A stretch of DNA of 36,467 bases from a virus, in the IMG/VR virus record IMGVR_UViG_3300020020_000107, positions 1 through 36,467 of that record, one strand, 5' to 3'. The position numbers and the translations under genes are program-made. Under the pieces are notes generated by a model, which worked only from the letters and a program-made list of their open reading frames with translations, made no database searches and was not told where the DNA came from. Positions 1 through 36,467 of the stretch are shown here, one piece after another; positions within the stretch are counted from its first letter, which is position 1, and each line of letters starts with the position of its first letter.

Positions 1-450
1 CTCTCCAGACTCACGCGCCGCGCGCCGGCGACCCCCCCCCACCCCCGCGGGCGCGCCGCCGCCGGCGCCGGTCGGCACGCCGAGCGGCGCCTCGCCGTCC
101 GGGTCCGTCTCGGGCCGCGGCGGGGGCGCCGTGGGCGGCGTCGGGCTCGAGGGCGGGGTCGGGCTCGGCGTGGGCGGCGTGGGTGGCGTGGGCGTCGGTG
201 TCGGCGTCGGGGTGGTCATGATCGGATCTCCTTCGGGAGGGAGGGCGGACGCGCCTGGGTGGCGCGTGGCCTCGAAGCGGGAACGTGTGCGCAGGAAGTC
301 ATCGACCGCGCCGCTCAGGTTGAGCGCGCCGCACCGGTAGGCGAAGCGACCGAGGCGCGAGAGCGTCACCGTGTGGCGGGCACCGCACCCAGGACACGGC
401 CCGAGGACGAGCGCGTAGATGGAGTCGATCCCGGCGAGGTCGTCAATCAT
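1..450 (-). CDS. Zinc-ribbon/proline-rich protein, cut by the left edge
   Basis: The frame is open from an ATG at 450 to base 1 (150 codons, no stop), so the gene is partial. Residues about 18-45 carry a CPGC pair and a later YRCGAL cysteine, like a reduced zinc ribbon. From residue 78 the protein becomes Thr/Pro repeats (TPTPTPTPTPP), then a Gly/Pro-rich tail. A strong Shine-Dalgarno (AAGGAGAT) lies before an in-frame ATG at 219, so the Pro-rich part may also be made alone. The ATG overlaps the stop of the upstream gene (ATGA). A run of nine C at 32-40 could hide a sequencing indel. Function unknown. Confidence 0.5.
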   Translation of the reverse strand, partial: MIDDLAGIDSIYALVLGPCPGCGARHTVTLSRLGRFAYRCGALNLSGAVDDFLRTRSRFEATRHPGASALPPEGDPIMTTPTPTPTPTPPTPPTPSPTPPSSPTPPTAPPPRPETDPDGEAPLGVPTGAGGGAPAGVGGGRRRAARESGE

Positions 451-677
451 GGGGCCGCGCTCCGGCGCACCCGCGGCGTCACCCATTGCACGGCGGTCTT
501 GGGCACGAACGCCCGATCCCCAGGCTTCAGCAGGCGGGCACCCACGCGGAGGCGGGCGCGGGCCCAGATCCGATAGCGCGTCTCCGTCTCGCCAATCACG
601 TCAATCTCGGTGGCCGTATGGCCCTCGTCGACGAGCCAGGCGCGGCGAGGGATCTCGAAGAGGATCTCGCGGGACAT
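447..677 (-). CDS. Hypothetical protein, 76 aa
   Basis: A small basic protein starting MSREILFEIPRRAWLVDEGH, with a beta-rich middle (TEIDVIGETETRYRIWARARLRVG). I recognise no domain. I chose the ATG at 677 because the upstream part of the open frame is antisense to the lipoprotein gene and has no codon bias of its own. A GAGGT lies about 10 nt before this ATG. Its stop overlaps the start of the next gene (ATGA), so it belongs to the leftward operon. It sits between a lipoprotein gene and a zinc-ribbon gene near the genome end. Confidence 0.6.
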   Translation of the reverse strand: MSREILFEIPRRAWLVDEGHTATEIDVIGETETRYRIWARARLRVGARLLKPGDRAFVPKTAVQWVTPRVRRSAAP

Positions 678-724
678 GGCGCGCCGGGACCTCGGACCGT
701 GGACCTCAGACCCCGGGGATCCCC

Positions 725-1147
725 TCATCGCCGCCAGGTGCCGGAGACCTGGAGCGTTTCGGGAAACAGGTTCGTACTGGTCGACTCGCGAAAGAGTTTG
801 CCGTCGACCATGATCTGAATCGAGAAGAACGGCGAGGTGGCGAGGAGGCCGTGGATCAGGGGCGTGCCTTCGAGCGACAGGAACATGTCGGGCGCGGTCG
901 TCGTGAAGCTCGCGAAGTAGGGCAACGTCGTGACGACCTGGGCGAGCCCATCGGCTGGACTGCTGTAGCGAATGCGGACGCTGGTCGGCGTGCCGGTCGA
1001 TCGGAATTCGATCTTCGCTTGCGTGACGACCACGACGCCGCCGGCGGGAAGGGTCGAGGGGGAGACGGGGACGTTCACGATCGTATCGCCGCACGCGAAC
1101 GACAGCAGAAGCGCGGTGAGCGCGGCGAGCAGCGCGACGTATCGCAT
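725..1147 (-). CDS. MmpS-like exported (lipo)protein, 140 aa
   Basis: The N-terminus is a signal peptide: MRY, a hydrophobic stretch VALLAALTALLLSFA, then Cys19 followed by GD. The Cys suggests lipidation, although the SFAC lipobox is not ideal. The mature part has the pattern of the MmpS-like beta-sandwich often found in bacterial lipoproteins: IEFRSTGTPTSVRIRYS, a central LPYFASF, and a late VDGKLFRESTSTN. The family match is by eye. It lies just downstream of a small membrane-protein gene. An exported lipoprotein in a temperate phage could act in superinfection exclusion, as an outer spanin or as a conversion factor. These roles are inference. Confidence 0.65.
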   Translation of the reverse strand: MRYVALLAALTALLLSFACGDTIVNVPVSPSTLPAGGVVVVTQAKIEFRSTGTPTSVRIRYSSPADGLAQVVTTLPYFASFTTTAPDMFLSLEGTPLIHGLLATSPFFSIQIMVDGKLFRESTSTNLFPETLQVSGTWRR

Positions 1148-1161
1148 AGTCCGATCCCCTT

Positions 1162-1335
1162 CTACAGGTAGCCACCGCGCGCGAACTGGAGGAGCCAGAG
1201 CAGGATGCCGATCACCACCACCACGCGGATGGCGATCCGGAAGGGGGGCGCCATCGGGACGAACCGCTCGATGAGGTAGAGGGCCGTGCCGAGCAGCGTG
1301 AGCGCGATCACCAGACTCACGACGGCGACCAGCAT
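1162..1335 (-). CDS. Small two-helix membrane protein (Thivi_2564-like)
   Basis: 57 aa. Two hydrophobic segments, MLVAVVSLVIALTLLGTALY and IRVVVVIGILLWLLQF, are joined by a short IERFVPMAPPF linker. The pattern (a Pro-Met before the second helix, then VVVVI..LLWLL) resembles the short membrane proteins named Thivi_2564 family, recalled from memory. AAGGAG lies 6 nt before the ATG, a strong ribosome site. It is the first gene after a roughly 115-nt gap and precedes the lipoprotein gene. By size and topology it could be a holin-type protein, but nothing in the sequence proves that. Confidence 0.7.
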   Translation of the reverse strand: MLVAVVSLVIALTLLGTALYLIERFVPMAPPFRIAIRVVVVIGILLWLLQFARGGYL

Positions 1336-1406
1336 GGGAGGCTCCTTCGGCAGGCCCGCGCGACTGCGCGAATTCTACCGAGGCGCGCCCGGGAGAACAA
1401 GCGTGA

Positions 1407-1446
1407 ATTACGTCGAATGCCGTAACACTACGCCGAAGGACGTAAT
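1407..1446. repeat. Inverted repeat ATTACGTC/GACGTAAT in an intergenic gap
   Basis: Perfect 8-bp arms at 1407-1414 and 1439-1446 enclose 24 nt that hold further CGTAA and TACG half-sites. The region is AT-richer than its surroundings and lies in the 1336-1449 gap upstream of the membrane-protein and lipoprotein genes. A binding site for a regulator of those two genes is plausible. There is no T-run after it, so I do not call it a terminator. Confidence 0.4.
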
Positions 1447-1449
1447 GGC

Positions 1450-1806
1450 CTACGTCGGATCGATCCCCTCGGCCGCGGAGGCGGCCGCCTTGCCGGCGGT
1501 ATACGCGCGGTTGGCGCCGAGCCCGTCGCCCTGCTCCCGGAGGCGTTTGGCCGCCTCCTCGAGGGCGCGCCCAGCGCCACGCAGATCACGCGCGGTCTCC
1601 TTCAGGATCGCCAGGGCGGCGGCCTCGGTCCGGAAGGGCGCCCGGCCGCCACGGAGCTCGGTGTCCATCTTTTGCGAGAGGCGGTCCGCGGCGCGGATCC
1701 GCCACGCGCGGCCGAGCGGCGAGAGGGTCCCGCGGGCCTCGTCGCGGAGGAGCCAATCGGCCATTTCGAAGGCCTCGAGGTCCGGCGAGCCGGTCACGTC
1801 TGGCAC
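1450..1806 (-). CDS. Hypothetical helical protein, 118 aa
   Basis: Starts with GTG at 1806 (MPDVTGSPDLEAFEMADWLL) and overlaps the end of the upstream gene by 13 nt. It is mostly helical and charged, with an Ala/Arg/Glu-rich C-terminal half (DLRGAGRALEEAAKRLREQG) that could form a short coiled coil. No enzyme motif is visible. It is the last gene before the intergenic repeat at 1407-1446, so it closes one block of the leftward operon. Confidence 0.6.
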   Translation of the reverse strand: MPDVTGSPDLEAFEMADWLLRDEARGTLSPLGRAWRIRAADRLSQKMDTELRGGRAPFRTEAAALAILKETARDLRGAGRALEEAAKRLREQGDGLGANRAYTAGKAAASAAEGIDPT

Positions 1807-2123
1807 ATGCAGCAGCGTCCGTTGCCGTCACGATTCCAATTCACGAGGCCGCACTGCGCGCAGGGCCCATCCTCGAACGCCACCACCTCGCAGACACACC
1901 TCGCGACCTCTCGGATCACCCGATCCGAGAAGCCCTCATCCTCGGCCCGGTCCTCGTTCACGCCGAACCGCACGCGGAGCGCGCTGAGGAGGCGGTCGTA
2001 GCGCGACGCGCGCTTCGGGCACGCCCGCGCGTGCGGCGCGGGCCACACCTGGTCGCACTGGTCACAGTGATGCCGCGTGACGTTGAACCCGTCCAGCGCG
2101 CTCGGGGGGATCGCGGCCTTCAT
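1794..2123 (-). CDS. Double zinc-ribbon protein, 109 aa
   Basis: I chose the ATG at 2123 (MKAAIPPSALDGFNVTRHHC) because it overlaps the HNH stop (ATGA) and follows GGAGGG. Cysteine pairs lie at both ends: CDQC with a later CPKR, and CAQC with CCMC at the C-terminus. The middle, ALRVRFGVNEDRAEDEGFSD followed by RVIREVARCVCE, is related to the C-terminal part of the protein at 2520-2912 (RLKVRFGERDDQQ, GLSDAVIDAIVTCL). That shared module suggests duplication within the operon. A role in nucleic-acid binding is only suggested by the zinc ribbons. Confidence 0.65.
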   Translation of the reverse strand: MKAAIPPSALDGFNVTRHHCDQCDQVWPAPHARACPKRASRYDRLLSALRVRFGVNEDRAEDEGFSDRVIREVARCVCEVVAFEDGPCAQCGLVNWNRDGNGRCCMCQT

Positions 2124-2527
2124 GATCGGCCCTCCATCGATTCGCGTTGCCGTTTCCGGTTGTGGCAGCGGTGACAGAGCGCTTGGAGATTCGAGAGGTC
2201 GAGCCGCCGCGGATCGGCCAGGCCGGCAATCGGGACGATGTGATCGAGCAGCTCGGCCGGTTGGTAGCGCCCGGTCCGGGCGCACACCGAATCCCGGGTC
2301 TCCGGCGCGCTCGGATGCCGGCACCCGCAGAGCCCGGCCCGCGGGACGCGGAGCCGCCAGAGCTCGGCGAAGACCGTCTCGCGGAACTGCCGCCAGGCGC
2401 GATCGTACCCGAGGCGCGCGGCGCTCGGCCGCCGGCCGCCAGGCGTGTGCCCGCGGCCGTGCGCGGGACACGGCTCGACGTGCGGACACCCGAAGACCGC
2501 ACACGCCTGCGCGAGGCGCTCAGGCAT
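2120..2527 (-). CDS. HNH endonuclease
   Basis: 135 aa. The HNH core is LLDHIVPIAGLADP, then RLDLSNLQALCHRCHNRKR at residues about 92-128. It contains the catalytic DH, the Asn and the zinc cysteines of the CxxC-HNH family; a further CGCRHP..C lies before it. The N-terminus also has GCPHVEPC..HG, a common start of phage HNH proteins. Such nucleases often sit beside terminase genes and help DNA cleavage during packaging. If the window ends are joined, this gene lies about 2.6 kb upstream of terS. It overlaps its upstream neighbour by 8 nt. Confidence 0.85.
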   Translation of the reverse strand: MPERLAQACAVFGCPHVEPCPAHGRGHTPGGRRPSAARLGYDRAWRQFRETVFAELWRLRVPRAGLCGCRHPSAPETRDSVCARTGRYQPAELLDHIVPIAGLADPRRLDLSNLQALCHRCHNRKRQRESMEGRS

Positions 2528-2912
2528 CGCGCGGCGGCGCCTCGAGGGTCAGGCAGGTCACGATCGCGTCAATCACCGCGTCCGACAACCCCTCACCCAT
2601 CTGCTGGTCGTCCCGTTCGCCGAAGCGCACCTTGAGACGTTCGCGCATGTCCCGCCGCCGGAACTCCTGCCACGTCGGCTGCGCGTCTTCCTCGGCCTCG
2701 CACGCGAGACAGACCAGCGGATCGCCATGGGTGGGGCACGCGCCGTCAGGGCTAGTGTGCTGCTCGTTCTCGTGCCCCTCGAGCACGGCGCGCATGGCGG
2801 CCATCGCGGCGGGAATCCCCGCGTCCTCGGCGGTGGCGTCCATGGCCTCTGAGAGCACGTCATCAGCGGCCTCCCACGCTTCGTAGAGCTCCTCATCGGA
2901 GTAGCGCGTCAT
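2520..2912 (-). CDS. Hypothetical protein with SDE and AMRAVLE modules, 130 aa
   Basis: An acidic protein starting MTRYSDEELYEAWEAADDVL, then IPAAMAAMRAVLEGHENE, a CPTHGDPLVCLAC segment, and a C-terminal module (LKVRFGERDDQQMGEGLSDA) shared with the gene at 1794-2123. The start resembles MSERFSDEV of the genes at 3494-3910 and 4110-4505, and AAMRAVLE occurs in all three. The paralogues therefore appear built from exchangeable pieces. The start uses a TGATG overlap with the upstream gene. Function unknown. Confidence 0.65.
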   Translation of the reverse strand: MTRYSDEELYEAWEAADDVLSEAMDATAEDAGIPAAMAAMRAVLEGHENEQHTSPDGACPTHGDPLVCLACEAEEDAQPTWQEFRRRDMRERLKVRFGERDDQQMGEGLSDAVIDAIVTCLTLEAPPRDA

Positions 2913-3268
2913 CAGTAGGCTCCATGCTTCTCACTGTCTGACGCCGCCAGCCGCTTGCCCGTGGAGAGGTAACAACACACGGCGTTCACGGCGTCGTTCC
3001 TTGGCTTGAAGCTGCACTCGCAGGTATCGTCCTCTGGGCAGTCGTCATCGTGGTCAGCGGCGTGGTCCACGACATACTGCTCGTGCAGCGCCACCTGCTC
3101 TGGCGTGGGTGCTTGCCCATCGCCGTGCTCGTAGGCGTCCACAAAGGCGTGCAGCAGGCTCACCATCACATCGCGCCGTTTGAAGTCCCCGCTCATCTGC
3201 CGCATGTAGTCGCGGAACTCGCTGATCGCCGCGCGTGCGGCCTCGACATTCAGTATTCGCTCACTCAT
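2912..3268 (-). CDS. Hypothetical protein, 118 aa, Cys/Asp-rich middle
   Basis: Starts MSERILNVEAARAAISEFRD with the ATG inside a copy of the gene-junction repeat (3264-3295), which supplies GGGAG about 6 nt upstream. The middle is very acidic (DHAADHDDDCPEDDTCECSF) with three Cys, perhaps a metal site. The C-terminus is AASDSEKHGAY, a diverged form of the ASDGSPR tail found on neighbouring proteins. No known domain recognised. Confidence 0.6.
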   Translation of the reverse strand: MSERILNVEAARAAISEFRDYMRQMSGDFKRRDVMVSLLHAFVDAYEHGDGQAPTPEQVALHEQYVVDHAADHDDDCPEDDTCECSFKPRNDAVNAVCCYLSTGKRLAASDSEKHGAY

Positions 3269-3519
3269 CGCGGGCTCCCGTCTGACGCCGCGCCCACGGC
3301 TTGATCAGCCGCGTGTGTGGCCAGCGCCATCTGAAGCGCCTCCTGCCATGTGTTCCCTGTGCCGTAGATGTCCACCGGCCACGGCGGTGGGGCGTTGGGA
3401 TCGCGCGTCAACCTTCCGATGACGAAGCTATCCCGCTCACAGTAGGCCACGGCCCAGGGGCCAAGGAGTTTCGTGGCTGCCCCTTCGAGCGCCTCAATGT
3501 TCTTGTTCAACATCGCCAT
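3265..3519 (-). CDS. Hypothetical protein, 84 aa, ASDGSPR tail
   Basis: I chose the ATG at 3519 (MAMLNKNIEALEGAATKLLG) because it directly follows a junction-repeat copy with GGGAG; a second ATG six bases on is also possible. The sequence KLLGPWAVAYCERDSFVIGR, then NTWQEALQMALATHA, looks like a small alpha/beta domain of the kind seen in phage genes of unknown role. It ends GAASDGSPR and its stop overlaps the next ATG. Its first bases overlap the end of the upstream gene by 26 nt. Confidence 0.6.
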   Translation of the reverse strand: MAMLNKNIEALEGAATKLLGPWAVAYCERDSFVIGRLTRDPNAPPPWPVDIYGTGNTWQEALQMALATHAADQAVGAASDGSPR

Positions 3520-3910
3520 TTCGCGGGCTCCCGTCTGACGCCGCGCCAGTAAACTTTCTCGCCGCACGTTGGAGGTCGGATTCCTGCATATAGCTCAGTC
3601 GGTGCGTGAGCACGTTCCTGACGGCCACGCGCCCGCGTGAATCTCGACAGACCGACACATAGTCACGCGCCAGCATCACGCGCACCACGCGCCCATCGCC
3701 GAGGTTGAACTCGTGCCCTGCTCGTAGCCCTGACGCCTCTTCGTCAGCCGCGCGCTTCTCTGCAATGCCGCGTAATGCGGCGTTCCTGAGTTGCGTCATG
3801 TGTTCCTCTAGGACGGCCCGCATCGCGGCAATCGCATCGGCCTCGACTTTCTCCGGCAGGTAGGCGGCAATCGCCTCGCGCAATACCTCATCCGAGAATC
3901 GCTCACTCAT
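3494..3910 (-). CDS. Hypothetical MSERFSDEV-type protein, 138 aa
   Basis: The N-terminus MSERFSDEVLREAIAAYLPE, followed by ADAIAAMRAVLEEHMTQ, is shared with the genes at 4110-4505 and (weaker) 2520-2912. The rest differs: a GHEFNLGDGRVVRVMLARDY beta segment and a LQRAARKF helix. Near the C-terminus it has GAASDGSPR, but the usual stop is missing, so the protein continues through NGDVEQEH into the next gene. The ATG at 3910 lies in a junction-repeat copy and overlaps the stop of the upstream gene. Confidence 0.65.
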   Translation of the reverse strand: MSERFSDEVLREAIAAYLPEKVEADAIAAMRAVLEEHMTQLRNAALRGIAEKRAADEEASGLRAGHEFNLGDGRVVRVMLARDYVSVCRDSRGRVAVRNVLTHRLSYMQESDLQRAARKFTGAASDGSPRNGDVEQEH

Positions 3911-4113
3911 CGCGGGCTCCCGTCTGACGCCACGGCCGCCAGCGTGTGTTCCCACTCTTGAACCTCACGCAACGTCGCGATCAGTCGCCGACGACACACA
4001 ACGCCGCCCGTGCTGTTATCGGCGCTGGTCCAGTCCACCGCCCATGACTGAAACGGCCATCGGCCCCTGCGCTCGATGCGGTTGATCACGAGCGCGGTCA
4101 GGGCCAGCCTCAT
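3907..4113 (-). CDS. Hypothetical protein, 68 aa, ASDGSPR tail
   Basis: A short basic protein: MRLALTALVINRIERRGRWP, then FQSWAVDWTSADN, RRRLIATLREVQEWEH and the ASDGSPR tail. The start at 4113 overlaps the upstream stop (ATGA) within a junction-repeat copy whose sequence reads GGACGCCCGCG. The body resembles neither neighbour, so the repeated ends appear to have been joined to an unrelated middle. No function can be assigned. Confidence 0.55.
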   Translation of the reverse strand: MRLALTALVINRIERRGRWPFQSWAVDWTSADNSTGGVVCRRRLIATLREVQEWEHTLAAVASDGSPR

Positions 4114-4505
4114 CGCGGGCGTCCGTCTGACGCCGCCCCCGTGGATGGGGCGAGGACTCGTCGCGCTGAACACACGACACACTCGTCCCCGCTGAAGTCC
4201 CGACATTCACAGGACAGGTCAGCCACGCGCTCCAACACGTCACGCATGTCCGCAAGGGCGATGCGCGATTGGCCGCGTAGCCGCGCGTTCTCTGTCATCA
4301 ACTGCGCGTTCTCAGCCGTCAGTTCATCTACCGCCAGAAGCGCCGTGAGGATCACGTTGGAGTCGTGCCCCTCTAGGACGGCCCGCATCGCGGCGACAGC
4401 CTTATCTTCTGGCGAAGGATCGCCCGGCACCTCGGCCGTCGTCCATGCCACACACGCGGCATCCCACGCACGTCGCCACACCTCATCCGAGAAGCGCTCA
4501 CTCAT
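4110..4505 (-). CDS. Hypothetical MSERFSDEV-type protein with coiled coil, 131 aa
   Basis: Starts MSERFSDEVWRRAWDAACVA, then AVAAMRAVLEGHDSN as in its paralogues. A leucine-rich helical stretch follows (LTAENAQLMTENARLRGQSR), likely a short coiled coil, and then a cysteine cluster CECRDFSGDECVVC that may bind zinc. It ends GAASDGRPR, a one-residue variant of the shared tail. The ATG overlaps the stop of the small membrane-protein gene upstream. Confidence 0.65.
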   Translation of the reverse strand: MSERFSDEVWRRAWDAACVAWTTAEVPGDPSPEDKAVAAMRAVLEGHDSNVILTALLAVDELTAENAQLMTENARLRGQSRIALADMRDVLERVADLSCECRDFSGDECVVCSARRVLAPSTGAASDGRPR

Positions 4506-4642
4506 GGCTGCTCCAGAATGGCCGTGAGAATAAACCCGACGCCCATGAGCAGGGCAAACAGCACGAACAGGCCTACCAACGCCCAACGGAGGCGGCGATA
4601 CGGTGCGAACGCCCGCTCGAGCACCTCATCGTGGTCCGCCAT
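4502..4642 (-). CDS. Single-pass membrane protein, 46 aa
   Basis: MADHDEVLERAFAPYRRLRW is a short charged N-terminus. It is followed by one hydrophobic helix (ALVGLFVLFALLMGVGFILT) and AILEQP. Positive residues before the helix suggest the N-terminus stays in the cytoplasm. AGGAG lies before the ATG, and the start and stop overlap both neighbours (TGATG and ATGA), which supports it as a real gene despite its size. Function unknown. Confidence 0.65.
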   Translation of the reverse strand: MADHDEVLERAFAPYRRLRWALVGLFVLFALLMGVGFILTAILEQP

Positions 4643-5400
4643 CAAAAGTCTCCTGGGGCCAGCGGCCCATCACCGTCCTTGTTGGTGACCGCCTCCCACT
4701 TACAGCTGCCTTCGTGCCCTTTCGGGAGGCCGCAGACGAAATCGCGCGTGTCGCCAGAGAGGCGTCTGGTCAACGCGTTGTCGCACCGCTCCCGGGCGGC
4801 GGCGAGCGCCTGCTCCGCCTTCAGCGCGCGCGTCTCCCAGTGGTCCGCGTAGCTCTTCACGTTCACGTTGCGCGCGGCGATCTCAATCACGCCCCACGTC
4901 TGCCACTGCTGCATAACGGCCGCGCACGCGGTGCGTTGGGCCTGCTCAATAACCGGCGTGAGCACCTCCCGAAACACCGTATACACGCCCGTCTGGCCGC
5001 GCTGGGCTTCCTGATAGAGGCGTTCTAGCACCCCGTCCGGCAACACGGGCGCCGGCTTCTGAGCGCCCGCGATCGGCGTGGCGCCCAAGAGCCGGCCGTG
5101 CTCGTGGCAGCGGTCGTGACGCAGCCCGAGGGCATCGGCGCGCCGTGTCACAGGTTCAGGTAAATCTTCGGCCGTTTTCTTTACCGGCGCGATCTCGATC
5201 ACCGCGTGCACCGCCGTGGCTCCCGGCACCTTCTCCGCTCGCGCCACGATGCACCGCGCACACAGCAGGCCGCTGCCGTCCTCGCTCTCGGGGAAGATCA
5301 GCACCCATTGCGAGCGTGGCAGCAGCAGGTCCAGCGGGAAGTCCACGTAGGGCAGCCCGCAATCCGCACAGCGCAAGGGCGTCGGGAAGATCACCGCCAT
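4642..5400 (-). CDS. Zinc-ribbon protein with CGLPKGHEG motif, 252 aa
   Basis: The N-terminus has a CADCGLPY zinc pair at residues about 11-18 and a second CARC at 47-50. The middle (about 140-215) is helical with a coiled-coil look (ETRALKAEQALAAARERCDN). The C-terminus holds FVCGLPKGHEGSCKWE, a Cys/His motif seen at the end of many small phage proteins. It is the largest protein of the accessory block and is preceded by GGGGAGTG. A nucleic-acid or protein contact role is plausible but unproven. Confidence 0.65.
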   Translation of the reverse strand: MAVIFPTPLRCADCGLPYVDFPLDLLLPRSQWVLIFPESEDGSGLLCARCIVARAEKVPGATAVHAVIEIAPVKKTAEDLPEPVTRRADALGLRHDRCHEHGRLLGATPIAGAQKPAPVLPDGVLERLYQEAQRGQTGVYTVFREVLTPVIEQAQRTACAAVMQQWQTWGVIEIAARNVNVKSYADHWETRALKAEQALAAARERCDNALTRRLSGDTRDFVCGLPKGHEGSCKWEAVTNKDGDGPLAPGDF

Positions 5401-5406
5401 GACAGG

Positions 5407-5667
5407 TCACTCCCCATGGGTGCCGGCCAGGCGCTCGTCTGACGCCGCGCCCGTCAAACGGTGCCCGTTGGGGCACCACGTAAACGCCTTGTTTCGCCCA
5501 AGCTCCGCGCCGCACTGCGGACAGCAGCGCATGTGCGCGGCGATCCAGGCGTGACAGCCTTGCAGGGTCAAGCCGGTCATCAGCAACCGATCCCCTTGCG
5601 TGATGACATAACTCCCAACCAGCCCGTTGGGTTGGATGCGCATCGGCGTTCTCGTCTGCTCACGCAT
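5407..5667 (-). CDS. Zinc-ribbon protein, 86 aa
   Basis: The start at 5667 (MREQTRTPMRIQPNGLVGSY) uses a TGATG overlap with the upstream gene; an in-frame Met eight residues on is an alternative. A zinc ribbon CCPQCGAELGRNKAFTWCPN, then GH, lies at residues about 49-72. The C-terminus reads TGAASDERLAGTHGE, a copy of the shared ASDGSPR tail that has lost its stop and runs further. Function unknown. Confidence 0.6.
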   Translation of the reverse strand: MREQTRTPMRIQPNGLVGSYVITQGDRLLMTGLTLQGCHAWIAAHMRCCPQCGAELGRNKAFTWCPNGHRLTGAASDERLAGTHGE

Positions 5668-5978
5668 CAGTTGACTTTCAGATCGCCACACGCGCATGTC
5701 TCTGGCCGGAAGAATCCACTCCGGCGACAGTCGCAACAGTGCAGGTCAACGGCGAGTCCGTGCGAACACGCTACGTCAGGCTGGCTCCTGTCTGACGCTT
5801 CTGGCAGCAGCATCGCGTCCACGCCTTCCTTGCACAGTTGGCGGTTGATGGCCTCCCGCACGTAGTTGCGAATGGACAGATGGCGCAGGCTGGCCGCGTG
5901 GCGGAGGTAGTCCACCATCTCGTCGTTGCAGTCCAAGGCGTTGCGCCACCCCTGATTGATGCGCTTCCGCTCACTCAT
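5667..5978 (-). CDS. Likely fusion protein: RHH-like N-terminus plus zinc-ribbon C-terminus
   Basis: 103 aa. The first part (WRNALDCNDEMVDYLRHAAS, LRHLSIRNYVREAINRQL) looks like a ribbon-helix-helix or similar DNA-binding fold. It is followed by LLPEASDRSQP, which matches the shared C-terminal tail ASDGSPR, and then by a Cys/His segment (HCCDCRRSGFFRPETCACGD). The junction repeat inside the frame suggests that two adjacent genes fused when the stop was lost. The start lies 8 nt inside the end of the upstream mini-gene. Confidence 0.6.
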   Translation of the reverse strand: MSERKRINQGWRNALDCNDEMVDYLRHAASLRHLSIRNYVREAINRQLCKEGVDAMLLPEASDRSQPDVACSHGLAVDLHCCDCRRSGFFRPETCACGDLKVN

Positions 5979-6072
5979 CGCTGGTTTCGTCCTTCAATGC
6001 GCCGAACAGGATGAGCAGTCCCACGCCGGTCGCCACGCCGAGCAGGAACAGGAGCAGGCCCGTGAACGTCAT
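5971..6072 (-). CDS. Single-pass membrane peptide, 33 aa
   Basis: MTFTGLLLFLLGVATGVGLL, followed by ILFGALKDETSDE, is almost entirely one transmembrane helix with an acidic tail. AGGAGA lies just upstream of the ATG, and both ends overlap neighbouring genes (ATGA upstream, 8 nt downstream). Its small size makes it easy to miss. Function unknown. Confidence 0.55.
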   Translation of the reverse strand: MTFTGLLLFLLGVATGVGLLILFGALKDETSDE

Positions 6073-6485
6073 GCGTGTTCTCCTGTAATCAGCCGCGCCA
6101 CCCGTAATGCTTCTTCCAGCGCGTCGATCTGCTTCATCGCGAGGGCATATTTCTCGTCAGCGAGGCGGACATCGTCCGCCAGGCGCTCGAGGTGCGCGAG
6201 CAAGCGGACATCTTTCTCCAGGCGCTCGAGGTGCGCGAGTAAGGCGAGCACCACGTCTGGCGAGGCCGCGGCGATAAACTCGGCATTCTCGCGTGTGGGC
6301 TGCATCTTGTAGGTATCGAGCTGCAACACCTTCGTGGACGGCCAGGCCCACCCATTCGTGTGGCCTTTCACGTCCCCGACGATGGCGTAGTCGTTGTGCG
6401 CGCCTTCGATGAACCACGGGCCCGGGGTCGCGGCGGACGCCAGCGTCTTCAAGGCCGCGCGGCGGTCAGGCGTCAGGTCCGTCAT
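6069..6485 (-). CDS. Ead/Ea22-like protein, 138 aa
   Basis: The sequence ALKTLASAATPGPWFIEGAH, followed later by NAEFIAAASPDVVLALLAHL, fits the Ead/Ea22 family found in the accessory regions of many phages (family recalled from the TPGPW and NAEFIAAA motifs). The C-terminal half is a helix with a tandem repeat LLAHLERLEKDVR / LLAHLERLADDVR, encoded by an exact-length 39-nt duplication. The gene starts with an ATGA overlap. The role of Ea22-like proteins in this setting is unknown. Confidence 0.75.
   Translation of the reverse strand: MTDLTPDRRAALKTLASAATPGPWFIEGAHNDYAIVGDVKGHTNGWAWPSTKVLQLDTYKMQPTRENAEFIAAASPDVVLALLAHLERLEKDVRLLAHLERLADDVRLADEKYALAMKQIDALEEALRVARLITGEHA
6165..6242. repeat. 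39-nt tandem duplication
   Basis: Two in-frame 39-nt units (6165-6203 and 6204-6242) differ at only a few positions and each add 13 residues to the coiled-coil end of the Ea22-like protein. The high identity suggests a recent slippage or recombination event. Confidence 0.75.
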
Positions 6486-6697
6486 GGCTGGCCCACTTTC
6501 GCGTGTCTGATGTCATCCCAGATGCCCCGGCGGATCGCTTCGTCTCGCATCAGTTTCATCGTCTCCGCCGTCACGAGGAGCGCCGTGCGGAACTGTGCCT
6601 CTGGCAGCTTCTGTAAGAACAGGGCGGGATCGTTCTGGTACTGCTGGACCAGCTCGTCTCTGAGGTTCAGCGCCTTGATCCAGGTCTTGAAGGTCAC
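6482..6697 (-). CDS. Hypothetical protein, 71 aa
   Basis: MTFKTWIKALNLRDELVQQY begins a compact helical protein with LFLQKLPEAQFRTALLVTAE and a basic end. I prefer the GTG at 6697: AGGAGG lies 8 nt upstream and the preceding frame ends 1 nt before it. An ATG at 6727 (MAVRSEEVADV) with GGAGGT 8 nt upstream is a strong alternative, adding ten residues. The stop overlaps the Ea22-like start. Function unknown. Confidence 0.6.
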   Translation of the reverse strand: MTFKTWIKALNLRDELVQQYQNDPALFLQKLPEAQFRTALLVTAETMKLMRDEAIRRGIWDDIRHAKVGQP

Positions 6698-6698
6698 G

Positions 6699-6872
6699 TC
6701 AGCCACCTCCTCGCTCCTCACTGCCATCGGGGACCACCTCCGGTGTCGCCCAGGCGTCGCCGAGGGCCTTGACCGCCCGCGCTCCTGCGCCGGGTTGAGC
6801 GCCAGCGGCGCCCGTGGCTCACTCGCCATCGATCACGTCCTGGGCTTCCTTCTCTCCTCGGGTCTCGGTCAT
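6699..6872 (-). pseudogene. Small ORF interrupted by an in-frame TGA
   Basis: From the ATG at 6872, which overlaps the upstream stop (ATGA), the frame reads MTETRGEKEAQDVIDGE and then meets TGA at 6821-6819. After it the same frame continues with a protein-like sequence (AVKALGDAWATPEVVPDGSE) and ends in TGA 1 nt before the next gene. The other two frames here give low-complexity Arg/Pro-rich peptides. This fits a gene broken by one stop codon, or a 17-residue peptide followed by a remnant. Readthrough cannot be judged from sequence alone. Confidence 0.4.
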
Positions 6873-7417
6873 CGCAGATTGCCTTTCGTCTTGGCGCGTT
6901 CCATGCGCAGGCAGACATCACACGTTAAGCGTTGTTTCGGGTGCCGTCGGCCGCGTGAGGCCCATCGGATCGTGTGGCCGCACGACAGCGACACGTCGTA
7001 GCCGACCATCGCGCCGTCGCCATTCGGCGGCGTCGGATTACAGACCTGATAGAAGCCGCGGACCTCACGCAAGAACGGCTTCCGTTCGGCCTCGCGTTGC
7101 TTCTTCTCGGCCTCTTCGCGCTGGTGGCGCTCGATGTCCGCGCGGGTGCTGACGAGACGTTGCTCAGTGGCGGCATAAATCAACAGCGCGTCGAGCGGGT
7201 CCAGTTGCGCCCCACACTTGCAATACACGGTGCGCTTCGTGCGGTCAATCTCCACGCCCCGCCGCGAGTGGTCACAGTCGGGCCACTGCGGACGCGGCAG
7301 GACCGTGAAGAACGGCTTGTCCTGCCTGGCGCGGTTCGCCGCGTCGGCCACGGGCGCCAACTGGATCACGTTGTCAGGCGGCTGCTGCGGGGTCTCGTCC
7401 ACTATGTCCTCACCCAT
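6869..7417 (-). CDS. Zinc-ribbon protein with central coiled coil, 182 aa
   Basis: Domains in order: a flexible N-terminus, a CDHSRRGVEIDR..YCKCGAQL zinc ribbon at residues about 48-75, a charged helix (ADIERHQREEAEKKQREAER) typical of a coiled coil, and a second Cys cluster (SLSCGHTIRW, CDVC) at the C-terminus. AAGGAG lies 8 nt before the ATG. A 16-codon frame at 7402-7452 (MTKTAHYKEQRGWVRT), linked by ATGA to the upstream gene, overlaps this start and may couple translation. Probably binds nucleic acid; exact role unknown. Confidence 0.65.
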   Translation of the reverse strand: MGEDIVDETPQQPPDNVIQLAPVADAANRARQDKPFFTVLPRPQWPDCDHSRRGVEIDRTKRTVYCKCGAQLDPLDALLIYAATEQRLVSTRADIERHQREEAEKKQREAERKPFLREVRGFYQVCNPTPPNGDGAMVGYDVSLSCGHTIRWASRGRRHPKQRLTCDVCLRMERAKTKGNLR

Positions 7418-7448
7418 CCGCGTTGCTCCTTATAGTGGGCGGTCTTCG

Positions 7449-8033
7449 TCATTCAGCGATCGCCTCCGCGGCGGCCTTCGTCTGATTGATCCGAAGGACT
7501 CTATGCCCGTACGCCCGCCGCTTGAGCTTGAACATCATGGGCGCGTTGCGCGGCGCGCCGGGATTCAATTCGGTGTGTTGGGGCGAGCCCACCGGCTTCG
7601 CCGACGCATACGCCGCGCGCGCCACCGCGTGCGGGCCCTCGGTCTCAGGATCGCCCGCGCGCGCGGTCTCGACGCCTTCCTTCTTCGCGTGGTACAGGGC
7701 GCGGTTATATGCGCGCGCCGCCGCGCGCCCGTCGTCCGTGAGCTTACGCCGGCGCCCGCGCATCGGATTGCGGAGCTCGAACGTGAAAGGCTCGATCGGA
7801 TCACCAGCGTCGAAGGCGACGATGTAGCCCTGCACCGCGTAGGGCGTGAGGAAGATCCAGCGGCCGCCGTCTCGCGTAAATCGGATCGTCTGGATGTCCA
7901 CGTCGATACTCCGCGCGTCCTTCACGGTCCGCGCGACCGCTTGCGCGACGACGCAATGGTACGAATTGCTCCGGTGGGCGCGCTCGATATCCTGCTCGGT
8001 GACTTCGATTCTGATGCGCGTGTTCTCAGGCAT
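7449..8033 (-). CDS. Hypothetical protein, 194 aa
   Basis: MPENTRIRIEVTEQDIERAH, then CVVAQAVARTVKDARSIDVD, is an alpha/beta N-terminal part. The next segment (IRFTRDGGRWIFLTPYAVQG, YIVAFDAGD) predicts beta strands and leads to a basic, disordered C-terminus rich in Arg, Lys and Ala. AAAAGGAG before the ATG is a strong ribosome site. It lies next to the VRR-NUC gene in the DNA-metabolism part of the operon. I do not recognise the family. Confidence 0.65.
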   Translation of the reverse strand: MPENTRIRIEVTEQDIERAHRSNSYHCVVAQAVARTVKDARSIDVDIQTIRFTRDGGRWIFLTPYAVQGYIVAFDAGDPIEPFTFELRNPMRGRRRKLTDDGRAAARAYNRALYHAKKEGVETARAGDPETEGPHAVARAAYASAKPVGSPQHTELNPGAPRNAPMMFKLKRRAYGHRVLRINQTKAAAEAIAE

Positions 8034-8045
8034 TGCTCGCTCCTT

Positions 8046-8465
8046 TTACTTCCGGACCCACCCGCCGGCCTCGCACCACGCGAGGAAGGCGTCGATCCCG
8101 CCGACGATATGTGGGACACGCGCCCGCACGCAGAAGTCGCGAAACTCGAGTTGCGCGACGGAGAGCGTCCCGCTCTTGCCCTTGCACTCGACCCACAGGA
8201 ACGTCCACCCGCGCGACACGTCGGTGCGCGCGCTGTTCGCCGGCGGCAGGAAGATCGCCAGGTCAGCGATCCCTTCTGTCTGCCTGGTGCCTTGGTCCTG
8301 GTTGCGGACGCCGCAGAGCGCGCAGTACTGCGCGCGGCGCGTGCCGAGCACATAGGCGCGGCCACCGAGTAGGTGCACGAAGTTCAGGATCGAGGCTTGC
8401 TCGGTCTTCTCGTCGGCCGCCGGCCGCGGGAACGTGACGCCGCGCGAGGTAATCGTCTCGCTCAT
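8046..8465 (-). CDS. VRR-NUC domain nuclease
   Basis: 139 aa. The PD-(D/E)XK-type VRR-NUC core is visible: TEGIADLAIFLP (catalytic Asp at about 70), then FLWVECKGKSGTLSVAQLEF (E-x-K plus the conserved Ser/Gln) and VPHIVGG near the C-terminus. Stand-alone VRR-NUC proteins are common in phages and are thought to act in DNA repair or as resolvase-like nucleases; activity here is inferred. The ATG at 8465 overlaps the DUF7694 stop (ATGA). Confidence 0.85.
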   Translation of the reverse strand: MSETITSRGVTFPRPAADEKTEQASILNFVHLLGGRAYVLGTRRAQYCALCGVRNQDQGTRQTEGIADLAIFLPPANSARTDVSRGWTFLWVECKGKSGTLSVAQLEFRDFCVRARVPHIVGGIDAFLAWCEAGGWVRK

Positions 8466-8866
8466 GGCGCCACCGGGGTCGGGGCCGCGCCCACCGTCTC
8501 CGGCGGGGGCGTGGGAATGTCGACGCCGATCGGTTTCCACAGGTGCAGGCAGTACGGGTGCAGGTTGATGTGCGCGGCGCGGGGCATCGAGAACTGCAAC
8601 ACGAGCTCGTCGGGCGCGAAACACAGATCGCGGATGTATTCCATCTCGCGCCAGTTCGGTGTGCGATGGCGGACCGAGACGCTGACGTGCTCCCACACGG
8701 GCGGCGGGAAGGGCCAGACACTCGCGTTACTGACGACCACCAGCAGCGCCGCGCCGCAGGGCCCGGCGATGTGGAAGAACCCATTCATGCCCCACGAGGC
8801 TTGCGAGGTCAGCGGCCCGCGCGTGACGCGGCCACGCTCCAGGGTGGCGGGCACCTGGGTTCTCAT
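8462..8866 (-). CDS. DUF7694-like phage protein, 134 aa
   Basis: The block WREMEYIRDLCFAPDELVLQ, then FSMPRAAHINLHPYCLHLWKP, matches the pattern of the DUF7694 family found in many phage early regions (recalled by motif, not searched). An N-terminal hydrophobic patch (GPCGAALLVVVSNAS) is probably a core strand. The gene lies between the VRR-NUC gene and an unknown gene with ATGA overlaps on both sides. Function unknown. Confidence 0.7.
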   Translation of the reverse strand: MRTQVPATLERGRVTRGPLTSQASWGMNGFFHIAGPCGAALLVVVSNASVWPFPPPVWEHVSVSVRHRTPNWREMEYIRDLCFAPDELVLQFSMPRAAHINLHPYCLHLWKPIGVDIPTPPPETVGAAPTPVAP

Positions 8867-9402
8867 GGCTTCGCCTCGGCCGCCGGCACATCCTGGCGGA
8901 GGTAGGCGATCTCGCGCACGCCGGCGTCAGTGGGCCGATACCCGATGTCGATCGTGAGCGCGGCGTCCTTCGCGGCTTTGGCGAAGCGCGCCTCGTCGAG
9001 GATCCCGGTGTGGTACGTCTTCCCGTCGTCGGTGGAAATGATGAAGGCCTCGCCCCCGTCCATCCTGGGCCGCTTCACAATCCCGAGGACCTTGACGCCG
9101 CGCGCGTGCAAGACCTTCGCGGACGCTTGCGGCGCTTTCGGGCGCGGCGTCTCGCGGGCCGCTGGCGATCGGAGCTGCGTCGTCTGGATGGGGCCGGTCG
9201 GGGCCGTGTGCGCGAGTTCCTTGGCGATCCCGCGCGCCAGGCCGGCGCTCAGCATGATGACGGACCGCATCCAATCGGCGAGCGCGTCCGCCCCGAGGGC
9301 CCCCGACCCCTTCAGGTCGGACTTGCTGACGAGTCCCGCCGCGATGGTCCCGGCCATCCGCGCGATCGTGCTCTCGGTGATACCGGCGTGCTGCTCGCTC
9401 AT
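8863..9402 (-). CDS. Hypothetical protein, 179 aa
   Basis: The N-terminal half (MSEQHAGITESTIARMAGTI; ALADWMRSVIMLSAGLARGI) is helical. A Pro/Ala linker (RETPRPKAPQAS) leads to a beta-rich C-terminal domain (VLGIVKRPRMDGGEAFIIST, DDGKTYHTG) that resembles small OB-like or single-strand-binding folds in strand pattern only. It is in the replication/repair block next to the DUF7694 gene. No family recognised. Confidence 0.6.
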   Translation of the reverse strand: MSEQHAGITESTIARMAGTIAAGLVSKSDLKGSGALGADALADWMRSVIMLSAGLARGIAKELAHTAPTGPIQTTQLRSPAARETPRPKAPQASAKVLHARGVKVLGIVKRPRMDGGEAFIISTDDGKTYHTGILDEARFAKAAKDAALTIDIGYRPTDAGVREIAYLRQDVPAAEAKP

Positions 9403-9860
9403 GACGCCACCGCATTCGCCAGCCGCCGATCGATCCAGACCACGGCACGGCGCGTCGTCGCGGTGCAGCGCCGGATCGCCTGGCCGTGCGCATCGCGCGC
9501 TTCGACGATGCAGTGGAGCATTTGCAGTTCGCGCCGGCGCGGCCGCTCGGAATTCCCCGAGAGCCCGAGTTCGGCCTGGAGCTCGGCGTCGGTCCGGCCG
9601 GCGCGGCCCGCGCGAACGATGGCAGCGAAGACGCGCGCGCGTTGCGTGTCCTTCGTCTCGAGGACGGAGACTGCCGCGGCTTCGGAAGTCGCCCAGGTCT
9701 CCGGACTCACGCCCGAGACCAACAGCGGGAGCGCTTCGAACGCGCGGCCGTCGAATGCGAAGGCCTCGACGACGCCCAGGCGCCCATCGCAGTGCGCCCG
9801 ATGATCGGGATCACGCGGATCGCCGCCGCAGAATAGGCAGCCGGTCACTTCGCGAGGCAT
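9399..9860 (-). CDS. Hypothetical protein with winged-helix-like C-terminus, 153 aa
   Basis: The ATG at 9860 gives MPREVTGCLFCGGDPRDPDH, with CxxC and HRAHC forming a likely zinc site. Residues about 85-125 (ARVFAAIVRAGRAGRTDAEL, QAELGLSGNSERPRRREL) have the spacing of a winged helix or HTH: helix, turn, then recognition helix with Arg residues. It could be a phage DNA-binding protein. It overlaps the next upstream gene by 16 nt. Confidence 0.6.
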   Translation of the reverse strand: MPREVTGCLFCGGDPRDPDHRAHCDGRLGVVEAFAFDGRAFEALPLLVSGVSPETWATSEAAAVSVLETKDTQRARVFAAIVRAGRAGRTDAELQAELGLSGNSERPRRRELQMLHCIVEARDAHGQAIRRCTATTRRAVVWIDRRLANAVAS

Positions 9861-10102
9861 GGCGGGTCCTCCTCGGGCGCGGCCGCGACGCGCATCGGTG
9901 GCGCGGCATAACAGTCCGGGCAGTAACAGATCCGCGCGATGGACTCGGGCGTGATGCCCTTGCCCCACCAGGCGCCTGGGAGAATGCGCGCGGCTTCCCA
10001 GGCGTGTTGGCACTTCGGGCACTCCAGAAAGACCCGCGTCTCGGGCTCTCCGAAGGGCCGCGTCGGGATCTCGGTTTCGGGCTCGGCGGTGTGTTTGCTC
10101 AT
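9845..10102 (-). CDS. Zinc-ribbon protein, 85 aa
   Basis: From the ATG at 10102 (MSKHTAEPETEIPTRPFGEP) the protein has CPKCQHAWE and a second CYCPDCYA pair, a typical treble or ribbon zinc-binding arrangement. The start lies 1 nt after the stop of the replication gene. It is one of several zinc-ribbon genes in this operon; the partner is unknown. Confidence 0.65.
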   Translation of the reverse strand: MSKHTAEPETEIPTRPFGEPETRVFLECPKCQHAWEAARILPGAWWGKGITPESIARICYCPDCYAAPPMRVAAAPEEDPPCLAK

Positions 10103-10103
10103 C

Positions 10104-10820
10104 TCAGCCCCGCTCTTCGGCTTTGCGGCGTTGCCCGCGCTCTGCGGCGCGCAGCGCGCGTCCGGCGATCTCGATGTCATACGGGAGACCCTGTTCGGCA
10201 CAGGCCCACTTGAAGCGATCGGCGTGCTCGCCGTGGTCGTCGGTCGGCGTGTCGGTGAGGACCTGGGTGGCGATCGCGGCGTAGACCTTGAACGGCGCTC
10301 GCCGGTTAACCGGCGGCGTTCGCCGCCGGTGTGTACGATCTACAGATAGAGATAGAGGTACAGGTACAGTGGATCCGTTGAGCATATGCTCGCGCGATGC
10401 TTGCGCGATGCTCGCGGGCATCGGTTTAGCATCGTTCGAGCATGTGCTTGACGCATGCTCGACCGATGCTTGATGCGAATCGGACCCGTGCCAGCGGGCG
10501 TCCGCCGCATTTTTCGCCCTCGCTTGATACGCCGCGAGCTCCCCCCGTTGTTCTTCGAGACGGGCATTGATCCACCCCTGCGCGATCCGCACGAACTTGT
10601 GCCGGAGCGCGGCCCAAAGTCGGGCCGTTTCTTTCGCGTTTGTCCCAAACACGCGCGCCCGCCAGGCCGGCGAATTCGGGAGCGGGCCGTTGTCCCACGC
10701 CCAGCAGAGCAGGTCGATGTAGGCGCCCTTCACGTCGTGCGGCATGCCGCGTGTCGAGGCCAGCCAGGACTGCGCATACATCTGGAAGGCGGGCGGTTTG
10801 TGCCGGTCAGAACGAGCCAT
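10104..10820 (-). CDS. DUF1376 (YdaU-like) replication protein
   Basis: 238 aa. The N-terminal domain reads KPPAFQMYAQSWLASTRGMP, HDVKGAYIDLLCWAWDNGPL, PNSP..WRARVFG and WAALRHKFV, which is the DUF1376 pattern found in phage replication initiators and helicase-loader-like proteins. Residues about 115-175 form a low-complexity linker (HQASVEHASSTCSNDAKPMP) encoded by an 11-bp repeat array, and the C-terminus is charged and helical. By analogy with lambda O, the linker DNA may be the origin. It is the main replication candidate in the window; no DNA polymerase or helicase gene is seen. Confidence 0.75.
   Translation of the reverse strand: MARSDRHKPPAFQMYAQSWLASTRGMPHDVKGAYIDLLCWAWDNGPLPNSPAWRARVFGTNAKETARLWAALRHKFVRIAQGWINARLEEQRGELAAYQARAKNAADARWHGSDSHQASVEHASSTCSNDAKPMPASIAQASREHMLNGSTVPVPLSLSVDRTHRRRTPPVNRRAPFKVYAAIATQVLTDTPTDDHGEHADRFKWACAEQGLPYDIEIAGRALRAAERGQRRKAEERG
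10300..10473. other. Putative replication origin: iterons, palindromes and short direct repeats
   Basis: Inside the replication gene lie eight 11-bp units starting at 10382, 10393, 10404, 10419, 10430, 10441, 10452 and 10463. Typical forms are CGCGATGCTCG, CGCGATGCTTG and CCGATGCTTGA; the array is in phase apart from a 4-nt step at 10415-10418. Next to it is an AT-richer tract with GATAGA and GGTACA repeats (10345-10369), then two strong palindromes: CGCCGGTTAACCGGCG (10300-10315) and a 20-nt one at 10310-10329. The arrangement resembles lambdoid origins; function is inferred. Confidence 0.6.
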
Positions 10821-10837
10821 CAGCGAGCGTTCCTTCC

Positions 10838-11173
10838 CTAGTGCGTGGTCGGCGCGTCGTCCGCGATCTCGCCGAGCACGCGGCGGTACTGCTGAACGAT
10901 GTCGCGGTATTCCTGCAACGCCAGGTCATACGTGTGATGGAGCGCCGCGAGGCGCGCGGCGTAGTGCGCCTGGTCGTCGGCGCGGCCGCGCTGTTCCTCC
11001 ACGAGGAGCTGGAGCGCGGACGCCGTCCGCGTCTCCTCGTCGGCCGCCTGCTGGTAGGCCTCCGCCGCGCGCGCCTGGGCGATGCGCGTGAGGCGGGCGG
11101 CCCTGGCCGCGGCGTGCACGCAGAACAGCGCCGTCGCGAAGCTCACCCACGCCGCGAGGAGACTGAGGAGCAT
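10838..11173 (-). CDS. Membrane-anchored coiled-coil protein, 111 aa
   Basis: MLLSLLAAWVSFATALFCVH is a clear N-terminal membrane helix or uncleaved signal anchor. The rest is a long charged helix (LQLLVEEQRGRADDQAHYAA; YDLALQEYRDIVQQYRRVLG). AGGA lies about 5 nt before the ATG. The topology (one helix plus a coiled coil) is that of an inner-membrane spanin (Rz), but the gene sits in the early region between the AlpA-like and replication genes, which is not where spanins usually lie. Confidence 0.6.
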   Translation of the reverse strand: MLLSLLAAWVSFATALFCVHAAARAARLTRIAQARAAEAYQQAADEETRTASALQLLVEEQRGRADDQAHYAARLAALHHTYDLALQEYRDIVQQYRRVLGEIADDAPTTH

Positions 11174-11179
11174 GGCGTC

Positions 11180-11425
11180 CTACCGATCGGCGGCGGCGGC
11201 CACTTGCGCCGCCATCCAGGCATCGATCGCGCGCGCGGACCACCGATTATTCCGGCCGCCGAGCTTCGCGGGCCGCGGGAAGGTCGGATCGCGCTGGAGC
11301 AGCCGGTAGATCGTGGCCTCGGCGGCGCCGAGCTTCCGCTGGACCTCGATCGTGGTGATCCAGTGATCGCCACGATCGGCTGGCGGGGCGACCGACGGGA
11401 CAGCAGACAGCGGTGAGCCAGGCAT
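11180..11425 (-). CDS. AlpA/excisionase-type helix-turn-helix protein, 81 aa
   Basis: HWITTIEVQRKLGAAEATIY, then RLLQRDPTFPRPAKLGGRNN and RWSARAIDAWM, is the MerR-like winged HTH pattern of the AlpA/excisionase families (helix-turn-helix, then FPRP.K.G and W...ID.W). Such proteins act as excisionases or activators of early phage genes. It lies second in the leftward early operon, behind the Cro-like gene, consistent with early control or prophage excision. Confidence 0.8.
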   Translation of the reverse strand: MPGSPLSAVPSVAPPADRGDHWITTIEVQRKLGAAEATIYRLLQRDPTFPRPAKLGGRNNRWSARAIDAWMAAQVAAAADR

Positions 11426-11443
11426 GGCGGGCCGGTTCCTTTC

Positions 11444-11701
11444 CTAGACTTCGGGCGCTGCGATGAAATCGGTGGCGGGAATCCCGGTGAGGTCCGAGAG
11501 GGCCTTCGCCACCGCGAGCGCCGGCGTGCGTTTTCCACAGAGGATCATCGCCACGTACGCGGTCGAGACGCCGAGCTCAGCGGCGAGCGCCGTCTGCGTC
11601 AGGCCCGCGCGCTGGAGCGCCCGCTCGAGCCGGCGCTTGCGCGCGGCGGCTTCTGGCGACAGCACCCATGGGCGCGTACTTCGCTTGGGAGGTGAGGTCA
11701 C
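11444..11701 (-). CDS. XRE-family Cro-like regulator
   Basis: 85 aa. The HTH is LQRAGLTQTALAAELGVSTA, then YVAMILCGKRTPALAVAKAL at residues about 28-67, a standard five-helix XRE/Cro fold with LTQ..LA..LGVS and a recognition helix. It starts with GTG at 11701 and is the first gene of the leftward early operon, divergent from the repressor at 11768. By position it should be the Cro equivalent that shuts off the repressor during lytic growth; this is inferred. Confidence 0.85.
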   Translation of the reverse strand: MTSPPKRSTRPWVLSPEAAARKRRLERALQRAGLTQTALAAELGVSTAYVAMILCGKRTPALAVAKALSDLTGIPATDFIAAPEV

Positions 11702-11833
11702 GATTGGTGAGATTCTTACAATAAGTAATTCACAGAAACAAGTACGAATCGTGGCCCACGACGGGCCGTGGCCGTGTATCTTCCTAGCGTGACTTACGGA
11801 GTGTTAGTAGAATCAGCCCGAATACGACTCGTG
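11702..11833. promoter_or_regulatory. Divergent lysogeny control region with two ACGA-N-TCGT sites
   Basis: The 66-bp AT-rich gap between the XRE genes holds candidate promoter elements: on the minus strand TTGTTT and TAAGAA are 17 nt apart. Two near-identical palindromic sites, ACGAATCGTG (11744-11753) and ACGACTCGTG (11824-11833), flank the repressor start and could be operators. The first lies upstream of the leftward promoter; the second covers the GTG at 11831. Confidence 0.5.
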
Positions 11834-12319
11834 CCTAACGGAGCCCTTGACCGGTTGCGACAGCAGATCCTCCAGCGCTTGAAAGCGCGCGGCGTGCGGC
11901 AGGGTGATCTCGCAGCCTATCTTGGGAAAACAAGCGGGTGGATGAGCATGGCTCTGACCGGCAAGCGCGGGCTGTCCCTCGACTTGCTCGACCAGATCGC
12001 CGCGTTCTTCGAGGTCGCCCCGCATGTGCTTCTCCTCGATGCTGACGTGAGTACTTCCGAGGTCTCACCACATGCTGAAACTCGTCGCCTCAAATCGAGA
12101 TCGCCGCGCACGCGGGCGCTCTTCGCTGAGCAACAACGCCTCATCGACAAGCAGCAACAAATCATCGACCACGCCCTGTCCCACCTCCGGCCCCTCGTCG
12201 CCGCCCTCCAAGCGGTCGCCGACTTGGACGGCGAGCGTCCGGAAGATCGCGGCACAGCTGCAAGTGTTGGAGCGGATCTGCCCAAGCGCCGTGCAGCTCG
12301 TAGCGCAAGCGGTCGCTGA
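11768..12319 (+). CDS. XRE-family repressor (CI-like candidate)
   Basis: The HTH is ILQRLKARGVRQGDLAAYLG, then KTSGWMSMALTGKRGLSLDL and LDQIAAFF, an XRE DNA-binding domain. It is followed by a long polar helix (LFAEQQRLIDKQQQIIDHAL) that could dimerise. No autoprotease domain is visible, so induction would not follow the LexA/RecA route. The start is uncertain: GTG at 11768 gives 183 aa, and GTG at 11831 (MPNGALDRLR) gives 162 aa and seems more natural. After about 12225 codon bias in this frame collapses and the +1 frame becomes coding-like. Confidence 0.75.
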   Translation: MAVYLPSVTYGVLVESARIRLVPNGALDRLRQQILQRLKARGVRQGDLAAYLGKTSGWMSMALTGKRGLSLDLLDQIAAFFEVAPHVLLLDADVSTSEVSPHAETRRLKSRSPRTRALFAEQQRLIDKQQQIIDHALSHLRPLVAALQAVADLDGERPEDRGTAASVGADLPKRRAARSASGR

Positions 12320-12503
12320 AAGCCTCGACCGGGCCTTGCGGAGGCGCGCCGCGCGCGCGCCGTCCACCGAAGTCGATCCCGCCCCTCCCGTAGCAGCCTC
12401 CCCGCGCTCACTCACCTCCCGTCGGACGCGCCGCGCCGCGGCCATCATGGCGAAGCTCGCCGGGCGCCTCTTCTCGGTCGCGCTCTTGGCGGTCCTCGCG
12501 TAG
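12228..12503 (+). other. Continuation of the repressor in the +1 frame
   Basis: In this frame the sequence reads ASVRKIAAQLQVLERICPSA, VQLVAQAVAESLDRALRRRA and so on to TAG at 12501-12503, with high-GC third positions. It has no good start of its own; a GTG (VLERIC) is the nearest. Either a one-base difference splits one repressor gene, or translation shifts frame, or a separate gene with a weak start overlaps it. It ends 12 nt before the methyltransferase gene. Confidence 0.45.
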
Positions 12504-12515
12504 ACTCTCGCCTTA

Positions 12516-13235
12516 ATGACGGACCCCGCCGCCGCTCACGACGCGCTGCGCGCGCTCTTCCATCCACCGGCGTGGGTGGAAGGCGGGATCTCCGCTGACG
12601 ATGCCGACTTCCTGCTCGAGCTCGTCCTCGTGCACGCGCCCCGCACCGTGCTCGAGCTCGGCGTCGCCGCCGGCACCAGCTCGGCCGCGCTCTTGTTCGC
12701 GCTGGACCAGTTGCCTCAGGGCGCGCCCACGCTCCTGCTCTCGGCGGACATCCAGAAGCGGTGTTACTTCAATACGCGCCGCGAAGTCGGCAGCGCCGTC
12801 GCCGAGCTCTATCCCGGCCACCGCGCGGAATGGCTCCTCGATCCCGGATGTAGTGCCCGCCAGGCCGGCGAGCGGCTGCGCGCGCAATCGATCGATCTCG
12901 CCTTCATCGACGCGAATCACCGCCACCCGTGGCCGCTCTCGGATCTGCTGTATCTCGCGCCCGTGCTCCGGCCGGGCGCCTGGGTGGCCTTGCACGACAT
13001 CGATCTCCCGCGCCTATATCCCGCCTACGCGGCCGAGGGCGCCGGCGCGCAGTACCTCTTCGAGGCGTGGCCGTGGGAGAAACTCCGCGCGCCGGGCCCG
13101 GTCTCGAATATCGGGGCGGTCCGCTTGCCGGTCGATCTCGCCGCGCTCGTCCCGCTCGCGATCGACCTCCTCAATCGGCCCTGGCAAGCCGCCTTTGGGA
13201 GCGTCCCGATGACCTTCCTCGGAACCCATTCATGA
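12516..13235 (+). CDS. Class I SAM-dependent methyltransferase (Methyltransf_24-like)
   Basis: 239 aa. Motif I is TVLELGVAAGTSSAALLFAL (SAM-binding glycine loop) at residues about 44-63. An acidic LLSADIQ follows. LAFIDANHRHPWPLSDLLYL, then LRPGAWVALHDIDLPR, matches the FIDadH and lrpGG..v.hD pattern of Methyltransf_24 enzymes, many of which act on sugars or small molecules. No clear ribosome site is visible, but TAGACT ends 9 nt before the ATG, so a leaderless transcript is possible. The substrate is unknown; methylation of a surface glycan is one option. Confidence 0.8.
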   Translation: MTDPAAAHDALRALFHPPAWVEGGISADDADFLLELVLVHAPRTVLELGVAAGTSSAALLFALDQLPQGAPTLLLSADIQKRCYFNTRREVGSAVAELYPGHRAEWLLDPGCSARQAGERLRAQSIDLAFIDANHRHPWPLSDLLYLAPVLRPGAWVALHDIDLPRLYPAYAAEGAGAQYLFEAWPWEKLRAPGPVSNIGAVRLPVDLAALVPLAIDLLNRPWQAAFGSVPMTFLGTHS

Positions 13236-13486
13236 CACTCCTGAATCAATCCGCGATCGCCGCGCGCGCCGCGCAGTTGCACGAAATACAGCTCCGCCCG
13301 TTTCTTCACACCCACATGTGCGGCGAGCACCCGTTCGCGGTCTGCCTCGCGCTGCTCTATGAACTCACCAGCGCGATCGCCGCGATGTCCGACACTGAGG
13401 AGCAGGCCCGCGCCCTCCTCGCGACCGGCCTGAAGCTCGCGGAGCATCAGATCAAAGAGTTCGGCGTCGGGAAGCCGCACCCGTGA
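13232..13486 (+). CDS. Hypothetical protein, 84 aa
   Basis: MTLLNQSAIAARAAQLHEIQ, LRPFLHTHMCGEHPFAVCLA and LLYELTSAIAAMSDTEEQAR form a compact, mostly helical protein with two His and two Cys in the middle. It starts with ATGA overlap on the methyltransferase stop, so the two are translationally coupled. No domain recognised. Confidence 0.6.
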   Translation: MTLLNQSAIAARAAQLHEIQLRPFLHTHMCGEHPFAVCLALLYELTSAIAAMSDTEEQARALLATGLKLAEHQIKEFGVGKPHP

Positions 13487-13505
13487 CGATCGACAAGGAG
13501 TGGCG

Positions 13506-13895
13506 ATGAAGGTCCGGCAGTTATCGAACGAGGAGATCGCGGCCCTGGGCCGCGAGGCGGCACGCGCCGGGAACGAGCCCGTCTTTCAAATGGCGAACGA
13601 ACTCACGTTCGTGCGGGCGAAGGTGCGCGGCGGGGAGATCATGGCCGAGAGCATGGTCTCGGCGAAGGATGGCCGCGGCCGGGTGCGCGTGGCCTGGCAC
13701 GACGAGGAGGCGTTCCTCGACCTCGAGATCGCGACCGGCCTGGGACAGTCCCTGATCGAGGCCGCCTGCGCGGCGAGGATCGACGCCGCCCTGGTGGCGG
13801 CGCTCACCAGCGAAGGGCTCTCGACCCAAGCGATCGGGCAAATCCTCCGAGCCGTACGAGGGGCCCGCCGCATCGACGACGAGCGCCCGCAATGA
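13506..13895 (+). CDS. Hypothetical protein, 129 aa
   Basis: The ATG at 13506 (MKVRQLSNEEIAALGREAAR) has AAGGAG 5 nt upstream and is better than the GTG two codons before. The middle (GEIMAESMVSAKDGRGRVRV) looks beta-rich and the end (ALTSEGLSTQAIGQILRAVR) looks like an HTH-type helix pair. It is the third gene of the rightward block and overlaps the next gene by 4 nt (ATGA). Function unknown. Confidence 0.6.
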   Translation: MKVRQLSNEEIAALGREAARAGNEPVFQMANELTFVRAKVRGGEIMAESMVSAKDGRGRVRVAWHDEEAFLDLEIATGLGQSLIEAACAARIDAALVAALTSEGLSTQAIGQILRAVRGARRIDDERPQ

Positions 13896-14209
13896 CCCAT
13901 GGGTATCGCCTCGACCAGTTTGATGAGGAGCGATGGATGATTCAAGCCCGCCTCGCCCTGCCCGACGGGCGGATCCTGATTCTGCTCGGCCTCAGTGACG
14001 GGAACCTCGCGCGACTGAAAGACGACCAGCCGCTCCGCGTCGATCCGGCCGTGCTGCTGAGCCTCCAACCCGGCGAGGTCGTCGGCGGGATTGTGATCGT
14101 CTACGGCAAGACGGAGGGCGACATCCTCCGCAAGCTGGAGGACGACGGGCTCATCGGGCCCAAGACGCTCGTGCGCAGCATCCCGAAGGGCAGTACCACG
14201 CCCACCTGA
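13892..14209 (+). CDS. Hypothetical protein, 105 aa
   Basis: MTHGYRLDQFDEERWMIQAR, then LALPDGRILILLGLSDGNLA, suggests an alpha/beta fold with a hydrophobic strand; GEVVGGIVIVYGKTEGDILR follows. The pattern resembles small phage proteins of unknown role. It starts in an ATGA overlap with the previous gene and ends 30 nt before a zinc-ribbon gene. Confidence 0.6.
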   Translation: MTHGYRLDQFDEERWMIQARLALPDGRILILLGLSDGNLARLKDDQPLRVDPAVLLSLQPGEVVGGIVIVYGKTEGDILRKLEDDGLIGPKTLVRSIPKGSTTPT

Positions 14210-14239
14210 GGATGCTCATCCAGGGAGGAACCCCACACC

Positions 14240-14464
14240 ATGCCGCCCCGTCGCCCGCCCTCTCAGCCCCGTCAGAGCCTGTTCGCCCCCGGCGAGGTGG
14301 AGGCGCTCCGCTGCCCGTGCGGCCAGCCGGTGGTGGCCGCAGAGCCGATCGAGAACCCCTACGGCGACCTGGTGCAGTTTGGCTTCTGCCCCGTGTGCAG
14401 CCCGGCCGAGCCCAACCCGCGCCTCTGGTTGCCGCAGGCGGCGGCGCGCAAATTCTTCCACTGA
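14240..14464 (+). CDS. Zinc-ribbon protein, 74 aa
   Basis: ALRCPCGQPVVAAEPIENPY, then FGFCPVCSPAEPN, has two CxC/CxxC pairs about 24 residues apart, a standard zinc ribbon. The N-terminus is Pro/Arg-rich and the end is basic (AAARKFFH). GGAGG lies about 13 nt before the ATG. It is the last gene of the rightward block before the attachment region. Confidence 0.6.
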   Translation: MPPRRPPSQPRQSLFAPGEVEALRCPCGQPVVAAEPIENPYGDLVQFGFCPVCSPAEPNPRLWLPQAAARKFFH

Positions 14465-14474
14465 GGCGCGTGAC

Positions 14475-14489
14475 TTCACAGTTCGTGAA
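14475..14489. promoter_or_regulatory. Palindromic site TTCACAGTTCGTGAA
   Basis: A 15-nt inverted repeat with 5-bp arms (TTCAC/GTGAA). A near-identical site (13 of 15 bases) lies at 16170-16184 on the other side of the integrase gene. Both resemble the ACGAATCGTG sites beside the repressor, so a common regulator or integrase accessory protein may bind them. Confidence 0.45.
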
Positions 14490-14566
14490 GGGGGATGCGA
14501 AGCGCAGGAACATTTACAGTCTTCGTTTCACGATCTGTGTATTTTCGAGCAGATCACACTAAATTG

Positions 14567-14586
14567 GATTCCCGTAGCCCGCTCCA
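14567..14586 (+). other. attP core: 3' end of a tRNA-Gly-like gene
   Basis: GATTCCCGTAGCCCGCTCCA fits tRNA positions 57 to 76 exactly: end of the T loop, 3' T stem (CCCGT), 3' acceptor strand (AGCCCGC), discriminator T and CCA. An acceptor pairing with GCGGGCT and discriminator U is typical of bacterial tRNA-Gly. Upstream bases do not complete a tRNA (the T-loop C is G and the 5' T-stem strand does not pair), so only the 3' end is present, as in phage attP sites that restore the host tRNA on integration. Confidence 0.65.
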
Positions 14587-14594
14587 GTCCCACC

Positions 14595-14689
14595 TCTCTA
14601 CTCCTCTCTGCTCCACTCTCCTCCTCGCACACTTCCACGAAAACCCCTGTATAATCCGCGAAGTGCGTCTCTACTCCTCTCTGTTCCAT
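14595..14689 (+). repeat. 21-nt direct repeat in the attachment region
   Basis: TCTCTACTCCTCTCTG is followed by CTCCA at 14595-14615 and by TTCCA at 14669-14689, with 20 of 21 bases the same. The copies are 74 nt apart, about seven helical turns, and flank a TATAAT box. Position just beside the putative core suggests integrase arm-type sites. Confidence 0.55.
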
Positions 14690-14732
14690 GCTCGGCCGCT
14701 CCGCTCAGTGCCCACCCCCGCGCAGTGCGGGA

Positions 14733-14816
14733 TGCAGTAACGGCGAGGATCGGACCGTGGGACGTGAAAACCGTTACTGCATTGCAGTAACGGGCTGAGG
14801 CCGGACACGCAGTAAC
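14733..14816. repeat. TGCAGTAACGG repeats with a 23-nt palindrome
   Basis: TGCAGTAACGG occurs at 14733-14743 and 14783-14793, inverted as CCGTTACTGCA at 14771-14781, and as GCAGTAAC at 14809-14816. The inverted and direct copies at 14771-14793 form a palindrome with 11-bp perfect arms and a one-base centre. They lie 40-120 nt before the integrase ATG, so they may be operator or arm-binding sites controlling int. Confidence 0.6.
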
Positions 14817-14851
14817 TTTTCGGAATCGCCCTTTTCTGGAGTGTTTGCCCC

Positions 14852-16087
14852 ATGTTGACCGTCAAAGAGATCGAGGCCGCGAAGGCCGACCCCGCCCGCC
14901 AGTGGCGTCTGTCCGACGCCGAAGGCCTGTACCTGCTCATCCGGCCGAACGGGAAACGGCTCTGGCGGTGGGACTATTCGTTCCAGCGCCGTAGGAACAC
15001 GATCTCCTTCGGCATCTACCCGATCGTCGATCTCGCCCGCGCGCGAGAGAAGCGCCGCGAAGCGCAGCGACTCATGGACCACGGGATCGATCCTGGCGTG
15101 AAGCGCCAGGACGAGAAGCGCGCGATCGCGGCGCCCACCGATACCTTCAACCTTCTGGCCGACGCCTGGCTCGCCCAGAAGGAGCGGGCCGGGAAGCGGC
15201 CGCGCACCCTGCTCAAGCTCGGGTCGATCCTGGACAACTACTTGCGCCCCACGCTCGGGCCGAAGCGCATCGGTGCACTCACGGCGCCCGACGTGCTCAA
15301 GGCCCTCATGCCGATTGACGAGAAGGGCCTCGCTGAGACCACGCACCGCGCCCTGTCGATTTGCCGGGAAGTCTTCGCCTACGCGATCGCCCACGGGCAG
15401 GCCCCGCACGACGTGACGATGACCCTCGCGAAGGCGCTCACGCCCGTCCAGACCACGAACTACCCGGCGATCACCGAGCCGGGGGCACTCGGTCGCCTCA
15501 TGCGCTCGATCGCGGGGTGCAATGGCTCGGTGATCGTGGTCGCCGCGCTGCGCCTCGCCCCGCTCGTCTTCGTCCGCGCCGGCGAGCTGCGCGCCGCCGA
15601 GTGGAAGGAGTTCGACCTGGGCGCGAAGGTGTGGCGGATCCCCGCCGGCCGCATGTCGCATACCTTTTCGAACGGGCCGCACCACGTCGTCCCGCTCTCA
15701 CGCCAGGCGCGCGCGATTCTCGCGGACCTGCACCCGATCACCGGTGGCGGGCGCTACGTCTTCCCGAGCCTCCGCCATGGGTCCCGGCCGCTCTCCGATA
15801 TGGCCCTCACCGCGGCGCTGCGCCGGTTGGGCTACGGCCCCGATGAGCAGAGCGTCCATGGCTTTCGCACGATCGCGTCGACGCGCCTCCGCGAGATCGG
15901 CTTCCCCGATGCGCTCGTCGAGCTCCAGCTCGCCCACCGCATCAAGAATCCCGTCGAGGCCGCCTACAACAAGGCGACCCTGCTCGAGCGCCGGACGGAG
16001 ATGATGCAGGCGTACGCCGATCACCTGGACGCGCTCTGCCGGCAGGCGGAGGCCGAAGACGCGGCCGCGAGGCGTGGCGCCGCCTAG
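14852..16087 (+). CDS. int: Tyrosine integrase, P4 type
   Basis: 411 aa, the usual length of this family. An N-terminal arm-binding DUF4102-like domain (LTVKEIEAAK..WRLSDAEGLYLLI) is followed by a core-binding domain and the catalytic domain. Catalytic residues: Arg247 (AGELR), His278 region (GPHHVVPLS), His336-x-x-Arg339 (HGFR), His362 (LAHR) and Tyr372 (VEAAYNKA). GGAG lies 10 nt before the ATG. The enzyme recombines attP with attB, often at the 3' end of tRNA genes, which agrees with the tRNA-Gly-like core 266 nt upstream. A TGCAGTAACGG palindrome near its start suggests local control. Confidence 0.95.
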   Translation: MLTVKEIEAAKADPARQWRLSDAEGLYLLIRPNGKRLWRWDYSFQRRRNTISFGIYPIVDLARAREKRREAQRLMDHGIDPGVKRQDEKRAIAAPTDTFNLLADAWLAQKERAGKRPRTLLKLGSILDNYLRPTLGPKRIGALTAPDVLKALMPIDEKGLAETTHRALSICREVFAYAIAHGQAPHDVTMTLAKALTPVQTTNYPAITEPGALGRLMRSIAGCNGSVIVVAALRLAPLVFVRAGELRAAEWKEFDLGAKVWRIPAGRMSHTFSNGPHHVVPLSRQARAILADLHPITGGGRYVFPSLRHGSRPLSDMALTAALRRLGYGPDEQSVHGFRTIASTRLREIGFPDALVELQLAHRIKNPVEAAYNKATLLERRTEMMQAYADHLDALCRQAEAEDAAARRGAA

Positions 16088-16169
16088 CGCGGCGTCCCCC
16101 TCCTTCTAATCCCACTCCCACGGTGAGCGCGCCGCCCTCCCCTGAGAGCCCCCCACCAGGCGGCAGGAG

Positions 16170-16184
16170 TTCACGATTCGTGAA
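16170..16184. promoter_or_regulatory. Palindromic site TTCACGATTCGTGAA
   Basis: Perfect 7-bp arms around one base. On the minus strand it contains ACGAATCGTG, identical to the putative operator at 11744-11753. The related site at 14475-14489 lies on the other side of the integrase gene, so int is bracketed by the two. Confidence 0.5.
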
Positions 16185-16204
16185 TTCAGCGACGACCAGT
16201 GACG

Positions 16205-16223
16205 CCCGCCGTGTGAAGGCGGG
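16205..16223 (+). terminator. Weak hairpin after the integrase gene
   Basis: CCCGCC-GTGTGAA-GGCGGG can form a 6-bp GC stem with a 7-nt loop about 120 nt after the int stop. There is no following T-run, so intrinsic termination is doubtful in this high-GC genome. Confidence 0.2.
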
Positions 16224-16346
16224 AGCCGACGACGGAACCTGTTGAAACCACAGGACTTACAGGAGGGGCCGCCCCACGGGGGCGCCCCACTTTGCCGTGT
16301 GGCGCCCAGTCCCGCCGTGTTTCGCTCGTCGCGGCCCACGTACGCG

Positions 16347-16382
16347 CGGACAAGAAATGCTATTTCTTGCTATCCTCCCTCC
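16347..16382 (+). promoter_or_regulatory. ParDE promoter with operator palindrome
   Basis: CGGACA (16347-16352) and TATCCT (16371-16376) are 18 nt apart and resemble -35 and -10 boxes. Between them lies the palindrome CAAGAAAT-GCT-ATTTCTTG (16351-16369), a likely ParD-binding operator. The parD ATG is 6 nt after the -10 box and no ribosome site precedes it, which suggests a leaderless transcript. Confidence 0.6.
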
Positions 16383-16649
16383 ATGAATATCAGCCTCCCG
16401 CCCGAGCTCGTGAAGCTCGTGCACGCCAAAGTCGAGAGCGGTCGCTACGCCTCGGCGAGTGAAGTGATCCGCGAAGCGCTCCGCGCCATGGACGCGCCGG
16501 CCGCCGAGGCGCGCCGCCGCGACCAGGCCGCCGCCGCCGACCCCTATGAAGGCATCCGTCAGGGCCTCGAGGACCTCGCGGCTGGGCGGACGCAGCCGGC
16601 GCGCGCGGTGCTCGCAGACTTCCGGCGGGCGCATGGCCTACCGCGTTGA
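16383..16649 (+). CDS. parD: ParD-type antitoxin (CC2985 family)
   Basis: 88 aa. MNISLPPELVKLVHAKVESG, then RYASASEVIREALRAMD, is the ribbon-helix-helix DNA-binding part of type II ParD antitoxins (strand MNISLP, then helix, then SASEVIREALR). The C-terminal tail (YEGIRQGLEDLAAGRTQPAR) would wrap the toxin. It overlaps parE by 17 nt, and an operator palindrome lies in its promoter, consistent with autorepression by the complex. Confidence 0.9.
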   Translation: MNISLPPELVKLVHAKVESGRYASASEVIREALRAMDAPAAEARRRDQAAAADPYEGIRQGLEDLAAGRTQPARAVLADFRRAHGLPR

Positions 16650-16944
16650 GCTGACCGCCCGCGCGGTCGCCGACCTCGAGGCGCTCTACGCGCACATCGC
16701 GGCGGCCACCTCCAGGCAGGCCTTGCTCTGGTTCCGGAAGTTGACCACCACCCTGGAGAGTCTCGAGACGTTCCCGGATCGCGGCGCGCCGGCGCCCGAG
16801 CACCCCGCGCTCCGCCAGCTGCTCTACGGGACGGCCCGCGCGCGGTATCGCGTCATCTACCTGGTGGACGCCGAGCACCAGGTCGTGACCGTGCTCCACA
16901 TCCGGCATGGCGCGCGCGCGGCGGCCGAGGATCTGGACCGCTAG
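16633..16944 (+). CDS. parE: ParE/RelE-superfamily toxin
   Basis: 103 aa, the usual ParE length. MAYRVELTARAVADLEALYA has the N-terminal strand and helix of the fold. ALLWFRKLTTTLESLETFPD, then RGAPAPEHP..LRQLLYG, YRVIYLVDAEHQVVTVLHIR and HG follow the ParE pattern. ParE toxins poison DNA gyrase; RelE relatives cleave mRNA, so the target is inferred. It lies between int and the tail genes and probably helps keep the prophage. Its stop shares CTAG with the convergent tail gene. Confidence 0.9.
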   Translation: MAYRVELTARAVADLEALYAHIAAATSRQALLWFRKLTTTLESLETFPDRGAPAPEHPALRQLLYGTARARYRVIYLVDAEHQVVTVLHIRHGARAAAEDLDR

Positions 16945-19883
16945 GTCTGCGCCCAGGAGAGGAGCGTCAGGTCGACCGGCGCGGTCGGCGAGGTCGCGAT
17001 CTGCGTGACCGCGCCCCACCCGACTTCGTTCGCCGTGAGGAAGTCCGTCCGCGCGATCGTGTGGAAGAGTTGCCAGTGCTGCCCATCGGCCGAGAAGTAG
17101 ATCGCGCGATTCGTGTTGTCGTCCACAATCCGGAGCCAATTCGGCGGGCGCGCCACCGAGCGCTCGACGGTCAGGTACTCGGCCGAGAAGACGGTCGGGC
17201 TCGTCGCCTTGATCGAGCGGAGGCTCACCGGCGAGACCCCGTCCGCGCCCGAGGCATGGGCGCCCACCGCCACGCCGGCGAGCTTCCCGTCTGAGCTCTG
17301 GCGGAAGAAGAGCCCGTAGGCGAGCCACCGCTTGATCACGATCGCCGGGAGCAGATAGGCGGTGATCGTGTAGGGCGGCGTGACCGCCAGGAAGCGGCCG
17401 ACGAGATTGAAGCCGACGAGCGTCCCAGGCGCCGAGAGGTGCACGCCGCCGCGCGAGGCGTCGATCGTCGCGGTGCCCTGATTCACCCACGCGAAGGCGC
17501 CCGAGACCGGCCGCGTCATCGGGAAGAGCGGGCCCCAGTCCGCCCACGCCGCGCCGGTGTCGCGCGCCAGGTAGTACCCATCGCTCGGGAGGAAGAGCCG
17601 CCCGCCCTTCGCGGCGGCCTGGCGCGCGGCCTCGGTGGCCGTCGTGATCACCTTCGTCCCGAGGACCGCTTCGGCCGACAGATCCGCATGCCCCGCTTCG
17701 ACCACGTACTCGGCCTGGACCATGCTCCCGCCGCCACCGCCCGGCGCCGGCCCGGTCACGCGCACCAAGACGCCTTGCACCGCCAACGCGGTCCCGTTAC
17801 TTACCCACTCGACCGGCAATTCCACATAGGCGCCCTTGTCGATCGGCGCCCCGGTCGTGAGGAATTCCGCGAATTGCAAATGATTGTCTTTGTCCTGGAC
17901 GATGAGGATCGAGCCGACGCGAATCCGCATCCAGCCCCAGTACAGATCCTCGCTTTGGCTACTGGCGAAGTCGGCCCAGACTTTCGTCACCGCCGTGTAC
18001 GGATGCGCCGCGTTGAATCGGATGCGCTGACTCCCTGGCGGTTCGGTCGTCGTCGTGTTGAACGTGTAGGCAAACACGCCGCTCGCCTTCTCGGCCGGCG
18101 CCCAGACCGCCGCCGCGCCGGCCTTCGTGAGCACGACGCCATCGGCGCCCGTGATCTTCGGCGCGAGCCCATGCCGCGCCGTCGAGACATCGAGGAGCGT
18201 CGTATCGCTCGGCGCCGCGAGCGTATCGAGCGGGATCGCGTCAATCCCGCCGGCCTGGTGGTGGGCCGCATGCAGGCCGGAGCCCGAGCCGCCGCCCGAG
18301 CCGGCGCTTCCGCCGGCCGTGCTCCCGCCGGCGCCCGTGAGGCGCCGCCAGTCGTCGAGATACGAGCCCTGATACGCGCTCGCCTCGGTGGCCTTCAGCG
18401 TGTATTGCCAATACGCCTCGCGGCTCGGCGGATCGGGATCGAGAATGATCGTCATGGCGACTTCGGTAATCACGAAGGCGCCCGCGATCGAGCGCGTGAC
18501 CGGGAGATCCACGGTGAGCGCCTGGCCCGGCTCGAAGCCGTCCTCGTCGGTCACGATCGCGAGCTCGCGCGTCTCGGCGCCGGCCGCGCCGAAGGAGGCG
18601 AGCAGGCTGTCGGCGATCTCCTGGGCGGCCGGGATCGAGAGCACCTCGGGCCGCGTCTCCACGAGCTCGACGACCGGCGTCTCGCCCGTGGCGGCGGTGA
18701 CCGTGAACGGGAAGGTGCCGAAGTAGGTCAGCGCGAGGAAATCGCCGACCGCGATCACCGCTTGATCGTCCCGCTGGTGCACGGCATTGTCGGCCGCGCT
18801 ATAGCAGTACTTCATATTGCCGCCCGTGTCGGGATCGATATCCACGCCGCAGATCCCGAGCGGGAAGCCGCCGCCGGCGCTATGGAGCGAATCGATATAG
18901 ACCGCGCCCACCACCGAGAGGAAGGGCGAGTAGAGCGGGAAGACGCGCGTCACGCCGTCGCCGTCATGGCGCTCGCCCGCCGCGCCGCCGGCCTCGCCGC
19001 CGATCATGCGGGCGCCGGCCGGGCCCGCGATCACCGTGACCTTGTTGACCGGGAGCCCGCCGCCGCGATCCGAATCGCTCCACGCGAGCTCCTGGCAATG
19101 CGGCGCCGCATCCGTCAGGGCGAAGGGCGCCGGATCGGTGCCAGGAATAAACAGGCGGAGGAACTGGTACGCGTTGAGGCGCGCCACCCACGACGTGCGC
19201 TCCGTGAGCTCGCGGATCGCATCGGAGGCGCGCTTCGCTTGCCAGGAGAAGGGCGCGAGCTCGGGCCCGTCCGCTTGCGCCGGATCGAGCGCGATGCCGT
19301 ACTGGCTCAGGTAGATCGTGACGAGATCCTGGAGCACCGTTTTGAGGAGGACCGGCGCGTTGTAGGTGCGCGTGACGTAGACCGAATCGGTATAGATCCA
19401 ATCGTCCGCACATTCGATCGTCGTGGTGAAGGTGGGATCGTACTGATTTCGCCCGGCGAAGCCGCGCGTCATGATCAAGCCGTGGAACATCCGGGTGAAG
19501 CCGTCCTTCGCGAGGCTCAGGACTTCGGCGAACTTCGCCGGGAGCACATCGCCGAGCACCGCCGACGCGCGCGCGCGCTCGTTCAGGATAAAGACCAGAT
19601 TGAGCGAATCGACGCGCGGCGTCTTCTCGATCCCGTCGATGTAGAAGCGCCACCCCGGCGGGACTTCCGTCCAGAGGAGCTCGATCGCGTCCTGGGTGAC
19701 TTGCGCCGAGACCGGGACCGTATGCAGGAGTTCGGCGGCGGTCTGGGTGACCGCCGTCGCCGTGGGCAGCGCCACCGGGACGAGCGTCCCGAGGACTTCC
19801 ACGACGCGCTGCGTGACGCGCGCGGCGGGCGCCGGCGCGCTGAGCGCTTCGAGCGCCGCTTGTGAGACCCGCGCGTCGGCCAT
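16941..19883 (-). CDS. Distal tail protein / tail fibre, 980 aa
   Basis: Residues 1-75 have four repeats of the type VTQxxxEvL (VSQAALEAL, VTQRVVEVL, VTQTAAELL, VTQDAIELL), a motif seen in phage tail proteins. Residues about 75-510 look like a baseplate hub or tail-tip domain (FYIDGIEKTPRVDSLNLVFI). A Gly/Ser linker (STAGGSAGSGGGSGSG) leads to LHAAHHQAGGIDAIPLDTLA, common in tail fibres, and to beta-rich C-terminal domains that may bind the receptor. It is the last gene of the structural module, ending against parE. Confidence 0.75.
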   Translation of the reverse strand: MADARVSQAALEALSAPAPAARVTQRVVEVLGTLVPVALPTATAVTQTAAELLHTVPVSAQVTQDAIELLWTEVPPGWRFYIDGIEKTPRVDSLNLVFILNERARASAVLGDVLPAKFAEVLSLAKDGFTRMFHGLIMTRGFAGRNQYDPTFTTTIECADDWIYTDSVYVTRTYNAPVLLKTVLQDLVTIYLSQYGIALDPAQADGPELAPFSWQAKRASDAIRELTERTSWVARLNAYQFLRLFIPGTDPAPFALTDAAPHCQELAWSDSDRGGGLPVNKVTVIAGPAGARMIGGEAGGAAGERHDGDGVTRVFPLYSPFLSVVGAVYIDSLHSAGGGFPLGICGVDIDPDTGGNMKYCYSAADNAVHQRDDQAVIAVGDFLALTYFGTFPFTVTAATGETPVVELVETRPEVLSIPAAQEIADSLLASFGAAGAETRELAIVTDEDGFEPGQALTVDLPVTRSIAGAFVITEVAMTIILDPDPPSREAYWQYTLKATEASAYQGSYLDDWRRLTGAGGSTAGGSAGSGGGSGSGLHAAHHQAGGIDAIPLDTLAAPSDTTLLDVSTARHGLAPKITGADGVVLTKAGAAAVWAPAEKASGVFAYTFNTTTTEPPGSQRIRFNAAHPYTAVTKVWADFASSQSEDLYWGWMRIRVGSILIVQDKDNHLQFAEFLTTGAPIDKGAYVELPVEWVSNGTALAVQGVLVRVTGPAPGGGGGSMVQAEYVVEAGHADLSAEAVLGTKVITTATEAARQAAAKGGRLFLPSDGYYLARDTGAAWADWGPLFPMTRPVSGAFAWVNQGTATIDASRGGVHLSAPGTLVGFNLVGRFLAVTPPYTITAYLLPAIVIKRWLAYGLFFRQSSDGKLAGVAVGAHASGADGVSPVSLRSIKATSPTVFSAEYLTVERSVARPPNWLRIVDDNTNRAIYFSADGQHWQLFHTIARTDFLTANEVGWGAVTQIATSPTAPVDLTLLSWAQT

Positions 19884-19886
19884 GCC

Positions 19887-20963
19887 TTACACCGTCCGCG
19901 TGTACCCGAACTCGGCCGCGTTGAAGCCCGCCTCCGTCCATGGGACCCCGGTCCCTGGATTGGCCGCCGAGATCTGGAGCACGTAGCCATAGCCCGTGCC
20001 AGGGTTGATCCCGGCGCCGGGATAGTCCACGCCGCTATGGCGAATCACCGGCGCGATCGTGGCGGCGCCGGCGTCGGTCTTCTTCGCCGAGATCACATGC
20101 TGCACGCCGAACAGTTGCGCGCCCGCGACCGGCGCGTCCTGGACGACAAAGGTATCGGTCAGGCCCGCGGCGGGCGCGGACGTGTAATCGGTATCATCAT
20201 TCGGCGCGGTCTCGTCCACGCATTGCCAATTCGCGCCCGCGCTCGGCGTCCAGCCCGTCGTGGCGCCCGCTGCCGTGGGATACCGCGCATCGACCCGGCA
20301 ATCGCCGAGGAAGTCCGTCCAGGGTGCCGCGCCGCTCCCGTCGAGCACATAGAGATCGTCGAAATCAACGGTCCGATTCGCGTAGTTACTGCTCGCGCCG
20401 TTACTTTGCCCGAGCACAAACGAATTCCACGTCGCCGTGGCGCCGTCCTGGGTATCGAGTCCCGTGAGCGCCAGGACGCTCGCGCCGTTGACGCGGACCT
20501 CCGCCGTCCCGCCGCTATTGGCGATGAGCACCTTGAACTCCACATACACATAATTCCCGAGCGGAATGACCACCGCCGCCGTGGTCCCGAGGACCACCCC
20601 GCTGACTTGCGGCCCGCGGAAGACGGAGAGCGTCCCGGTCGGATTCACGCGTAAACCGACTTGCGTGGCCGTGCCGTCCTGAAACGCCGCGATCTGTTCG
20701 CCGGGCGCAAAGGCAAAGCCGACGCCCGCCTTGTACGCGAAGCCACACACGCCGCCGGCGCTGCCCGTGGCGAACGTCTTCCGCACAAAGCCATCGTGCC
20801 CCGACGCCGAACTACTGAAATAGCGGAACGCGCCAGAGCTTCGGCGTCCGCCGGTCGCATTGATCGAGACCGACGCCGTGCCAGATGTCCCGGTCGTGCC
20901 CCATTTCTCCAGGAGATCGGCCGTGATGTAGTGATCAAACGAATCCATAAAGAGCAGCGCCAT
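19887..20963 (-). CDS. Minor tail protein with lectin-like fold, 358 aa
   Basis: MALLFMDSFDHYITADLLEK is a common start of phage tail proteins with a concanavalin A-like jelly roll. The pattern NYVYVEFKVLIANSGGTAEV, then RVNGASVLAL and VDFDDLYVLDGSG, is typical of the laminin-G/lectin type strand order. GAGGG lies 8 nt before the ATG. It stands between tape measure and tail-tip genes, so it is probably a tail component that may contact surface glycans. Confidence 0.7.
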   Translation of the reverse strand: MALLFMDSFDHYITADLLEKWGTTGTSGTASVSINATGGRRSSGAFRYFSSSASGHDGFVRKTFATGSAGGVCGFAYKAGVGFAFAPGEQIAAFQDGTATQVGLRVNPTGTLSVFRGPQVSGVVLGTTAAVVIPLGNYVYVEFKVLIANSGGTAEVRVNGASVLALTGLDTQDGATATWNSFVLGQSNGASSNYANRTVDFDDLYVLDGSGAAPWTDFLGDCRVDARYPTAAGATTGWTPSAGANWQCVDETAPNDDTDYTSAPAAGLTDTFVVQDAPVAGAQLFGVQHVISAKKTDAGAATIAPVIRHSGVDYPGAGINPGTGYGYVLQISAANPGTGVPWTEAGFNAAEFGYTRTV

Positions 20964-20978
20964 GAGTGAGCCCTCGCT

Positions 20979-23900
20979 TTAGAGTCCCGCCAATTGGAGC
21001 GCGCGCGGCAAGTGCCGCACCTGATTGCGCGCGACTTCCTTCCCATCGAGCGTCGAGATCACCGTCAGATTGATCGCGCCCAGGCCGGCGCCGTAGATCG
21101 CCTCGCCCGCGGTCATCACGCGCTCGCGCCCGTGCAAGGTGACATCGGTCCCGCTGCCCCAGTCGATAAATTGGCCGTGCGTCCCGCCCGAGAGCCCGAT
21201 CTCGGGTGGCGGCGTGTCGCTCTCGCCCGAGCTCCCCGTCGTGGTGCGCGTGGGCCCGCCGCCGTCGTCCCAATCGACGCCGACCTTGACGCGCGGCTTC
21301 GCCTTGTTGAGCTCGTCTTCCATGCCCTTCGCGCCGTCCTTCGCCGCCTTCGGCAGGCCCTCGCTCAGGAGCTTCGCGATCTCTTTCAATACGTCCACGA
21401 CCTGGGTGAGCCCTACGTCTTCGACTTCCTTGAAGGCGACTTCGTTGAGGTCTTCGATCTTCTTCCCGTTCTTGTCCACGAGCAGGCCCATCTCGATGAG
21501 CTTCTGCATGTACGGCTTGAGCGTGTCCGGGAGCGCCACGCCGCTCGTCGCGGCGTCCTGGTAGATCGTGGAGAGCTCGTCGGCCATCCCTTCGAGGACG
21601 CCGGTCATGTTCGAGCCCTCTTCGCTGAACATCTTCAAGTCCCGCGCGTACTGGAGCGCGATTTCCGTGATGCGCGCTTCCTGGAATTTCCCGCCGAGCG
21701 CGGAGAGCTCGATCCCGTAGCCCTTCGCGCTCTCGGCCATCTGCTTCCACGTCGGATCGGCCGCCATGCCGGTGAGCGTGGCGCGCATCTCCGCGGTGAG
21801 ATCCTTCGATTCGAGGAGCGCCGGGATCGACTCGCGGACCGCCTTCGGGAGGAGCGTCCCGTACGCGCTCGCCGCCTGGCCGAGCTCGCCGAAGCTCTGG
21901 GTGAGCGTCTTCGTCCACGCTTCCTGTTTGACCTTCAGTTCGGCGGCGGCGCGGTCGGCGATCTCGAAGACTTCCTGAATGGCGCCGATCGTCTCCTTCA
22001 TCGCGCCGACGTTCTTCGGACCGAAGCCGAGATCCTGAATCAGATCCTTCCGGCCGATCTCCTCGAGCCGCGCGACGATGTTCTCCCACCCGCCCGCCTG
22101 GGCCATGAAGGCATCGCGCAGGTTGTTGACATCCTTCCCGGCCTTCTTCGCGCCATACCAGCCGGCGAGCGCGCCGACGCCGGCGCCGACGCCCATGCCG
22201 ATCGGGCCGCCAATCGCGCCCACGGCGGCGCCGGTACCGGCGCCCGCGAGGACGCCCTTCGTCGTCGAGCCGGACTTGTACCCGACGTAGTAGCCCGCCG
22301 CGCCACCGGCGCCCGCGCCAGCCAGCGAGCCGACCGCCACCATGCCGATCCCGGCACCCGCGCCGGCCCCCGCGCCACCGGCCGCCCCGGCGCCCGCACC
22401 GGCCGCGGTCCCGCCGGCCGCGGTGCCGACACCGCCCGCCACGCCGGAGGCCGCGCCCGTGCCGAAGGAACTGAGCAGGCCGGCGAAGGCTTTGCCCCAG
22501 GCGCCTTGCTGCCCGAGGATCGCGCCGAGCATGCCTTTGAGGAACTGATTCAGGAACAGGTTCAGGAAGTCCGCGAGGATATTCGTGAGCGACTGCTTGA
22601 TGCCCTTCCAGATCGCCACGAAGCCGTCCGAGAACTTCTGCGCGCCGGTGATCCCGGCGGCGAGCGTATCGGCCAGGCCGGCGGTGATGCCGGTGAAGAT
22701 CCCATTCGGCCCGAGGAAGGCGGCCTTGAGATTCTGCGCGTACGTGTACCAGACGGTCGGCGGCGGCGGCTCGGGCAGCGTGACCGGCGTGCGCAGCAGG
22801 TCTTTGAGGACGCCGCCGCCCTTCTGCGCGTTCGTGATCCAGCCCTGCACCGCGGCGTTGGCCTCGCGGTAGGCGTCCCCGATCTTCAGGACCGCGGGCC
22901 AGACGTTCTTGTATTCCGCCACCAGGCCCTTGGTGCTCGTGACGACCTTGAGTTGCGTGTCGAGCAGGCGGTAGTGCGCGACGTAGAACTCGCCCAGCAG
23001 CGGCGGCACCTTGTAGCCCGCGGCGAGCCACTCGTCGATCTGGTCGGTGTATTTCTGCCACTGGGCCTTGGCGATCCCGCCGTACTTATTGGCGATCACC
23101 ATCTGCGCGTTCATCTCGGCGATCGCGTCGGCGACCCCGGCCTCGCTCATCGCGCGCCCGGCCTTCTCCAGGGCCTCCGCCTGTTTGGCGGCGGCCTTCG
23201 CGCTCTTCTCGTCGGCGCCGGCGAGCTCGGTCGAGGCGGCGGCGCCCTTCTTCGTGGACTCGGTCTTCTGATCGACGAGCTTGATGTCCTCGCGCTTGAC
23301 GCCGGTCATCGCCATCAGCGCGGCGCGCTCGCGCTCGACCGCGCCGGCCAGGGCCTCGATCTCCTTCCGCAGTTTGAGCTCGGCCTCGGCCTGCTCGCCG
23401 AGCGTCATGGCGCGCTCGCGGCCGCCGGTGGCGTCGTCGAACGTCGGCACGGTGCCCTCGCCGCGGAGGACTTCGTTGCGACGTTCCTGGGCGGCGTTGA
23501 CGGCCGATTGCGCCTCGGAGAGCTTCGCGCGCTGCATCTCGATCTGCTTCTCCAGCAGATCCCGGCGCGCCTTCAACTGCGCCTGCAACGCCGTCGTGAG
23601 CGTGTCGGAGCCCTTGGCTTCCTTCTCGAATTGCTCGACCGACCGGCCGCTCGCGCCGGCGAGCAGCTCGGTGGCCTCGCGGAGCCGCTTCGTCTCCGCC
23701 GCCGTGAGGCCTTGCTTGGTGGCGAGCGCGTCGTAGGTCTGGAGCGCCTTGTCGATCGCGCTCGTCTCCGCCTTGAAGGCGTCCGTGTTCGTGCGGATCT
23801 CTTTTTCGAGATCGCTCCCGGCCGACGCGATCCCGTAGATCGCCACGCCGAGCGCCGTGAGCGCGGTGATCGCGAGCACGACCGGGTGTGCACTCAGGAA

Positions 23901-25256
23901 CGTGAGCGCCTTCGTAAAGGCCACGACCGCGATCCCGCCTTCGGAGAACGCGGTGATGAGCGTTCCGAGGCTCCCGACCGCCAGCGAGCCGAACAGGAGC
24001 ATGAGTGGGCCGACCGCGGCCGCCAGGGCGCCGACGGCAATCACCACCAACTGGAGCGGCGCCGGCATCGCGGCGAAGGCGTCGATCACCCCTTCGAGCA
24101 TGGGCAGGAGCGCGTCGAAGGCGTCCACGACGAGCTTCAGGACCGGCATCAACGCCTGGCCGAGCGTGATCCCCACGTCCTTGATCCGGTTCCAGAGCAG
24201 GAGGAGCTGCGACTCCATCGTCGCGTACCGCTTGCTCGTCTCGTCGGTGAGCGCGGTGTTCTTCTCCCACGACTCATTGCCGAGATTGATCGTGGTGCGC
24301 AGCGTCTCGCCCGCGCCCGAGAGGCGTTGGAACGTATCGAGGAGCGTCGTGTTCTTCCCGACGAGGCCCTGGACGATCGTCGCCTGATTGCGGCCCGCGG
24401 TCGCCAGGCCCTCGACGACTTGCGTGAGGGCGCCGGCGGCGTCCTTCTCGAAGGCCTCGCGGAAGGCCGCGCCGGTGGTCTTCGCGGCCGCGGCCCACCG
24501 CTCCAGCGCGGGCCCGCCCTCGGCGACCGCCTGGTTCATTTTGATGAGGATGCGGCTCATGGACGAGCCGCCGGCCTCGGCGTTGATGCCGAGGCTCGAC
24601 ATCGCGGAGGCGAGCGAGAGGACCTGGGCTTGCGTCAGGTTGACCGAGTTCCCGGCGCCCGCGATGCGCTGCGCCATCTCGACGATTTCCTTCTCCGTCG
24701 AGGCGCCCGCATTGCCCAGGGCGACCAGCGTCGAGGCGAACCGATCGGTATCCTTCCCGGCGGCGCCGAAGATCGTCTGGATGCGCGCGATCGCGTTGGC
24801 GGCCTCCTCGGCGGTGAGGTTCGTCGCCACGCCGAGACCGGCCATGACTTCGACGAAGCTCGCGATCGCCTCCTTGGGCACGCCCAGGGCGCCAGCCGTC
24901 TCGGCGAGCTTGTTGATCTCGTTGACCGAGATCGGGATCTCCTTCGCGAGGGTGCGGAACTGCGCGGAGAGCTTCGCGAGCTCGGGCTCGGTGGCATCGA
25001 CCGTCTTCCGGACGCCGGCGAAGGAACTCTCGAAGTCGATCGCGAGCTTCGTGGCGCCCGCCGCCAGGCCGACGAGCGGGAGCGTGAGCCCGGTCGTGAG
25101 CGCCTTGCCGACCTTCGTCGCTTCGGCGCCGACCGACTTGAGATTCTTCGACCAGGCTTGGGTGGAGGCCTCCGTCCGCTTCATCGCCGCGTCGAACTGC
25201 GCGGTGTCCGCGACGAGGAGCGCGCGCAGCAAGCCGACGACCGCGGAATTGCTCAC
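20979..25256 (-). CDS. Tail tape measure protein
   Basis: 1425 aa, starting with GTG at 25256. The TP901-type core is at residues about 60-290 (SSFAGVRKTVDATEPELAKL; GAGNSVNLTQAQVLSLASAM). Hydrophobic segments follow at about 390-490, coiled-coil stretches at about 500-720, and a Gly/Ala-rich membrane-prone region at about 930-1040 (GAGAGIGMVAVGSLAGAGAG). The protein sets tail length and helps DNA entry. A rise of about 1.5 angstrom per residue would imply a tail near 0.2 micrometre, a siphovirus length (family rule, not measured). Confidence 0.93.
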   Translation of the reverse strand: MSNSAVVGLLRALLVADTAQFDAAMKRTEASTQAWSKNLKSVGAEATKVGKALTTGLTLPLVGLAAGATKLAIDFESSFAGVRKTVDATEPELAKLSAQFRTLAKEIPISVNEINKLAETAGALGVPKEAIASFVEVMAGLGVATNLTAEEAANAIARIQTIFGAAGKDTDRFASTLVALGNAGASTEKEIVEMAQRIAGAGNSVNLTQAQVLSLASAMSSLGINAEAGGSSMSRILIKMNQAVAEGGPALERWAAAAKTTGAAFREAFEKDAAGALTQVVEGLATAGRNQATIVQGLVGKNTTLLDTFQRLSGAGETLRTTINLGNESWEKNTALTDETSKRYATMESQLLLLWNRIKDVGITLGQALMPVLKLVVDAFDALLPMLEGVIDAFAAMPAPLQLVVIAVGALAAAVGPLMLLFGSLAVGSLGTLITAFSEGGIAVVAFTKALTFLSAHPVVLAITALTALGVAIYGIASAGSDLEKEIRTNTDAFKAETSAIDKALQTYDALATKQGLTAAETKRLREATELLAGASGRSVEQFEKEAKGSDTLTTALQAQLKARRDLLEKQIEMQRAKLSEAQSAVNAAQERRNEVLRGEGTVPTFDDATGGRERAMTLGEQAEAELKLRKEIEALAGAVERERAALMAMTGVKREDIKLVDQKTESTKKGAAASTELAGADEKSAKAAAKQAEALEKAGRAMSEAGVADAIAEMNAQMVIANKYGGIAKAQWQKYTDQIDEWLAAGYKVPPLLGEFYVAHYRLLDTQLKVVTSTKGLVAEYKNVWPAVLKIGDAYREANAAVQGWITNAQKGGGVLKDLLRTPVTLPEPPPPTVWYTYAQNLKAAFLGPNGIFTGITAGLADTLAAGITGAQKFSDGFVAIWKGIKQSLTNILADFLNLFLNQFLKGMLGAILGQQGAWGKAFAGLLSSFGTGAASGVAGGVGTAAGGTAAGAGAGAAGGAGAGAGAGIGMVAVGSLAGAGAGGAAGYYVGYKSGSTTKGVLAGAGTGAAVGAIGGPIGMGVGAGVGALAGWYGAKKAGKDVNNLRDAFMAQAGGWENIVARLEEIGRKDLIQDLGFGPKNVGAMKETIGAIQEVFEIADRAAAELKVKQEAWTKTLTQSFGELGQAASAYGTLLPKAVRESIPALLESKDLTAEMRATLTGMAADPTWKQMAESAKGYGIELSALGGKFQEARITEIALQYARDLKMFSEEGSNMTGVLEGMADELSTIYQDAATSGVALPDTLKPYMQKLIEMGLLVDKNGKKIEDLNEVAFKEVEDVGLTQVVDVLKEIAKLLSEGLPKAAKDGAKGMEDELNKAKPRVKVGVDWDDGGGPTRTTTGSSGESDTPPPEIGLSGGTHGQFIDWGSGTDVTLHGRERVMTAGEAIYGAGLGAINLTVISTLDGKEVARNQVRHLPRALQLAGL

Positions 25257-25258
25257 TG

Positions 25259-25618
25259 CTACCCTGCCTTCTTCGCGCGTCGGAGCGGGATGCCGGTTTG
25301 CGCGCTCAGGACTTCGAGCGCCGATCGCAGTTTCGCGGTCTTCGTCGCGGGCGTGTCGGGCGCCGCCGCCTCCGCGGCGACGAGGTAGTCCTTCAGCGGA
25401 GGCATCCGGTTCTTACTCTGCGCGCGGGCCCAGATCGCGACCGCCGTATAGGCCAGGCGCGCATCGCGATTCGCCTGGCCGCGCCGGCGGGCATTCTCCG
25501 CGGCGAACTCCCGATAGAGCTCGCGCGGACTGAGCGCCCAGAACTCCTCGCGGCTCAGGCCGATTTCGCGCGCTTCGACGTAGAGCGCGCGCCAATCCCA
25601 TCGTCCTGAGCGTTGAGA
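25259..25618 (-). CDS. Tail chaperone extension, made by -1 frameshift (gpT-like)
   Basis: This frame has no ATG, GTG or TTG before its conserved part. It encodes RWDWRALYVEAREIGLSREE, FWALSPRELYREFAAENARR and so on to TAG at 25259, a sequence of the type found in phage and GTA tail chaperones (FWALSPREL). Entry is explained by a -1 slip on GGGCCCT at 25624-25618, which would give a 238-aa fusion with the upstream chaperone. It ends just before the tape measure GTG, as in lambda G-GT. Confidence 0.75.
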   Translation of the reverse strand, partial: SQRSGRWDWRALYVEAREIGLSREEFWALSPRELYREFAAENARRRGQANRDARLAYTAVAIWARAQSKNRMPPLKDYLVAAEAAAPDTPATKTAKLRSALEVLSAQTGIPLRRAKKAG

Positions 25619-25974
25619 GGGCCCGTCTTCGGCGCCGCCTTCAACGTCGCCCGATCGCTCGGATCCGGTTGCATGAACTCGAGCAGCGTCGGCAGGAGCT
25701 CCATCCAGGGCTTGTACCCAAACTCGGTGACGAGCGCCGAGACATCGCGGAGCGTGAGGTCCGCGTGATGCTTCCGCGTGGTCGCCCAGAAGAGCGCGCG
25801 CGAGAGGATGAAATTGCCCTTCCCGATCCGCCCGATGACTTCGCCCATGTCGAAGTTCGCATCGCCCGGATACATCAGCTCCTGAAACTCACAGAGCGCG
25901 TTCAGATCGAGCGCGAGCAGATAGCGCGTGCCCGCGACCTCGATCTCGAGTTCGCCCTTTTGTGGATTCGCCAT
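25555..25974 (-). CDS. Tail assembly chaperone, zero-frame product (gpG-like)
   Basis: 139 aa. GELEIEVAGTRYLLALDLNA, then LCEFQELMYPG..FDMGEVI and LRDVSALVTEFGYKPWMELL, is the pattern of the GTA/phage tail tube chaperones. Such proteins keep the tape measure soluble while the tube grows around it. The gene lies between tail tube and tape measure, the conserved position. The shift to the extension frame occurs at residue 119, so most ribosomes would make this short form. Confidence 0.8.
   Translation of the reverse strand: MANPQKGELEIEVAGTRYLLALDLNALCEFQELMYPGDANFDMGEVIGRIGKGNFILSRALFWATTRKHHADLTLRDVSALVTEFGYKPWMELLPTLLEFMQPDPSDRATLKAAPKTGPLNAQDDGIGARSTSKRAKSA
25618..25624 (-). other. Slippery heptamer GGGCCCT for -1 frameshift
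   Basis: In the zero frame the bases read G GGC CCT, a perfect X XXY YYZ heptamer. A -1 slip gives GGG CCC and continues TCT CAA CGC into the gpT-like frame. It lies 63 nt before the zero-frame stop. The heptamer type is not the common GGGAAAG, so its efficiency needs testing. Confidence 0.65.
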
Positions 25975-25993
25975 GGTCTCCCCTTGCCGGCCG

Positions 25994-26011
25994 TCACGCC
26001 GGTTGGCGTGA
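25994..26011 (-). terminator. Hairpin after the tail tube gene
   Basis: TCACGCC-AACC-GGCGTGA gives a 7-bp stem with a 4-nt loop in the 76-nt gap between tail tube and chaperone genes. A partial terminator here would help make more tail tube than tape measure protein. There is no clear T-run, so this is a weak call. Confidence 0.3.
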
Positions 26012-26050
26012 TGCTACTACGCCCCTCGACGTAACGGCGCGGCCGCCGGG

Positions 26051-26542
26051 CTACGGCAGGTCGGCGGAGAAGTCGCCGAGCGGCGTGATCTCCGCGGTGA
26101 AGCCGACCTTCGCATCGCCGGCGATCTCGCCCGGCTGGAACTTCGTGACCACGCCGCGGAACGGCCACTCGGTGCCGGGCGACCCGTCCGGGAGGACGAT
26201 CTTGAAGTCGGCTTCGACGCGCCGGCGCCAGAGGGCAATCAGGCCGCCGTCCGCGAAGCCGTCGCCGCCGGCGTTGCTGTGTGAGCCGTGCGTCGGCCGC
26301 CAGTTGCCGGCCAGGGCGAAGGCGCCCGAATCCCGCAAGCCCGCGAGCTTCTCGCGGTGGGCTTCCGGCGATCGGAGGTGCGTCTTCTCGATCACGTTGG
26401 TGGACATCTCGCCCGGCGTGATCGTCTCGATATCGGCGATCGCGACGAAGGTCCCGGGCGACCCGCCGACGTTCACCATCAGCTGCGTGCCGTAGCCGGT
26501 GAAGGCTTCTCCGGGATAGTAGGTATCGGTGACATCGGACAT
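26051..26542 (-). CDS. Major tail tube protein
   Basis: 163 aa. TYYPGEAFTGYGTQLMVNVG, then VAIADIETITPGEMSTNVIE, KTHLRSPEAHREKLAGLRDS, and later WPFRGVVTKFQPGEIAGDAK and VGFTAEITPLGD, is the pattern of lambda gpV-like/HK97-type tube proteins: an early beta strand, K-T-H-L, and a late FxGxVxxFxP. GAGAGGGG lies before the ATG. It polymerises into the non-contractile tail tube. The neighbours (DUF3168 upstream, chaperone downstream) agree. Confidence 0.85.
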   Translation of the reverse strand: MSDVTDTYYPGEAFTGYGTQLMVNVGGSPGTFVAIADIETITPGEMSTNVIEKTHLRSPEAHREKLAGLRDSGAFALAGNWRPTHGSHSNAGGDGFADGGLIALWRRRVEADFKIVLPDGSPGTEWPFRGVVTKFQPGEIAGDAKVGFTAEITPLGDFSADLP

Positions 26543-26557
26543 GACTCAACCCCTCTC

Positions 26558-26989
26558 TCAAACGTGAAACCAGATGACAAAGTCCTGCTCGACCCGGACG
26601 AGGCGCGTCTCGGCGTCCCACCGCTCGCGCTGGTCGTCGGCGAGAATCCCCGCGATCGCCACGCCCTCGATGTCGCCGCGGAAGCCGGCGAGCCCATTGG
26701 GCGCGCCGCTGTCGAGCGACCCGCGGACCGCGCGCGCGAGCGCGTGGGCGGCCGCATAGGGATCGCCCGTCGTCCCCCCACTCACCGCATCGACTTGCAC
26801 GCGCGAGCGGACGAGCGAGGTCACCCCGCGCGCGTGCATCGACGACACCCGGTCGATCTCTTGCAGCCGCAGCGCCGGCGCGACCAGCGATTGCGGGAAG
26901 GTGAGCGCGTAGATCCGCGCCGCGACCTTCTCGGTGACCGCCGGCATCGTCAGGAGCCGCGCGCGCAGGGCATCGACGAGGGCAACCAT
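26558..26989 (-). CDS. Tail completion protein, DUF3168-like
   Basis: 143 aa. MVALVDALRARLLTMPAVTE, KVAARIYALTFPQSLVAPAL, then a central HALARAVRGSLDSGAP, is the DUF3168 pattern (short helix, strand with Y..L.P, late strand). Such proteins cap the tail or join it to the head. AGGAGG lies just before the ATG, which overlaps the previous stop (TGATG). Its place between the gp10-like and tail tube genes is the standard one. Confidence 0.8.
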   Translation of the reverse strand: MVALVDALRARLLTMPAVTEKVAARIYALTFPQSLVAPALRLQEIDRVSSMHARGVTSLVRSRVQVDAVSGGTTGDPYAAAHALARAVRGSLDSGAPNGLAGFRGDIEGVAIAGILADDQRERWDAETRLVRVEQDFVIWFHV

Positions 26990-27438
26990 CAGTCCTCCTC
27001 GAAGCGGCCGGTCTTGTTCGTCGCGTCCTCGAGCAGTTGCCAGAGGCCCTCGCCGAGGATCTGGAGCGCCTCGTCCCGACTGCCGTCGAAGGCTGGGCGG
27101 CCGAAGGCTTGCGCCGGGTGCTCGACCGTCCCGTACTCCTGGAAGATCCCGTAGAAGGCGAGCTTGCTCGGGCCCACCGCCACCGCGGCCTGGAACTCGT
27201 CCGCGGCCTGCCATTGCCCGCCGGCGACACTCCCGATCCGCGGCGCGGCCGAGACCGTGATGCCGGCCGCGAGCTCGCCCGTCGCGCCGTGCGGCGCCAG
27301 GCGCTGCATGCGGAGCCGCATCGGCTCGGCGGCCGGCCGGAGGACGCTATAGAGCGCGCGCCGCCGCACCGCCCGCGAGAGCGTGAGCAGGGCGGCGCGG
27401 AGCGCCTCGCCGCCTTCGAGGTCGAGGCCGATCTTCAC
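26989..27438 (-). CDS. HK97 gp10-like head-tail protein
   Basis: 149 aa from the GTG at 27438, which has GGAGG a few bases upstream and overlaps the previous stop. KIGLDLEGGEALRAALLTLS, then LRPAAEPMRLRMQRLAPHGA, TGELAAGITV and FYGIFQEYGTVEHPAQAFGR, PAF is the typical gp10 motif set: helix, P.tG.L..si, and Y..f.EyGT..hpa.pFlrPA. It joins head and tail in HK97-type phages. Confidence 0.87.
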   Translation of the reverse strand: MKIGLDLEGGEALRAALLTLSRAVRRRALYSVLRPAAEPMRLRMQRLAPHGATGELAAGITVSAAPRIGSVAGGQWQAADEFQAAVAVGPSKLAFYGIFQEYGTVEHPAQAFGRPAFDGSRDEALQILGEGLWQLLEDATNKTGRFEED

Positions 27439-27854
27439 GAGACCTCCACGGCGGCCGCCGACGCGATCGCGGCCTCGGTCGGCACCTTGCCGTGCGCCTC
27501 GGTCACGAACTCGATCGCCTGGCGCCGGCCGATCGTGGTGGCCGCGAGGATGTCGTAGGCGCGATCGCGGTACAGGAGCCGCCGGAGCTTCGGGATATCC
27601 AGCCGCTCCGGATCGCAGTCGGGCCGATAGGCGCCCTCCCACCGCACGGTGGCGATCTGGAGTTGTTCGTTCGCGCGTTGCATCTCGACGGCGGCGAGCT
27701 CCTCGCGCGCCATCGCCACGGTGGCCAGATCCGTCCACGGGCCATCGACCGGGAAGCCGGAGTCGGCGGTGGACTCGTCCGGCCGGGTCTGGATCGTCAC
27801 CCACCGATCGCGCGCGCCGGCGCCGAGCGGACCCTGATTCGCCTGGAGCCTCAT
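27435..27854 (-). CDS. Head closure / head-tail adaptor protein
   Basis: 139 aa. DRWVTIQTRPDESTADSGFP, then VDGPWTDLATVAMAREELAA and ATVRWEGAYRPDCDPERLDI, followed by YDILAATTIGRRQAIEFVTE, fits the SPP1 gp16/HK97 head closure family (ri.i.......d..G.....w....w.....). The start uses ATGA overlap on the glycosyltransferase stop. It seals the portal after packaging. Confidence 0.8.
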   Translation of the reverse strand: MRLQANQGPLGAGARDRWVTIQTRPDESTADSGFPVDGPWTDLATVAMAREELAAVEMQRANEQLQIATVRWEGAYRPDCDPERLDIPKLRRLLYRDRAYDILAATTIGRRQAIEFVTEAHGKVPTEAAIASAAAVEVS

Positions 27855-28627
27855 CGGTGCATCGCCTCCGGCGCGCGGAGCGGGCGCGTGAGGCTCGCCC
27901 ACTGCCGCGTGTCGCCGTAGAACTCGCGCACCCACCCGTGCGTCTGGCCGACGCGGCTCCAGGGATCCACCACGCCGTGGAAGTTCACGATCCGCGCGCC
28001 GGCGGGCAGGCGGAAGCGCCGCGGCACCTCGATGTGCCGGCGGAACGAGAGCACGCCGTCCGCGGGCGTGAAGACCGCCTCGCCTTTCCCGAGGACGTGC
28101 GAGATCCACGCCTGGTCGCCGCCGCGGCCCCCGGCGCGGAAGGCCGCCTCGGGCGAGCGGGCGGGTTCGAAGCGATCCCAGACCTGCGTGCGGGTGCCCG
28201 GCGTATGCAGCCAGACACTCGCGTTGTAGAACTGCGTCCGCGGCCAGTCGGTCTCGTTCCAGATGACCAGGTCCTCGTCGCGGTCGAAGAGGGGCGCGAG
28301 GTCGCCGACGATCACCGTGTCGAGGTCGAGCGACACGTAGCGCGGGCCGAGCCAGGTGGCCGCGTCCGCCGCGAAGGCGCGGAGGCGGACATAGCAGCTC
28401 GGCCAGTTCTTCCCTTCCGGCGGCGGGATCGCGATGAGCTCGGGCGATGGGATCGGGATCGTCTCGATGCCGTCGAGGCCCGTCGGGTCGTCCGTGATGC
28501 AGACGAACCGGTGCGGCGCGGCGTAATGCGCGGCGACCATCCGCTTCAGCGTGTGCACCGTCTCGGGCACGTAGGTCGAGCGATACGCGCGCGGCGGCTG
28601 CCACTTCCAGGTGACGACGGTCAGCAT
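27851..28627 (-). CDS. Glycosyltransferase (GT8-like, DxD)
   Basis: 258 aa. MLTVVTWKWQPPRAYRSTYV, VHTLKRMVAAHYAAPHRFVC and ITDDP form the nucleotide-sugar binding start. VSLDLDTVIVGDLAPLFDRD carries the DxD motif at residues about 98-100, with metal/UDP-sugar binding expected. GGDQAWISH and later IVNFHG are further GT-A features. It is inserted between connector and head closure genes, next to a DUF115-like gene. It may glycosylate a phage structural protein or the host surface; substrate unknown. Confidence 0.8.
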   Translation of the reverse strand: MLTVVTWKWQPPRAYRSTYVPETVHTLKRMVAAHYAAPHRFVCITDDPTGLDGIETIPIPSPELIAIPPPEGKNWPSCYVRLRAFAADAATWLGPRYVSLDLDTVIVGDLAPLFDRDEDLVIWNETDWPRTQFYNASVWLHTPGTRTQVWDRFEPARSPEAAFRAGGRGGDQAWISHVLGKGEAVFTPADGVLSFRRHIEVPRRFRLPAGARIVNFHGVVDPWSRVGQTHGWVREFYGDTRQWASLTRPLRAPEAMHR

Positions 28628-29286
28628 GGGACGGCGACCTCCTCGGCGAGCGCGTGGGTGAGGTCGGTCGCCCAGAAGGCGGTGATCTGGCTCGCGGGCG
28701 TGCAGTTGACGATCGTCACGCCGGCCGCGGCGAGGGCCGGCGCGAGCGTGTCGTAGGCCCGGCGCCAGGCGGCGAAGTTCGCCTCGCTCGGGTTGTCCAG
28801 GCCGGACGGATGCCGGCCGAAGAAGTGGCTGCGGCCGCCGTGCGGCCCGCCCTGATAGCCGAGGAGGATCACCCGCCGCGCGCCGAGGTGCACCGCGAGG
28901 TTGATCGCCGCATAGCCAGAGTTCCCGCCCGTGCGCAGGCCGCTCGGGTCGCGCTCGAGGCCGTCGACGCCGGTATGCCGCAGGACCGTGATGTCCGCGC
29001 CAGAGGCGCCCGGGATCGGCGTCGCGGTCCCGCGGCGTGGGCCCACCGAGACGCGGACGCCGGTGTAGGGGACCCCGTGGAGCTCGGGCACGCCGCGGTG
29101 CACGCGCCACCACGCGCGATCGGAGGAGTAGAGCACCGGCGCCCAGGGCGCCAGGCGGATCGCGTCGTTGACCGCGATCACCGGGAGGCCGGCCGTGCGC
29201 ACGCGGGCGCAGTCCTCCTGCGTGAGCGTCGGGCCGCTCGCCAGGCAGACGATCGTGGCGCCGGGCCACCGCGGGAGGTTAGGCAA
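28621..29286 (-). CDS. DUF115/MptE-like protein, 221 aa
   Basis: TIVCLASGPTLTQEDCARVR, then GLPVIAVNDAIRLAPWAPVL, YSSDRAWWRVH and GYAAINLAVHLGARRVILLG, YQGG is the pattern of phage proteins related to DUF115/MptE-like folds (GxGPSL start, vND...PwADvlYa.D, G..A..lA..lGak.i.LiG.D). Cellular relatives occur beside flagellin-glycosylation genes. It overlaps the glycosyltransferase gene by 7 nt, so the two probably work on the same sugar pathway. The exact reaction is unknown. Confidence 0.75.
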   Translation of the reverse strand: MPNLPRWPGATIVCLASGPTLTQEDCARVRTAGLPVIAVNDAIRLAPWAPVLYSSDRAWWRVHRGVPELHGVPYTGVRVSVGPRRGTATPIPGASGADITVLRHTGVDGLERDPSGLRTGGNSGYAAINLAVHLGARRVILLGYQGGPHGGRSHFFGRHPSGLDNPSEANFAAWRRAYDTLAPALAAAGVTIVNCTPASQITAFWATDLTHALAEEVAVPC

Positions 29287-29617
29287 AGGTCGGCCTCGCC
29301 AGTGGGTGCAGGAGGCGGCGGAGCACCGAGCGCAGGTACGCCGTCTGCTCCGGCGTCTCGGGCTTCTCTTCCGGCTCGTCGCCGCGGAGGCGCCAGAGCT
29401 CGCCGGTGTAGGTGAGAATCGCGCCGAGCACGAGCGCGAACTCGGGATCGACGGTCGGATCGGTCGCGGTCGTCCAGGGGTTCTCGATCCGGTCGATGTG
29501 CATCAGGACGCGCGCCGTCGCCGTCGCGATCTTCGATTCGAGGTCCGCTTGCGCGTAGTCGTCCTCGAGGTTGAGGTGCGCCTTCGCCTGCGCGTACGTG
29601 ACCAGTTGGAGGGCCAT
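29279..29617 (-). CDS. Head-tail connector (gp6-like)
   Basis: 112 aa from the ATG at 29617 (TGATG overlap). [40 protein letters not shown] and IDR match the gp6/YqbG-like connector start (vtl.eaK.hLr...d..D..i...i.aA...v). LVLGAILTYTGELWRLRGDE fits the conserved mid-helix. It forms the ring below the portal. It lies after the collagen-like gene. Confidence 0.85.
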   Translation of the reverse strand: MALQLVTYAQAKAHLNLEDDYAQADLESKIATATARVLMHIDRIENPWTTATDPTVDPEFALVLGAILTYTGELWRLRGDEPEEKPETPEQTAYLRSVLRRLLHPLARPTFA

Positions 29618-30237
29618 CAGTACCGCACTCCTGGCGCGCCCTGCTCGCCGCGCGTGCCGGCGGGGCCGCGCTCTCCGCGGTCGCCGGTCTTCCCGCGCTC
29701 GCCGGCCTTCACCGCGAGCCGCCAGGCCGCCACGCCCATCGCCGGCCGCTCCTGGGTCGCGGTCTGACAGATCCAGAGCGAGCCCGCATAGGTGACCGCG
29801 TCGCCGGGGTCGTAGGCCGTGGCCTTGTCGTAGTACCCGCGGTCGAGGACGACCGGCAGCGTCCACTGGCCGATCGCGGTGCCGTCCGCGCGCCGGACCG
29901 TGACGGTCCGGCCCTCGCACTCGAACCGCACGCCCTCGAGCGTCCCGTCGTGGCCTGGCGCGCCGTCCTTCCCGGCCACGCCGTCCCGCCCGGGCGCGCC
30001 GTCGAGGCCCGCGCGACCATCGAGACCCGGCACCCCGTCGCGGCCGGGCGCGCCGTCCGCGCCGTCCGCGCCCGCCGCGCCGGCCGGGCCTGGCGGGCCC
30101 GGCACCCCGGGGACGCCGTCCCGCCCATCGCGCGGCACGGGCAGGGCGGCCATCGCGGCGCGGACTTCGCGCGCCACCAGGCGGACGAGGCCGGGCGCGA
30201 GGGCCTCGACCAGGCGCTGGAGCGTCGTGGGCGTCAT
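29617..30237 (-). CDS. Collagen-like structural protein
   Basis: 206 aa, starting ATG at 30237 in an ATGA overlap with the portal stop. A helical N-terminus ([20 protein letters not shown]) is followed by about 20 Gly-X-Y triplets (residues about 35-100, e.g. [19 protein letters not shown]), a folded middle ([20 protein letters not shown]) and a second short collagen block near the C-terminus ([20 protein letters not shown]). The middle ([21 protein letters not shown]) resembles a carbohydrate-binding 5/12-type module. Probably a trimeric virion decoration or fibre; location inferred from the head operon. Confidence 0.8.
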
Positions 30238-31655
30238 GCGGCCCTCTCGTCGAGCCCGCACGCCTTCTCAAAGGCCACGGCGAGGGCCGCGGTGTCGAGG
30301 GCGTCGGGGTCCTCGTCGTCCGCGTCGTCGTCCGCGCCGGCGGCGGCGTCCGGCGGGGCCGGCGCGGGCGTGGTGCCGAACGGGTCGGCCTTCGCGTCCC
30401 GCTTGGCGAGCGCCGCGAGCGAGTAGTTCTGCTGCTGGAGGTACGGCGAGTCGCCGCCTGAGACCGGGCCGAGGTCGAGGTACCGGAAGCGCGCCTCGTT
30501 GGGCGACATGCCGCCGCCCTTGATCGCCTCGGCGGAGGTCTTCACCTTCGAGGCCGTATCCATGCGCATCAAGTCGTCGAGGTCCATCTCCGTCCCGATC
30601 GGGCGGCCGGCCTCGTTCTTCGTCATCTCGAGGCCGTCGTCCATCAAGAGCTCAATGCACTCGATGAGGCTCTGGAGACACTGCGAGTAGTAGAGGATCT
30701 GGAGGGTCTCGGGATTCGTGTTCGGCGGGAGCGGGCCGATCCCGATCATGTAGGGCGGGACCCGGAAGGCCGTGCACGCATTCTCCGCGGTCCATTTCAA
30801 CTGCTCGATGAGCTGCGAATCGGTGGCGGAGATCGCCATCTTTTCGTAGGTCAAGCCGCCGGCCAGGACCGCCACTTGCCCGGCGTTGTCGCCGGTGAAG
30901 TTCAAGTGCCACTTCGCCTTGATCTCCTCGAGCGTCCGTTCGTCCACCTGGCCCGGCGCCGTCAGCACGCCGGACGGGACCGATCGATTGGCAAAGAGGC
31001 GCGACGAGTGGCTCTGGATCTGGATGCCCGTCATCGCCGACACCCCGCACGCGTAGAGCGGCGAGACGCCGCAGAGCGGGTGATAGAGCGGGACCATCAC
31101 GTCGTGAATGATTTCCGCCTGCGGCACGACGACCGCCTCGCTCAGGCGCGCGAGCTTATCGGGCCCGACTTTGTAGTAGACCGCGCCATCGGGCGCGACG
31201 AGCGGCGTCACGCAGGTCGGATCGAGGAGGTAGAGCGCGGTCACGATCCCGCGCCCGTCCCGCTGCTTGATGGCGTACGTGTTGCCGTGCGCGAGCTTCG
31301 AGACCACCCATTGCTCGTAGAACTTGATCCGGTTCTGCCACGGATTCGGCTTGCGCAGGACCGGGCTATGCGCGGTGTTCTCCGTCTCGCGCCAGATCCC
31401 GTCCGTGTCCTGCTCGACCAGGCGAATCCGGAGCTTCCCGATATCCGAGGCGATGAGCGTGATGCAGGCATACACGGCCGCATGCGTGAGGACCGTCTCG
31501 GGGTTGACGGTCACGTTCTGCTGCCAGGCCCCGGGATAGCTCTCGCGCACCACCGGCCACCAGCCGCCGCCGCCCCGCGCGGGCAGCGACGCGCCCGCGG
31601 CCGGGCCCGCGGCCCGCGCCTGCGCGCGTGAACGGAAGGAGCGCCACCACGTCAC
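30234..31655 (-). CDS. Portal protein, HK97 family
   Basis: 473 aa, GTG start with AGAGAGGA 5 nt upstream. [32 protein letters not shown], then [20 protein letters not shown] and [20 protein letters not shown], is the HK97 portal pattern. [20 protein letters not shown] and [16 protein letters not shown] also fit. The dodecameric portal forms the DNA channel and docks the terminase. Unusually, the gene lies downstream of the capsid gene rather than between terL and protease. Confidence 0.93.
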
Positions 31656-31667
31656 CGGGGTCCTCTC

Positions 31668-31931
31668 TTACGGTTCCGCCTGGAGGTCGCGCCGGCGATA
31701 GCGCCCCTTCGGGCGCGCCTCGACGACCGGCGGCTCGACGGGCGGCGGCTCGTTCGCGCGCACCGAGGCGGACGCGAGCGCCGCCGCGCTCGGGCGCGTG
31801 AGCGAGATCAAGCCGCGCCGGTGCGCGCCCGCCGCGTCGAGCGGCGTCATGGTGACGAGATCGCCCGCGCGGAGGGCCCGGCCGGCGTAGGACCAGCCCT
31901 CGACCACCACTTGCACGACGACGGGGCGCAC
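31668..31931 (-). CDS. Hypothetical protein between capsid and portal, 87 aa
   Basis: I chose the GTG at 31931, which overlaps the capsid stop (TAGTG). RPVVVQVVVEGWSYAGRALR, then AGDLVTMTPLDAAGAHRRGL, ISLT is a beta-rich start like the small KOW/SH3-like proteins (lV.......y.G....G....d..ea..l...G.v) encoded beside phage capsid genes. The end is a disordered Pro/Glu/Arg tail. It could be a minor head or scaffold-like protein. Confidence 0.6.
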   Translation of the reverse strand: MRPVVVQVVVEGWSYAGRALRAGDLVTMTPLDAAGAHRRGLISLTRPSAAALASASVRANEPPPVEPPVVEARPKGRYRRRDLQAEP

Positions 31932-33838
31932 TACGACCCCGCGCTCGCCCAGTCGACGTGATCCATGTACTGGACCGCGCCGGCGCGGAGCTTCTTCCAG
32001 TTGATAAAGCGCTCGGCGCGGAGCGCGAGCGAGTTGGTCTGCCACATCGAGACCAGCGAGGTCGCGGGCGGGACCACGTTCGGGCCCGAGGCCATCGCCG
32101 GCGTATCGCTCATCTCGAGCGAGGCCTCGCGGCTCGCTTCGACGTTCACGGCGCCGTCATCCGCCAGGGCGATCGCCTTCGTGTTGAGGACGATCACCAT
32201 ATCGCCGGCCGCGGCGGTGTGCGCGTACTGCGAGGTGATCACCGGGAGCCCTTCGGCGGTCCCGCCTTTGAGGCCGAGGCCGGGGAACTCCGGATTGCCC
32301 ATCGCATTGCGGAGGAGCGAGAGCCCGAGCGCGAGCGTGTTGGGCATGATGATCGCGATCTCGCCGACACTCTGATTGCCCGCGACGAACGCGCCGAGGA
32401 GCGCTTTGATATCGGCGCGGATCGAGTCGGCCGTGCTGCCGGCCATGCTGACGATCGGCACGACGCCGTTCGTGATGGAGGCCGGCGAGACGTTCAGGAC
32501 TTCCGCCTTCGCGGGATCGACGAAGTCGATGTCGAGCCGCTCGACCAGGGCATCGCGGAGCTCGTCGCGCAGCAGCCCTTCGGCGCCCGGCGAGGAGAAG
32601 CGCGCGAGCTCATCGGTGATCACCGTGATGGCGGCGACCTTCGTGAAGCCGAGCGTCTGGCGGTCGTACGAGACTTTGGTGAGCGGCTTCGCTTTGCCCT
32701 CGCCGACCCAGTAGCCCGTGGCGCCGCTCGTCTGGCCCTTGACCGCGATATTGAACGGGACGCCTTTGAGGCTCGGGATCGGGCCGACGCCGAACTGCCC
32801 GATGATCGTCTGCGGGCGGAGCCAGGCGAGAAATTCCTGCGTCAGGTTCGTGTTGTCGACCAGCGCGGCCGCCCAGTTCGGATCGGTCGTGGTCCCGGCC
32901 GGGACCGCGGCCTTCTCCAGGTATTGGTGGATCCGGTGCGCGTCGGGATAGCGCTGCTTGGCGATCGCGAGCGGCGACACGCTGAAGTGCTTCTCGAAGG
33001 CTTCGAGCTTGCAGAGCACCATGCGCGCGAACTCGATGCCCGGCTCCGGGGCGCGGAGATAGACCGGCGTGACGCGCGGCGCCGGCACGGCCGCGGGCAC
33101 GGCGGCGCCGCCCTGGGCGGGGACCGCGGCGGCGCGATTCGCGGCTTCGAGCGTGGTGAGCCGCTCGAGGTGCTTGTCGTGGGCCACCACGTCGAGCTGC
33201 AAGGCGTCGTACTCCGCCGACTGCGCCTCCTCGAGCACGACGCCGGCCGCCGCCGCCGCGGCCATCAGGTCGCGCATGCGGGTCGCCTTCGCGTCGCGGG
33301 TGGCCGTATAGCTCTGGATCTGTTCCTGGATGGTCATGGTCGGAGGCATGGGCGGAGTACTCCTCTGGAGGGCGAAGGCCTTGATCGTCTGAATCGACGC
33401 GTCGGCATTGGCCGGAATCACGACGAGGCTGAGTTCGAGAATTTCGATCTTGGTGAAGCGGATGCCGCCGCCCTTGATGAATTCGAGCCCGTCCTCGAGC
33501 GGCCGAAAGCCGATCGAGACGCCGCGAATCAGGCCGGCTTTGACGGACTGCCAGGCCTCATTGACGCGCTCGCGCAACGTCCCGCTCTCGGTAATTTCCG
33601 GAATCAGGGCGCGGAAGCCGATCCCGGTTGCGGTCGGCGCGCCGAGCTCCACGGTCCCAACGGGCCGTTTGGCGTCGTGGTACAGCAGGAGCGGGAGCGG
33701 GTTGGCGAAGGTCGCGCCCTTCGACTCGACGATATCGCCCATGCGATCGGTCGTCGGCGTCGTCGCCAGGCCTTCGATCGCGCGGAGGTCGCCGTCGAGG
33801 GCGCGGACTTCGAGCGGCGCGTACGCGCGGTAGATCAC
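31931..33838 (-). CDS. Fused prohead protease and HK97-type major capsid protein
   Basis: 635 aa, GTG start. Residues 1-157 are an HK97-type prohead protease (IEGLATTPTTDRMGDIVESK; catalytic His54 in LLYHDAKRPVG; Ser108 in RGVSIGF; late IEILELSLVVIPANADASI). Residues about 168-250 are a coiled-coil delta domain (MTIQEQIQSYTATRDAKATR), followed by the capsid fold (about 270-635; YWVGEGKAKPLTKVSYDRQT). No stop separates them. AGGAG lies 10 nt before in-frame ATG 33349 (Met164), so a separate capsid protein may be made from the same frame. Confidence 0.9.
   Translation of the reverse strand: MIYRAYAPLEVRALDGDLRAIEGLATTPTTDRMGDIVESKGATFANPLPLLLYHDAKRPVGTVELGAPTATGIGFRALIPEITESGTLRERVNEAWQSVKAGLIRGVSIGFRPLEDGLEFIKGGGIRFTKIEILELSLVVIPANADASIQTIKAFALQRSTPPMPPTMTIQEQIQSYTATRDAKATRMRDLMAAAAAAGVVLEEAQSAEYDALQLDVVAHDKHLERLTTLEAANRAAAVPAQGGAAVPAAVPAPRVTPVYLRAPEPGIEFARMVLCKLEAFEKHFSVSPLAIAKQRYPDAHRIHQYLEKAAVPAGTTTDPNWAAALVDNTNLTQEFLAWLRPQTIIGQFGVGPIPSLKGVPFNIAVKGQTSGATGYWVGEGKAKPLTKVSYDRQTLGFTKVAAITVITDELARFSSPGAEGLLRDELRDALVERLDIDFVDPAKAEVLNVSPASITNGVVPIVSMAGSTADSIRADIKALLGAFVAGNQSVGEIAIIMPNTLALGLSLLRNAMGNPEFPGLGLKGGTAEGLPVITSQYAHTAAAGDMVIVLNTKAIALADDGAVNVEASREASLEMSDTPAMASGPNVVPPATSLVSMWQTNSLALRAERFINWKKLRAGAVQYMDHVDWASAGS
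33347..33366 (-). promoter_or_regulatory. Internal ribosome binding site for a stand-alone capsid protein
   Basis: On the minus strand AGAGGAGT is followed 10 nt later by ATG at 33349, with a second ATG at 33337 (MTIQEQ). Both are in frame with the protease-capsid fusion and lie exactly at the domain border. The fusion's own GTG at 33838 has no comparable ribosome site. This suggests that the capsid part is made in excess. Confidence 0.65.
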
Positions 33839-33901
33839 CGCTCAGGAAAATAGCGCCGCGCGGGGCCGGCCAGCATTTCGGGAAACGAGAACGCCCCGCG
33901 A

Positions 33902-34108
33902 TCAGGGCCGGCGCGGGCGCGGTGGGAGCGCGCGCAGGACCGCGGTCCGGACGAAATCCGCGACCGTCATCCCCCGCGCGGCGGCCTCTTCGATGATCCG
34001 ATCGTGCTCGGCGGCGGCGAAGCGGGCGGCGACCGCGCTCCGCTCGGGCCCCCGCGGGCGCCCGGGGCGCCGGAGCCCCGTCAGGGCCTCGCGATCGGGG
34101 TCGCTCAT
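33902..34108 (-). CDS. Ribbon-helix-helix-like small protein, 68 aa
   Basis: The ATG at 34108 overlaps the terL stop (ATGA). A basic N-terminus (LRRPGRPRGPERSAVAARFA) leads to AAEHDRIIEEAAARGMTVAD, then FVRTAVLRAL, which is the helix-turn-helix of CopG/Arc or MobC-type RHH proteins. It may bind DNA near the packaging site or regulate late genes. Its place between terL and the protease is unusual, and its role is unknown. Confidence 0.7.
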   Translation of the reverse strand: MSDPDREALTGLRRPGRPRGPERSAVAARFAAAEHDRIIEEAAARGMTVADFVRTAVLRALPPRPRRP

Positions 34109-35934
34109 CGCGGCACGCCGCCGAAGAAGAAGATTTGCGGCGTCGGCGCCGGGCCGGCGGCGAGCGCCTTGATCGCCATGATGGTCGCGACGACGCCGTC
34201 CACCCGCTTGCCGGGCTTCTTCGGGCGGACCGGGCGGATGCGCCGCGCGTCGTCCGTTTTGATCGCGACGTTCTCGAGATGGTGGCGCAGCACGCGGTGC
34301 CCGCCGTGCGTCACGCGGCCGGCCTTGATGAGGGCTTCGAAGGCCTGCGAGGGCTCGGAGAGGTGCTGATAGTTCTGGAGGACCTCGGCCACCTTCAGGC
34401 CCGCGCGATCGCGGAGCTGCGTGGCGAGGTCCGTCGCGAAGGCGGGGTCGTAGCCGAACAGGGCCTGCTTCAGGAGCGGGAAGCGCGGGACGATGCGCCG
34501 CGTGATGTCCTCGTAGATCCGCGAGTAGTCGATGACCGCGCCCTCGGTGGCGGTGACCAGGCCGGCCGCCGTCCACTGCGCATACGGCACGCCGTCGAGC
34601 CGCTCGTGCTCGGCCATCGTCTCCTTCGGAATCCAGAAGAACGGGACGATCACGATCCGATAGTTCAGGTTGACGGTCCGGAGCTCTGGGACCGCGGTGT
34701 CCGTCGGCGCGTCGGCGGCGAGCGGCGCCGGGAGCGCCTCGGCCGGGAAGCGGAACACGACGGAGAGACAGGCGAGGTCATACTTCTGCGCCAAGTCCAG
34801 ACCGGCGGCGACCGGCGCCGTGCGGAGGACCTCGTCGCTCGGCAGCGGCGCCTTGCAGGCATCCCACCAGTTGAGCGGAATCCAGGCGGTGGCCTGGTTC
34901 GTCCACCGGTTGCAGTGGTACCGGAGAAAGTCGTTGCGCTTGCGCGGCTCGGCCTGGGCCTCGGCCGCCTCGCTCGCGATCGCCGAGGCCTGGACCGTGA
35001 TGCCGTGGCCGGGATTGACGCGCGCCCAGGCGGCCGGCGATTGCCAGTCCTCCGTGTCGCCGAGTTCGAAGATCACCGGGAGGCAGCTCGGATCGGGCAA
35101 CGTGCCCGAGAGGACCTTCTTCGCGTATTCGTATTCCTCGTAGCAGATCGATTCGTCATCCGTGCCGGCGTGCGTCACGAGCAGCAACAGCGGTTGCCGC
35201 CGCTTGACCATCGACTTCTTGATCGTCTCGTAGAGGTCCCGGTTCGGTTGGCCGTGGAACTCATCGAAGATCGCGCCGTGCGGCCGGAAGCCATGCTTGG
35301 TCGCCGCGTCGGCCGAGAGGACCTGGTAGACCGCGCGCGTGTCCGGCTGGTAGATCGAATCACGGAGGACCTCGCATTGCTCGGCCAGGGCGGGCGCGTC
35401 CTCGACCATCACCTTCGCGTTCGTGTGCACCACGCGCGCCTGCGCCTTGTCGGTGGCCAGGGCGTAGATCTCGGCGCCCGGCTCCGCGTCGCAGAGCATC
35501 AGGTACAGGCCGGTCCCGCTCGCCCAGGGCGACTTGCCGGCCCCCTTCGGCAGGAAGGCGAACACCTTCCGGAAGCGCCGGTAGCCATCGCTCGCCCGCT
35601 TCCACCCGAAGATCGGCTTGGTGAGCAGGAGCGCCTGGTAGGCGAGGAGGTCGAACGGGCGGCCCGCGAACTCGCCGATGTGGTGCGTCAGGTACGCCGG
35701 GAAGAACTCGCAGGCGCGCGCGGCTTCGTTGGCGTCGAAGTAGTACGCGCCGTCGGGACTCTCCCACCGGCGCCGATGCGGGTTGTAGTCGGCCGGGATC
35801 TCGATCGTCACGCCCGGCCACCGCTCGGTGGGCGACGGGCCGTTGCCCCACCACCCGCCGCGCGGACGCGCCGGCGGGGGCCCCTTACGCCTTCTTGACA
35901 GGACGCGGGCCAAAGAACCGATCCCGTTGGACAT
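34105..35934 (-). CDS. terL: Terminase large subunit
   Basis: 609 aa. ATPase: Walker A FLPKGAGKS at residues about 128-135, Walker B AIFDEFH at 221-227 (Asp-Glu), and coupling motif LLLVTHAG at about 250-257. Nuclease: GLDLAQKYDLA with Asp380 and later acidic residues (FGYDPAFAT). This is the Terminase_1 (PF03354-like) type usual for HK97-type phages. It overlaps terS by 50 nt; a later in-frame GTG (residue 11) is another possible start. It packages DNA into the prohead through the portal. Confidence 0.95.
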   Translation of the reverse strand: MSNGIGSLARVLSRRRKGPPPARPRGGWWGNGPSPTERWPGVTIEIPADYNPHRRRWESPDGAYYFDANEAARACEFFPAYLTHHIGEFAGRPFDLLAYQALLLTKPIFGWKRASDGYRRFRKVFAFLPKGAGKSPWASGTGLYLMLCDAEPGAEIYALATDKAQARVVHTNAKVMVEDAPALAEQCEVLRDSIYQPDTRAVYQVLSADAATKHGFRPHGAIFDEFHGQPNRDLYETIKKSMVKRRQPLLLLVTHAGTDDESICYEEYEYAKKVLSGTLPDPSCLPVIFELGDTEDWQSPAAWARVNPGHGITVQASAIASEAAEAQAEPRKRNDFLRYHCNRWTNQATAWIPLNWWDACKAPLPSDEVLRTAPVAAGLDLAQKYDLACLSVVFRFPAEALPAPLAADAPTDTAVPELRTVNLNYRIVIVPFFWIPKETMAEHERLDGVPYAQWTAAGLVTATEGAVIDYSRIYEDITRRIVPRFPLLKQALFGYDPAFATDLATQLRDRAGLKVAEVLQNYQHLSEPSQAFEALIKAGRVTHGGHRVLRHHLENVAIKTDDARRIRPVRPKKPGKRVDGVVATIMAIKALAAGPAPTPQIFFFGGVPR

Positions 35935-36373
35935 CCGGCGCGGTCGTCGTCGGGACGTGCACGCGGGTCCGCGAGACCGGCGTGAGCCCGAACTCGAGGA
36001 GCAGCGCGCGACACTGCGCCTGCGCCTTGTTCGAGATGCTCAGGTACGGCGAGATCATCGGGTAGCGGCTGCCCTTCACTTTGATGATCAAGCCGTGCTT
36101 GCGGAGGTGGGTCTCGGCCTGTTTCCACCGCGCGAACGTCGCGCAGTACAGGGTCAAGGCGTCCTGGTCGGCTTCCGTCAGGAGCCCGAGGCGGTGGAGC
36201 ATCGGCGCGCGGCTCTCCCACTCGGCGCGCGCGTCGGGATCGTCGGCGAGGATCGCCGGCACCGCCAGGTTGATCGCCGTCGAGGGTTGCGGCTCCGCGT
36301 CCGGCAAGCGTCGTTGGCCGGGATTGCCCCGCGCGATCTTGATCACGGTCGGCACCGGCTTGCGTCCTCTCAC
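35885..36373 (-). CDS. terS: Terminase small subunit, P27 family
   Basis: 162 aa, GTG start with AGAGGA 5 nt upstream. GRKPVPTVIKIARGNPGQRR, then ADDPDARAEWESRAPMLHRL, GLLTEADQDALTLYCATFAR and WKQAE, is the P27 family pattern (rGnpgkr.lp..e..p..., W....p.L...g.lt..D...l..yc). It recognises the packaging site and loads the large subunit. It is the first gene of the structural module; phased repeats lie directly upstream. Confidence 0.93.
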   Translation of the reverse strand: MRGRKPVPTVIKIARGNPGQRRLPDAEPQPSTAINLAVPAILADDPDARAEWESRAPMLHRLGLLTEADQDALTLYCATFARWKQAETHLRKHGLIIKVKGSRYPMISPYLSISNKAQAQCRALLLEFGLTPVSRTRVHVPTTTAPDVQRDRFFGPRPVKKA

Positions 36374-36395
36374 GATCGTCCTCTCATCCCGGGCG

Positions 36396-36438
36396 GATCA
36401 GCCCCCGATCCCCCCGGATCGCCCCGCGACCCCCCCTG
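36396..36438. repeat. Phased GATC/C-tract repeats upstream of terS
   Basis: Four units of 10 or 11 bp lie head to tail: GATCAGCCCCC, GATCCCCCCG, GATCGCCCCGC and GACCCCCCCTG. Their spacing is one helical turn, so the same face of the helix is repeated. The position, 23-65 nt upstream of the terS start, suits a TerS-binding (pac or cosB-like) site. The rest of 36374-36467 holds no gene that starts inside the window. Confidence 0.5.
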
Positions 36439-36467
36439 CACCAATTTCGCAGGCGCGTGCGTGCGAG

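Follow-up and report, generated by a model that had tools for sequence, protein, structure and literature searches.

Short repeated blocks as putative recombination handles in an array of small phage genes

It is an old question whether the mosaic joints at phage gene boundaries arise through homology in conserved boundary sequences or through selection after random joining. The question is raised by the window analysed here (the whole 36,467-nt stretch, from a phage known from metagenome data alone), in which a row of small overlapping genes is joined by near-identical short blocks: what keeps these blocks alike, and what might they do? With a probability of about 0.72, we take them to be handles for short-homology recombination that leave translational coupling intact, exchange being read from sequence mosaics in metagenomic assemblies; the blocks look like handles because genes and protein halves switch partners exactly there.

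Blocks and genes of the array

Three short blocks recur in the small-gene set (Table 1): C, or core (ASDGSPR plus stop/start; its junction is written as CGTCAGACGGGAGCCCGCGATGA), A (MSERFSDEV) and B, located in mid-gene (AAMRAVLEGH). An earlier note on this DNA had described a repeated junction cassette in seven copies. CGTCAGA is indeed found in seven minus-strand copies (plus-strand coordinates 5797, 5444, 4132, 3929, 3540, 3287 and 2943), all within 2.9–5.8 kb, while the window has two further copies of this 7-mer, both on the plus strand; GCGTCAGAC likewise occurs in seven minus-strand copies in that range, but three of the seven are partial and the one at 5797 is situated inside an ORF. 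The partial copies (5797, 5444 and 2943) have only GCGTCAGAC and scattered bases in common and are in frame as (A)ASD; that within the ORF is possibly a former junction, now fused. The 21-nt core, allowing up to three mismatches, is present at four sites, with none expected (100 shuffles). ASDGSPR plus stop, GGGAG and ATGA, as previously claimed, apply to copies 3930 and 3288, but copy 4133 encodes ASDGRPR with GGACG, and in copy 3541 the stop is missing, with the upstream gene extending by eight residues (NGDVEQEH) and the following start reading AAATGG; the full stop/start ATGA arrangement is seen in only three of the seven copies, two of which keep GGGAG. In the lambda nin region, start/stop joints likewise overlap.

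The cassette had also been said to continue often into MSERFSDEV, which does not hold: this sequence follows a core once (3910), 3268 reads MSERILNVE, and the copy at 4505 is coreless, so the core and the MSERF block are separable. The original handle proposal was incomplete in that these two move separately and in that block B, overlooked at first, provides an additional breakpoint; B is conserved at the nucleotide level at 4394, 3829 and 2801 (search form GCCGCGATGCGGGCCGTCCTAGAGG).

Table 1. Genes and blocks of the array (window coordinates)
Feature	Position	Strand	Remarks
Small gene	2520..2912	-	has block B; overlaps HNH endonuclease gene 2120-2527
Block B, diverged copy (AAMRAVLEGH)	2772..2801	-	
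Small gene	2912..3268	-	start in core/A junction, end in partial core
Partial core GCGTCAGAC	2936..2944	-	close to 3' end of gene 2912-3268 (AASDSEKHGAY stop)
Block A, truncated, ATGAGTGAGCGA (MSER; reading MSERILNVE)	3257..3268	-	3' of core
Small gene	3265..3519	-	flanked by two cores; blocks A, B absent
Core, exact copy GCGTCAGACGGGAGCCCGCGATGA	3265..3288	-	end of gene 3265-3519, start of gene 2912-3268
Small gene	3494..3910	-	A, B, core; terminal core read through
Core, 20-nt match, stop absent at ATGA position	3518..3541	-	following start 3519, 2-nt shift
Block B (AAMRAVLEEH)	3800..3829	-	
Block A, gene start ATGAGTGAGCGATTCTCGGATGAGGT.. (MSERFSDEVL)	3881..3910	-	immediately 3' of core
Small gene	3907..4113	-	flanked by two cores; blocks A, B absent
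Core, exact copy	3907..3930	-	end of gene 3907-4113, start of gene 3494-3910
Small gene	4110..4505	-	A + N-module N1 + B + unique C-module + core
Core, 2 mismatches (GACGGACGCC, ASDGRPR), without GGGAG	4110..4133	-	end of gene 4110-4505, start of gene 3907-4113
Block B, mid-gene GCCGCGATGCGGGCCGTCCTAGAGGGGCAC (AAMRAVLEGH)	4365..4394	-	
Block A (MSERFSDEVW)	4476..4505	-	without upstream core
Larger gene	4642..5400	-	blocks absent
Two small overlapping genes (5407-5667, 5667-5978)	5407..5978	-	with partial cores
Partial core GCGTCAGAC	5437..5445	-	close to 3' end of gene 5407-5667 (GAASDERLAGTHGE stop)
Partial core GCGTCAGACAGGAGCC	5783..5798	-	within ORF 5667-5978 (EASDRSQPD)
Block A, truncated, ATGAGTGAGCGG (MSER)	5967..5978	-	without upstream core

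From their size and position one might guess that the array proteins are small accessory factors. A block protein of the window has no match in phage and plasmid collections; two members match phrog_10312, which is listed without function. Assignment to Pfam yielded nothing convincing, and weak matches of single members (e.g., NinF, E 0.05) were taken as chance. The AlphaFold model of the 4110-4505 product has three helices, the second long and the third short (pLDDT 84, pTM 0.42), and allows no fold call. Elsewhere the phage encodes a terminase of phrog_9, a portal protein and a tyrosine integrase (14852-16087) of phrog_1, a common phage family.

Occurrence in other phages and nucleotide-level conservation

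The blocks are present in four other IMG/VR contigs (L007, L008, L011 and L155), a lower bound for the number of carrier phages. Relatives were searched for the core, as had been proposed, and instead of an absent core or a fixed gene order, gene content was found to switch at the core, which lends sequence-level support to the suggested role as a handle. The five records contain 17 full cores, every one adjoining a gene start. The terminases of L007 and L008 belong to phrog_2/979 versus phrog_9 for L011 and L155, and DNA matches between the two pairs are confined to the blocks and shared modules.

Cores differ by 1.04 positions per 24 nt between phages versus 1.12 within one; their pairwise identity is 0.25 at -20 to -11, 0.50 at -10 to -1 and 0.99 inside the core, and near-chance identity is reached within about 10–20 nt of most block edges. 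Where residues agree, the codon is also the same in 96.5% of comparisons for the core, 86% for A and 73% for B, codon usage predicting 46%, 54% and 51%, respectively; in the backbone genes of these phages that served as control (portal, capsid, nuclease), the value is 44–55%. The rare codon TCA (2.5% of Ser) is kept in all 17 cores, and CTA (0.7% of Leu) in nine of 14 B blocks. Such conservation bears on the idea that the genes are old paralogues, generated by tandem duplication and divergence, whose blocks are kept by protein function with exchange absent. The N and middle motifs common to the proteins would be in line with this, as would the longer stretch of paralogous similarity (76% over 104 nt) in the array of a sister phage (L156, see below); however, protein function alone does not preserve synonymous and rare codons, the block edges are sharp, pairings of N- and C-modules differ among phages, and the A/B motifs are absent from some core-ended genes, which makes this origin quite improbable.

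The exact 24-mer core is absent from a collection with a single genome for each bacterial or archaeal species and therefore gives no clue to the host. The window phage's terminase has relatives in Planctomycetota MAGs, but with only ~43–50% identity they are too distant for a host call, and the core (up to four mismatches) is absent from all of these terminase loci. Searches for related loci with a VRR-NUC-like gene returned nothing, and those with the family alignment no contig besides the four known.

Module breakpoints at the blocks

Between phages, a given N-module is joined to different C-modules, and vice versa. A 166-nt module shared by L008 and L011 (93% identical) extends from 3 nt 5' of the core to 4 nt beyond block B, the sequence outside it being unrelated; N1 of gene 4110-4505 is 86% identical to L008:5553-5694 over 142 nt, homology stopping 6 nt past B; and the C-terminal module of gene 4642-5400 (ERCDNALTRRL..VCGLPKGHEGSC) shares 59% identity with the C-module of L011:1219-1461. 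The gene bodies, taken before for mostly unrelated, are in part re-used modules. L007 and L008 are colinear (about 79–86% around terminase and portal), but the A-to-B segment is replaced and L008 has one additional ATGA-linked gene. Eight module breakpoints from four gene comparisons lie inside blocks, which make up 20% of the arrays; the corresponding P of about 2e-6 is only nominal, because the cases are few and the clearest were chosen, and because block sequence anchors the alignments.

Joints of this kind might also be ascribed to illegitimate recombination with selection for intact genes, as in the general model of phage mosaicism (PMC3029335), plus assembly artefacts, as all contigs are metagenomic assemblies in which chimeric joins are possible at short repeats. 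We give this explanation very little credence: shared blocks of 24–60 nt at both ends are not expected from such joints, the arrangement recurs across samples (L167/L174, 99% over 1062 nt; L175/L177, 95.5% over 1022 nt), and typical reads are longer than the blocks.

The sister phage L156 contains a parallel array with its own, unrelated block set. In L173 and L178 the block bounds a whole gene, and L176 follows L173 for 1.1 kb until the block (91% identity) and L156 after it (about 90%), this crossover lying at most about 70 nt from a contig end. An L156 array protein has no match in phages; tblastx between the window and the sister arrays gave GC-rich noise and was discarded. Tentatively, phages of one uncultured host community may share at least two short-block vocabularies, whose nucleotide-level conservation would stem from use as common recombination handles; phages whose structural genes are dissimilar would thereby exchange modules of whole or half genes in frame, giving rise to combinatorial chimeric small proteins.

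Possible mechanism and comparison with known systems

If the blocks are handles, the array of translationally overlapping accessory genes would be assembled from interchangeable segments, with C (stop, ribosome site, ATGA start), A (gene start) and B (mid-gene) offering the homology. Copies of a block residing in co-infecting phages or in prophages would undergo homologous recombination, either general or encoded by the phage (RecA or Rad52-like annealing), and entire genes (C/A to C/A) or, at B, halves of proteins would be inserted, deleted or replaced; exchange would stay in frame and retain the stop/start overlap and the Shine-Dalgarno-like site. We infer a recombination enzyme, block homology as the cause of the exchanges and coupling as the selected trait. 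RecT- or ERF-type proteins are encoded by L155, L109, L156, L174 and L176; in the window phage no RecT, ERF or Rad52 homologue was found.

In lambdoid phages, boundary sequences at gene joints (Clark et al. 2001, HK620; Susskind and Botstein 1978) were proposed, as summarised in PMC3029335, to allow gene swaps by homologous recombination. The present blocks resemble these in being short conserved sequences at gene joints at which the gene content of relatives breaks; unlike them, a block is here coding sequence of both neighbours, a further one inside the gene shuffles halves of proteins, and phages with otherwise unmatched DNA have these blocks in common. They are best read as a variant of the known boundary sequences. 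Neighbouring gene ends similar at the nucleotide level are also known from the mycobacteriophage Island3, where a roughly 50-bp C-terminal repeat of genes 67/68 was read as recombination between about 50-bp sequences (PMC3029335); that, however, was a single event, whereas here multi-copy arrays and three block types occur in several phage groups.

Repeated short elements have been linked to modular gene shuffling in T4-type phages as well (mobile regulatory cassettes, PeSLs; Arbiol et al. 2010; Comeau et al. 2014; cited in PMC4503421), but these are a promoter plus a stem-loop, while the element here carries translation signals. A scan limited to sigma-70 type promoters found no site in 2400-6200, RNA fold z-scores are -1.0 to 0.4, and there is one terminator-like site versus 1.8 expected. 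In Cluster K mycobacteriophages, the start-associated sequences (SAS/ESAS) are repeated, with a Shine-Dalgarno core 3–7 bp 5' of the start of non-structural genes of different families; GGAGCCC is found directly 5' of the start in both SAS and core, but a coding or mid-gene block is undescribed for SAS (PMC3203893). The 13-bp SAS GGGATAGGAGCCC, with up to two deviations, has one match in the window (1.04 expected), located off the array, and the core deviates at four positions. On these grounds, readings of the core as an RNA hairpin, a promoter or an SAS were dropped. More generally, the core could be a regulatory or translation-initiation element kept by ribosome, RNA or protein binding, the nearby mosaicism being ordinary: in 17 of 17 full cores an ATG is at the ATGA position or within 2 nt of it, GGAG is 6 nt 5' of the ATG in most, and GGAGCCC is the end of the SAS consensus. 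We regard this as unlikely, as it leaves unexplained the mid-gene block B and coding blocks A and B with their rare codons, and as other junctions in the array function coreless.

Arrays of small genes with terminal repeats, together with the presence of a tyrosine integrase gene in the phage, might further recall an integron- or invertase-like system in which the core is the attachment site of a dedicated recombinase. But breakpoints fall at A and B too, both unlike the core; the core fold is not unusual in a general RNA fold scan and the integrase is of the common family; and the core is absent from sister phages with related integrases (49–51% identity), so a site-specific origin seems very improbable.

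With multi-copy blocks, a synonymous-site control, two independent sets and intragenic sites, the homology model of mosaic joints becomes directly testable, and the blocks may be used as sequence tags for locating rapidly exchanged small phage genes.

The small-gene array and its blocks

Judged from its sequence, the gene set of this IMG/VR viral record (36,467 bases) is that of a temperate tailed phage: it encodes a large terminase (phrog_9), a portal protein, a primosomal protein, a tyrosine integrase and an HNH endonuclease, and the minus strand carries most of the genes. A VRR-NUC-like gene and the HNH gene bound the small-gene array; they lie 5.5 kb apart in the window, against 2.1 kb in viral contig L109 and 0.2 kb in viral contig L156. 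Beside the integrase, an overlapping pair of small genes (16363-16944, plus strand), ParD-like and RelE/ParE-like by eye, is likely a toxin-antitoxin system; a collagen-like Gly-X-Y repeat protein (29617-30261, minus strand), whose coding DNA is an 18-nt periodic repeat, appears by eye to be virion or tail-associated.

The earlier note had counted seven copies of a short element in the array, and GCGTCAGAC indeed occurs seven times; four of the seven fit the 21-nt core TCAGACGGGAGCCCGCGATGA to within three mismatches, against none expected from dinucleotide shuffles. That the element ends one gene and supplies the ATGA start of the next is true of three copies and not of the other four; the GGGAG ribosome site, likewise claimed for the best copies, is intact in two of the three copies with the full stop/start arrangement and not in the third. 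The copy at 3541 is full length without a stop, and three are partial, one of them (5797) within an ORF. In the ORF at 5667-5978 (minus strand), an in-frame partial core (EASDRSQPD) separates a helical-looking N-terminal part from a Cys-rich C-terminal part, as if two cassette genes had been fused.

Comparison of related contigs resolved three separate blocks: C (the core), A and B. The core had been described as often running into MSERFSDEV, that is, into block A; the two are sometimes together and sometimes apart, and MSFYPAPRK, MKQTMTDS and MRLALTAL are other starts found behind the core.

Blocks of the two sets and the genes bounding the array in the window
Feature	Position	Sequence	Encoded motif	Remark
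VRR-NUC-like gene	8046-8465			by eye; phrog_824 match weak
HNH gene	2120-2527			ahead of terminase genes if genome circularly permuted
Block C	gene joint	core	ASDGSPR	with stop/start
Block A	gene start	ATGAGTGAGCGATTCTCGGATGAGGT	MSERFSDEV	
Block B	mid-gene	GCCGCGATGCGGGCCGTCCTAGAGGGGCAC	AAMRAVLEGH	
L156 start block		GCCATGACCGACGCGCCGTTCACCGAGACGCACCGCG	MTDAPFTETHR	
L156 mid block			AALAEIDRLT	
L156 end motif			RRPLHWK	

Distribution of the core and apparent exchange of modules

Among 2.9 million viral contigs, repeated cores were found only in L007, L008 and L011 and a single core in L018/L155; a protein-family search yielded no additional core contig. All carriers are metagenomic contigs, few in number, which form three groups by gene content: the window, L011 with L155, and L007 with L008. 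Proteins of L011 and L155 are 47% (portal) and about 40% (capsid) identical to those of the window, and the terminases of L007 and L008 belong to other families (phrog_2/979); the DNA-level match of L007/L008 to L011/L155 is confined to the blocks and their attached modules. In L011 the array is on the opposite strand, between terminase and capsid genes. L108, L109 and L116/L156, with terminases 85%, 83% and 73% identical to that of the window and the backbone kept, show, in the stretches examined, neither the core nor anything that matches the block genes. The terminase gene of L007 (3785-5440) has an apparent intein-like insert (read-through ...FLAGERGIPTHNSYCARW...), absent from the L008 terminase.

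Whether gene content changes at the core in related phages had been proposed as a check; in the core-carrying contigs genes, and protein halves as well, change at the blocks. The window gene 4110-4505 and L008:5553 (contig:gene coordinate) share N-modules, the halves before block B, at 86% identity, with homology beginning at the ATG and ending 6 nt past B; their C-modules, the halves after it, are unrelated. The same holds for L008:1308 and L011:1697 (N-modules 93% identical, C-modules unrelated), where the match spans 3 nt upstream of the core to 4 nt past B, while L008:1308 and L007:8975 match in their C-modules from B on and differ in their N-modules. L007:3788 and L008:5553 lie in colinear DNA with upstream gene, start block and C-module in common, and the A-to-B segment is replaced; L008 also has one ATGA-linked gene (5792-6238) more than L007. 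All eight breakpoints (8/8) fall within blocks, which make up 20% of the arrays; the nominal P of 2e-6 overstates the significance, since the breakpoints come from the clearest cases and the alignments are anchored by the blocks.

As measured on codons, conservation of the blocks exceeds that of the protein. Where residues agree, the same codon is used in 96.5% of core, 86% of A and 73% of B comparisons; codon usage alone would give 46%, 54% and 51%, and the portal, capsid and VRR-NUC-like genes of these phages, at 44-55%, are saturated. The rare TCA (2.5% of Ser codons) is kept in 17/17 cores, and the rare CTA (0.7% of Leu codons) in 9/14 B blocks. At the 5' edge of the core, pair identity climbs within about 10 nt from 0.25 to 0.99, and at the 3' edge of B it drops from 0.81 to 0.36; block A has a gentler slope at its 3' edge. 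Between phages, copies are as similar as they are within one phage (1.04 versus 1.12 differences per 24 nt for the core, 3.08 versus 2.75 per 30 for A), so the blocks behave like a shared pool rather than like genome-specific repeats.

A second block set

The sister phage L156 lacks the core and carries an array of its own, six overlapping small genes (14169-15348) placed between HNH and terminase genes. Its blocks are also present in further contigs, including L164, L173, L174/L167, L175/L177/L178 and L176, and the terminase of some such contigs is just 28-36% identical to that of the window. L176 is 91% identical to L173 across 1.1 kb as far as the start block, and beyond it about 90% identical to L156; this crossover lies near a contig end. 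Between L173 and L178 the block bounds one whole gene of L173; compared with L176, L174 has one additional gene between two conserved neighbours, the left one judged by eye.

Probable origin of the exchanges and known systems

Homologous recombination at short identities is most likely the source of the exchanges. Annealing-type recombinases are encoded in the core carrier L155, L109 and L176 (ERF) and in L156 and L174 (RecT); the search found none in the window or in the fragments L007, L008 and L011, for which a co-infecting phage or the host would need to provide the activity. Experiments have shown that Rad52-like proteins generate phage mosaics by relaxed recombination (PMC3945230). In the junction block the stop of the upstream gene overlaps an ATG that has GGAG 6 nt ahead of it, and a working joint would therefore survive a swap. 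Translational coupling is predicted at such a junction.

Conserved boundary sequences as recombination points are an old idea (Clark 2001; Susskind and Botstein 1978, as cited in PMC3029335), and a citation in PMC4503421 gives PeSLs, mobile regulatory cassettes of T4-type phages, the same role; unlike these, the present elements have no detectable promoter or stem-loop. Start-associated sequences (SASs) of Cluster K mycobacteriophages are a similar-looking repeat at translation starts (PMC3203893), but the core elements fall outside the SAS definition. Although no kinship between the phages is known, both have GGAGCCC directly upstream of the start codon (in the core at 3265-3288 and others), probably by coincidence. 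The features that appear to be new are the coding nature of the joint, a block inside the gene by which protein halves are shuffled, the occurrence in dissimilar phages, and a second, independent block set.
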